Shown here: positions 1 to 38,428 of the stretch, piece after piece
Layout of the letters: every line of letters begins with the position of its first letter
Numbering within the stretch: position 1 is the first letter of the stretch
Assembly: GCA_030679975.1 (NCBI GenBank)
Contig: JAUXSL010000127.1
Coordinates: forward strand, 1 to 38,428
Source of the DNA: Actinomycetota bacterium
GTDB taxonomy: Bacteria; Actinomycetota; Aquicultoria; CAJVYJ01; JAUVQD01
Length of the DNA stretch: 38,428 nt
Direction of reading: 5' to 3'
Notes under the pieces: generated by a model
Databases searched by the model: none
Seen by the model: the letters and a program-made list of their open reading frames with translations, nothing else
Told to the model about the DNA's origin: nothing
Translations under genes and position numbers: made by a program

Positions 1-50
1 CATACCGGATTTGCAGCCGGAGCGGAGTACTTAGACAGGCTCCTCGGTGG

Positions 51-56
51 TATAAT
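51..56 (+). promoter_or_regulatory. -10 box of the tRNA-Val promoter
   Basis: A perfect TATAAT lies 12 bases before the 5' end of the tRNA gene, the usual spacing for a stable-RNA promoter. I see no good -35 hexamer at 16-18 bp upstream; a TTAGAC sits closer, at 31-36. The -10 is seen directly; its use as a promoter is inferred. Confidence 0.55.
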
Positions 57-68
57 GTCTTAGTTTTG

Positions 69-140
69 GGGCGATTAGCTCAGGGGGAGAGCGCCTGCTT
101 TACACGCAGGATGTCGGAGGTTCAAATCCTCTATCGCCCA
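69..140 (+). tRNA. tRNA-Val (anticodon TAC)
   Basis: The sequence folds as a full cloverleaf. The acceptor stem is GGGCGAT paired with ATCGCCC, the D arm is GCTC...GAGC, and the anticodon stem CCTGC/GCAGG encloses the loop TTTACAC, giving anticodon TAC (reads GUA). The T arm carries GTTCAAATC. The discriminator is A140, and the CCA tail is not encoded (ACA follows). A second valine tRNA (GAC) lies near 35.6 kb. Confidence 0.96.
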
Positions 141-168
141 CAGCGCCGCGGATGGCGAGAGTTCAGTA

Positions 169-417
169 TTAGCTAATATTTAGCGCTTGTTTTATCTTGA
201 AAATCTCTTGGCGTTGGCTTTCAGATTCACGCTCAATGCGCTTAACCCACTCCGTGGTGAATATGCGTTCTTGGTCAAGTCGTCCGACCATTTTAACGAC
301 ATGATCTAGAGTCTCAGTAATTTTCCGCCCGTCTTCTTTTGTCAGTATCGATGTTTCGATATTCTGTAGGCGATCATCCATTTCCAAGAGCTTGTTAATT
401 ATCTTATTTTCTTCCAT
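169..417 (-). CDS. small coiled-coil hypothetical protein
   Basis: This 82-residue ORF encodes a charged, almost wholly helical protein rich in Glu, Lys, Arg and Gln, with heptad-like spacing of Ile and Leu (for example MDDRLQNIETSIL and RQEIFKIKQAL). It has no signal peptide, membrane segment or cysteine. Such short coiled-coil proteins are common and of unknown role; I recognise no family. The ATG at 417 has no clear Shine-Dalgarno sequence. It lies alone on the minus strand between a tRNA and a divergent ABC operon, so context gives no function. The amphipathic composition is typical of real protein rather than a random frame. Confidence 0.6.
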   Translation of the reverse strand: MEENKIINKLLEMDDRLQNIETSILTKEDGRKITETLDHVVKMVGRLDQERIFTTEWVKRIERESESQRQEIFKIKQALNIS

Positions 418-595
418 GAATTAATCATAAAGTCGGTTGGTAACTGCGTCAAGCAACGTAATTAATAAATTGTTCGAAGCTTATCCGCTAGGGCCCACGA
501 CCCAGCGTAGCTGGGCCAGAAACCACCGCTCGCATATCCTTGCAATCAAAGAGTATTATTAAACAAGCTGAATTCGACATATGAGGGCTGAAGCG
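418..595. other. divergent intergenic region with a small hairpin
   Basis: This AT-rich gap separates the coiled-coil gene from the ABC operon and should hold both promoters. CCCAGC-GTA-GCTGGG at 501-515 forms a six-base-pair hairpin. No promoter hexamer pair with good spacing stands out. Confidence 0.35.
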
Positions 596-1489
596 ATGAA
601 TATTATTGAAACCAAAAACCTGACTAAGTATTACGGAAAATCCCTTGGCATCATCGATGTCAACTTAAGCGTTGCCGAAGGCGAAATTTTTGGTTTCATC
701 GGGCCTAACGGCGCCGGAAAGTCGACAACTATCAGAACTCTCCTCGGACTCATCTATCCGACCGGCGGCAGCGCCACGATTTTTGGCAAAGACATCATAA
801 AGTTTGGCCCGGAGATCAAAGAAGAAGTCGGATACCTGCCCTCCGAGGTTTTTTATTACGACGACATGAAAGTCATCGACCTCCTGAAATATTCAGGCAG
901 TTTTTATAAGAGAGATCGGAGCGTGATCGACAAAAGGATCAAAGAACTTGCCGGCATCATGGACCTCGATCTCACTAAGAAAATAGACGATCTGTCCTAC
1001 GGAAATAAAAAGAAAGTCGGCATCGTGCAGGGCCTCCTCCATCAGCCGAAATTGATCATTCTCGACGAACCGACCGGCGGCCTCGATCCCCTGATGCAGC
1101 AAAAATTCTTTGACCTCTTAAAAGAGGAGAATGAAAAAGGCGTGACGATCCTCTTTTCCTCGCACATCTTAAGCGAGGTCCAGAAATTGTGCGACCGGGT
1201 GGCGATCATCAAAGAGGGCCGGATCATCAAGGTCCAGAGGATCAGCGACCTGATCGAAAAGAACTACAAAAGGTTCAAACTTCAAACCGCCGCCAAAGCG
1301 GAGCCGGAAAACATAAGCATCGACGGGGTCAGCGATCTCAAGATAGAAGGCACCACCGTCAGTTTCTTATACAAGGGCCCGATCAACGAGATCACGAAGA
1401 AGCTCGCCTCGCTGGACTTGACCGACCTCTGGGCGGAAGAGCCGGATCTCGAAGAGATCTTTCTGCATTACTATCAGAAGGAAGATTGA
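596..1489 (+). CDS. ABC-2 exporter ATP-binding protein
   Basis: This is a 297-residue cytosolic ATPase that should power the two permeases encoded just downstream. Walker A GPNGAGKST lies near residue 36, the signature LSYGNKKK near 137 (a Y replaces the common G in LSGG), and Walker B LIILDEPTGG near 155, followed by the switch His in SSHILSE. About 80 residues after the core form the C-terminal domain typical of NatA/CcmA-like exporter ATPases. The track starts at 581, but GAGGG at 583-587 is well placed for the ATG at 596, which gives the usual N terminus MNIIETKNLTKYYG. The substrate cannot be told; drug, antimicrobial peptide or Na+ export are all possible. It is followed after 3 bases by the first permease. 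Confidence 0.93.
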   Translation: MNIIETKNLTKYYGKSLGIIDVNLSVAEGEIFGFIGPNGAGKSTTIRTLLGLIYPTGGSATIFGKDIIKFGPEIKEEVGYLPSEVFYYDDMKVIDLLKYSGSFYKRDRSVIDKRIKELAGIMDLDLTKKIDDLSYGNKKKVGIVQGLLHQPKLIILDEPTGGLDPLMQQKFFDLLKEENEKGVTILFSSHILSEVQKLCDRVAIIKEGRIIKVQRISDLIEKNYKRFKLQTAAKAEPENISIDGVSDLKIEGTTVSFLYKGPINEITKKLASLDLTDLWAEEPDLEEIFLHYYQKED

Positions 1490-1492
1490 CCG

Positions 1493-2293
1493 ATGAACAT
1501 CTTTCTCCACGAATTACGGGCTTATCGAAGATCGACGATCATCTGGACGGTGGCGCTGGCCGCCTTGATCATGCTCTTCATGATGCTATTTCCGGCTTTC
1601 ACGAAAGATGTGGCGGAAACAAAAAAAATCATCGGCGGTCTCCCACAGGCCGTTAGGGACGCGCTCGGGATCCAGCTGACTGATTTTTTCACGATCTTCG
1701 GTTTCTACGCCTATCTTTTCTCATTCGTCGTGCTGACCGGGGCGATCCAGGCCATGAACTTGGGGACGTCGATCATCTCTAAGGAAGATAGCGGCAAGAC
1801 CGCTGAATTTCTGTTGACGAAACCTGTAACCCGTCCCCAGGTGATGACCGCCAAGTTGCTGGCGGCGCTGACCACGCTGGCGTTCACCAACGTAGTTTAC
1901 TTGTTTGCCGCCGGAACCGCGGCCGGCGCCGCCGCGAAAGAGCCCTTCAGCATGAAGATATTTATTATGGTCTCGCTCACTTTATTCTTCGTGCAGCTGA
2001 TGTTTTTGGCTTTGGGGGTTCTGGTTTCCGTGATCATGCCGAAGATAAAGTCCGTGATAGCCGTCTCGCTCCCGGTGGTCTTCGCCTTTTTCATCATCGG
2101 TGTGATCGGCTCGATTCTCGACAACGAAGCCAGCCGATACGCGAGCCCGTTCAAATACTACGATACGCCCTATATCGTTAAGCATGGGGCCTACGAGTGG
2201 CGATTTATCGTGATCGAGATAATTTTCGTAATCGTCGCCGTCGCTGCCAGTTATGTGATTTTCGCGAAAAAAGATATCCGGGCGGCGTCATGA
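1493..2293 (+). CDS. ABC-2 family permease (first of a pair)
   Basis: This 266-residue integral membrane protein has about six hydrophobic segments, starting with IIWTVALAALIMLFM. It contains the conserved EDSGKTAEFLLTKPV stretch seen in ABC-2 (NatB-like) permeases, where the cytosolic loop contacts the ATPase. The ATG follows the ATPase stop by 3 bases, and its stop overlaps the next start (ATGA), so the three genes form one tightly coupled operon. It is a clear paralogue of the next gene: both open MN-x-FL-x-ELRA and share the E-F-L-x-x-KPV-x-R loop, so the complex is probably a heterodimer. Substrate unknown. Confidence 0.9.
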   Translation: MNIFLHELRAYRRSTIIWTVALAALIMLFMMLFPAFTKDVAETKKIIGGLPQAVRDALGIQLTDFFTIFGFYAYLFSFVVLTGAIQAMNLGTSIISKEDSGKTAEFLLTKPVTRPQVMTAKLLAALTTLAFTNVVYLFAAGTAAGAAAKEPFSMKIFIMVSLTLFFVQLMFLALGVLVSVIMPKIKSVIAVSLPVVFAFFIIGVIGSILDNEASRYASPFKYYDTPYIVKHGAYEWRFIVIEIIFVIVAVAASYVIFAKKDIRAAS

Positions 2294-3090
2294 ACGTATT
2301 TCTTAGAGAGCTGCGGGCCCACCGGACCGCCCTGATATTCTGGTGCATCGGCATGTTCGCCATGGTCGGCTCGGGCATGGGCAAATACGCCGCGTACGAA
2401 AGCTCCGGCACTTCGGTAAACACCCTGGTGAGACAGCTTCCCCGGGCGGTGCAGATTATCCTGGGGATGGGCTCGTTCGATCTTTCGAAAGCCATCGGTT
2501 TTTACGGCGTTCTCTACCTGTACTTAATAGTGATGGCGACCATTCACGCCGCGGTGCTCGGCGCCGAGATTATCTCCAAGGAAGAACGGGACAGGACGTC
2601 GGAATTCCTATTCGCTAAACCGGTTCCGAGGACGAAGGTCATCACCGCCAAACTTCTGGCCGCCCTGGCCAATATGATCGTGCTCAATTTGGTCACGTTG
2701 GTTTCCTCCATCTGGGTAGTCGATTATTACAATAAGGGCGGGCGGCCGGTCACTGGTGATATCGTGGCCTTGATGGCCGGAATGTTTTTCCTGCAATTAA
2801 TCTTTTTATCGATTGGTATGTCAATCGCGGCGATCAGAAAGAAACCGAAATCCGCTGCGTCGATCGCGACCGCCGTCCTGCTGGCCACCTTCATCCTCTC
2901 GGTCGCCATCGATATCAACAACAAGCTCGAATTCTTAAAATACCTGACGCCCTTTAAATATTTCGACGCCCAGGATATCCTTCCCGACGGCCGGCTTGAT
3001 CTTGGCTACGTTGCCTTGTCCGGAGGTATTATCATCGTGCTTTTGGCGGTGACATACCGGTTCTATGCAAAGAGAGATTTAAGCATTTAA
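2290..3090 (+). CDS. ABC-2 family permease (second of a pair)
   Basis: This 266-residue, six-segment membrane protein is paralogous to the gene before it, including the loop KEERDRTSEFLFAKPV. The track extends the ORF upstream to 2197, but that part (MAIYRDRDNFRNRR) only shadows the previous gene. The real start is the ATG at 2290, which overlaps the previous stop by four bases and gives MNVFLRELRAHR, matching the paralogue's N terminus. It converges on the deacetylase gene with a four-base overlap of the two 3' ends and no visible terminator between them. Confidence 0.9.
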   Translation: MNVFLRELRAHRTALIFWCIGMFAMVGSGMGKYAAYESSGTSVNTLVRQLPRAVQIILGMGSFDLSKAIGFYGVLYLYLIVMATIHAAVLGAEIISKEERDRTSEFLFAKPVPRTKVITAKLLAALANMIVLNLVTLVSSIWVVDYYNKGGRPVTGDIVALMAGMFFLQLIFLSIGMSIAAIRKKPKSAASIATAVLLATFILSVAIDINNKLEFLKYLTPFKYFDAQDILPDGRLDLGYVALSGGIIIVLLAVTYRFYAKRDLSI

Positions 3091-3884
3091 AAGAGGGCGT
3101 TGGCGAGATTCGGCGGCTGGTTTTTTGTTATCACGTCGAACCGGTACCCCTGAGATTTTAAGAAGTCGATTATGACCGGCAGAGCGACCACGGTGTCCGC
3201 ATGGGTATCGTGCATCAGAATGATCGGCGGCGTGCCCGGCGGCAGAGCCGCCACCTGGGCCTGGACGTTGCCGATCATAGTCTGGGTGGTGGCGCCCGGT
3301 TCCGTATCTCCCGAATTTACCGTCCACAGCGTGGTGCGGTAACCGGTGGTCGGCATGACCTGATAGAGGGTGGCGTTGAAGTTACCGGCGGCGCCTCCGG
3401 GCGGCCGGGTTATTTTTGGCCTGATTCCGATAATGCTGTTGATCAGGTCCTCGTTCTGTTTCAGCGACCCTAAGTAACCGTCCGGGGAAGGCCCCCCGTA
3501 TAACTCGGCGTATCTGTGACTAAAAGTGTGGTTGCCGATCTGGTGGCCGTCATAATAAGTATTTAGAAGTATCTCCGGGTGGGTCTGCACTCTATATCCG
3601 ACCACAAAGAAAGTCGCTCTGACTTTGTAGCGTCTCAAGACCTCGAGGACCTGCGGCGTGTATGTCGCCTCCGGCCCGTCGTCAATGGTGAGATAAGCGA
3701 TTTTTGGCGGAGCCGGCGGCGGCGGGACCAAAGGGATCCGCCGGTCTTTGAGGGCGGTTCCCGCCGCGGACGTATATGCGCCCATCGACCACAGTCCGAC
3801 AACGATCAACGTCGCCAGGACAAATTGTTTAGTTCCCCCGCGCCCGCTTGTGAATTTCATCTTAACTACTTGGATATCTTTCAC
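3087..3884 (-). CDS. polysaccharide deacetylase (NodB domain)
   Basis: This is a membrane-anchored or secreted carbohydrate esterase family 4 enzyme that removes acetyl groups from peptidoglycan or another N-acetylated glycan. A basic N terminus and one hydrophobic segment (QFVLATLIVVGLWSMGAY) come first, then a Pro-rich linker (VPPPPAPP). The NodB domain follows, with motif 1 TIDDGPE near residue 66, the metal-binding HTFSH in GNHTFSH, R-P-P-G-G, and the late motif LMHDTHADT. The track uses a GTG start at 3884; an ATG at 3860 is equally possible, and neither has a strong ribosome site. It lies 28 bases behind the helicase gene in the same direction and is probably co-transcribed with it. Confidence 0.92.
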   Translation of the reverse strand: MKDIQVVKMKFTSGRGGTKQFVLATLIVVGLWSMGAYTSAAGTALKDRRIPLVPPPPAPPKIAYLTIDDGPEATYTPQVLEVLRRYKVRATFFVVGYRVQTHPEILLNTYYDGHQIGNHTFSHRYAELYGGPSPDGYLGSLKQNEDLINSIIGIRPKITRPPGGAAGNFNATLYQVMPTTGYRTTLWTVNSGDTEPGATTQTMIGNVQAQVAALPPGTPPIILMHDTHADTVVALPVIIDFLKSQGYRFDVITKNQPPNLANALF

Positions 3885-3912
3885 AAGCCGCGCCGCCTAA
3901 ACTAAAAGGGCG

Positions 3913-5097
3913 CTATTCCACAAAGGTCAGGGCGGCGCCGGTCTTATCGGCCCGTCCGGTTCGGCCGATCCGATGGACGTAATCCTCATATGTCTCCGGC
4001 AGATCGAAATTGATCACATGGGTTACGTTGTCGATATCCAAGCCCCTTGACGCGACGTCGGTGGCGAGCAAGGCCTGGATCTGGTTGTCCTTGAACTTAT
4101 TCAGCGCAAGTTGGCGCTGGCTTTGACTTTTATTTCCGTGAATAGACGCCACATTAAAACCGCGGGCGTGGAGCTGTTTCGATAATTTTTCCATGCCCCA
4201 TTTTGTCCGTCCAAAGACCAACACCTTGTCGAAACCATCTTTAATCAGTAGCTCGTGAAGGACTTCGATTTTTGCCCGGCCGTTGGTCTTAATAATATCT
4301 TGGTCCACATTTTCCGAGGCTTTCTCCGATTCGACGACCACAAAAACCGGGTCGACGGAAACGCTTCGCATTATATCTATTACCTTATCCGTCGTCGTCG
4401 CGGAAAAAAATAGCGAGTGGCGCTTTTCCGGTAAGCGGTCGACGATATGCGTTACGTCATGGATAAAACCCATATCGAGCATTCTATCCACTTCGTCCAA
4501 GACGATCGTGGAGAAATCGGCAAAATTAAGCTTTCTTCTCTGGTCCAGGTCCTTCAACCTTCCCGGGGTCCCGATGACGAAATGCGGTCTCTCTCTTAAG
4601 TCATCGATTTGACGGTTTATCGACGCTCCGCCGATGCAAAGAGCTCCGGACAACCTTAAGCCCCGTCCGAACAACTTCAGTTCGTCGTGGATCTGGGTCG
4701 CCAACTCGCGGGTGGGAGTGACGATTAAAACTCTGGAGCTGTAGTTATTGATGACTTTATCGATCAGCGGGATTAGAAACGCCGCCGTCTTGCCCGTTCC
4801 CGTATTGGCCGTCCCGACTACATCTTTGCCGGCCAGAATATGAGGAATGGCCTGGTCTTGGATGGGGGTCGGGTTGATGTATCCCCTGGCCCGCACGTTC
4901 GACTTTATTCGTTCATGGACCGGAAAATCATCAAACTTATGTGAGGACACATATTCGACCTTAGGCTGGTTCGGCACGCCTTTCTTCACTAAAGATGACG
5001 GGTCGAAAGACGTCTGCTTTTTTCTTTTTGCGGCAGGCCGTGGCTGGCTCCGGAACCGGTCGCGATTGTTCGAATTTGAGTACGCGTAACTTGACAT
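3913..5097 (-). CDS. DEAD-box ATP-dependent RNA helicase (DEVD variant)
   Basis: This 394-residue helicase should unwind RNA duplexes in ribosome assembly or mRNA turnover. A basic, Ser/Asn/Arg-rich tail of about 40 residues precedes the core. Visible motifs are the Q motif (PTPIQDQ), motif I (ANTGTGKT), Ia (PTRELA), GG, Ib (TPGR), motif II, III (SAT), V (ATDVASRGLDI) and VI (HRIGRTGR). Motif II reads DEVD rather than DEAD, a conservative change known in some family members. The RhlE/CshA-like core ends soon after motif VI with no RNA-binding tail. The track's TTG at 5103 lies only 4 bases from GAGG; the ATG at 5097 has about 10 bases and is preferred. Confidence 0.95.
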   Translation of the reverse strand: MSSYAYSNSNNRDRFRSQPRPAAKRKKQTSFDPSSLVKKGVPNQPKVEYVSSHKFDDFPVHERIKSNVRARGYINPTPIQDQAIPHILAGKDVVGTANTGTGKTAAFLIPLIDKVINNYSSRVLIVTPTRELATQIHDELKLFGRGLRLSGALCIGGASINRQIDDLRERPHFVIGTPGRLKDLDQRRKLNFADFSTIVLDEVDRMLDMGFIHDVTHIVDRLPEKRHSLFFSATTTDKVIDIMRSVSVDPVFVVVESEKASENVDQDIIKTNGRAKIEVLHELLIKDGFDKVLVFGRTKWGMEKLSKQLHARGFNVASIHGNKSQSQRQLALNKFKDNQIQALLATDVASRGLDIDNVTHVINFDLPETYEDYVHRIGRTGRADKTGAALTFVE

Positions 5098-5377
5098 AGA
5101 CAAAATACCTCATTTTTAGTAAACAGAAATGGTAAAAGACAAGAAGGGTGAACTCAACGAGCTTAAACCTGATGACTGCTATCACATAATCAACCTATGA
5201 ATCATACTACGCTTAGTAGGTAATTGCAAATTATCAGCTCTCGTTGATATTTTTTTCCGCTCCGCGTTTAGTCCCGGATCTCCGTGGTATATAAGAGAAG
5301 TCATAAGTTGTGAGCGGCATCGAGGTCGTGGGTGTCGCATTATTTATGCCCAAAAGGTTAACGAGGGGGAAGAAAAA
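5098..5377. other. divergent gap between helicase and small protein
   Basis: About 280 bases carry no convincing gene. The half next to the helicase is AT-rich and would be a long 5' leader for it, as seen for cold-induced helicases, but I can identify no cold-shock element. A GTATATAAG at about 5286-5294 could be a -10 for the plus-strand gene. A strong purine-rich GAGGGGGAAG sits at 5363-5372. Confidence 0.35.
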
Positions 5378-5578
5378 TTGCCAAACGAGATCCAGAGAAA
5401 GCACTTTACGGAACAGGAAGCGGTAGTCGAAGAGGCGCTGACAACATCGCTGGACTATCTAGTCCGCGCTCATAACAAATTTGGCGCGGCTATCCAGGAC
5501 AGGGAGCTGCAAGAAGAATTCGCGCAGGGAATCGGGCGGGCGCAGGAAGTTCTGGCAAAGCTGGGCGTGGAATCTTAG
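5378..5578 (+). CDS. small acidic helical protein of unknown function
   Basis: This ORF of 66 residues is rich in Glu, Gln and Ala and predicted wholly helical (EQEAVVEEALTTSLDYLVRAHNKFG). It has no cysteines, signal peptide or membrane segment. The TTG start is convincing because a very strong Shine-Dalgarno GAGGGGGAAG lies about 6 bases upstream; the ATG at 5346 is in another frame. I do not recognise the family. It stands alone, divergent from the helicase and convergent on the MacB-like ATPase gene. Confidence 0.65.
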   Translation: MPNEIQRKHFTEQEAVVEEALTTSLDYLVRAHNKFGAAIQDRELQEEFAQGIGRAQEVLAKLGVES

Positions 5579-5588
5579 CTTCGCCCCC

Positions 5589-6248
5589 TTAAACGACGCG
5601 TCCATCCAACATTCGCACTATCCGCTTGGCGCGTCGGCCGACCGATTCTTCGTGGGTGACAATGACCAGGGTCTTTTTCCCTTCGCCCCAGATATCCGTC
5701 AACAAGTCCATTATCATATCGCCGCTCTTTGAATCGAGGCTGCCGGTCGGTTCATCCGCCAGGATAATCCTGGGTGAGTTGGCCAAGGCGCGGGCGATAG
5801 CGACCCGCTGGCGCTCGCCGCCCGATAGTTGGGGCGGGTACCCCTGGGCGCGTTTGCCAAGACCGACGAGCTCAATTAGGTCCAAAGCCTGCCGGCGCCG
5901 CTCTCGCGCCCCCAACCGGCTTTCGAACATCGGCAGGATGACGTTTTCCAGGGCCGTCTGCGCCGGTATCAGGTTATGCAGTTGAAAAACGAAACCGACG
6001 GTCCGCGCGCGGTAGGATGTCAGGTCCCGCCCGGCCATCAGGTCTTGACCGGCTACGGACAGACAGCCCGAATCCGGATGATCAAGGCCGCCGAGCATAT
6101 TGAGCAAGGTAGATTTACCGCTGCCTGAAGGACCCATAATGGCGACGAATTCTCCATCTGCGATATCAAGGTCGATACCGTCTAGGGCCTTTATCCGGTC
6201 GCCGTCAAAGTACTTTCGCAAAGCGCGGGCCTTAATGATATTACTCAT
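5589..6248 (-). CDS. MacB/LolD-type ABC transporter ATP-binding protein
   Basis: This 219-residue cytosolic ATPase belongs to the MacB/LolD/FtsE class, which drives mechanotransmission through FtsX-like permeases rather than pumping through a channel. Walker A GPSGSGKST lies near residue 39, the signature LSGGERQRVAIARAL near 140, and Walker B IILADEPTGSLD near 160; that last motif is diagnostic of this class. The track extends it to 6326, but the extension lies in the permease gene and its residues (STRPGARPGFRRRRR) are an antiframe. The ATG at 6248 overlaps the permease stop by 8 bases, showing coupling. Likely roles are export of a peptide, lipoprotein or drug at the envelope. Confidence 0.94.
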   Translation of the reverse strand: MSNIIKARALRKYFDGDRIKALDGIDLDIADGEFVAIMGPSGSGKSTLLNMLGGLDHPDSGCLSVAGQDLMAGRDLTSYRARTVGFVFQLHNLIPAQTALENVILPMFESRLGARERRRQALDLIELVGLGKRAQGYPPQLSGGERQRVAIARALANSPRIILADEPTGSLDSKSGDMIMDLLTDIWGEGKKTLVIVTHEESVGRRAKRIVRMLDGRVV

Positions 6249-7362
6249 AGCGCAGCGCCTCCGCCGGCGAAAACCGGGTCGCGCGCCAGGCCGGGTAGAG
6301 ACCGCCGCCAATGCTGACCAAGACACCGACCAAAACGGCGCGCTCGAATATCTTAAATGAATAGTCGGGCACGAGGAAGCTCTGGGCGACGGGGTAGGTC
6401 ATGATGAAATGAATGACGCCTAGACCGATGGCGATGCCGACTCCGATAGACAGGACCCCCAGCAAAAACGCTTCGCCCAGGATCATCGTGAGCACCCGCC
6501 GCTTTTTCCAGCCGACGGCCCGCAGGATGCCGATCTCGCGAGTGCGCTCGAAGACACTCATCATTACCGTATTCATAACCCCGATACCACCGATGACAAC
6601 CGCAAGTACGGAGATGGCCGTGCTGGTGAAATCCATGATCTCCATACCTGAGTCGACCGAGGAAAAATCCTCGACCGACGCCAGAGTCGTAAGGTCGCCG
6701 TCGAACTTTTTCTCGAACTTGTCCGTAAAACTTTCTATGTCGGTGACTTTGTCCGTGACCTTGACCAAGACCATCGTCACCTGGTTTTCCTTTTTGTCCA
6801 TTTTCTGCAGATTGGCAAGGGGGACCAGTCCGCCCCCGTCTTGCATCGGATTGCCGGTTTGAAAGATGCCGACGATCTGGAAGTTCTTGCCGCGCACCGG
6901 CAGCGTGTCGCCGATTTTCAAGTCAAGGTTCTTCGCGGCGATTTTGCCGATCACGAGTTCATCTTTGCCATCGTCAAAAAAGCGACCTCGTGTCAGGTCG
7001 GCCTCGATCGCGCCGATGTCCCGGCGGTCGATGCCGAACAAGGTAAACATAGGGTTTTTCGGGGTTTGGACAAACCCGAGCAAGACCCCGATCGCGCTCT
7101 TGACCCCAGGGGTGGCGCGGATTTCCTTAAGTTGGTCGCGGGTTATCGAGCTAAAACTGAAGTCGGCTACGTCGCCTTGTGCGACTGTGAAATCCGCCTC
7201 GCCGGTCTTAATGATCTTCTCCATCGTGTTTGAGAGACCGCCTGTAATGATGCCGAGCGTGACGATGGTGGCGATTCCGAGGCTGATGCCGAGCACAGTC
7301 AGTATGGTCCGCGACTTCCGCCGCCAGAGGTTTTTGATTATCAAAGCAGCGAAAGCAAGCAT
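6241..7362 (-). CDS. MacB/FtsX-like ABC transporter permease
   Basis: This 373-residue protein has the MacB topology: one membrane helix near residues 21-43, a large extracytoplasmic MacB-PCD domain, then three C-terminal helices (FtsX domain) including ISVLAVVIGGIGVMNTVMMSVFERTREIGILRAVG, of which the last part is the family hallmark. The track begins at a TTG at 7398 inside the previous gene; the ATG at 7362 gives the typical start MLAFAALIIKNLWRRKSRT. No Shine-Dalgarno precedes that ATG; instead a -10 box ends six bases before it, which suggests a leaderless transcript. It is coupled to its ATPase by an 8-base overlap. Confidence 0.93.
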   Translation of the reverse strand: MLAFAALIIKNLWRRKSRTILTVLGISLGIATIVTLGIITGGLSNTMEKIIKTGEADFTVAQGDVADFSFSSITRDQLKEIRATPGVKSAIGVLLGFVQTPKNPMFTLFGIDRRDIGAIEADLTRGRFFDDGKDELVIGKIAAKNLDLKIGDTLPVRGKNFQIVGIFQTGNPMQDGGGLVPLANLQKMDKKENQVTMVLVKVTDKVTDIESFTDKFEKKFDGDLTTLASVEDFSSVDSGMEIMDFTSTAISVLAVVIGGIGVMNTVMMSVFERTREIGILRAVGWKKRRVLTMILGEAFLLGVLSIGVGIAIGLGVIHFIMTYPVAQSFLVPDYSFKIFERAVLVGVLVSIGGGLYPAWRATRFSPAEALRYE

Positions 7363-7368
7363 CAAGTT

Positions 7369-7398
7369 ATTATAGCTAAGCCGCTTCCCGCTCTTCAA
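7369..7398 (-). promoter_or_regulatory. candidate leaderless promoter of the MacB-like operon
   Basis: On the minus strand TTGAAG (7393-7398) and TATAAT (7369-7374) are separated by 18 bases. The TATAAT ends six bases before the ATG at 7362, so transcription would start at or next to the start codon. No ribosome-binding site is present. The promoter lies in the 3' end of the YbaK gene. The elements are seen; activity is inferred. Confidence 0.5.
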
Positions 7399-7864
7399 CC
7401 ATGTCGACTAAGATGCTTTCGGTTAGATTAAAGAAGTCATGCACTTGCATCTTGACCGAGTCCATATGCGTGCCGCCGCTGAACAAAATCGTGTCATGGG
7501 AGAGAAGCCGCTCGTCAATATAGACGGGCAGATCAAGGAGCTCTCCTAAGGGCGGGACGGCGCCCAGCTCGAATTGGGGGAAGTCGCGGCTCATCTCATC
7601 TTCCAAGGCCAGGCGGGCGTGCTTGGTGCCGAATACCTCGCGGATCTTCTCCTTGCCGACCTTGCGCGACCCGGGAATGACGACGAGCGCTTGATCTCCG
7701 GCTTCATGGGTAACATGGATAACCAAGGTCTTGGCGATCTCGTCACCGGCTATCCCGAGAATATGGGCCTCCTCGATAGTGCTGAATACTTTCGCGTGCG
7801 GAATGGCCTCGTAGTCGACGCGCTTGCTGTCTAAATATTCTTTTACTTGCGGGTTGATCGCCAT
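7376..7864 (-). CDS. ybaK: YbaK/EbsC family aminoacyl-tRNA deacylase
   Basis: This 162-residue protein belongs to the YbaK/ProX editing family, which hydrolyses mischarged aminoacyl-tRNA (typically Cys- or Ala-tRNA(Pro)). Recognisable stretches are AKTLVIHV, the ALVVIPGSRKV strand carrying the family Lys region, GAVPPLG (the conserved substrate-site loop) and FSGGTHMDSVKM. The track starts at 7897; GGAGG spaced 6 bases before the ATG at 7864 marks the real start, MAINPQVKEYLDSK. It lies upstream of the MacB-like operon but probably forms a separate unit. The name is by family; exact editing specificity cannot be read from sequence. Confidence 0.9.
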   Translation of the reverse strand: MAINPQVKEYLDSKRVDYEAIPHAKVFSTIEEAHILGIAGDEIAKTLVIHVTHEAGDQALVVIPGSRKVGKEKIREVFGTKHARLALEDEMSRDFPQFELGAVPPLGELLDLPVYIDERLLSHDTILFSGGTHMDSVKMQVHDFFNLTESILVDMVEEREAA

Positions 7865-7975
7865 CTTCGACCTCCATAAACAATCAGCAGCCTTCATATA
7901 GTATTGTTCCCGTTAGCTGTCTTTAGTGAACTTCAGTCCGAGCCGGCGGCGCCTGCCGGCGCCGGAATAAAACAT

Positions 7976-8003
7976 TTGACATGTAACATCAATGATGTAA
8001 CAT
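7976..8003 (+). promoter_or_regulatory. merR promoter with direct-repeat operator
   Basis: A perfect -35 TTGACA (7976-7981) is followed after 16 bases by TAACAT (7998-8003). The nonamer ATGTAACAT occurs twice, at 7981-7989 and 7995-8003, so the two copies sit between and over the promoter hexamers. The inner part ACATC-AAT-GATGT is also a dyad. MerR-family regulators bind exactly this spacer position. The binding is inferred. Confidence 0.6.
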
Positions 8004-8038
8004 GGGCGATGTCACAGTGGTACTGGTAGGAGGATCTA

Positions 8039-8740
8039 TTGTCCACGGACTTTATGACCATCGATCAACTGGCAAAAGCATCAGGTACGACCACACGCAC
8101 CATAAGGTTTTATGCCCAAGAAAAACTCCTGCCGGCGCCGGCCAAATTCAATGGCAGGCTGGCTCTCTACAACGACGAGCACTTGGAAAAACTAAAGTTG
8201 ATCAAAAACCTTAAGGACAAGTACGTGCCTTTGGCCCACATAAAAACGATCTTTGCTCAGCCCGAGAAACTCGCTCAGCTGCAAAAAAAGCTGGAAATCG
8301 GGGGCGAAACTTTTGCGCTCCTGGGTTATCAACCACCCGCTTTGAGCGAAAAAAACTTGGCTAAAAAGAGCGGTTTGACGCTTGAGGAGATCACGGCGTT
8401 GAGGGTAACCGGCTTTTTCTACCCTACAGCCACGGAACGGGGTCCAATGTACTCCGCCAACGATCTGGCCATCGCCAACTTGCTGAAGACCTTCTTTAAA
8501 TTCGGTTTTGACCTGCGCGACCTCGGTTTTATCCCGCAGGTACTGGAAAAAATGGCCGCCACTTTGTTTGAATTGGGCCATGACAAGCTGCACAATGTTT
8601 TTCACGGCGAACCAGCTGAAGCGATGGCTTTAATTAACGGCATGGCCAAAGCAAATCAAGAACTTATAAGCTTGCTGTACCAGCAATTCTTAAGACGGGC
8701 GATTGATAAGCATCATATCGCCAAAACCGGGAAGGAATAA
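8039..8740 (+). CDS. MerR family transcriptional regulator with two HTH domains
   Basis: This 233-residue protein opens with a winged helix-turn-helix of MerR type (MTIDQLAKASGTTTRTIRFYAQEKLLP). A second region, from about residue 105 (LAKKSGLTLEEITALRVTGFFYP ... YSANDLAIANLL), looks like another MerR-like HTH, and the C-terminal part is helical. No metal-binding Cys pair is present, so an organic ligand is more likely than a metal. The TTG start has a perfect AGGAGG five bases upstream. It is the first gene of a seven-gene efflux operon and overlaps a promoter with repeats, so it probably regulates its own operon in response to an exported compound. Confidence 0.9.
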   Translation: MSTDFMTIDQLAKASGTTTRTIRFYAQEKLLPAPAKFNGRLALYNDEHLEKLKLIKNLKDKYVPLAHIKTIFAQPEKLAQLQKKLEIGGETFALLGYQPPALSEKNLAKKSGLTLEEITALRVTGFFYPTATERGPMYSANDLAIANLLKTFFKFGFDLRDLGFIPQVLEKMAATLFELGHDKLHNVFHGEPAEAMALINGMAKANQELISLLYQQFLRRAIDKHHIAKTGKE

Positions 8741-8743
8741 CAA

Positions 8744-9619
8744 ATGCGAGGGCGCTTTATCTTACCGGTGATAGTTGTTTTAGCCATTCTGGTATTACCG
8801 TTTCTGGCGCGGGCCGACGGCGTGACCGGGGCCGGGGTCATCGAGGAGGGCCGAATAAATATTTCATTGCCCCAGCTTCAGCCGACGGCCGGGGGTGTCT
8901 TCGGCAGGGCCGCCTCGGCGACATCGACGGCCGGCCCGGCCCCGCTTGGCCGGGTAATACTCTATGTCGGCGCGGGCGACCGCGTCGGAAACGGCCAAAA
9001 GTTGGCCCGCCTCGATAGCGACGTCTGGCGTTTGGCCGCCAAGCGCGACAAGGCGACAGTGGCTAGGGCCGAAGGCGGCTTGTCCGTGATTAAAGACCGC
9101 TTGGCGGAACTTAGCGGCAAGAAAAGCGAGTTAAGACAGGGCTTAGGCCGGATGCAGTCAGCTTTGGAGCAGGCAAAAATAAAGGCGGCGCTCCAAGTCG
9201 ATGTGGCTAAGCAAACAGCCGGGCGATCGCTCGAGCGGTGGCGGTGGACGACGGTGCGCGCGCCGCGCGCCGGTCGCGTCTTGGCGCTAATGGCCAATAG
9301 CGGCGAACTTATCTATCCCAATCAGACATTGATGCAGCTCGGGACCGGTGAGTTTGATCTCAAACTCTATCTCGATCCGGCTACGGCCGTCCGCGCGCGG
9401 CCGGGAATGAGCGCCAGTGTCTTTGTCGACGCTTATCCAAGTCAACCGCTTAAAGCTAAAGTAACTCGTTTGGTCCCCGAGGTAGAGCCGGCGCCGACCA
9501 ACCTGGCGACTGACGTGATACGCCTTTTTGACGTGCAAGCGGTCATCTTAAGGGTAAAAGACCGCGGCGGCATTCTTAAAGCCGGGTTGCCGGCCGATGC
9601 CGTCATAAATTTTAAGTAG
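8744..9619 (+). CDS. HlyD-like periplasmic/extracytoplasmic adaptor (atypical)
   Basis: This 291-residue protein begins with a signal anchor (FILPVIVVLAILVLPFLARA). A split biotinyl-lipoyl-like domain follows: GRVILYVGAGDRVGNGQKLARLD on one side and TTVRAPRAGRVLALMANSGELIYPNQTLMQL on the other, joined by a helical hairpin of about 70 residues. A beta-barrel domain comes after it. This is the membrane fusion protein layout. It differs from the next gene in its longer, Ala/Thr-rich N-terminal insert, so the operon holds two non-identical adaptors. The ATG lies 3 bases after the MerR stop, with AAGGA upstream. Role inferred: adaptor in the ABC efflux complex. Confidence 0.82.
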   Translation: MRGRFILPVIVVLAILVLPFLARADGVTGAGVIEEGRINISLPQLQPTAGGVFGRAASATSTAGPAPLGRVILYVGAGDRVGNGQKLARLDSDVWRLAAKRDKATVARAEGGLSVIKDRLAELSGKKSELRQGLGRMQSALEQAKIKAALQVDVAKQTAGRSLERWRWTTVRAPRAGRVLALMANSGELIYPNQTLMQLGTGEFDLKLYLDPATAVRARPGMSASVFVDAYPSQPLKAKVTRLVPEVEPAPTNLATDVIRLFDVQAVILRVKDRGGILKAGLPADAVINFK

Positions 9620-9631
9620 ATGGAGGAGAAA

Positions 9632-10390
9632 ATGCGCACACGGATATTATTTCCAGTCATTGTTATCGCTGTGGCCGCCGCCGCGATATACATCGCGGTC
9701 TCCCGGCCGGGCGCGCCCAGCCGGTTCTCGGCCTCCGGGACGATCGAAGCGACGGAGGTCAACGTCGGCACCCAGGTCGGCGGCGCCTTGGTCGAGATAG
9801 GCGTCAATGAAGGTGACAAGATCAAGAAAGATGACCTAATCGCCAGGACCGATGATTCAATATTAAAGAGCCAGTTAAGCCAGGCCGATGCCGGCCTTGA
9901 TGCCGCCAAAGCCGGGGTTGAGCAAGCGGCGGACGGCACCGACGCCGAGCGCGCGGCGGCCGATGCCGGCGTCAAGCAAGCGCAAGCCGTGGTGGACATA
10001 GCTGGAACGCAACTTGGGTTTACCTCGGTTCGCGCTCCGATCAATGGCGAGGTATTGAGTGTTCCCCATGCCGCCGGGGAAAACCTTACCCCGGGTTCGC
10101 CGGTCGCTGTCTTGGCCGACCTGGACAATCTTAAAGTCACGGTCTACGTTCCCGAGGGCGAACTGGGCAAAGTTAAGCTCGGCCGACAAGCGGAGATTTC
10201 CGTTGATTCAACCAGCGCCAAGTTCACCGGGCGGATCACCCATATCGCCGAAGAGGCCGAGTTCACGCCGACTAATATCGAAACCAAGGACCAACGCGTC
10301 AAGCAGGTCTTCGCCGTCACGATCGACGTGAAGAATATCGGCGGGCTGCTTAAGCCGGGCATGCCGGCGGACATCAGCTTTAAGATTTAA
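9632..10390 (+). CDS. HlyD family membrane fusion protein (YbhG-like)
   Basis: This 252-residue adaptor has an N-terminal membrane anchor (ILFPVIVIAVAAAAIYIAV). The first lipoyl half is TEVNVGTQVGGALVEIGVNEGDKIKKDDLIARTD, a short coiled-coil rich in Ala and Asp follows, and the second half is FTSVRAPINGEVLSVPHAAGENLTPG, then the barrel and GGLLKPGMPADISFKI at the end. The track begins at 9620, but GGAGG just inside supports the ATG at 9632 as the true start. It lies 4 bases from the next ATPase gene. YbhG-type adaptors pair with YbhF/S/R ABC exporters, which is exactly the neighbourhood here. Confidence 0.92.
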   Translation: MRTRILFPVIVIAVAAAAIYIAVSRPGAPSRFSASGTIEATEVNVGTQVGGALVEIGVNEGDKIKKDDLIARTDDSILKSQLSQADAGLDAAKAGVEQAADGTDAERAAADAGVKQAQAVVDIAGTQLGFTSVRAPINGEVLSVPHAAGENLTPGSPVAVLADLDNLKVTVYVPEGELGKVKLGRQAEISVDSTSAKFTGRITHIAEEAEFTPTNIETKDQRVKQVFAVTIDVKNIGGLLKPGMPADISFKI

Positions 10391-10394
10391 CGAT

Positions 10395-11330
10395 ATGCCG
10401 GAAGCCATCAAGACAGAGAACCTGACCAAACGATTTGCCGGCCTCACCGCTGTCGAAGATATAAATCTGGCTGTGCCGGCCGGCGAGATATTCGGCCTGG
10501 TCGGCCCGGACGGGGCCGGCAAGACCACCCTTATCCGTCTGTTGGCGACGATCCTTCTGCGCTCCGACGGCGACGCGCAAGTCGGCGGTTACAGCGTTAC
10601 CGACCAAGCGCAGCTTGTCCGTCCGCTGGTCGGCTATATGTCCCAGCGCTTTACTTTATATGTCGACCTGACGGTCTTGGAAAATCTGCGGTTCTTCGCG
10701 GATATCTATCGGATACCGGCGGATGTGCGGGCGAAACGGATCGAGGAACTGTTGGCCTTCAGCCAACTGACGGGATTTACGGAGCGGCCGGCGGGTCAAC
10801 TTTCAGGCGGGATGAAACAGAAACTGGCGCTGGCCTGCACGTTGATCCACGAGCCGCGAATTTTGCTGCTCGATGAACCAACGACCGGCGTCGACCCTGT
10901 CAGCCGGCGTGATTTTTGGAAGATACTTTCCCGGCTTCACCAGGACGGCGCGACGATCTTTGTCGCCACTCCTTATATGGACGAGGCTGAACGGTGTCAG
11001 AGAGTGGCGTTGATGAAGGACGGCAAGATTGTGCTCTGCGATTCCCCGGCAAACATTAAAGCCCTGGTACCGGGCGAGGTGGTCGCTATCGAAGTCGGCG
11101 ACGCTCATCAAGGGGCCCGGGTTTTGCGCGAGCACCCTCTGGCCATGCGGGTCGATATGTACGGCGAGGTATTGCACGTCTACACAGATGACGCCGGCGT
11201 GGCCCTGCCGGGATTCCGCCGCCGCCTGGAAGAGGCCGGCATCGGCATCGTCTCCATCCACCCGGTCGAGCTGTCGATGGAAAACGCCTACATTCATCTG
11301 GCGGGACGGATCGGAGGGCAAACATCGTGA
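10395..11330 (+). CDS. ABC-2 exporter ATP-binding protein (YbhF N-half-like)
   Basis: This 311-residue cytosolic ATPase has Walker A GPDGAGKTT near residue 37 (Asp in place of the usual Asn), signature LSGGMKQKLALAC near 138, Walker B ILLLDEPTTGVDP, and an H-loop position that reads ATPYMDEAERC, with Pro-Tyr where most ATPases have Ser-His or Thr-His. Loss of the switch His suggests this subunit may be catalytically weak, leaving hydrolysis to its partner ATPase encoded after the permeases, where the TTHYMEEAE histidine is intact. In E. coli, YbhF fuses two such domains; here they are separate genes. The C-terminal 80 residues form the usual exporter extension. Confidence 0.93.
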   Translation: MPEAIKTENLTKRFAGLTAVEDINLAVPAGEIFGLVGPDGAGKTTLIRLLATILLRSDGDAQVGGYSVTDQAQLVRPLVGYMSQRFTLYVDLTVLENLRFFADIYRIPADVRAKRIEELLAFSQLTGFTERPAGQLSGGMKQKLALACTLIHEPRILLLDEPTTGVDPVSRRDFWKILSRLHQDGATIFVATPYMDEAERCQRVALMKDGKIVLCDSPANIKALVPGEVVAIEVGDAHQGARVLREHPLAMRVDMYGEVLHVYTDDAGVALPGFRRRLEEAGIGIVSIHPVELSMENAYIHLAGRIGGQTS

Positions 11331-11348
11331 TCGGAGGGCAAACGTCAT
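11309..11348 (+). repeat. 20-bp tandem duplication carrying a Shine-Dalgarno site
   Basis: Two 20-base units, GATCGGAGGGCAAACATCGT and GATCGGAGGGCAAACGTCAT, are adjacent and differ at three positions. Each contains GGAGGG; the first ends in the ATPase stop (as GTGA), the second in the permease ATG. A single-copy ancestor would have had a GTGA stop-start overlap. Confidence 0.8.
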
Positions 11349-12483
11349 GATCGGGCGGATATTCACTATCGCCGGCAAAGAGCTGCGCCACGTCCGGCGC
11401 GACCCGCGGGTTTTGATGACTATCTTCGCCATGCCTTTGATTCAGTTGTTGCTTTTTAGCTACGCTTTAAATTTTGACATTAAGAACATCAACACCGCGG
11501 TGCTCGATTACGATCACACGTCCGCCAGCCGCCGGTATATAGGGTCTTTTACCAATTCCGGCTATTTCAAGGTCACGAGCTATCTAAAAAATCCCGCCGC
11601 GATAAATAAGGCGATCGACTCCGGCGCGGTGAAAGTCGTATTGACAATACCGCCGGGCTTCAGCGACCGGCTGGCGGCCGGCCGCACTGCCGGCGCCCAG
11701 GTTTTAATAGACGGGACCGAGCCCAACACAGCTGTCTTCGCGCGCAACTATGCCACCGCCATAAGCCAACAGTTTTCCCGTAACTTGGTTCTGTCCGTTA
11801 TGTCCGGCCGAGGCATTGATGATGCGGCGACGCTGTCGCCGCTAGAGATCCGCAGCCGGCTCTGGTACAACCCGAGCGCGCGCAGCGTCGTCTTTATTCT
11901 GCCGGGGCTGATAGTCGTCATCATGACGAACATAGCGGTCGTCCAGACGGCGCTGGCGGTTGTCAGGGAAAAGGCCCAAGGGACCATCGAGCAGTTGATC
12001 GTCTCGCCGGTAAAAAGTTACGAGCTGATGATCGGCAAGATACTGCCGTTTATCGTTATGGCGATGATGGACCTGGTTATCGTTTCAGCCGTCGGCATTT
12101 TCGGCTTCGGGGTGCCGCTACGCGGCAGCCTCACTCTCCTGCTGGCGGGGTCATTGCTTTTCACGATTGCCGCTCTCAGCATGGGCCTCTTGGTTTCCGT
12201 TGTTTCCGAGACTATGGAGGCCGCGTCGCAGCTGAGCTTTTTCGTGTCCATGCTGCCCGCTTTCATCTTGTCCGGTTTCATTTGGCCGATCGAGAACATG
12301 CCGCCGGCGCTACAGTTCATCAGCCGGCTCTTCCCGGCCCGATATTTCATGGAGATCGTCCGCGGTCTGTTTTTAAAAGGGGTAGGGCTGGATATCCTTT
12401 GGCCGGACTTTTTGGCGCTGGCTATCTTTGCCGTGGTCATGATCGGCCTGGCGGCCGCCAACCTGAAGGAGCGGGCAGGATAG
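11347..12483 (+). CDS. ABC-2 type permease (YbhS-like)
   Basis: This 378-residue permease has one N-terminal helix (FAMPLIQLLLFSYALNF), a large extracytoplasmic domain of about 140 residues, then five C-terminal helices. The family-typical linker QGTIEQLIVSPVKSYELMIGK sits before the second helix and IWPIENMPPALQFISRLFPARYF near the end. The track lists it from 11029 in an antiframe; the ATG at 11347 follows GGAGGG and gives MIGRIFTIAGKELRHVRRDP. It shares domain order with the next gene, so the two likely form a heterodimer. Its stop overlaps the next GTG (TAGTG). Confidence 0.93.
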   Translation: MIGRIFTIAGKELRHVRRDPRVLMTIFAMPLIQLLLFSYALNFDIKNINTAVLDYDHTSASRRYIGSFTNSGYFKVTSYLKNPAAINKAIDSGAVKVVLTIPPGFSDRLAAGRTAGAQVLIDGTEPNTAVFARNYATAISQQFSRNLVLSVMSGRGIDDAATLSPLEIRSRLWYNPSARSVVFILPGLIVVIMTNIAVVQTALAVVREKAQGTIEQLIVSPVKSYELMIGKILPFIVMAMMDLVIVSAVGIFGFGVPLRGSLTLLLAGSLLFTIAALSMGLLVSVVSETMEAASQLSFFVSMLPAFILSGFIWPIENMPPALQFISRLFPARYFMEIVRGLFLKGVGLDILWPDFLALAIFAVVMIGLAAANLKERAG

Positions 12484-13613
12484 TGCTCAAGCGTTTATAC
12501 CAACTGATAAGAAAAGAGTTTCTCCAGGTCAGGCGCGACCGGCTGATGCTGCCGATGATACTTATCGTGCCCATCGTCCAACTGGTCATGTTCGGCTACG
12601 CGGCCACCACGGATGTCAAAGATATAAAGATGGTCGTGCTCGACCGCGACCAAAGCGACTTGTCTCGACGGCTGACGCGAGAATTCACTAACGCCGGTCT
12701 CTTTGTCATCACCTCCCGGGCCGACGACGAGGGGCAGATACGGCGGGCTCTCGATAGCGGGTCGGCCCAGATCGCTTTGCGCTTGCCGCACGGGCTGAAA
12801 AGCGATGTCTGGGCCGGCCGCCCGGCCGCCGTTCAGATTATCGTTGACGGGTCAAATTCCAATACCGCCGGTATCGCCCTCGGGTACGCCAATCAGATAT
12901 TGGGGCGTGAATCCAGCCGCCTGGTCGCGGCCAAGCTGGCCCGGTTGTCGTCCGGCTCCGGATTGCCTCAGGTCGATACCAGTATCCGGGTCTGGTACAA
13001 CCCTGAAACTAAGAGCGTCAACTACATGGTGCCCGGCTTGATAGCGATAATATTGATGATAAGCGCCATGTCCAACACCTCCCAGGCGATTGTGCGGGAG
13101 AGGGACCAGGGGACGCTTGAACAGCTGATAGTCACGCCGGTGCGCCGGGCCGAGCTTATTCTGGGCAAGATCGTCCCTTATGCCGTCATCGGGCTCATAC
13201 AAATAAGCGTTATTTTCCTGGTCGGGCTGGTCTGGTTTAAGGTCCCGTTTCGCGGCAGCGTCTGGCTACTGTACGCGTCGGCGATAGTCTTTCTCTTCGC
13301 GGCCCTCGGGCAAGGTTTGTTTGTTTCAACGGTCTCGCGCACCCGGCAGCAAGCCATCATGGCGACGATGATGTTTATCATGCCGGCGATGATGCTTTCC
13401 GGCTTTGCTTTTCCAATCGAGAATATGCCGGCGCCGATGTATTACCTCTCTTATCTCGTGCCGATGCGCTATTTTCTCGTTATTCTCCGGGGCATTTTTC
13501 TAAAAGGGGCGGGGCTGACGATCTTATGGCCGCAGATGGCCTTGCTTACCGTATATGGGGTCGCGATATTTTTCTTAAGTGTCAGCCGGTTTCATAAGAA
13601 ATTGGGGGACTAG
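12483..13613 (+). CDS. ABC-2 type permease (YbhR-like)
   Basis: This 376-residue permease is paralogous to the previous gene: N-terminal helix MLPMILIVPIVQLVMFGYA, extracytoplasmic domain, linker QGTLEQLIVTPVRRAELILGK, five helices, and FPIENMPAPMYYLSYLVPMRYF. The track ORF starts at 12282, which is an out-of-gene extension. The GTG at 12483 overlaps the preceding TAG by one base and gives LKRLYQLIRKEFLQVRRDR, aligning with the paralogue; GGCAGGA lies upstream. It is separated from the last ATPase by about 80 bases that hold a palindromic repeat, the only real gap in the operon. Confidence 0.93.
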   Translation: MLKRLYQLIRKEFLQVRRDRLMLPMILIVPIVQLVMFGYAATTDVKDIKMVVLDRDQSDLSRRLTREFTNAGLFVITSRADDEGQIRRALDSGSAQIALRLPHGLKSDVWAGRPAAVQIIVDGSNSNTAGIALGYANQILGRESSRLVAAKLARLSSGSGLPQVDTSIRVWYNPETKSVNYMVPGLIAIILMISAMSNTSQAIVRERDQGTLEQLIVTPVRRAELILGKIVPYAVIGLIQISVIFLVGLVWFKVPFRGSVWLLYASAIVFLFAALGQGLFVSTVSRTRQQAIMATMMFIMPAMMLSGFAFPIENMPAPMYYLSYLVPMRYFLVILRGIFLKGAGLTILWPQMALLTVYGVAIFFLSVSRFHKKLGD

Positions 13614-13632
13614 GGTGGCAGGATGCAGAAGT

Positions 13633-13679
13633 ATGTCATTCCCGCGCCAGGCACATGTCATTCCCGCGCCAGCGGGAAT
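13633..13679 (+). repeat. dRS3-like palindromic repeat, one and a half copies
   Basis: ATGTCATTCCCGCGCCAG occurs at 13633-13650 and again at 13655-13672. The second copy completes a palindrome ATTCCCGC-GCCA-GCGGGAAT (13660-13679), an eight-base-pair stem with a four-base loop. The layout ATTCCC-N8-GGGAAT matches the neisserial dRS3 consensus, and related elements occur in many bacteria. It lies between the last permease and the last ATPase of the efflux operon, ending only 17 bases before the ATPase coding start. Confidence 0.75.
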
Positions 13680-13696
13680 CCAGGGGGATGATATAA

Positions 13697-14623
13697 ATAT
13701 CTAACGCTATTATCGTCGATTCTCTAACTAAAAAGTTTGACGGCTTCACCGCCGTCGACGACATCTCGTTCACGGTCGGACGAGGCGAAATATTCGGCTT
13801 TTTGGGCCCCAACGGTTCGGGTAAGTCGACAACCATCCGGATGCTCTGCGGAGTCCTGGATCCGACGGCCGGCCGGGCCGAGGTGCTCGGCTTTGACGTT
13901 TCCAAAGAGCCGGACGAGATAAAGCGGCGCATCGGTTATATGTCGCAAAAATTCAGTTTATACGAAGATCTGACAGTCGCCGAAAACCTGGCATTCTACG
14001 CCGGCATCTACGACGTCTCCGAGGATGTCTTTGCCGAGCGTCGCTTGGCCATCCTGGAGATGGCCGACTTGAGAGGCAGAGAAGACGAACTGGCCGGCAA
14101 CTTGTCGGTCGGTTGGAAGCAGCGCCTCGCGCTTGGTTGCGCCATCGTCCATCAGCCGCCTATGCTCTTTCTGGATGAACCGACCGGCGGTGTCGATCCG
14201 ATCGCCCGTCGCCACTTCTGGGACCTTCTATACGACATGGCCAGGGAAGGCGTTACCTTGTTTGTCACCACCCACTATATGGAGGAGGCCGAACACTGCC
14301 ACCGGCTGGGTTTTATTTATGACGGCAAGATTATCGCTCTGGACAGCCCGAAAAAAATAAAAGAGCGGTTTGCGGACCATATTATCGAGATGGTCTGCGA
14401 CGACCAGGAAGCGGCCCTGGCGCTTTTGGACAAGCATGAACGGGTTAGGAATGTCTATCTGTACGGCGCCGCCGTCCACGTCAATTTCGGCGATTTTACC
14501 GGCGGCGCCGCCGAAGCCGGGAAAGTCTTGAAGGCCGCGGGCCTCCGCGCCATGAACGCGGCTCCGGTCTCCCCGTCGCTTGAAGACGTTTTTGTCAGTC
14601 TTATTGAGCGGGCGCAAGATTAA
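13697..14623 (+). CDS. ABC-2 exporter ATP-binding protein (YbhF C-half-like), noncanonical ATA start
   Basis: This ATPase has about 308 residues. The track begins at a TTG inside Walker A (13802) and so misses the N terminus. In the same frame, from 13697, the DNA encodes ISNAIIVDSLTKKFDGFTAVDDISF, the normal start of such proteins, but with ATA where ATG is expected; a TAA lies just before and no ATG, GTG or TTG occurs until 13802. Walker A GPNGSGKST, signature LSVGWKQRLALGC (V-G for G-G), Walker B MLFLDEPTGGVDP and the switch His in TTHYMEEAE are present. AGGGGG at 13682 is correctly spaced for 13697. Start could also be ATT at 13709. Either a rare start or a mutated one. Confidence 0.85.
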   Translation: MSNAIIVDSLTKKFDGFTAVDDISFTVGRGEIFGFLGPNGSGKSTTIRMLCGVLDPTAGRAEVLGFDVSKEPDEIKRRIGYMSQKFSLYEDLTVAENLAFYAGIYDVSEDVFAERRLAILEMADLRGREDELAGNLSVGWKQRLALGCAIVHQPPMLFLDEPTGGVDPIARRHFWDLLYDMAREGVTLFVTTHYMEEAEHCHRLGFIYDGKIIALDSPKKIKERFADHIIEMVCDDQEAALALLDKHERVRNVYLYGAAVHVNFGDFTGGAAEAGKVLKAAGLRAMNAAPVSPSLEDVFVSLIERAQD

Positions 14624-14684
14624 AAAAGCCCTCCGTGGCGCAACCAAAAGTGGGGTAAACAGCTCATTGGAGCAGCCCCTTAAA

Positions 14685-14729
14685 AGAGGACATTTTTAAC
14701 GAGTTAAGGAAGAGGACATTTTTAACGAG
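14685..14729 (+). repeat. 26-bp-spaced direct repeat before tRNA-Arg
   Basis: AGAGGACATTTTTAACGAG occurs twice, at 14685-14703 and 14711-14729. Sequences like GAGGACATTT are found at ends of some insertion sequences, so this may be a remnant end pair, but no transposase is near. The gap from 14624 to the tRNA otherwise shows no gene and no clear terminator. Confidence 0.55.
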
Positions 14730-14797
14730 CTTTGACAGTCGATGTTTAGGCATGTTGCTATTTGATTGTCGCCTGTGATAATTTTATTCACGCAATT

Positions 14798-14874
14798 GCG
14801 CCTGTAGCTCAGTTGGATAGAGTGACGGACTACGAATCCGTAGGTCGCAGGTTCGAATCCTGTCAGGCGCACCA
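14798..14874 (+). tRNA. tRNA-Arg (anticodon ACG), CCA encoded
   Basis: Acceptor GCGCCTG pairs with CAGGCGC. The anticodon stem ACGGA/TCCGT holds the loop CTACGAA, giving anticodon ACG (A34 is normally deaminated to inosine). The T arm has GTTCGAATC. Discriminator A is followed by an encoded CCA. The ORF track line on the opposite strand across it is a well-known tRNA artefact. Confidence 0.96.
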
Positions 14875-14995
14875 CATAACCCCTCCATCCGGCCTTTCGC
14901 GGCCGATAGGCATCCGCTCACATACTTAGAGATTGACCGGTCTACCCTTTGGGGATTAATGTAAAGGCGCAAGATGTTTTAAAGGAATGAGTCTG

Positions 14996-15778
14996 ATGCC
15001 TTTAGACACGAAACTTTCTGCTTTCAATACCGCGACAGCCTTTGAGACCGTCGAGCAAAAAACACGGACGGCCATTCTTATAATAACCCTGGCGATGATA
15101 CCCGCTCTGATCGTGCCGAAACTCGTAGAATTGCAGCCGCCCGCCCAAACCTTTCTGAACTTGGCAGTCTGGGCTATCTGGGCCACTATCGCCACGGACT
15201 ACTTGGTAAGGCTAAAGTTGTCCACCGATAAAAGACTTTTTTTCAAAACCAACATACCTGAGCTATTGATCGTGGCCCTGCCGCCCGTGCGCGCGATTGA
15301 AGCCGTTGGCGTGGCCGCCACGCCGACTTTATTGCGCCTCTTGCGTATCAGCGCCTTCTTGTCGACCGGCATGAAAAATATGAGGCGGTTTTTTCGCCAT
15401 CATGAACTTCACTATGTCATGCTCATGACACTGATCGTCACCTTTGTCTCCGCCGCTCTAGTGGTTGATTTTGAGAAGGCCGCGGGCCCCGGCAGTCATA
15501 ATATAAAGACAATGGGGGACGGTTTATGGTGGGCGCTGACGACCATAACCACGGTCGGTTACGGCGATATTTATCCGACAACCGCGGGCGGGCGGGGCGT
15601 GGCCGTTTTTCTAATGGTCACGGGAATAGTCTTTTTCAGCCTGCTGACCGCCAACATTGCCGCCTTTCTGGTCTCGGAAGATAGAGAAAGCCCGCCCGAA
15701 ATGCGCGAGATAATCGAGCGGCTGGGGCGGATAGAGAACCGTCTGGCCCGGGAATCCAAACCATCTGACAATTCTTAG
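14996..15778 (+). CDS. voltage-gated-type potassium channel
   Basis: This 260-residue ion channel has about six membrane segments. S1-S2 span residues 28-65; an S4-like helix, TPTLLRLLRISAFLSTGMKNMRR, has only a few regularly spaced Arg, so voltage sensing may be weak. The pore loop LWWALTTITTVGYGD contains the K+ selectivity filter TVGYGD, followed by the last helix. The tail REIIERLGRIENRLAR is a short coiled coil likely to help tetramers form. The track starts at 14987; AAGGA at 14982 is too close to it and is well spaced for the ATG at 14996. Stands as a single gene downstream of tRNA-Arg. Confidence 0.93.
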   Translation: MPLDTKLSAFNTATAFETVEQKTRTAILIITLAMIPALIVPKLVELQPPAQTFLNLAVWAIWATIATDYLVRLKLSTDKRLFFKTNIPELLIVALPPVRAIEAVGVAATPTLLRLLRISAFLSTGMKNMRRFFRHHELHYVMLMTLIVTFVSAALVVDFEKAAGPGSHNIKTMGDGLWWALTTITTVGYGDIYPTTAGGRGVAVFLMVTGIVFFSLLTANIAAFLVSEDRESPPEMREIIERLGRIENRLARESKPSDNS

Positions 15779-15792
15779 CCGCGCCATCTCCC

Positions 15793-15891
15793 ATGAGCTT
15801 TAAACTCGACAGCGGCAAAAAACTGAACAACGGCATTGACACGGCGGCGATGTACGGCAATGAAGAGATTGTGGGAGAAGCCCTCTGGTAA
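15793..15891 (+). pseudogene. internally deleted aldo/keto reductase remnant
   Basis: A 32-residue ORF, below the track cutoff, reads MSFKLDSGKKLN then NGIDTAAMYGNEEIVGEALW. The first part resembles the start of aldo/keto reductases (F-K-L-N-S-G), and IDTAAMYGNEEIVGEAL is their strongly conserved motif with catalytic Asp and Tyr. About 30 residues that normally lie between these parts are missing, and the gene stops at codon 33 where an intact enzyme has about 280. The frame after the stop contains LSSKV, which may match the SKV strand. There is no ribosome site. This is a degraded gene fragment between the K+ channel and the phosphatase. Confidence 0.7.
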
Positions 15892-15973
15892 GGCGAACCG
15901 CTGTCTAGTAAAGTAATCGTTAATCGGTTGCGTCTTGCGCGTGAAAACGTTCAGGCCGGGGAATCATCTCATA

Positions 15974-17779
15974 ATGCTAAGAGTCAGAACTTTTTTAATA
16001 ATTATTCTCCTAGTCATCTTATTGCCCATGGTCGCTCTGGACTTCTATAACTATGAGATAGGCCTCAATCAACGACGGCAGATAATCCTCGACCGCAATG
16101 AGGAGGTGGCTAGGAGCGTGGCGGTCGGCTTCCGCGCTTTTATTTTCCAGGCGGTGCAGACGGAAGAAGCGGGAGGTTTGGCGATTGCGGAAGGGGCGTT
16201 TCATGGCGACCAGGTGACGCAATATCTAAAAGAGTTGCAGATACATAATCCTCACTTGACTTCAATTACTTACTTTTCTCCGGCCGGCAAGCAGATTGCC
16301 TCCAGCTCCAAAGAGTTAAACCCTATACCTCAGTCAAGCCTCCGCGAGATAAGCAGAGGCCCGGCTTGGTTTGTCACTCCGTTGCATCTCTCGCCGCGCG
16401 GGCGCGGGACGGAATTTCATGTAATATCGGAAATCCGTATAAAGGGGCGGCTTGTGGCGCTGGTCTCCGGGGTCATTGAGGACCGGATGGTTTTCGATTT
16501 CATTAAAATCAGAATCGGACAGGCCGGCAATATCGGGATTATCGACAACCGCGGGCGGGCTGTTGCCCTCTCTTTCCGGCGTGACCTTACCTGGAAAGAA
16601 CGCGACCGCCTGTTTATCCCGAGCATCCGCAGCGCGCTTAGAGGACGGCTGGCCACCATAAACAGGTTCCGCGATCCCCTGGGCAATGTTGAGCGGATGG
16701 GCGCCTCCGTTCCCATCAAAGAGTTGGGTTGGGTAGCCAACGTCTTCCAGCCTGTCAGCGAGGTATTGGTCCCGGTCCAGCAAGACGCTTTATTCGAGGC
16801 CGGTACTTCCCTGTTGGTTACCTTGGCGGCGCTGGTGTTTGTTCTTCTCGTCGGGCGCGTGATGACCAAGCCGATAATGGATCTGGCGGCGCAGACAGAA
16901 CCCTTTAAGCACGGGGAATACAGCCATCGGCTGCCGACTGGTTTCAGGGTCAAAGAGATCAGCGAGCTGGCCCAAGTGCTCAACTTAGAAGCCGCCGAGA
17001 CTCAGAAGCGGTTCGAGGTGGAGCAGCATATCGCCGGAGCGTTGCAAGCTTCGCTCTTGCCCGTTGAGCCGCCGGAGCTGCCCGGCTACGAGATAGGCAC
17101 CCGTTATGCCTCGGCCACCGAGCACGCCTTGGTCGGCGGCGATTTCTATGACTTTATCTTTCTGGGCGATGACAAAGCCGGCATTGTCATCGGTGACGTT
17201 CAGGGCAAGGGCGTAGACGCCGCGGTCACGACCGTCACCACTAAGTTTGCCTTAAGAGACCTGGCGGTCGGGCATCCTTCACCGGCGGCGGTCCTTAAGA
17301 TCATGAACAAGATCTGTTGGCGGGAACTGATGCCTGAACAATTCATTACCTTGATCTATTTGGTCTTAGATATGAATAAGGGAACGATCGAGTACGCGAG
17401 CGCCGGCCATCATCCACCGATAATCTGCACAGCCGATGGTTGCCGCTCGTTTACGGAAAACGGCACGGCCCTGGGGATTTTAGAAAATGCCGAGTTTAAC
17501 ATCGGCCGCGAACGTCTTAGTGCGCGGGAAACGTTGGTGCTGTATACCGATGGCATTATTGAAGCCAGGCTAAAAGCGGACCTCTTTGGCCTTGACCGGC
17601 TGAGCGAGGTCGTGGCAAAAAACAGTGGGTCGGCCCCCCAGGACATTTGCGAGCTCGTCTATAAGGCTGCCATCGACTTTGGCGGCCACAAGCTTCACGA
17701 TGATCTAGCGCTCATCATCATGAAGCGGACCGGCGCCGGCAGGCAGGCCGCGCCGCCAAGTGAGCGGGACAATAGTTAA
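15974..17779 (+). CDS. membrane-bound SpoIIE/RsbU-type PP2C serine phosphatase with sensor domain
   Basis: About 601 residues. A first helix (TFLIIILLVILLPMVALDFY) is followed by an extracytoplasmic dCache-like sensor of about 250 residues (for example GPAWFVTPLHLSPRG and GNIGIIDNRGRAVALS). Then come a second helix (TSLLVTLAALVFVLLVGRVM), a HAMP segment (TKPIMDLA...), a linker helix, and a PP2C-type phosphatase with VGGDFYDF, IGDVQGKGVDAA and LYTDGIIEA carrying the metal-binding Asp residues. Such proteins dephosphorylate anti-sigma-factor antagonists. No RsbW/RsbV partner lies nearby. The TTG at 15935 in the track is possible; the ATG at 15974 is preferred as it opens just before the helix. 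The 3' end overlaps the MFS gene by 75 bases. Confidence 0.92.
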   Translation: MLRVRTFLIIILLVILLPMVALDFYNYEIGLNQRRQIILDRNEEVARSVAVGFRAFIFQAVQTEEAGGLAIAEGAFHGDQVTQYLKELQIHNPHLTSITYFSPAGKQIASSSKELNPIPQSSLREISRGPAWFVTPLHLSPRGRGTEFHVISEIRIKGRLVALVSGVIEDRMVFDFIKIRIGQAGNIGIIDNRGRAVALSFRRDLTWKERDRLFIPSIRSALRGRLATINRFRDPLGNVERMGASVPIKELGWVANVFQPVSEVLVPVQQDALFEAGTSLLVTLAALVFVLLVGRVMTKPIMDLAAQTEPFKHGEYSHRLPTGFRVKEISELAQVLNLEAAETQKRFEVEQHIAGALQASLLPVEPPELPGYEIGTRYASATEHALVGGDFYDFIFLGDDKAGIVIGDVQGKGVDAAVTTVTTKFALRDLAVGHPSPAAVLKIMNKICWRELMPEQFITLIYLVLDMNKGTIEYASAGHHPPIICTADGCRSFTENGTALGILENAEFNIGRERLSARETLVLYTDGIIEARLKADLFGLDRLSEVVAKNSGSAPQDICELVYKAAIDFGGHKLHDDLALIIMKRTGAGRQAAPPSERDNS

Positions 17780-18844
17780 GGCCGCCAGCGCTGAAAAGGC
17801 CGCCATCGACATAAATCCAAGGCGGTAGGAACCGGTGGCGTCGCGAAGCCGACCGACTATGGACGGCCCCAGCAGTATGCCGGCGTTTAGACAAGTCGAT
17901 AAGATGCCAAAAGCCACCCCTTGGTTTCTTCTGTCCACGATCTCAGCCGGCAGGGCGAACAAAGGCGCCGGCAGCAAGGCGGCGGCCAGTCCTAAAATCA
18001 CCATTAGGGGCAGCCGCCAATCGGGCGCGGATGGTAAAGCGAGGTATATGAGTCCGGGAATGAACGCGCCGGCGATGATGAGCAGCCGCTTGCGCCTGAC
18101 ACCTCCCATGAACGGCCCGATTATCGGGCTGACTATTAAAGCCCCCCACATAATAAAGCTGGCCAGGAAAGCGGCAGCAGAGGCTTTTAACCCGAGGCTC
18201 TGAAAATAATCAGGGGAAAAGGTTAAAAAGGCGATGGCGGCGGCGTTAAACCAGAGCCATGCCAACCCCACCAACCAAATGGAGCCGCCCGCCGAGCGTA
18301 GAGAGTGGGCAATGCCGCCCGGCGGCTGTTTTATCCAGCCCTCGGGGCGATAGATAAGCAACGCCAATGCCGCAAAACCGGCCAGAGTAGAGACCGCCAC
18401 GGCTGGTCGCCAACCCCATTTGACGCCAACGGCGCTAAGCAGGGTAAAGCAGATAATAGTTCCGATGGGCATGCCGGTGTTGTATATTCCCATGGCCGTG
18501 CCGAGCCTGCGCCCCTCGAATGTGCGGCTTATTAGGCTGGCCGCGATGACCACCAGGGTCATGGCGCCGACGCCGGAGATCAAGCGGCCGATCGCCAACC
18601 ACGTAAAGTCCGGGGCGCCGGCGACCACAAGCGTCCCGCTTATCGTCAAGCCGGCCGCGATGATACCAACGCGCCTTGGTCCGTATAGATCGGTTAGCCA
18701 GCCGCCCGGAATGGTCAAGAGGATGCCCGGCAAAGCAAAGAGACCCATTAAGAGGCCGGCCTCGGCATGGTTCAGCTTCAGATCCCTCATTATCAATCTG
18801 AGGAGGGGCGGCAATGACTGAAAAGCAAAGGCAAAAGCCAGCAA
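17705..18844 (-). CDS. major facilitator superfamily transporter, start unclear
   Basis: About 379 residues in 11-12 membrane helices, with the MFS loop 2-3 motif GGWLTDLYGPRRVG (canonical G-x-L-a-D-r-x-G-r-r) and a charged C-terminal tail (HDDER). The CynX/NimT-like or nitrate/glucarate-like branch is possible; the substrate is not evident. Protein-like sequence continues upstream in frame (DERLAFALAYASL), forming the first half of helix 1, but no ATG, GTG or TTG exists there before a stop, so the TTG at 18844 truncates helix 1. The 12-base CTGGCTTTTGCC appears twice here, hinting at a slippage duplication. Its end overlaps the phosphatase gene on the other strand. Confidence 0.82.
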   Translation of the reverse strand: MLAFAFAFQSLPPLLRLIMRDLKLNHAEAGLLMGLFALPGILLTIPGGWLTDLYGPRRVGIIAAGLTISGTLVVAGAPDFTWLAIGRLISGVGAMTLVVIAASLISRTFEGRRLGTAMGIYNTGMPIGTIICFTLLSAVGVKWGWRPAVAVSTLAGFAALALLIYRPEGWIKQPPGGIAHSLRSAGGSIWLVGLAWLWFNAAAIAFLTFSPDYFQSLGLKASAAAFLASFIMWGALIVSPIIGPFMGGVRRKRLLIIAGAFIPGLIYLALPSAPDWRLPLMVILGLAAALLPAPLFALPAEIVDRRNQGVAFGILSTCLNAGILLGPSIVGRLRDATGSYRLGFMSMAAFSALAALTIVPLTWRRGLPAGAGPLHDDER

Positions 18845-18906
18845 TGAAGCATAAGCGAGGGCAAAAGCCAGGCGCTCGTCGCGGCCCGCATCCTTTTCGA
18901 CGGCTG

Positions 18907-19851
18907 CTAGGACGGCTCTAACCCAAAAATCAACCCGGCCGCTCCCAGCAGGCCGGCGCTATTTTCCAGTTGCGAGATGACTATAGGGATGTCCCGGCTG
19001 CGCGGGTCGATGACAATCCGGCGGGCTGATTCGATAATGGGATCCATGACGAGATCTAATGAGGACGCGACACCGCCGCCGACCACCACAACTTCAGGAT
19101 CGAGGATATTGATAAAATTACCGATACCGAGGCCCAGCCACCGACCGACTTCGGTCATTATCGTCACAGCTTCAGTGTCGCCGGCGCGGGCTGCTTTGGC
19201 GACCATCGGGCCGGTGATGATCTCCGGGTCGCCGCCGACGCTCCGACTCAGGGCCGATTTTGTCTTTGCGACTACCGTTTCTTTAGCTAAACGCTCTATA
19301 GCCGTGCCGGAAGCTTTGGTTTCCAGGCATCCCCGATGGCCGCAACCGCAGACCGGGCCATTTGGATCGATCACCATGTGGCCGAATTCGGCCGCCGCGC
19401 CCTTGGCGCCTCTGTAGAGCCGGCCGTCGATGACGATGCCGCCCCCCAGGCCGGTGCCGACGGTCAAGCCGATAAAGTTCCGGTATCCGCGTCCGGCGCC
19501 GGAAAGGAGTTCTCCCAATACGGCGCAGTTGGCATCGTTGTCGACGTTGAACGCGAGCTTAAATTTAGATTCGAGGTGTTGTTTGAGGGGTTCTCCGGCC
19601 AAAGCCAGGTTGGGGGCGGCGACTATCTTCCCGGCGGCGTTGTCGACCATCCCGGCGACGCCGATCCCGGCGCCTAAGATATCGTCATAAGAAGCAAGCG
19701 CTTCGGTGATTATCACTTCTAGAGCGGTAAAGATGTCCGAGGTTGTCGCCGGGGTCATTACCTGGCGCCGGGTCAGTATCGCGTAATCATCCGTTATCAA
19801 CGCCCAGGAGATTTTGGTCCCACCGATGTCGACGGCAATGGCCTTGTTCAT
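18907..19851 (-). CDS. ROK family glucokinase-like sugar kinase
   Basis: This 314-residue cytosolic kinase starts MNKAIAVDIGGTKISWALI, where DIGGTK is the ATP phosphate loop of ROK kinases. The catalytic region NVDNDANCAVLGE carries the Asp base, GLTVGTGLGGGIVIDG follows, and the zinc-binding signature CGCGHRGCLE is complete (Cys, Cys, Cys with the upstream His in FGHMV). Length is typical. Glucose is the most common substrate of such enzymes, but other hexoses or N-acetyl sugars are possible. The gene begins 9 bases after the diguanylate cyclase stop and is followed by the MFS transporter, so it may phosphorylate a sugar brought in by that permease. Confidence 0.93.
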   Translation of the reverse strand: MNKAIAVDIGGTKISWALITDDYAILTRRQVMTPATTSDIFTALEVIITEALASYDDILGAGIGVAGMVDNAAGKIVAAPNLALAGEPLKQHLESKFKLAFNVDNDANCAVLGELLSGAGRGYRNFIGLTVGTGLGGGIVIDGRLYRGAKGAAAEFGHMVIDPNGPVCGCGHRGCLETKASGTAIERLAKETVVAKTKSALSRSVGGDPEIITGPMVAKAARAGDTEAVTIMTEVGRWLGLGIGNFINILDPEVVVVGGGVASSLDLVMDPIIESARRIVIDPRSRDIPIVISQLENSAGLLGAAGLIFGLEPS

Positions 19852-19860
19852 CGGCGGTCT

Positions 19861-20700
19861 TTAAGAGATGGCTTCCTGCTTCGAGTTTTCAGCTCCGAAT
19901 ACGACAACGCGGTTGCGTCCGCCTTCTTTAGCTCGATAAAGGGCTTCATCGGCCCGGTCTATGAGCTGCAGATCGTCGTCGGCATCGGTTGGGTAAGTGG
20001 CCACACCGGCGCTGATGGTGCATGTTCCGGTGCCGCTTGTGGCCCCGAAATCGCTGATCTCCACGCCGGCCCTGATGCGTTCGGCAACTTCCTCGGCCGC
20101 GCCGTGGCTGGTGTTGGGCAGCAGGATGGCGAATTCCTCGCCGCCGTAGCGGCTGACGATATCGACGCCGCGCACTTGCACTTTAAATATCTCCGCCATG
20201 TGCTTTAAAAGCTCGTTGCCTTTTTGGTGGCCGAATTTATCGTTGAAGGGCTTAAAGTAGTCGATATCGAGCATAATCAATGACAGCCGGCTGCCGAAAC
20301 GGTCGGCGCGCTGGCGCTCCTCGTCGAGGCGGTCGATGAAATAACTGTAGTTATGCAGGCCGGTCAGGCGATCGACCATTAAGAGACGACCGAGGTGTTC
20401 CTGTTGGAAATGCTGGCGCGACGCATACCAACCGATTACACCGGCCATCAAGGCCAGCCGGCTGTAGTCGAGCATCATGCCTGATGTGCTCGGAATAAAT
20501 TTCAGCCCGACGGCGATGGACGCGATAGCGCCTAAGGCGGCGCCGGGAAGATAGAACGCGAACGCGGCCAAGACTGTGAGGATTTCAAAGAGGTGCCACA
20601 CTTCTTGCTGCCGGCCCGGATAAACAAAAATCTGCACGAAGGCGACCGCGAAAAATCCTGCTATTATTGGGGCTAGAACAAAAAGTCTTTTTTTCTCCAT
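19861..20700 (-). CDS. membrane-bound diguanylate cyclase (GGDEF) with I-site
   Basis: About 279 residues. Four or five membrane helices fill the first 110 residues (FVLAPIIAGFFAVAFVQIFV and following), then a GGDEF domain makes cyclic di-GMP: DRLTGLHNYSYF, LIMLDIDYFKPFND and the active loop GGEEF. RGVD five residues before the active loop is the RxxD product-inhibition site. The track begins at 20751, but MEKKRLFVLAP from the ATG at 20700 is the more usual start; neither has a strong Shine-Dalgarno. It heads an operon with ROK kinase and MFS genes and is divergent from the Crp/Fnr regulator. Confidence 0.9.
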   Translation of the reverse strand: MEKKRLFVLAPIIAGFFAVAFVQIFVYPGRQQEVWHLFEILTVLAAFAFYLPGAALGAIASIAVGLKFIPSTSGMMLDYSRLALMAGVIGWYASRQHFQQEHLGRLLMVDRLTGLHNYSYFIDRLDEERQRADRFGSRLSLIMLDIDYFKPFNDKFGHQKGNELLKHMAEIFKVQVRGVDIVSRYGGEEFAILLPNTSHGAAEEVAERIRAGVEISDFGATSGTGTCTISAGVATYPTDADDDLQLIDRADEALYRAKEGGRNRVVVFGAENSKQEAIS

Positions 20701-20784
20701 GGCTGTTTCTTTGTTTTCAAAGGGATTAGTAGACTTAAGATATTGTATCATAAAGATTAAATCCTGGCTTAAGGAGTGTGTTTT

Positions 20785-21474
20785 TTGGATCAGGACTTAG
20801 CCAAAAAGCTGAAACAGACCTTTATCTTCTCTGAATTTACCGATGCCGAACTTCAATCGGTTACATCTCTCGTGAGTGAGCGGCTCTTTAAAAAGGGCGC
20901 CACGGTATTCCATGAAGGCCAGCCGGGCATCGCTTTCTATATCATCAAGAGCGGTCGCGTTAAGGTCTTTAAGCTGGCCGAAGACGGGCGAGAGTTGATC
21001 CTCGGGATTTTCGGCGACGGGGCCTTATTTGGTGATGTGCCGGTCTTTGACGGCGGACCTTACCCGGCGGGGGCCGCGACACTGGTGGATACCAAAGTCT
21101 ATTCGATAAATCGTGAAGATTTCGAGCGCTTGGTAACCGAGCATGCGGAGACGGCTCTGAAGATCATCAGGGTCTTAGGGCGGCGCTTGCGTCAAGCTCA
21201 CGGCTTCGTCATGGATATCGCCATGAAATCCGCCCCGCAGCGGCTCTCTTCGTTACTGCTGAAGCTGGTGGAAGAATACGGTGCTCAGGCGGAAGAAGGC
21301 CTGGTCCTCGATCTGCCCTTGACCCGCCGGGAGATAGCCGAGTTAATGGGCGTCTCGCGGGAGACCGCCATCCGCGAACTCTCCAAGTTCAGCCGGGCCG
21401 GCACTATCAAGCTCGACGGCAAACGCATAATCATCCTCGATGCCGCCAAACTCAGGCTGTGGTCGAAAGCGTGA
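20785..21474 (+). CDS. Crp/Fnr family transcriptional regulator
   Basis: About 229 residues. The N-terminal cyclic-nucleotide-binding fold spans residues 15-125, with GQPGIAFYIIKSGRVKVFK and the GALFGDVPVFDGG turn. A long dimer helix and a Crp-type winged HTH follow (LTRREIAELMGVSRETAIRELSKF). No Fnr-type N-terminal iron-sulfur cysteines are present, and the phosphate-binding cassette lacks the R-S of true CRP, so the ligand is unknown; heme or NO sensing as in DNR-like proteins is possible. GGAG at 20773 supports the TTG at 20785 rather than the track's GTG at 20776. It precedes a cluster of small Cys-rich genes that a Crp/Fnr-type dyad may control. Confidence 0.92.
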   Translation: MDQDLAKKLKQTFIFSEFTDAELQSVTSLVSERLFKKGATVFHEGQPGIAFYIIKSGRVKVFKLAEDGRELILGIFGDGALFGDVPVFDGGPYPAGAATLVDTKVYSINREDFERLVTEHAETALKIIRVLGRRLRQAHGFVMDIAMKSAPQRLSSLLLKLVEEYGAQAEEGLVLDLPLTRREIAELMGVSRETAIRELSKFSRAGTIKLDGKRIIILDAAKLRLWSKA

Positions 21475-21492
21475 CAAACCTCACTTAAACCA

Positions 21493-21534
21493 GTGACGTT
21501 CGTCATGTAAAATTATCCGCCGCAGTGGTAAAAA
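21493..21534 (+). promoter_or_regulatory. Crp/Fnr-type dyad and candidate promoter of the small redox cluster
   Basis: GTGAC-GTTC-GTCAT (21493-21506) has the 5-4-5 layout of Fnr/Dnr sites with a perfect TGAC/GTCA core. A weak -10 TAAAAA lies at 21529-21534; a start near 21541 would place the dyad centre at about -41.5, the class II activation position. A better TAAAAT at 21508-21513 would instead put the dyad over the -35. The motif is seen; its use is inferred. Confidence 0.5.
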
Positions 21535-21552
21535 TAGAAGAAAGAAATGTCT

Positions 21553-21644
21553 GGGGACACCATCAAGTATTTAATTTGAACTACAAACGCCGGCGTCCTT
21601 GCACAAATTTTAGTCGGGCATCATCGGATAAGGATGGTGTCCCC
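21553..21644 (+). mobile_element. 92-bp MITE-like element with 12-bp terminal inverted repeats
   Basis: GGGGACACCATC at 21553-21564 is matched exactly in reverse by GATGGTGTCCCC at 21633-21644. The 68-base interior has no ORF. Termini of the form TGGGGACACC occur at REP-associated and other small transposable elements, so this is probably a non-autonomous mobile unit. It lies in the leader of the small Cys-rich gene, between a candidate promoter and its Shine-Dalgarno. Confidence 0.65.
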
Positions 21645-21661
21645 ATCAAAGGAGAGACAAC

Positions 21662-21817
21662 ATGGAAGAATCAGCTGAAACTAAGCAGTGTTTTGTTTGC
21701 CAATCGAGCGGCGAGGATAGGGTCCTGCTCGCTTGCGAGCAGAAGGGCGAAGCTAAATGGGTCTGCGTCAGATGCCTGCCGCCGCTGATACATGAAATGG
21801 ATGGAGGGAGGCACTAA
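21662..21817 (+). CDS. 51-residue Cys-rich (zinc-ribbon-like) protein
   Basis: This gene is too short for the ORF track. The ATG follows AGGAGAG, and the product reads MEESAETKQCFVCQSS, then a middle with one Cys (LLACEQKGE), then WVCVRCLPPLIHEMDGG. Two CxxC pairs (CFVC and CVRC) about 26 residues apart plus a single Cys would make a small zinc ribbon or redox site. I recognise no named family. It ends one base before the DUF1858 start, so translation is coupled. The strong ribosome site, coupling and Cys pattern make it a real gene. It probably acts in the same process as its neighbours, perhaps redox or nitrosative-stress sensing, but this is inference. Confidence 0.75.
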   Translation: MEESAETKQCFVCQSSGEDRVLLACEQKGEAKWVCVRCLPPLIHEMDGGRH

Positions 21818-21818
21818 G

Positions 21819-22010
21819 ATGGAGATCACAAAAGAGATGACGATCGGGGAAGTGGTGCGGCAGTTCCCGGGTACGGTAGAAGTCTTTAACCGGCACGGGA
21901 TGGGTTGTCTGGGCTGCCCGGCGACCCAGTTTGAAAATGTCGAGCAGGGCGCTATCGTGCACGGCATCGATGTCGAGCAGTTGGTTAAAGATTTAAACGA
22001 AGCGGCGTGA
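21819..22010 (+). CDS. DUF1858 domain protein with CxxC motif
   Basis: This 63-residue protein is a stand-alone DUF1858 domain (MTIGEVVRQFPGTVEVFNRHGMGCLGCPA ... FENVEQGA...HGIDVEQLVKDLN). The GMGCLGC pair is the family signature, found as the N-terminal part of ScdA/YtfE-type iron-sulfur repair proteins and in many anaerobes near hybrid-cluster proteins. The track ORF starts at 21792 inside the previous gene; the ATG at 21819 with GGAGGGAGG upstream is correct. It lies one base after the preceding stop and 5 bases before the next start. A role in NO or redox stress fits the adjacent Crp/Fnr gene. Confidence 0.9.
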   Translation: MEITKEMTIGEVVRQFPGTVEVFNRHGMGCLGCPATQFENVEQGAIVHGIDVEQLVKDLNEAA

Positions 22011-22015
22011 CTTAG

Positions 22016-22504
22016 GTGTTGATCCTGGACATCGTCGTTCACTGGCTCCATCTGCTGGCGGCCTTTACCTGGGTCGGCGGTCTCATATTTGTGAATGTCG
22101 TCCTGACGCCGGCGATGCAGCCAAAGGGCATCCCCCCACAGTTTGTGAGGTTGATGGGGATGGAGCGCTTTCGGGCTTTTGCCTGGGGGAGTATTATTAT
22201 CCTGGTCATTACCGGCGTCTATAAGGCCGTCCAGACCGTGCCGGATATTTCGGATTTGACGACCAGCGCATACGGGTTGACCTTGTTGATAAAGATAACG
22301 GCGGTCGCGATGATGGTCGCGATCACCGTCGTCAATTCGATAGTCCTGCGCCGCCGGATAACGCAGGCTCCAGCCGGACCGGGCGGAACGCCGCCGGTGG
22401 AAATGCAGACCATGGGTAGGCGGTTAGTGATTTTATCCCGGCTCAATCTGGGTCTCGGCCTGCTGGTAGTGTTGCTGGCCACGATGTTGAAATTCGGGCT
22501 GTAG
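22016..22504 (+). CDS. CopD-like four-helix membrane protein
   Basis: About 162 residues with four hydrophobic helices (IVVHWLHLLAAFTWVGGLIFVNVV; FAWGSIIILVITGVYKAV; LLIKITAVAMMVAITVVNSIVL; LNLGLGLLVVLLATML). The motif HWLHLLAAFTWVGG is the heme- or copper-binding helix start seen in CopD and related cytochrome-b-like proteins, with two His in HWLH. Members of this group are annotated as copper resistance D or DUF4149-like proteins; a heme role is likely but unproved. The start may be GTG 22016 or TTG 22019. It follows DUF1858 by 5 bases, so it belongs to the same transcription unit. Confidence 0.8.
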   Translation: MLILDIVVHWLHLLAAFTWVGGLIFVNVVLTPAMQPKGIPPQFVRLMGMERFRAFAWGSIIILVITGVYKAVQTVPDISDLTTSAYGLTLLIKITAVAMMVAITVVNSIVLRRRITQAPAGPGGTPPVEMQTMGRRLVILSRLNLGLGLLVVLLATMLKFGL

Positions 22505-22519
22505 TAGAAGGTGATGTCG

Positions 22520-22753
22520 ATGGATAGAAGTTGTCCGGGCGCGGATAACGTAAAAATACCCGAACTTGAGATACGAGAATGTCCCAAGTGCGGCGGCGAG
22601 GTGGAGTTTTTCACCCGCGATAAGAAATCGACTTGCGCCGACTGCGGCGAGGTGGTCTTTCGGGAGGCCGGACCATCGTGTATCGACTGGTGCCCGGTGG
22701 CGTCGACTTGCTTTCCCGGTCTGGTAAAAGAAAAAGCGGCCCAGAAGAAATAA
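22520..22753 (+). CDS. zinc-ribbon protein with second Cys cluster
   Basis: A 77-residue protein whose middle is a zinc ribbon (CPKCGG ... CADCGE, two CxxC pairs). It ends with a further set, CIDWCPVASTC, that resembles small conserved proteins of anaerobes sometimes annotated as phosphohydrolase-associated. I do not know its biochemical role. AAGG at 22508 favours the ATG at 22520 over the GTG at 22511 used in the track. It closes the Crp/Fnr-linked cluster and points toward nrdJ, which runs on the other strand. In all, three of the four genes in this cluster encode CxxC-rich small proteins. Confidence 0.75.
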   Translation: MDRSCPGADNVKIPELEIRECPKCGGEVEFFTRDKKSTCADCGEVVFREAGPSCIDWCPVASTCFPGLVKEKAAQKK

Positions 22754-22781
22754 CGGCATCGGAGGACGCGGCCCAAAGCTT

Positions 22782-22905
22782 CGGATGCAAGGCTGACGAA
22801 CGCGGGGTCCCCGCAAGACGGACTTTGTCTTGTGGGGTGCAAGTCCGAGGCGAGGGAGCGTATGTGCTATTACGTGACCGAAACGAGGGCGAGGAAAACG
22901 CCGCA
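22782..22905 (+). repeat. dispersed intergenic repeat, copy 1 (with 40-bp insertion)
   Basis: This segment shares several blocks with the copy at 27558-27633 on the other strand: GGATGCAAGGC, AAGTCCGAGG, GAGCGT-hairpin-ACGTGAC, CGAG-rich tail and CGAGGAxAACGC. Compared with copy 2 it carries an extra 40 bases holding two hairpins (GCGGGGTCCCCGC and AAGAC...GTCTT). The core hairpin here is CGTA/TACG. It sits in the convergent gap between the zinc-ribbon gene and nrdJ. Function unknown; probably a REP-like mobile element or a structured RNA. Confidence 0.65.
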
Positions 22906-22926
22906 GACGGAGTTTTCGGCCGTGTC

Positions 22927-24702
22927 CTAAAAGGCGCACTCCCCGGCGGCGCACTCCCCGGCGTACTCCGCGCCGGCGCGAACCGGTTCCCTCCGTTTGC
23001 GGGACTTCTCGCCGCTGATATACAAGACCTGCGACCTCTTACTGCCATATCGGTAGACGGTTATACCTTTGCACTTCAATTCAAACGCTAATTTATAGAT
23101 GCGCGCGACGTCGTCGAGAGTCGCGTTCGCCGATAAGTTGACGGTCTTGGAGACCGCGTTGTCGGTCTGCTGTTGCCAGGCCGCCTGAACGCGCACGTGC
23201 CAATCGCCCGGAATGTCGAATGTGGTCAAAAACAGCTTTCGGATATCTTCCGGGATGATGTCAAAACTCTGAATGGAACCAGTCCGCGCTATCTCCTCGA
23301 TCAACGCCTCACTGTAAAAACCGCGCTCTTTTGCCAAGCGTTCGAAAATAGGGTTGACTTCCAACAACTCAAGATCGCCCATGGCTTCCCGCATGTAAGA
23401 GACGGCGAAGAGTGGCTCGATGCCGCTGCTGGTCCCGGCGATTATACTGATGGTCCCGGTCGGCGCCACAGTGGTGACCGTAGCGTTGCGCAGCTCAGGC
23501 AAGCCCTTCTCGGGCCACCAACTCAGTTTGAAATTTGGAAACGAGCCCCTGATGCCGGCCAACTCGGCGGAGAGCTGAAGGGCCTCGGCTTCGATAAAGC
23601 CGGCTATCTTAGCCGACAGCTCCAGCGCTTCTTCAGAGACATAGGAGATACCCAGGAGGATGAGCATCTCGGCAAAGCCCATAACGCCAAGGCCGATCTT
23701 GCGGTTAGCCAGCGTGATTTCGGTTATCTCCGGTATCGGGAGTTTGCCGGCATCGATGACATTGTCGAGAAAATGGACCGCCAGTCTCACGACCCGTCGC
23801 AGTTTCCCCCAGTTAACCGCGCCGTCAACGACCATTTCCGCTAGATTAACCGATCCGAGGTTGCACGATTCATAGGAAAGCAACGGCAGTTCGCCACAGG
23901 GGTTGGTGCTTTCAATCAGGCCGAGCCGGGCCAGCGGATGTCTCCGGTTGACCTCGTCGATGAATATCAGCCCCGGGTCACCTGTGCGCCACGCCATCGC
24001 GGTTATCAGGTCAAAGACCGCCTTGGCTTTCAGTTTTCTTACCTTCCGATGGGTTCGCGGGTTGATCAGCCAGTACTCTTCATCCCGCTCGACCGCCTTC
24101 ATAAAACTATCAGTCACCGCGACCGAAATATTGAAATTCGCCAGCGTATCTTCCTTCTCTTTAGCGGTGACGAAGTCGATGATGTCGGGGTGATCCACGG
24201 ACAAGATGCCCATATTGGCGCCCCGACGGCGCCCGCCTTGCTTTATGATCTCGGTCGCCGCGTCATAGATCTTCATAAAGGAAATGGGCCCCGAAGCTAC
24301 TCCGGCGGTGGTTTTGACTGCATCGCCGTTTGGCCGGATGCGGCTGAAAGAAAAACCGGTGCCGCCGCCTGATTTATGGACTATCGCCATGTTTTTTAAA
24401 GAGTCGAAAATCCCGTCGATAGAATCTTCTATCGGCAGGACAAAGCAGGCCGACAGTTGACCTATCTCGGTGCCGGCATTCATCAGGGTCGGGGAATTCG
24501 GTAGAAACTCGCGGGCGATCATAAGCTGAAAGAAGGCGGCTTCGGATTCCAGCGCGTCTTGACCAAACCGCGTATCGACGGCGGCCACGACTTTAGCTAC
24601 CCGTTCAAACAGCTGTTTTGGCGTTTCGATGACGCGACCGTCATCGTCTTTTAGCAAGTAACGAGCACCGAGCACCTTGAGCGCGTTAGCGGTTAGTTTC
24701 AT
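22927..24702 (-). CDS. nrdJ: class II (adenosylcobalamin-dependent) ribonucleotide reductase, short C terminus
   Basis: A 591-residue enzyme that makes deoxyribonucleotides with a B12-derived radical and so needs no oxygen. The active site is intact: the first redox Cys in SACFVLP (residue 86), NPCGE with the thiyl-radical Cys (269) and its Glu, the partner Cys in SCNLGSVNL (280), and PTGTISIIAGTSSGIEP. Many relatives end in a zinc-ribbon tail with EGC..C..CGYSKC; here the tail after YRYGSKRSQVLYI is short and ends AGECAAGECAF. The final C584-x4-C589 has the spacing of reductant shuttles. It is built by a perfect 15-bp duplication. No cobalamin riboswitch lies in the 53-base gap upstream; the TPR gene is co-directional. 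Confidence 0.93.
   Translation of the reverse strand: MKLTANALKVLGARYLLKDDDGRVIETPKQLFERVAKVVAAVDTRFGQDALESEAAFFQLMIAREFLPNSPTLMNAGTEIGQLSACFVLPIEDSIDGIFDSLKNMAIVHKSGGGTGFSFSRIRPNGDAVKTTAGVASGPISFMKIYDAATEIIKQGGRRRGANMGILSVDHPDIIDFVTAKEKEDTLANFNISVAVTDSFMKAVERDEEYWLINPRTHRKVRKLKAKAVFDLITAMAWRTGDPGLIFIDEVNRRHPLARLGLIESTNPCGELPLLSYESCNLGSVNLAEMVVDGAVNWGKLRRVVRLAVHFLDNVIDAGKLPIPEITEITLANRKIGLGVMGFAEMLILLGISYVSEEALELSAKIAGFIEAEALQLSAELAGIRGSFPNFKLSWWPEKGLPELRNATVTTVAPTGTISIIAGTSSGIEPLFAVSYMREAMGDLELLEVNPIFERLAKERGFYSEALIEEIARTGSIQSFDIIPEDIRKLFLTTFDIPGDWHVRVQAAWQQQTDNAVSKTVNLSANATLDDVARIYKLAFELKCKGITVYRYGSKRSQVLYISGEKSRKRREPVRAGAEYAGECAAGECAF
22933..22962 (-). repeat. 15-bp perfect tandem duplication in the nrdJ 3' end
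   Basis: GGCGCACTCCCCGGC occurs twice head to tail (22933-22947, 22948-22962 on the plus strand). Read as nrdJ codons it encodes AGECA twice, giving the terminal cysteine pair. A degenerate third unit (GTACTCC) follows. Confidence 0.85.
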
Positions 24703-24755
24703 ATCGGGACCCCGAGTTGGTTTATAACCGTTTTCAGGGGCGGGCTATCCGGGAG

Positions 24756-25406
24756 CTATTTTCCGCGTTTTTGTTCGTACGCGGTAATCTGGTTTTGGAG
24801 CTTGACTTTCAGATCGCCAAGCGGCTGTTTAGCCTCGACTTTACGGAGCAGCTTGATCGCTCCGTCGTAATCGCTCTGGGCGTCGGCCAGTAAATATGCT
24901 TTTCGCACTTTAGCGAAATCGGAGCTTGGATCCGCTGCGATGGCTTTATCGAATTGAGTTAAAGCATCGTTTTGCCGGCCCATATATTCATATGCCATGC
25001 CCAGGCCGGTCAGCGCATCCGCATTATTCGGCAAGAGAGTGACAGCTCTTTGAAAGTTGGCCGCGGCGTCTTCATATTTGCCCGCGTCAAAGAGGGCGAA
25101 TCCGAACTCGATAATGGTCTGAGCGTTATTGGGGTCTTTGGCCAGTTGGTCCTGGAGGGTCTTGACTTTAGCGGCCGCGTCCGGCGCGGTCTGCTGAGTA
25201 GAGGTAGAGGCGGACGGAGCCCCGGTGTCGGCATTCTGGTTGGTGGTAATTAAAAAGGCGCCCATCAAGCCGAAGACTATCAGGAACCAGACACCGATAA
25301 CAATAACTTTAGTATCGAGTTTCGCCGCCGTCGCCTGAGCGTACTCATCCAGATCGGAATCGACTCTTGAATTTTTTGCCTTTGATTTTGACGGACTCTT
25401 AGCCAC
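24756..25406 (-). CDS. membrane-anchored TPR protein
   Basis: A 216-residue protein with a basic N terminus, one membrane helix (VIVIGVWFLIVFGLMGAFLI, near residue 35), a Thr/Ser/Gln/Ala linker, and at least two tetratricopeptide repeats (NNAQTIIEFGFALFDAGKYEDAAANFQRAVTL, then NNADALTGLGMAYEYMGRQNDALTQFDKAI). Such proteins scaffold other proteins at the membrane; no partner is evident. The GTG start is supported by GGAG 7 bases upstream. It precedes nrdJ by 53 bases and is probably co-transcribed. A CsoR-like palindrome lies 81 bases upstream of the start. Confidence 0.9.
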   Translation of the reverse strand: MAKSPSKSKAKNSRVDSDLDEYAQATAAKLDTKVIVIGVWFLIVFGLMGAFLITTNQNADTGAPSASTSTQQTAPDAAAKVKTLQDQLAKDPNNAQTIIEFGFALFDAGKYEDAAANFQRAVTLLPNNADALTGLGMAYEYMGRQNDALTQFDKAIAADPSSDFAKVRKAYLLADAQSDYDGAIKLLRKVEAKQPLGDLKVKLQNQITAYEQKRGK

Positions 25407-25486
25407 AAAGTATCTCCAGCGTTCAGAAAAATCTAGCGTGTTTTTACCGTTAATGCAAACATAATGGACCGGTACATAGTCTGATG

Positions 25487-25503
25487 ATACCCCCAGGGGG
25501 CAT
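25487..25503. promoter_or_regulatory. CsoR-type operator-like palindrome
   Basis: ATACCCCCAGGGGGCAT contains a perfect CCCCC-A-GGGGG dyad flanked by AT-rich half ends, the layout of Cu(I)-sensing CsoR and related CstR sites. It is upstream of the TPR-nrdJ operon, near a TATCAT on the minus strand. A CsoR-family gene lies about 950 bases away. The palindrome is seen; binding is inferred. Confidence 0.45.
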
Positions 25504-25504
25504 A

Positions 25505-26356
25505 TTAGTCAAGCCGCGGCGGGCGGCCTGTTACCTCTGTGGTTGTTTCCGCCATCATGCGTTTGAGGTCGGGGAAAGCTTTAGGCCTGACAAAACTCTC
25601 AGTCTTGAACGTAGCCTCGCCTGGGGTGACGATCGATACATCAATCCGCTCGGGCCTGATGTCGATCACGCTGTAAGAAGGTGTTGAGAAACCGCGCGTC
25701 CGATGGGTGGCGGCGGTGCCGCTATTTACGAGCAGGAGGTCTCCGACTTGCCAGACATATGGAACATGCTTGTGCCCGCATAGAACCAGATCGACGGAAG
25801 CCTCACGCAGCGTGGCCAGGACATCGCCGGCATCCAAGACAATATTTCTTTCACGCCCGGTCCCGGGTACGCTGACGAGATGATGATGGAGGATAAAGAG
25901 CTTAAAGTCGTCCGGATCGTGGAAGTTCTGTTTGATCCAGGCGTAATGTTCGCGCCCGATCTCACCGTCGTTAAGGTCCGGCTTGCCTGAGTCGGTAGCG
26001 ACAACCCGGATGTTTTCCTGCACCCGGTTTCCCCAAGAGACGCCGAATGGAAACGATAAAGAAGCATCGCGCGGGCCGAATAAATCTTCAAAGTGGACAT
26101 AGCCGACGTTCCGGCAATCATGGTTGCCGGGGACTACGGCTTTCCGCCGGCAATCTATTAGGTCCATGTATTCTTTCGCGGCGACGAATTGTTCCCGGTA
26201 GCCGTCGGCGGTGAGGTCGCCGCCGACAACGACGAGGTCGGGTCCCAACTGGTTTATCTCGTGAATGACCAGCGTCAGGAGTTTGGAATCGAACCGCGGG
26301 TCGCCGCAGTGGATGTCCGACAGAGCGACAATTCTATATACAGGCAGGGGTTCCAT
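25505..26356 (-). CDS. calcineurin-like metallophosphoesterase
   Basis: A 283-residue phosphoesterase of the cpdA/class III cyclic nucleotide phosphodiesterase type. Metal-binding motifs occur in order: DIH (SDIHCGD), GGDL (VVVGGDLTADG), GNHD (VPGNHDCRN), the HHH of LHHHLVSVPG, and GHKH (CGHKHVPYVW). All metal-ligand residues are present, so it should be active; the substrate could be cAMP or another phosphodiester. The ATG at 26356 has GAGGAA five bases upstream. Its neighbours (CsoR divergent, TPR gene downstream) do not point to a specific pathway. Confidence 0.9.
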   Translation of the reverse strand: MEPLPVYRIVALSDIHCGDPRFDSKLLTLVIHEINQLGPDLVVVGGDLTADGYREQFVAAKEYMDLIDCRRKAVVPGNHDCRNVGYVHFEDLFGPRDASLSFPFGVSWGNRVQENIRVVATDSGKPDLNDGEIGREHYAWIKQNFHDPDDFKLFILHHHLVSVPGTGRERNIVLDAGDVLATLREASVDLVLCGHKHVPYVWQVGDLLLVNSGTAATHRTRGFSTPSYSVIDIRPERIDVSIVTPGEATFKTESFVRPKAFPDLKRMMAETTTEVTGRPPRLD

Positions 26357-26456
26357 GGAGTTCCTCTTATCTCTAGGTCATACACATATATACCCATTGA
26401 GCCCGGTTTTTGCAATCCATTGTCCCTGTTGGTAAGCTTACACGCGGTGGTGAACA

Positions 26457-26732
26457 ATGGCATCATATGAGAAAGATATCGATAAGATACTGGCCCGCTT
26501 AAAGCGGATCGAAGGTCAGATGCGGGGCATCCAACGGATGGTCAAAGACGGCAAATACTGCGTCGATATCCTTACACAGCTCTCATCGGCGATCGCCGCG
26601 ACCGAAAAAGTCGGCTTGATTGTCCTAAAGGACCACATCAAAGGCTGCGTCCGTGATTCAATGACCGGAAAAAATGCCGACGAGCGCATTGACGAGTTGG
26701 TCGTGGTGGTAGAGCGCTTCCTAAAGACCTGA
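26457..26732 (+). CDS. csoR: CsoR family copper-sensing repressor
   Basis: A 91-residue all-helical DNA-binding repressor. It opens with the family stretch ILARLKRIEGQMRGIQRMV. The Cu(I) ligands are all there: Cys35 (KYCVDIL), His60 and Cys64 (KDHIKGC), with the same spacing as Cys36, His61 and Cys65 of Mycobacterium CsoR. This separates it from CstR (no His) and from nickel-type RcnR. No copper ATPase or chaperone gene is next to it in this window, which is unusual. The start ATG is preceded by GGTGG. A candidate binding site lies at 25487-25503. Confidence 0.93.
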   Translation: MASYEKDIDKILARLKRIEGQMRGIQRMVKDGKYCVDILTQLSSAIAATEKVGLIVLKDHIKGCVRDSMTGKNADERIDELVVVVERFLKT

Positions 26733-26883
26733 CTACAGTCTACAGTCCCCTGTTACTTGCCAAGAACGCCAACCCCAAGTAATATAGATGGCTGCTCTTG
26801 CCGATATAGGGCTAGACGTCTCTTAAATACTTAATTAAGCAGGGGGTTTATAACTGATTGCAGTAGGTAAGCATGGGCGCGGG

Positions 26884-27531
26884 TTGCCGGCGGCGCTGTG
26901 GATAGCGATTGTTGTCGGCATCTGGCTGACGGCGATCTTAATAGCGGTCATGATCGGTATGCGTTTGACGAGCGGAGAGATAGAGAAGGCCCAGGCCCGG
27001 ATGGAGGGCCAAGCGCGCGAGATCGAGCTGATGCAAAAAGAGAATCGCGTTCTCTCCGGACAGATCAAGCAGCTCAAAGAAACCTCTTCGACCCTCAATC
27101 AAATAAAAGAAAAAGTCTTTCAGATAAATCAGCGCCGGCTGTCCCTGGTCAAGTGGGCCGCTCTTCCCGACCGCGGCGGCAATTGGATAAATCGCATTGA
27201 TAGCTATTTGGCGCGCACGCCGTTGACGGGTCAAGGCCGCACGTTTTACTTGGCCGCCGTCGACGCCGGGATAGAGCCGCGGTTGATGCCGGCTATCGCT
27301 ATGGTCGAGTCCGGCGGGGGTCGCGCCAACGCCAACTCCAACAACTTCTTTGGTCGCAAGGCCGCCGGCGGCGGCTGGGCGGGCTGGTCGACCAAGGAGA
27401 TCGCCATCCAAAACCAAGCTCATTACATCTCCAAGATGTGGGGGCGGACGAGTAGTCCGTTTGAGATGAAGGGTTATGCGACCAGTCCGGTTTGGAAAGG
27501 GAAAGTCGCCCGCGAAATGGCCCGCATCTAA
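26884..27531 (+). CDS. membrane-anchored muramidase/transglycosylase-like protein
   Basis: About 215 residues. An N-terminal helix (ALWIAIVVGIWLTAILIAVMIG) is followed by a coiled coil of some 60 residues (KAQARMEGQAREIELMQKENRV...) and a small lysozyme-like domain with GIEPRLMPAIAMVESGGGRANANSNNFFG, in which the Glu of VESGG fits the catalytic acid of Slt/glucosaminidase folds. It should act on peptidoglycan outside the membrane. The TTG start at 26884 has no clear ribosome site. In frame, LIAVGKHGRG continues upstream to a CTG at 26854 with AGGGGG seven bases before it, so a noncanonical CTG or ATT start is possible. The gap before it (26733-26853) shows no other gene. Confidence 0.82.
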   Translation: MPAALWIAIVVGIWLTAILIAVMIGMRLTSGEIEKAQARMEGQAREIELMQKENRVLSGQIKQLKETSSTLNQIKEKVFQINQRRLSLVKWAALPDRGGNWINRIDSYLARTPLTGQGRTFYLAAVDAGIEPRLMPAIAMVESGGGRANANSNNFFGRKAAGGGWAGWSTKEIAIQNQAHYISKMWGRTSSPFEMKGYATSPVWKGKVAREMARI

Positions 27532-27557
27532 ACGCGCCTGAAAGGCGCGCCTGCCGC

Positions 27558-27633
27558 GTTGTCCTCGTCCTCGGTTCAGTCACGTGCTTGATGCACGCTC
27601 CTTCACCTCGGACTTCGTCCGCCTTGCATCCGC
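27558..27633 (-). repeat. dispersed intergenic repeat, copy 2
   Basis: Read on the minus strand: GGATGCAAGGCGGACG, AAGTCCGAGG, then GGAGCGTGC-ATCAA-GCACGTGAC (a five-base-pair core hairpin CGTGC/GCACG), then ACCGAGGACGAGGACAACGCGG. It matches copy 1 at 22782-22905 in block order and lacks its 40-base insertion. The core stem differs (CGTA/TACG in copy 1) while pairing is kept. It lies in the gap between the muramidase-like gene and the PAS-GGDEF gene. Confidence 0.65.
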
Positions 27634-27726
27634 ACCTTTGATGCGCGTTTGGTCGTGGCCGGCCGGCGGGTCGTAGCCGCACCTGATGCGCGTTTTGCCG
27701 GGGCTGAACGGGGGCATAGACCCCCT

Positions 27727-28590
27727 ATGCGACTTGATCCAATGGAATATCAAATGCTCGTCGAAGGATCCCCGCACATGATATGGCGATGCGGGGCGGG
27801 TGGCGCCCGCGACTATTTCAGCCGCGTCTGGCTGGAGTTTACCGGCCGAAAAATCGAACAAGAACTGGGTGATGGGTGGCGCGAGGCCATCCACCCTGAA
27901 GATATCGCCGTGTGCGTCAAGGCATATGCCGATGCCCTCGACCAGTGCGGCCCCTATGAAGCCGGCTATCGCCTGCGCCGGCATGACGGCGAGTGGCGGT
28001 GGGTCAGCGACAAGGGCGCGCCGTTTTCCGATAAGGGAGGCCGCTTCGCGGGACTTATCGGCAGCTGTGCCGATGTTCACGAACAAGCCCGGACCGATCA
28101 TCTAAAAGACTTGGCGTTGGCCGATGGCCTGACCGGCCTGTACCGGCGGAGATACTTTGAGGAACGTCTCGATGACGAGATCAGGCGGGCCAGGCGTTAC
28201 CATGCCGACTTGTCTCTGATAAAACTTGACGTGGATGATTTTAAGAGTTTGAATACGAGGTTCGGCCGCCCGGCCGCCGACAAAGTGCTCAAAGCCCTGG
28301 CCCATATCGTCCGTGAGAACACCCGCAGCCATGACATAGCCTGCCGTTTTGGCGGAGACGAGTTTTGTATCGCTCTGCCGTATGCGAAGGTCGCTGACGC
28401 GGAAGTGACGGCCGTGCGTATCGGGGAGCTTGCCCAAAAAGGTGTTATCACCTTTGATCGGCAGTCGATAGAGTTTTCTGTCAGCTTCTCCGTTGTCGCC
28501 TTAACCGATGAGATCAATGCCGGCAAACTGATCAGCAAAGCCGACAAAGGCCTGTTTGAGGCTGAGCACGGCCGGGGCCGCGCCGCTTAG
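27727..28590 (+). CDS. PAS-GGDEF diguanylate cyclase
   Basis: About 287 residues. A PAS_3-type sensor domain comes first (MEYQMLVEGSPHMIWRCG ... WREAIHPEDIAVCVKAY ... YEAGYRLRRHDGEWRWVSDKGAP), ending in the DVHEQ helix linker, then a GGDEF domain: DGLTGLYRRRYFEERLD, LIKLDVDDFKSLNT and the active loop GGDEF. RSHD five residues before it is an RxxD I-site for product inhibition. It has no membrane segment, so it is cytosolic and senses a ligand through PAS. The track begins at 27649 inside a repeat; ATG at 27727 or 27742 is more plausible, neither having a good ribosome site. Second cyclic di-GMP synthase in the window. Confidence 0.9.
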   Translation: MRLDPMEYQMLVEGSPHMIWRCGAGGARDYFSRVWLEFTGRKIEQELGDGWREAIHPEDIAVCVKAYADALDQCGPYEAGYRLRRHDGEWRWVSDKGAPFSDKGGRFAGLIGSCADVHEQARTDHLKDLALADGLTGLYRRRYFEERLDDEIRRARRYHADLSLIKLDVDDFKSLNTRFGRPAADKVLKALAHIVRENTRSHDIACRFGGDEFCIALPYAKVADAEVTAVRIGELAQKGVITFDRQSIEFSVSFSVVALTDEINAGKLISKADKGLFEAEHGRGRAA

Positions 28591-28772
28591 AGAAAAACGG
28601 GGCTCGCAAGAGCGTAGCGGGAGCTTGACCATCTGGTCCACGGTCAACGCGAACCTCATCACACACCAGAATTTCGGCGTCTATTAGAGAGGGCTATGCC
28701 GGATTATGCTAAGCGGAAGCAGTGGTTGCTTGAAAATGGTGGAGGATTCTAGTTTAAATATAATTGTAGTTG
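28591..28772. other. gap with short coding-like remnants
   Basis: This 180-base gap holds no full gene. In one plus frame LTIWSTVNANLITHQNFGVY ends in a stop at about 28687 without a start and looks protein-like. An 18-codon ORF, ATG at 28696, reads MPDYAKRKQWLLENGGGF after GAGAGGG only 2 bases away. TTGACC...GGTCAA forms a six-base-pair dyad near 28625-28654. These may be debris of a lost gene. Confidence 0.35.
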
Positions 28773-28955
28773 TTATTTTTTATTGCTTTTGGCTGATTTA
28801 ATCAGAAGCTCACGTTTTTTAACGACATCTGGGCGAGTTGCTTGCGGCATGGCCGCCGTTTCTATGATTCTAGCATAGCTTCTTTTGTAGTCTGAGATAT
28901 TAAGTTCATCGATTGCCAACTTCATCGCACTTGGCCGAGGGCTTTCTTTAGGCAT
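28773..28955 (-). CDS. small basic hypothetical protein
   Basis: A 60-residue protein, MPKESPRPSAMKLAIDELNIS..., with a Lys/Arg-rich C terminus (VVKKRELLIKSAKSNKK) and no cysteines or membrane segment. An excellent AAAGGAGGAACAT precedes the ATG, so it is very likely translated. I do not recognise the family. The region around it is AT-rich compared with neighbours, suggesting acquired DNA. It is followed on the same strand, upstream, by another unknown gene. Confidence 0.7.
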   Translation of the reverse strand: MPKESPRPSAMKLAIDELNISDYKRSYARIIETAAMPQATRPDVVKKRELLIKSAKSNKK

Positions 28956-28982
28956 ATGTTCCTCCTTTGTCGATATTATAAT

Positions 28983-29408
28983 CTATCGGCGAAAAATTGC
29001 AGTTGCAGCTAACACATGCTGCGCTCTGTGGCGCTGCTCAGAGAAGGTCGCAGTCAAGCTCACAAGGCCTGTTAGCCCTAGTACGATTGTGCCAGCCCTC
29101 TTATTGGCATTCATTAAGGCATAGAGGTCGAAATGATATTTCTGCGTAATGAAAAGAGCCCCAAAAAATATCATTGTCGCGATGGTTGAAACAGCAAGAT
29201 AACTGAGCCAGATCCAAGTATCCGTTTTAAACCGAATAAAAAGGTGGATTTGATTAAACGACTTATCATAATTATCAGCGGGCCGATTGACGCTTTTTCT
29301 TAGCATCTGATCATAGTGCTGGCGTGTCGAATAGAGGTGCAATACGCTACGTCCGCTGTCGACCCTATCGAAAGCTTCATTAGTGCTGGCCCGAAACATA
29401 GGGAACAA
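28983..29408 (-). CDS. hypothetical protein with two membrane helices, probably N-terminally truncated
   Basis: About 141 residues. A soluble N-terminal part of 60 residues precedes two hydrophobic helices (WIWLSYLAVSTIATMIFFGALFI and AGTIVLGLTGLVSLTATF), and the tail is basic. No family is recognised. The start is a TTG at 29408 (or ATG 29399) without a ribosome site. In frame, protein-like sequence (YLDTEGRPVSA) continues upstream into the end of an IS3-like fragment that begins at 29432. I infer that the original N terminus was lost when the element inserted. Confidence 0.6.
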   Translation of the reverse strand: MFPMFRASTNEAFDRVDSGRSVLHLYSTRQHYDQMLRKSVNRPADNYDKSFNQIHLFIRFKTDTWIWLSYLAVSTIATMIFFGALFITQKYHFDLYALMNANKRAGTIVLGLTGLVSLTATFSEQRHRAQHVLAATAIFRR

Positions 29409-29431
29409 AGCCGAAACAGGCCGTCCCTCTG

Positions 29432-29740
29432 TGTCAAGATAGTTGAAACAGTCCCTTCCCTTTAATTATTGTAGAGGGCGAGGGGGTTGTAAATGAATAA
29501 CGGCAGCAAGGAGAAGGCCGGAACCACAGGGATCGGTTTAGTTGGACCCCAGTGGACCGAGGGCGAGCGAAGCGAGCCCGAGGGACAGGCTGGGCCGATC
29601 AAACCGGACGGCGATCTAAGTAGCGCGCAAGTTCCGAATCCGGAAGTTACGGAAAAGACCGTAAAGCGCAAATTTTCCACTGACTACAAAGCCCGAATAG
29701 TCAGAGAGGCGGACGCCTGCACCGAGATCGGTCAGCTTAA
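29432..29740 (+). mobile_element. IS3-family left-end fragment
   Basis: TGTCAAGATAGTTGAAACAGTCCC at 29432 resembles the left end of IS3-family elements, and a transposase orfA begins 60 bases later. The element is cut off at about 29740, where a mercuric-reductase-like sequence begins on the opposite strand. The right end, orfB and target duplication are absent, so it cannot move by itself. Confidence 0.7.
29493..29740 (+). pseudogene. IS3-family transposase OrfA, truncated
   Basis: The ATG at 29493 follows GAGGGGG. After an unusual 58-residue leader comes KRKFSTDYKARIVREADACTEIGQL, the first part of the OrfA helix-turn-helix of IS3/IS911-like transposases. The frame then runs into reversed reductase DNA (NADGFQPQPLG...), so the rest of the domain is lost. 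Within the leader a palindromic stretch (GGGCGAGC-GAA-GCGAGCCC region, 29561-29579) encodes TEGERSEPEG and looks like an inserted short repeat. Confidence 0.75.
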
Positions 29741-30358
29741 CGCCGATGGTTTCCAGCCCCAGCCCCTTGGTGTTCGCCGCGCCGCCGGCCGCCGCCAGGA
29801 GTTGCCCGCCTCGGTACTCGCGGGTTTCACCGCCGACATCGACTCCGGCAGTTCCTCGAGTTGCAGCGCTTCGACATTGGTTAAATAATCGACTCGGTCG
29901 ATGCCTTCGATCGGCGGGATGAATGGGGAAGAGCCGCCGGCGATTATGATTTTCTCGCCCCCAATCGACCGCCCGTTAACGGATATTTCATGCGGGCCGG
30001 CAAAAATCGCCGATCCTTGGAACTTGGTCAGGCGGGGGATGTCATTTAGCGTTTTTTCATATTTGTCATGCCTTAGCTCCGCGACCAGTCGGCGTTTTTC
30101 TTCAATTGCTTGACGAAAATCCAGCCCCAGGTTTTCGGCGCCGGTGATCGACCGAAAATTATTATGCTTGGCGTAATAATAGATTTCGCCCGCCCGGAGC
30201 AGATGTTTGCTGGGCACGCAACCGACGTTGACGCAGGTGCCGCCAATCGTCCCGCGTTCGATTAACGCGATTCGCACGCCTTCGCGGGCGGCCCTGACGG
30301 CTGCCGCCGCGGCCGCCGAACAGGCCCCAACGATGATTAGATCGAAATTTTGCATCAC
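29741..30358 (-). pseudogene. mercuric reductase/dihydrolipoamide dehydrogenase-like pseudogene
   Basis: The first 170 residues are the N-terminal FAD domain of a pyridine nucleotide-disulfide oxidoreductase: DLIIVGACSAAAAA (Cys replaces a Gly of GxGxxG), and GGTCVNVGCVPSKHLLRAGE, the redox active site. After ELPESM the NADH domain is missing. The DNA then encodes, in another frame, VGGETREYRGGQLLAAAGGAANTKGLGLETIGV, which fits a later part of the same protein (G-R-x-P-N-T-x-G-L-G-L). So a large internal stretch was deleted with loss of frame. The remainder is cut off by the IS3 fragment. It starts at the end of the GH15 pseudogene (GTGATG overlap), once an operon. Confidence 0.85.
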
Positions 30359-31504
30359 CCTGTTTTACCCTTCCGCCGGTCCTTCCGCGCGGCGGCGGTA
30401 TTAAAAGCGTGGACGGCGTCGATCAGGGCGGTGTGGACGAACAGTTGGGGGAAGTTGCCGAGAAAGTGGCTGGTGGGCGCGTCGATTTCTTCCGCCAACA
30501 AGCCGACGTGGTTGGCGCTGTCGACTATCGCCTGGATAAACTCCGCGGCAAAATCGAGCCGGCCGAGCTTAATGAAATGAATCGCCAGCCAAATCGAGGC
30601 GATGGCGAAAGCCCCTTCGCTAACGCCGAGAGTTTCGTTGCCCCATTTGAACTGGTACATCAGGCCCTTGTGCCCCAGGGTGTGGATTAACCGGTCGGCG
30701 GTCGACCTAAGGCGCTCGTCGGTGGCGGGCAAGAAATCGTAGACGCTCATCAGCAAAGCGCCGGCATCCAGTTCGGTTGATCCAAAAGCCTTGGTGAAGC
30801 TGTCCAACTCCGGGTTAAATGTCCGCGCCCCAGATTTTCGGCGAGATCGTTCCGGTTAATTCGCCGTAGCGGGCGGCGCAAAGGAGCGCTTTGCCGTAGA
30901 CGTCGAGTTGGAACTGGTCGGCCGCCCCGTTGCCGATTCTCACCGGGGCCGATCCCATATATCCCTCCAGCCCGGGAACGACCCGCTCGCCCTTTAGGCG
31001 CTCTCCCGGCCGCAGGGTCCAGAGAGCCGCGGCTGAGCTTTCTTTTATTTCAAGAGAGGATGAGTTGTGCAGCTCAACCAGCCCGCCCGCTCCCGCGGCG
31101 ATTAGCGAACAGGCTTTCCGTCGAAATGTCGGGGGGACGTTTCCGTAATTAAAGCGGGGCGCGAAAGCGACTTCGATTTTCGTTTCTCCGGAGACGCCCG
31201 TTAGGCGGCGGTATAGTTCTCGGCGCCGCCCGTTGACGGCCAGAAAATCCACGATCTCGGCGCGGCCGCCCGGGGTTTCGAACAGGGCAACCAGGACATT
31301 CGTGTCCGGAACATACGCCTGGCTTGATTGGTAGCCGGCGATTGGAGCGACACTGAAGCGGCCCCCTTTTTCGTCATCGAGAACGGCGCCGAAAATGGAC
31401 GGCGAATCGAACCGCGGCCAACACAGCCAGTCGATCGAGCCGTCCGTCCCCACGAGCGCGGCCGTGTGGGAATCGCTGATCAAACCGTAATCGCGAATCG
31501 GGTG
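30355..31504 (-). pseudogene. glycoside hydrolase family 15 (glucoamylase/trehalase-like) pseudogene
   Basis: Two frames join to one broken gene. The first (31504 to 30815) starts with the family N terminus PIRDYGLISDSHTAALVGTDGSIDWLCWPRFDSPSIF, without a start codon after an in-frame TAA. It runs about 170 residues, then jumps to EGYMGSAPVRIGNGAADQFQLDVYG, a stretch that belongs far downstream in intact enzymes of about 600 residues. It stops after KIWGADI. The second (30807 to 30355) continues in another frame: NPELDSFTKAFGSTELDAGALLM through FPQLFVHTALIDAVHAF to the C terminus. At least two internal deletions removed most of the catalytic barrel. Confidence 0.88.
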
Positions 31505-31513
31505 TTATATGTC

Positions 31514-31533
31514 TTTGCCGGGCCCCCGGCAAA
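31514..31533. terminator. nine-base-pair hairpin, terminator-like
   Basis: TTTGCCGGG-CC-CCCGGCAAA is a perfect inverted repeat with a two-base loop and A/T ends, which could end transcription in either direction. The surrounding gap (31505-31717) shows no gene except a 25-codon ORF with no ribosome site. Confidence 0.45.
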
Positions 31534-31717
31534 CAAGGAAGAGCGCGATGGAATCAACAGGGCGGTTGGTCTCCAATATAACAATCGCCTGTAATGTATT
31601 CCAGATTTTGCCGATAATAACTTAGTACGGCTGGTCGCCGGCGGAAAAATCGCCGCCCGCGGGCTCGGCCGATAATTGAGGCGCAAGCAAAAGGTTTTAG
31701 GAAGGGAGCTGAGGTTG

Positions 31718-33748
31718 GTGAAAATAAAGTCCATTAGAGCCAAGCTGTTGATCACGTTGCTGGCAATTTACACCATCGGAGGGCTGGCCATCGGCATAAA
31801 CCAGTATTTCAGCGAGCAGGCCAGGCTTAAGACGATTTTGGACGAGAAGGCGTCGAGATCTTATGAAGTATTCTTTTCCCAGGTCAAAAGTGACGAGGAG
31901 GCCCTTGGCAAGACGCTGACGGGTCTTGCCGGGCGAGAGGAGTTTCTGGCGCTCTTGGCTGAAAAGGATCGGGACGGCCTGCTGGCTCAAACCAAGCCGC
32001 TTTTTGACGAGTTAAGGTCGAAATATCGGATAACCCACTTTTATTTCATCGACCCGTCCGGGGCCGTCTTGCTTAGGGTTCATAAGCCCGAGCAGTACGG
32101 GGACGTTCTGCAAAGAATAACCTTCAAGCAGGCGGAAAAAACCGGTCAACTGGCCAGCGGTATCGAGATGGGCAAGAACTTCTTCTCCTTAAGAGCCGTA
32201 ATGCCGGTTAAGTACAAGGGCAAGTTTGTCGGTTATGTGGAACTGGGCCAGGAGATCGATCACATCTTCCCGGCCTTCAGGGAACTCACGAACGACAACG
32301 CCAGCGTGTTTCTCACTAACGTCTTTATCAAGGGACAAGCCATCGAGATGGTGGGCGAAAAAGTCGGGGACTTCACCTTGCTCGACTCTTCGGACGAAAA
32401 GCTGGCGGTGGACGCCGCCTCGATGGTTGAGTTGGCCGGCGGGCTCGACGACTTTAAGACTATCCACCTCAAGTCAATAAAGTCGTACCAGGTTGTCGGC
32501 GTCGGGCCGTTCGCGGACGCCGGCGGCAGGGTGGTCGGGGTGCTGATGGTGCAACACGACTCCAGCAAGTTCGTCGCCGACGCCATGGGGACGCTCTGGC
32601 AGTCAACCGTCATCTTCGGGATCATTTTCTTGATCGCGGCCGCCGCCTTGGCGGTGCTGGTCAACAGGAGCGCTATCGACCCCATCCTGCGGCTGGGGAG
32701 CGACGTGGGCCAGATAGCCCAAGGCAACCTGACTGTTAAGGTGAATGCCAACAGCGACGACGAGATCGGCGCGCTCGCCAAAAACATGGACAATATGGTG
32801 AAAAGTTTGCGCGGGCTGGCGATTGAGATGAAAGAGGCCACGGGCGACATCGCGGCAACCGCCGCGGAACTGTCGGCGGCCACGACGCAGAATAACGCCA
32901 GCGCCGTCAAGCAAGCGAGTTCGATAAACCAGGTGACCGTGAGCGTCGCCGAAGTCAAACAGACCGCCGGGCAGGCCGGCGATCTGGCGAAGTCGGTGGC
33001 CGAATCGGCTCAAGAAACGGCGCGGGTCGCCGAGGTCGGCGAGGGAGCGGTCCAGAACACCGTTGGGAGCATCAAGGAGATCAAAGACACCGTGGAGTCG
33101 ATCGCCAAAAGCATTCGGTCGCTTAGCGACCGCACCCAACAGATCGGCACGATCATCGCCACCGTTAACGATATTGCCGAACAATCGAAGCTGCTGGCGC
33201 TAAACGCGGCGATCGAGGCGGCGCGCGCCGGCGAGCACGGCAAAGGGTTCACTGTGGTCGCCGCGGAGGTCCGCAGTTTGGCCGAGCAGTCCCAGCAAGC
33301 CACCACCCAGGTCAAGGCGATCCTCGACGACATCCAGGCCGCCACTAACCAGGCGGCGATGGCCGCCGAGGAGGGGACGCGCCGGGTGGAGCACGGGGTC
33401 AAGCTGGCCAACGAGGCCGGCGACAGTATAAAGCAGTTGGCCGAGAGCGTTGACAAGTCGGCCTCTGCCGCCCAACAGATTGTCGCCTCGGTTTACCAAC
33501 AAACGGCGGGGATCGATCAGATAAGCTCGGCGCTTGACGGAATCAACCAGTCAACGTCCCAGTTTGTCTCCAGCGCCAACCAAACGGAGGGCGCGGCGCA
33601 AAACCTGAGCGATCTGGGCGGCAAGTTGGAGCGACTGGTCGCCCGGTACCAGGTGAGCGAAAACGGCGCCGATCGGGTTTCCGACCAGGAACCGGAATCG
33701 CTATCGGAATATGAGCGGGAACTTTTAAACGAGCAGGTCCCGAGTTAA
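31718..33748 (+). CDS. methyl-accepting chemotaxis protein
   Basis: About 676 residues. A first helix ([20 protein letters not shown]) is followed by a periplasmic-type dCache_3-like sensor of some 260 residues ([43 protein letters not shown]). Then come a second helix ([20 protein letters not shown]), HAMP, and a signalling domain ending in the conserved hairpin tip [34 protein letters not shown], which contacts CheA and CheW. The tail is acidic. No CheW/CheA genes lie in the window. The track's TTG at 31676 lacks a ribosome site; the GTG at 31718 has GGGAG 9 bases upstream. The gene follows a graveyard of broken genes but is itself intact. Confidence 0.95.
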
Positions 33749-33812
33749 ACGGCAGCCAAGCCCCAAAAAACCGCCGAAACCGAAAGTTAAGATTAACGAC
33801 CTGCTGGTTTAC

Positions 33813-34109
33813 TTGGAAGGCTTGCCGGCAGACAGCGCGATCCGCAAGCGTTTGACCGCGGATAAAATGCTCAGAATCAAGCGATATATTGACGAAATCC
33901 TGTATCTCGATTACGTCATTCTCGGCCTCAAAGAGGACATCGCCCTTAATGGAGAGATCGAGATTTACAAAAACAGCGCGCAGCAGACCCGGAGAGCGAA
34001 CCCGGCTTTGACGACACTCATTGACGTGATAAAGACCTATAATCAATTGCTCCGGCAAGTCTCCGAGTTGATACGCAGCGCCGAGATCGAGGTAGAAAAA
34101 CAATGGTAG
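33813..34109 (+). CDS. small helical protein, terminase-small-subunit-like, start uncertain
   Basis: The ORF encodes 98 residues, charged and helical (LTADKMLRIKRYIDEILYLDYVILGLKEDIAL ... NPALTTLIDVIKTYNQLLRQVSELI). The last part, NPALxxLxxxxKxYNxLL, recalls P27-type phage terminase small subunits, though only weakly. Protein-like sequence (QPSPKKPPKPKVKINDLLVYLEGLP) continues in frame upstream to just inside the MCP stop, but offers no start codon; the frame is +1 to the MCP. It may be a cut gene or a gene using a rare start. No Shine-Dalgarno precedes the TTG at 33813. Confidence 0.5.
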   Translation: MEGLPADSAIRKRLTADKMLRIKRYIDEILYLDYVILGLKEDIALNGEIEIYKNSAQQTRRANPALTTLIDVIKTYNQLLRQVSELIRSAEIEVEKQW

Positions 34110-34126
34110 ACAACAAACGCCTGCAG

Positions 34127-34150
34127 AGCGGCCCAAAAGAGCCGCTTTGC
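34127..34150 (+). terminator. weak hairpin terminator
   Basis: AGCGGC-CCAAAAGA-GCCGCT forms a six-base-pair stem followed by TTGCATTT, a poor U tract. It would end transcription of the MCP region. Between it and 34273 the only coding-like piece is KLPGIKADMEAFAEFAY followed by a stop, without a start. Confidence 0.45.
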
Positions 34151-34273
34151 ATTTCCCCTGGTAACGGCGTCTCTGAGACGGCGCGTAAGCGTCTCTTAGC
34201 AGGTCGGCAAGGGTAAACTACCTGGCATTAAGGCCGACATGGAAGCGTTTGCCGAGTTTGCGTATTGAACCCG

Positions 34274-34807
34274 TCATTGTGCCAGCGATATCTCCGCGCC
34301 TTTAATCTCCACATACTGCCCGGCTGAGGCCTGAACGTAAAAATTGCCAGGCTCGTTGCCGTTTGCAATGATGTTTTCTCCGTTTGCATCTCCCGATACT
34401 TGCCAGTATGCGCTACTGCCGCTCGGCGTGCCCTTGTATCGGCCCGCTGGGATATCTGTTCCAACAAGATAAACCCCGTCCGAAAAGGTAGTTTTCGACT
34501 TCTCGGCCTCAACTTGTTTCTCGGCTGCAACCTTGCCATCGAGCTCGGCCCGCACCGTCTTTAGGGTCGTTGCCGCCTCAGTGGCTTTAGCGAGAGCCGC
34601 GTCTTTTTCTTTCTTCAGTGATTCATTTTCTTGCCTTAAGGAATCGATGTTTACCGTTGCTGTTTTATCGGACACAGCTATTTCAGCAGGCTTTTGGCTT
34701 GACTCCGAGGAGCTTGCGCCAACAGAAACGCCGATGATGAACGCTATTCCCGCAATCGCCCACCACCGCTTGTACCAAGGCGTTTTAAAGGTTTGTTCTT
34801 CAGACAT
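34274..34807 (-). CDS. membrane-anchored surface protein with C-terminal beta domain
   Basis: About 177 residues. A short cytosolic N terminus with WYKRWW, one helix (AIAGIAFIIGVSVGASS), a coiled coil (SLRQENESLKKEKDAALAKATEAATTLKTVRAELDG), and a C-terminal domain DGVYLVGTDIPAGRYKGTPSG...YWQVSG...NFYVQASAGQYVEIKGAEI. That domain recurs in exported actinobacterial and firmicute proteins; its binding partner is unknown. GGGAGGG five bases before the ATG at 34807 defines the start, shorter than the track's 34825. No gene partner is evident. Confidence 0.88.
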   Translation of the reverse strand: MSEEQTFKTPWYKRWWAIAGIAFIIGVSVGASSSESSQKPAEIAVSDKTATVNIDSLRQENESLKKEKDAALAKATEAATTLKTVRAELDGKVAAEKQVEAEKSKTTFSDGVYLVGTDIPAGRYKGTPSGSSAYWQVSGDANGENIIANGNEPGNFYVQASAGQYVEIKGAEISLAQ

Positions 34808-34808
34808 G

Positions 34809-34964
34809 ATGCCCTCCCGTTTCAATCGACCATTTCGCTGCCTGCCGGCTGATCTTTTGGGAGAACTTGGTTATGAGGGAGCGATTAGCCAATTAGAACT
34901 TAAACCATGTGTCGGCCTGGTGACAAGAGAACAAGCGTTTGCCGAGATGCCGTGGAAGCACTGA
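34809..34964 (+). other. possible 3' gene remnant
   Basis: In a plus frame across the promoter side of the surface-protein gene, LPADLLGELGYEGAISQLELKPCVGLVTREQAFAEMPWKH ends with a stop at 34964. It reads like the C-terminal end of a protein. It has an ATG at 34809 but no ribosome site, and overlaps the divergent gene start only by its edge. It could also be chance. Confidence 0.3.
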
Positions 34965-34987
34965 TTAGCCATTGCAACCTCTTTATT

Positions 34988-35200
34988 TCACGGGAAATCG
35001 ATGCAGCTTTCGTAATTGTTTGGCCGGCATCTTCTCAGGCGCCGGTAGGTTTTTAAGCCGCCTCTGAAAACACCATATTTATCGATTGCCGTAATGGCGT
35101 ATTGTGAGCATGTGGGGTGGAAGCGACACTTGCCAGCGCCGAGCCGCGGTGAAATCTTCGCCTGATAAACCTTGATCAATATTAAAACGCTAGACTTCAT
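34988..35200 (-). CDS. yidD: YidD membrane-protein insertion efficiency factor
   Basis: This 70-residue protein has the family pattern IKVYQAKISPRLGAGKCRFHPTCSQYAITAIDKYGVFRGGLKTYRRLRRCRP, with the three conserved Cys (KCRFHPTCS and RCRP). YidD helps the YidC insertase place proteins in the membrane and usually sits in the rnpA-yidC-rpmH region; here it lies away from it and next to a zinc-ribbon gene whose end overlaps it by 11 bases. The ATG at 35200 is unambiguous in frame. Confidence 0.95.
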   Translation of the reverse strand: MKSSVLILIKVYQAKISPRLGAGKCRFHPTCSQYAITAIDKYGVFRGGLKTYRRLRRCRPNNYESCIDFP

Positions 35201-35423
35201 GCTCGATGGTTGTCTTTGTTATTGCCCTTGATCCGCATTGTGGGCACTTTGAAAGGTCAACCGTTTTCTTATTTGGTAAGACGGAACAACAACCACAGCA
35301 AGTTAGGTCCTTGCCGACGTTTTGCATTTGCTTGCCGAGGTTTTGGATCGCGTCCTGCTTTCCATAATAAGAAACAGCGCCACATGCTTTACAGGTTACT
35401 TCAGTCTCTTTTATTTTGCCCAT
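35190..35423 (-). CDS. zinc-ribbon hypothetical protein
   Basis: A 77-residue protein with CKACG near the N terminus, CCGCCSV in the middle, and CPQCGS near the end, consistent with two zinc-binding sites. There are no membrane segments. I do not recognise a family. The track starts at 35477; GGAAGGA six bases before the ATG at 35423 marks MGKIKETEVTCKACG as the start. The end overlaps yidD by 11 bases, so they are translated together. It stands downstream of a tRNA cluster whose terminator is at about 35550. Confidence 0.8.
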   Translation of the reverse strand: MGKIKETEVTCKACGAVSYYGKQDAIQNLGKQMQNVGKDLTCCGCCSVLPNKKTVDLSKCPQCGSRAITKTTIEHEV

Positions 35424-35544
35424 CGCTATCCTTCCACAGAAAATTAGCTTATCACAGGGCGATTGCTTGTCAATCAACCCTCGGAATAGGCCTTATCCGC
35501 GTCGCGGAATGACGATTTCGGCTGCACCCTATTTGCACCCCAAA

Positions 35545-35581
35545 ATCTAAGGCCTAGAACCATTTTACCGATTCTAGGCCT
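35545..35581 (-). terminator. rho-independent terminator of the Gly-Cys-Val tRNA operon
   Basis: AGGCCTAGAA (35550-35559) and TTCTAGGCCT (35572-35581) form a ten-base-pair stem, with TAGATTTT following on the minus strand. It is 6 bases beyond the tRNA-Val 3' end. Confidence 0.75.
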
Positions 35582-35587
35582 CTGAAC

Positions 35588-35662
35588 TGGTGGGCACTGG
35601 CAGATTTGAACTGCCGACCTCTTCCGTGTCAAGGAAGCGCTCTCCCCCTGAGCCAAGCGCCC
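35588..35662 (-). tRNA. tRNA-Val (anticodon GAC), CCA encoded
   Basis: On the minus strand the acceptor GGGCGCT pairs with AGTGCCC (one G-U). The anticodon loop TTGACAC gives GAC. The T arm is GTTCAAATC, and A plus encoded CCA end the gene. It is the last of three tRNAs of the operon. Confidence 0.95.
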
Positions 35663-35677
35663 GAAATAACCCCTTTG

Positions 35678-35722
35678 AGCGGTTCAAATCCGCTCTGAGG
35701 CGACGAGCGGATTTGAACCGCT
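35678..35722 (-). repeat. 18-bp inverted copy of the tRNA-Cys T-arm in its 3' trailer
   Basis: AGCGGTTCAAATCCGCTC (35678-35695) is the exact reverse complement of GAGCGGATTTGAACCGCT (35705-35722), which is the T arm of tRNA-Cys plus one acceptor base. The loop between is 9 bases. The precursor could pair the T arm with its own trailer in 18 base pairs. Confidence 0.85.
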
Positions 35723-35768
35723 GTACAAGGTTTTGCAGACCTCTGCCTAACCACTCGGCCACGTCGCC
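35698..35768 (-). tRNA. tRNA-Cys (anticodon GCA)
   Basis: On the minus strand GGCGACG pairs with CGTCGCC. The anticodon loop CTGCAAA gives GCA, and the T arm is AGCGGTTCAAATCCGCT. The discriminator is T (U73), the cysteinyl identity base. CCA is not encoded. The 3' trailer contains an inverted copy of the T arm. Confidence 0.95.
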
Positions 35769-35784
35769 GAAGTAAAAAGAAAAG

Positions 35785-35856
35785 AGCGGATGACGGGATT
35801 TGAACCCGCGACCCTCACCTTGGCAAGGTGATGCTCTACCACTGAGCCACATCCGC
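35785..35856 (-). tRNA. tRNA-Gly (anticodon GCC)
   Basis: On the minus strand GCGGATG pairs with CATCCGC. The anticodon loop TTGCCAA gives GCC; the T arm has GTTCAAATC; the discriminator is T. CCA is not encoded. It is the first tRNA of the Gly-Cys-Val operon, 12 bases downstream of a clear -10 box. Confidence 0.95.
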
Positions 35857-35868
35857 GCGTGCTGAAAA

Positions 35869-35897
35869 ATTTTATCATTGACTGTCTAGTTTGACAA
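35869..35897 (-). promoter_or_regulatory. promoter of the Gly-Cys-Val tRNA operon
   Basis: On the minus strand TTGTCA (35892-35897) and TAAAAT (35869-35874) are spaced by exactly 17 bases. The -10 ends 12 bases before the tRNA-Gly 5' end. Confidence 0.75.
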
Positions 35898-35972
35898 CGA
35901 ACTGGCGCGATAAAATGTACCCGCTCAACGAAGTATCGCCGGTCTAGTAATATATCTCTTACTTCTTTGGTA

Positions 35973-35978
35973 TATAAT
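35973..35978 (+). promoter_or_regulatory. -10 box upstream of the LCP gene
   Basis: TATAAT at 35973-35978, within GGTATATAATC, is the best -10 in the divergent gap between the tRNA operon and the LCP gene. No good -35 matches. A ten-codon ORF (GTG at 36019, MSKQPRPRKK) lies in the leader. Confidence 0.45.
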
Positions 35979-36060
35979 CAATCGTTGATTTGTCAATTTA
36001 AACGAGCGGGGCGCGATCGTGAGCAAGCAGCCCCGGCCACGTAAAAAGTGAGGTCGATTT

Positions 36061-37032
36061 ATGGCTACGCCCCAGCTTGAGGGAGATTTAAAAAAACTGC
36101 ACGTTCAGTCCCGGCAGGACCGCAAGAAAAAGCGCGGCCGCAAATGGATGATAATTGTCGCCTCCATTCTGGGGGCGCTGGTTTTAGGCATGGCGGGCGG
36201 CTACATGTGGTTACTTTCTTTACAGAATAAGATGCAGCTCAAACCTAAGGACGCTGAGAAGATCAACAAGGTTGTGGCAGCCCCTCAAGGGGATGGAATA
36301 AATATTGTTCTCGCCGGGACGGACAGGCGCGCGAATTGGACCAGCTCGCGCGCCGACAGTCTGATGTTCATTCACGCGGACAAGAAGACAAAAAAGATAT
36401 ATATGCTGTCGATCCCTCGCGATACACGGGTGATGATTCCGGGCCGGGGCATGGACAAAATCAACCATTCGTGGGCATTTGGCGGCGCGCCGTTGCTGAT
36501 ACGTACGGTTTCGGATTTCGTGAACCAACCCGTCAACTACTACTTTCAGGTAGATTACGGCCGTTTTGAAGAGGCGGTTAACGCTATGGGCGGCGTTGAT
36601 TTCGCTACCGACTTATCCTTTTACGATGGCGAGCTGGGTGTGGCGGTCAGGCCGGGATTGCGGCACAGGGAAGGCAAAGAAGCCCTGGCGATAGTCAGGA
36701 ATCGCCATGTCGGTTCGGGTGGCGGTGGTGACCTGGCCAGAGTGCCGGTACAGCAGCAGTTTATCCAAGCGATGATGGCCCAATCCATCAAGTCTTATGC
36801 CGATGTTCCGAGGATGGCTAATGTTGTCGCTTCTTACGTTAACACTAACATGGGATTAACCGAGATGCTGGCGACCGGGCGGGCATTCGCGGACAGTAGC
36901 CGCCAGATAGACATGGCGATACTTCCGGGCAAGGGCGTTATGATCAATCGTATCAGCTACGTGATTCCGGACCTGGGAGCCAAAGACACCTTGCTGTCGG
37001 CGATGTTATCCAATAAGCCGTTTCCCAGGTAG
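36061..37032 (+). CDS. LytR-CpsA-Psr (LCP) family cell-wall glycopolymer ligase
   Basis: A 323-residue membrane-anchored enzyme that transfers undecaprenyl-linked glycopolymers (teichoic-acid-like or arabinogalactan-type) to peptidoglycan. A basic N terminus (RKKKRGRKW) and one helix (MIIVASILGALVLGMAGGYMWLL) precede the LCP domain: INIVLAGTDRRA, the Asp/Arg motif RADSLMFIHAD, SIPRDTRVMIPG, DKINHSWAFGG, and the late VRNRHVGSGGGGDLARVPVQQQF, with the conserved Arg residues for pyrophosphate binding. The ATG at 36061 follows GAGG with 7 bases. No C-terminal LytR_C domain is present. It points to a Gram-positive-type wall. Confidence 0.94.
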   Translation: MATPQLEGDLKKLHVQSRQDRKKKRGRKWMIIVASILGALVLGMAGGYMWLLSLQNKMQLKPKDAEKINKVVAAPQGDGINIVLAGTDRRANWTSSRADSLMFIHADKKTKKIYMLSIPRDTRVMIPGRGMDKINHSWAFGGAPLLIRTVSDFVNQPVNYYFQVDYGRFEEAVNAMGGVDFATDLSFYDGELGVAVRPGLRHREGKEALAIVRNRHVGSGGGGDLARVPVQQQFIQAMMAQSIKSYADVPRMANVVASYVNTNMGLTEMLATGRAFADSSRQIDMAILPGKGVMINRISYVIPDLGAKDTLLSAMLSNKPFPR

Positions 37033-37056
37033 GAGCGGGCGGTTTTCGGCGCGTTC

Positions 37057-37770
37057 TTAATGGCTCCAGAGATAACTTACCAGTTCGTGCAGGCTATTTA
37101 TGACCAGGCAATCGGCATTCGAGACAGTGCCTTTGCGGTCAAGTAAAACGGGGGTTATCCCGACGCTCCTGGCCCCCATGATATCGGCGTAGTAATGATC
37201 GCCGACGTGCATGGTCTCCGCCGCGCCCACTCCGGCCCGCTCCAGCGCCAGCTCAAAAATCTGCGGCTGCGGCTTTAGCAGCCCGACGTTGGCTGAGGAA
37301 ATGACGAAATCAAGATATTTGGAGAGACCGGTCTCGACCGACAGGCTGGTCAGGCGCGTGTCCCAATTGGAGACCAGGCCGATCTTAAAGCCGGCCTCGG
37401 ACAATCTGGTTAATGTCGGCAGGACGTCCGGATAAGGTTGCCACCGGTCCGCCTGCCCGAATGCCGTGTAGATGTCACTCGCCAGCTCGGTCGTCTCTTC
37501 CTGGAGGCCGGCGTCGTTTAGCATCAGCTCGTAGAGTTCAATCCAGAATTTGGCCGTATCCATCTCCTTCATCCAGAAGGAGTCGTCGCGCCGGTATTGG
37601 TCTTCATAGGCCTGGTCGGCCAGGGCCAAAGCTTGGCTCAGGCGTCCGGGATCGACGGTATAGCCGCGCAACGCCAGGACTTCCGTGCAAATGTCGACGA
37701 CTGAAGGAAACGGTAGAAGAAGTGTATTGCCTACGTCAAAAAAGATCGCTTTGAAAGAATGTGACGGCAT
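37057..37770 (-). CDS. HAD superfamily hydrolase (REG-2/YjjG-like)
   Basis: A 237-residue phosphatase. Motif I FFDVGNTLL has the nucleophile Asp with Asn-Thr in the HAD position; motif II is VSNWDT; the motif III Lys is probably in GLLKPQPQIFELAL; and motif IV is HVGDHYYADIMGA. A helical cap lies between motifs I and II. Motif I carries V-G-N rather than the usual D-x-D, typical of the REG-2/YjjG-like group whose second Asp is absent or displaced, so catalytic power is uncertain. The start codon has no ribosome site; a TATTAT lies 9 bases upstream. It converges on the LCP gene with a 24-base gap. Confidence 0.88.
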   Translation of the reverse strand: MPSHSFKAIFFDVGNTLLLPFPSVVDICTEVLALRGYTVDPGRLSQALALADQAYEDQYRRDDSFWMKEMDTAKFWIELYELMLNDAGLQEETTELASDIYTAFGQADRWQPYPDVLPTLTRLSEAGFKIGLVSNWDTRLTSLSVETGLSKYLDFVISSANVGLLKPQPQIFELALERAGVGAAETMHVGDHYYADIMGARSVGITPVLLDRKGTVSNADCLVINSLHELVSYLWSH

Positions 37771-37852
37771 CGTGCTTGGATAATATCACTAGGCATCCTA
37801 ATTTTCCACAACTATCGGTTTGGGAATAAACGATAAAGCAGAAGGAGTGAAT

Positions 37853-38428
37853 ATGAGAATAGGCATATTAACGGGCGGCGGTGATTCGCCGGCTACGAAT
37901 GCGGCCATCAGGGCCGTCGTTAAAAAAGGCGCGGCGGACGGTCATGAGATTTTAGGAATAAGAAACGGCTGGGCAGGCTTGATAAAAGGCGATATCGCCC
38001 TGCTGAAAAAAAGGGAAGTCTCGGGTATTTTGCCGAAGGGCGGCACTATCCTGGGCACATCGCGCACCAACCCGTTTAAATTGGGGGCTGTCGATGAGAT
38101 ACACAAAAATATGGCTGCCCACAAGCTGGACGCGTTGATAGCCATCGGCGGCGACGATACGCTGGGGGTCTTGCACCGGCTGAATAATCTGCCGGACCCG
38201 GTGGTCGGGGTCGGCATCCCGCAGACGATCGACAATGACATCCCCGGCACAGACTATGCTATCGGTTTCGATTCAGCGACGGCCATCGCCACGGACGCCT
38301 GCGACAAACTTCACACGACCGCCGAATCACACCACCGGGTGATGATCCTCGAGGTGATGGGCCGGGACGCCGGGCATATCGCGGTCGAAGCCGGCCTGGC
38401 GGGCGGGGCCGATATTATCTTGATACCG
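37853..38428 (+). CDS. 6-phosphofructokinase, 5' part (window ends)
   Basis: The ATG at 37853 (GAAGGAG upstream) opens a frame that runs off the window and is absent from the ORF track. The first 192 residues are phosphofructokinase: RIGILTGGGDSPATNAAIRAVV (phosphate loop), IGGDDTLG, then PQTIDNDIPGTDYAIGFDSA and VMGRDAGHIA. In ATP enzymes the second motif is GGDGS; GGDD is the PPi-type Asp at position 104. Position 124 is Gln here, where ATP enzymes have Gly and PPi enzymes Lys. So donor type is uncertain. It would phosphorylate fructose 6-phosphate in glycolysis. Confidence 0.94.
   Translation, partial: MRIGILTGGGDSPATNAAIRAVVKKGAADGHEILGIRNGWAGLIKGDIALLKKREVSGILPKGGTILGTSRTNPFKLGAVDEIHKNMAAHKLDALIAIGGDDTLGVLHRLNNLPDPVVGVGIPQTIDNDIPGTDYAIGFDSATAIATDACDKLHTTAESHHRVMILEVMGRDAGHIAVEAGLAGGADIILIP

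Follow-up and report, generated by a model that had tools for sequence, protein, structure and literature searches.

The window, a stretch of 38,428 nucleotides, is contig C10 of G000, a 1.76-Mb draft MAG in 127 contigs with an estimated completeness of 96%. We take the host to be an uncultured actinobacterium, and it is probably anaerobic, because its gene content includes HCP and CODH. Five open reading frames, all on the forward strand, span positions 20785 to 22753 and encode a Crp/Fnr-type regulator (crp), a small cysteine-containing protein designated Cys51, a DUF1858 protein, a CopD-like protein and a zinc ribbon (ZnR) (Table 1). A preliminary description of this DNA had recognized such a cluster, with its genes all tightly spaced. 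All five genes and their common strand are confirmed, but the tight spacing fails between crp and Cys51, where a gap of 187 nt contains two operators and an inverted-repeat insertion. An Rfam scan of the window returned tRNAs only, and the leader therefore contains no known riboswitch.

Table 1. Genes and predicted control elements of the locus (positions in the window)
Feature	Position	Strand	Remark
crp, Crp/Fnr-superfamily regulator	20785-21474	+	TTG start agrees with ortholog starts
Operator 1, GTGACAAACCTCAC	21471-21484	.	Overlaps crp stop codon; kept in 6/6 orthologous gaps
Operator 2, GTGACGTTCGTCAT	21493-21506	.	22 bp from operator 1
Predicted -10 hexamer, TAAAAA	21529-21534	+	Centre 32.0 bp from operator 2 centre
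Inverted-repeat element, TGGGGACACCATC...GATGGTGTCCCCA, 94 nt	21552-21645	.	Inserted in leader
Cys51, CxxC...CVRCLPPLIH protein	21662-21817	+	Homologous to FrdX C-terminal domain
DUF1858/TIGR03980 protein, motif GMGCLGCP	21819-22010	+	Above both curated cut-offs
CopD-like four-helix membrane protein	22016-22504	+	PF05425 domain
ZnR, zinc ribbon	about 22514-22753	+	Residue numbering counted from 22517

A survey of gene neighbourhoods, which had been proposed as a check, found the order crp-Cys51-DUF1858-CopD-ZnR in five other genomes, three from the same family (G001, G002 and G003) and two from the same taxonomic order (G005 and G006). The G005 locus has one additional gene, encoding a DUF3422 protein, just before ZnR, and in G006 crp is truncated by the end of the contig. 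Searches for Crp and ZnR in G004, which is 75% complete, gave no match. In the window and in four of the relatives a divergent GGDEF gene adjoins crp. Since the five-gene order is kept across genomes, it is not due to chance.

The gap downstream of crp and upstream of the small genes holds two CRP-type dyads, GTGA-N6-TCA, and in all six loci it opens with two GTGA-N6-YCA dyads 22-23 bp apart, the first of which overlaps the crp stop codon or sits closely behind it. A search of seven whole genomes found this tandem pattern in all six orthologous gaps and only once elsewhere, at G005:C72, where it reads on both strands; the reversed control gave no matches. A -10-like hexamer, defined as at least 4/6 of TATAAT, is centred 32.0 bp away from operator 2 in each of the 16 such promoters examined, and within the six gaps no hexamer of the scanned region scores higher than the one at this distance. 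This offset also holds at an NnrS operon of G005, at hcp in both G000 and G001, and at the gene for a NapH-type ferredoxin in G001 and in G003; a distant family has four Crp-Cys51 loci that retain the 22-bp tandem with its 32-bp spacing, as does a Crp-CODH locus of G012. The individual hexamers are weak, mostly 4/6, which counts against the regulon proposed below. Class II CRP promoters have their site at -41.5, and the predicted spacing from operator 2 to the -10 element is the geometry of a class II activator. The Fnr-like dyad that the preliminary description had placed in front of the cluster was not borne out: neither ahead of crp nor within the gap did an FNR-type operator, TTGAT-N4-ATCAA, score better than shuffled sequence, no dyad of any kind upstream of crp beat the shuffles (P 0.55 for FNR and P 0.83 for CRP), and the conserved dyads, those separating crp from Cys51, are of the CRP type.

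The crp-Cys51 gap is longer in the window than in the relatives because of the inverted-repeat element, which has perfect 13-nt inverted ends and is missing from the relatives' gaps. Three further sites in the genome carry elements whose ends are similar and whose cores differ; the full 94-nt element has no second copy. It is located downstream of the inferred promoter and ahead of Cys51, and it could form a folded structure in the leader (z -2.0).

The regulator matches PF00027 (1.4e-25) and PF13545 (1.3e-18) and has the CRP/FNR superfamily fold, with a cNMP-binding domain and a Crp HTH. As first described, it lacks iron-sulfur cysteines; from its start at 20785 the protein contains no Cys at all, and hence none of those that hold the Fe-S cluster of FNR. 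In E. coli CRP, cAMP is contacted by a Glu, an Arg and a Ser of the phosphate-binding cassette. At this position the window's regulator reads FGDVPVFDGGPYPA, an atypical sequence that is invariant in the orthologs and does not match this set of contacts, so cAMP is unlikely to be the ligand. The recognition helix, SRETAIRE, has the CRP-type R/E pair (R180/E181-type) that Rodionov et al. link to TGTGA sites, and site and helix together fit the known HcpR type of TGTGA-N6-TCACA with R180/E181, as in HcpR of Desulfovibrio (PMC1274295). In a tree of 32 Crps, which did not include reference HcpR, CooA, NnrR or DNR sequences, the window's Crp joins its orthologs, the CODH-linked Crp of G012 and the Crps linked to Cys51 and COX1 (support 85/74, moderate). 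Crps of the same class that are linked to hcp fall into a separate clade, which is marked by SET helices and by the site TTGACTTAAGTCAA (TTGAC-N4-GTCAA), and this counts against the HcpR-like reading. By its predicted targets and type of site the regulator would work like HcpR, of which it is at most a candidate member. With respect to operators the likeness holds, judging by sequence only, in that the same promoter stands before hcp (G000 and G001) and the Cys51 operon.

A pattern composed of operator 2 and the -10 element has two matches in G000, one at the Cys51 operon and the other at the hcp promoter (C87:3739-3780, minus strand); reversed controls gave 0 matches in G000 and 1 across seven genomes. 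The product of this hcp scores 607.6 bits on TIGR01703, a model applied to the G000 copy in place of PF03063, whose co-occurrence is uninformative since it also counts CO dehydrogenases. In G001 the arrangement at hcp is the same, with a fuller tandem. Operator 1 of the G000 hcp promoter is poor on its left side, which counts against the assignment. The search of G000 yielded a single Crp-like protein, though a very divergent one could be missed; as the sole Crp detected it is likely the regulator of both the Cys51 operon and hcp. Among the relatives, the dyads at G005:C72 precede genes for a DUF1858-like protein, an NnrS/COX1-like protein with a C-terminal DUF1858, a ZnR and a hemerythrin-DUF2249 protein, and in G001 and G003 this promoter type also precedes the gene for the NapH-type ferredoxin, a membrane protein. 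Pattern matches at G001:C177 and G003:C204, inside an ABC-transporter gene, and in G004, with no convincing gene downstream, were discounted.

The Cys51 profile matches 32 of the 397 genomes of the phylum, and many of these matches are the C-terminal 38-39 residues of a ferredoxin of about 128 amino acids that adjoins hcp, as at loci L191 (in the order Crp - ferredoxin - hcp), L192, L204 and L208. Because of this hcp context we call the ferredoxin FrdX. The Cys51 HMM matches FrdX C-termini with E-values of 5e-12 to 3e-19 in a small local search and 1e-9 to 1e-15 per genome; Cys51 has the CxxC...CxRCLPxLIHG signature of the FrdX C-terminus, and the N-terminal [4Fe-4S] ferredoxin domain of FrdX is absent. 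In G360, G062, G255 and G389 a Crp is followed by a stand-alone Cys51, and in three of these four a COX1-like membrane protein of about 149-168 amino acids clearly comes next, while G038 has the order COX1-like - Cys51 - CopD - CopD.

The assignment of the next protein to DUF1858 is secure, with 77.3 bits against a cut-off of 32.2 on Pfam and 97.3 against 44.95 on TIGR03980, a model entitled 'hybrid cluster protein-associated redox disulfide domain'. The accompanying statement that DUF1858 is the N-terminal part of NO-repair proteins has to be withdrawn: the N-terminus of ScdA/RIC is the related ScdA_N, on which the protein scores 26.2 bits against a cut-off of 32.5, and it has no hemerythrin domain and so lacks the ScdA/RIC domain pair. 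In Bradyrhizobium, a DUF1858 gene beside nnrR is strongly NnrR-dependent. A search of viral contigs with the DUF1858 protein gave no match.

The CopD-like protein passes the cut-off of PF05425 (62 versus 32.1 bits) and misses that of the CopD equivalog NF033808 (59.9 versus 195 bits). It had been described as a CopD-like helix bundle with an HWLH motif. The domain and the four long helices (model pLDDT 73) stand, but the motif stands only in its second His: H12, like G21, G22 and K93, is common to all 16 CopD-like proteins compared, whereas H9 is not conserved among them, and a paired-His heme motif was therefore rejected. M49 is present, and M47 and M100 are invariant, only in the window's subfamily. 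The model has no confident fold match in the PDB. The protein has no direct link to NO, which weighs against a role for NO at this locus.

For ZnR, the description of a zinc ribbon with an extra cysteine cluster was accurate, the ribbon being formed by C22, C25, C40 and C43 and the additional residues being C6, C55, C59 and C65. In its model (pLDDT 82) the ribbon is followed by a helical region at the C-terminus that carries C55, C59 and C65, while C6 is at the N-terminus. A second four-Cys site is plausible; no PDB entry was a confident fold match. Comparison with Pfam, NCBIfam and PHROGs found generic zinc ribbons only and no named family. We found 107 relatives in named genomes of many phyla, among them Chloroflexota, Omnitrophota and Desulfobacterota, as well as archaea. 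Neighbours were counted within 1.5 kb of ZnR and, in similar amounts of DNA, at 4.5-8 kb, at loci that are not phylogenetically independent. FrdX-like ferredoxins (42 versus 2), Crp (15 versus 0), HCP (11 versus 0), flavin reductase (12 versus 2) and Rrf2 (9 versus 1) are concentrated near ZnR, and the enrichment is weaker for FDP (7 versus 4), rubrerythrin (7 versus 2), SOR (5 versus 3) and P-type ATPase (7 versus 1). On sequence evidence, the Cys51, DUF1858 and ZnR families are independently linked to hcp.

We consider it fairly probable that an HcpR-like Crp/Fnr activator controls an anaerobic regulon for nitrosative or redox defence. The Crp-type protein appears to turn on its four small neighbours and the distant hcp, and the four small proteins are probably unstudied helpers against nitric oxide or related redox damage. 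NO is favoured as the regulator's signal because the promoter-linked genes are those for HCP, NnrS, hemerythrin and the membrane ferredoxin, and because hcp and frdX of C. difficile are induced by NO and needed for NO resistance, knock-downs of either being NO-sensitive (PMC12915319). The suggestion of a compact redox or NO-response module made in the preliminary description thus survives in part. The conserved order, the promoter shared with hcp, the FrdX/HCP-linked families and the NnrS-DUF1858-hemerythrin operon of G005 speak for it, while its FNR-type operator and the position of that operator, DUF1858 as the N-terminus of a repair protein, and the paired-His heme motif have fallen.

In the mechanism that goes with this reading, the regulator would respond to NO, or to some related redox signal, and not to cAMP; once activated, it would bind both tandem sites and recruit RNA polymerase at -41.5. 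This would raise the four accessory proteins along with HCP, an enzyme that reduces NO or hydroxylamine. Cys51 and the DUF1858 protein would be small cytoplasmic thiol or metal partners, either for HCP or for Fe-S proteins that have been damaged, and ZnR a second thiol or metal carrier. The CopD-like protein would be a membrane partner in metal or electron transfer, filling the place that COX1/NnrS-like proteins occupy in related loci. We would go further only tentatively, and suggest that the CopD-like protein, the detached FrdX C-terminal domain, the TIGR03980 protein and ZnR may form an unrecognised accessory unit of HCP, which would feed electrons to, or repair, HCP and other Fe-S proteins under NO, under a Crp clade whose tandem class I/II promoters set it apart from known HcpR.

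The same architecture could serve against O2 or reactive-oxygen stress, with HCP, ZnR and DUF1858 acting in general Fe-S and redox repair. The desulfoferrodoxin, rubrerythrin, flavodiiron, flavin reductase-rubredoxin and encapsulin/ferritin-like genes found near ZnR fit this idea, which we nevertheless regard as unlikely, as the enrichment of SOR and FDP is weak and the genes behind the operators are hcp and those for NnrS, hemerythrin and the membrane ferredoxin, with no classic ROS genes. A CooA-like role for the Crp, in sensing CO or the state of one-carbon metabolism, with small genes that work for CODH or in Fe-S metabolism, is improbable. The Crp closest to it beyond the taxonomic order (G012, 51% identity) does stand before a gene for CO dehydrogenase, where the tandem operators and their spacing recur, and CODH-like genes are encoded in the window's genome, but the promoter pattern in G000 matches hcp and the Cys51 operon and not CODH. 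CooA binds TGTCG-N6-CGACA and has Cys and His as heme ligands; neither is seen here. Slightly less probable still is an operon for copper or metal homeostasis centred on the CopD-like protein, to which the CopD domain, the subfamily-specific M47, M49 and M100, and the P-type ATPases close to some ZnR loci, including those of G005 and G006, would point. Against it, the protein misses the CopD equivalog cut-off, COX1/NnrS-like proteins replace CopD in related Crp-Cys51 loci, and no copper gene was found behind the operator. Short genes on one strand of draft MAG contigs could be unrelated neighbours by chance, but this is refuted by the conservation of order in six genomes and of the operator architecture beyond the class, and we give it almost no weight.

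The locus is a real, conserved module and, on the reading we prefer, defence against NO or related redox damage, it would represent an HcpR-type response in new form. It bears on the supply of electrons to HCP in strict anaerobes and on the roles of FrdX, DUF1858 and their small companions, offering four tiny proteins as a defined set joined by one promoter and tying an unnamed zinc-ribbon family to the same response as FrdX and DUF1858. The exact function of FrdX has been called unclear in C. difficile (PMC12915319), and here its C-terminal domain is naturally split off.

The closest known system is the HcpR-FrdX-Hcp regulon (PMC1274295; C. difficile, PMC12915319), which resembles the one predicted here in its Crp/Fnr activator, in the Desulfovibrio-type TGTGA-N6-TCACA sites with matching helix residues, and in having hcp and a FrdX-derived domain among the predicted targets. 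It differs in that hcp of the window's genome lies on another contig and does not adjoin the regulator, the sites at the window's operon are in tandem 22 bp apart, the operon has the FrdX C-terminal domain without the ferredoxin and adds DUF1858, CopD-like and ZnR genes, and the Crp belongs to a clade other than that of the same-class hcp-linked Crps. The TIGR03980/DUF1858 proteins (PDB 2k53 and 2k5e) are matched over their full length above curated cut-offs, although the window's copy is embedded in a four-gene operon. To the ScdA/YtfE RIC proteins there is a distant similarity through ScdA_N, below the cut-off and without the hemerythrin domain, a hemerythrin protein being present only in the related G005 operon. 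That paralogous operon, with the same operators and an NnrS-DUF1858 fusion, recalls NnrS and the NnrR/DNR regulons, as does DUF1858 as an NnrR target in Bradyrhizobium; the window, however, has no NnrS, and its site is of the CRP type and not like the TTGCGC-type NnrR boxes of the Bradyrhizobium paper. With CopD/PcoD, finally, the CopD-like protein shares the PF05425 domain, four helices and the conserved H12, and it differs from them in missing the equivalog cut-off and in the lack of any copper context behind the promoter.

Tandem CRP-type operators also occur at loci outside the window's genome. In G005, a genome of the same order, they are perfect and precede the DUF1858-NnrS-ZnR-hemerythrin operon (ZnR, zinc-ribbon protein family), upstream of which lies a copper/heavy-metal-type ATPase. 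The nearest Crp outside the order, at 51% identity, is that of G012, and the tandem operators and -10 spacing at its Crp/CO dehydrogenase locus are the same as those of the small-gene operon.

At positions 143-457 of L072, the extracted G005 locus, the translation begins with MIRRPPRSTLFPYTTLFRS; because this string is typical of Illumina adapter read-through, the contig end there is probably an artefact. By eye, ZnR is fused to a low-molecular-weight phosphatase/arsenate-reductase-like domain at L121 7944-8606, and in another family of the class it adjoins a ferritin-like protein (L067 8267-9908, L070, L071), with an encapsulin-like protein also adjoining it in L067.

Features of the window and of related loci
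Feature	Location	Strand	Remark
GGDEF membrane protein	window 19861-20751	-	divergent to crp
B12-dependent ribonucleotide reductase	window 22927-24702	-	
Its G003 ortholog	L057 5441-7537		698 aa
NnrS operon	G005:C72 (L072) 2965-5756		DUF1858-like, NnrS/COX1-like fused to DUF1858, ZnR, hemerythrin-DUF2249
Crp, then CO dehydrogenase-type gene	L242 (G012:C14) 3487-6165		
Inverted-repeat element	window 21552-21645		insertion, leader of small-gene operon
Element with like ends	G000:C9:7208-7298		
Element with like ends	G000:C66:2265-2351		
Element with like ends	G000:C102:9460-9551		

The GGDEF gene, whose true start is probably the ATG at 20700 rather than 20751, adjoins crp in four relatives too. 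The window's ribonucleotide reductase begins MGTVEKVVKRDGRIVLFDEEKI and lacks the extra N-terminal part of its ortholog in G003, a genome of the same family; no open frame restoring that part was found upstream of the gene. A candidate 5S rRNA gene, judged by appearance, lies at about 3800-3940 of L210, with hcp of the window's genome (G000) directly downstream. Four places in this genome carry elements of about 90 nt, which share inverted ends of the GGGGACACCATC/GATGGTGTCCCC type and differ in their cores.
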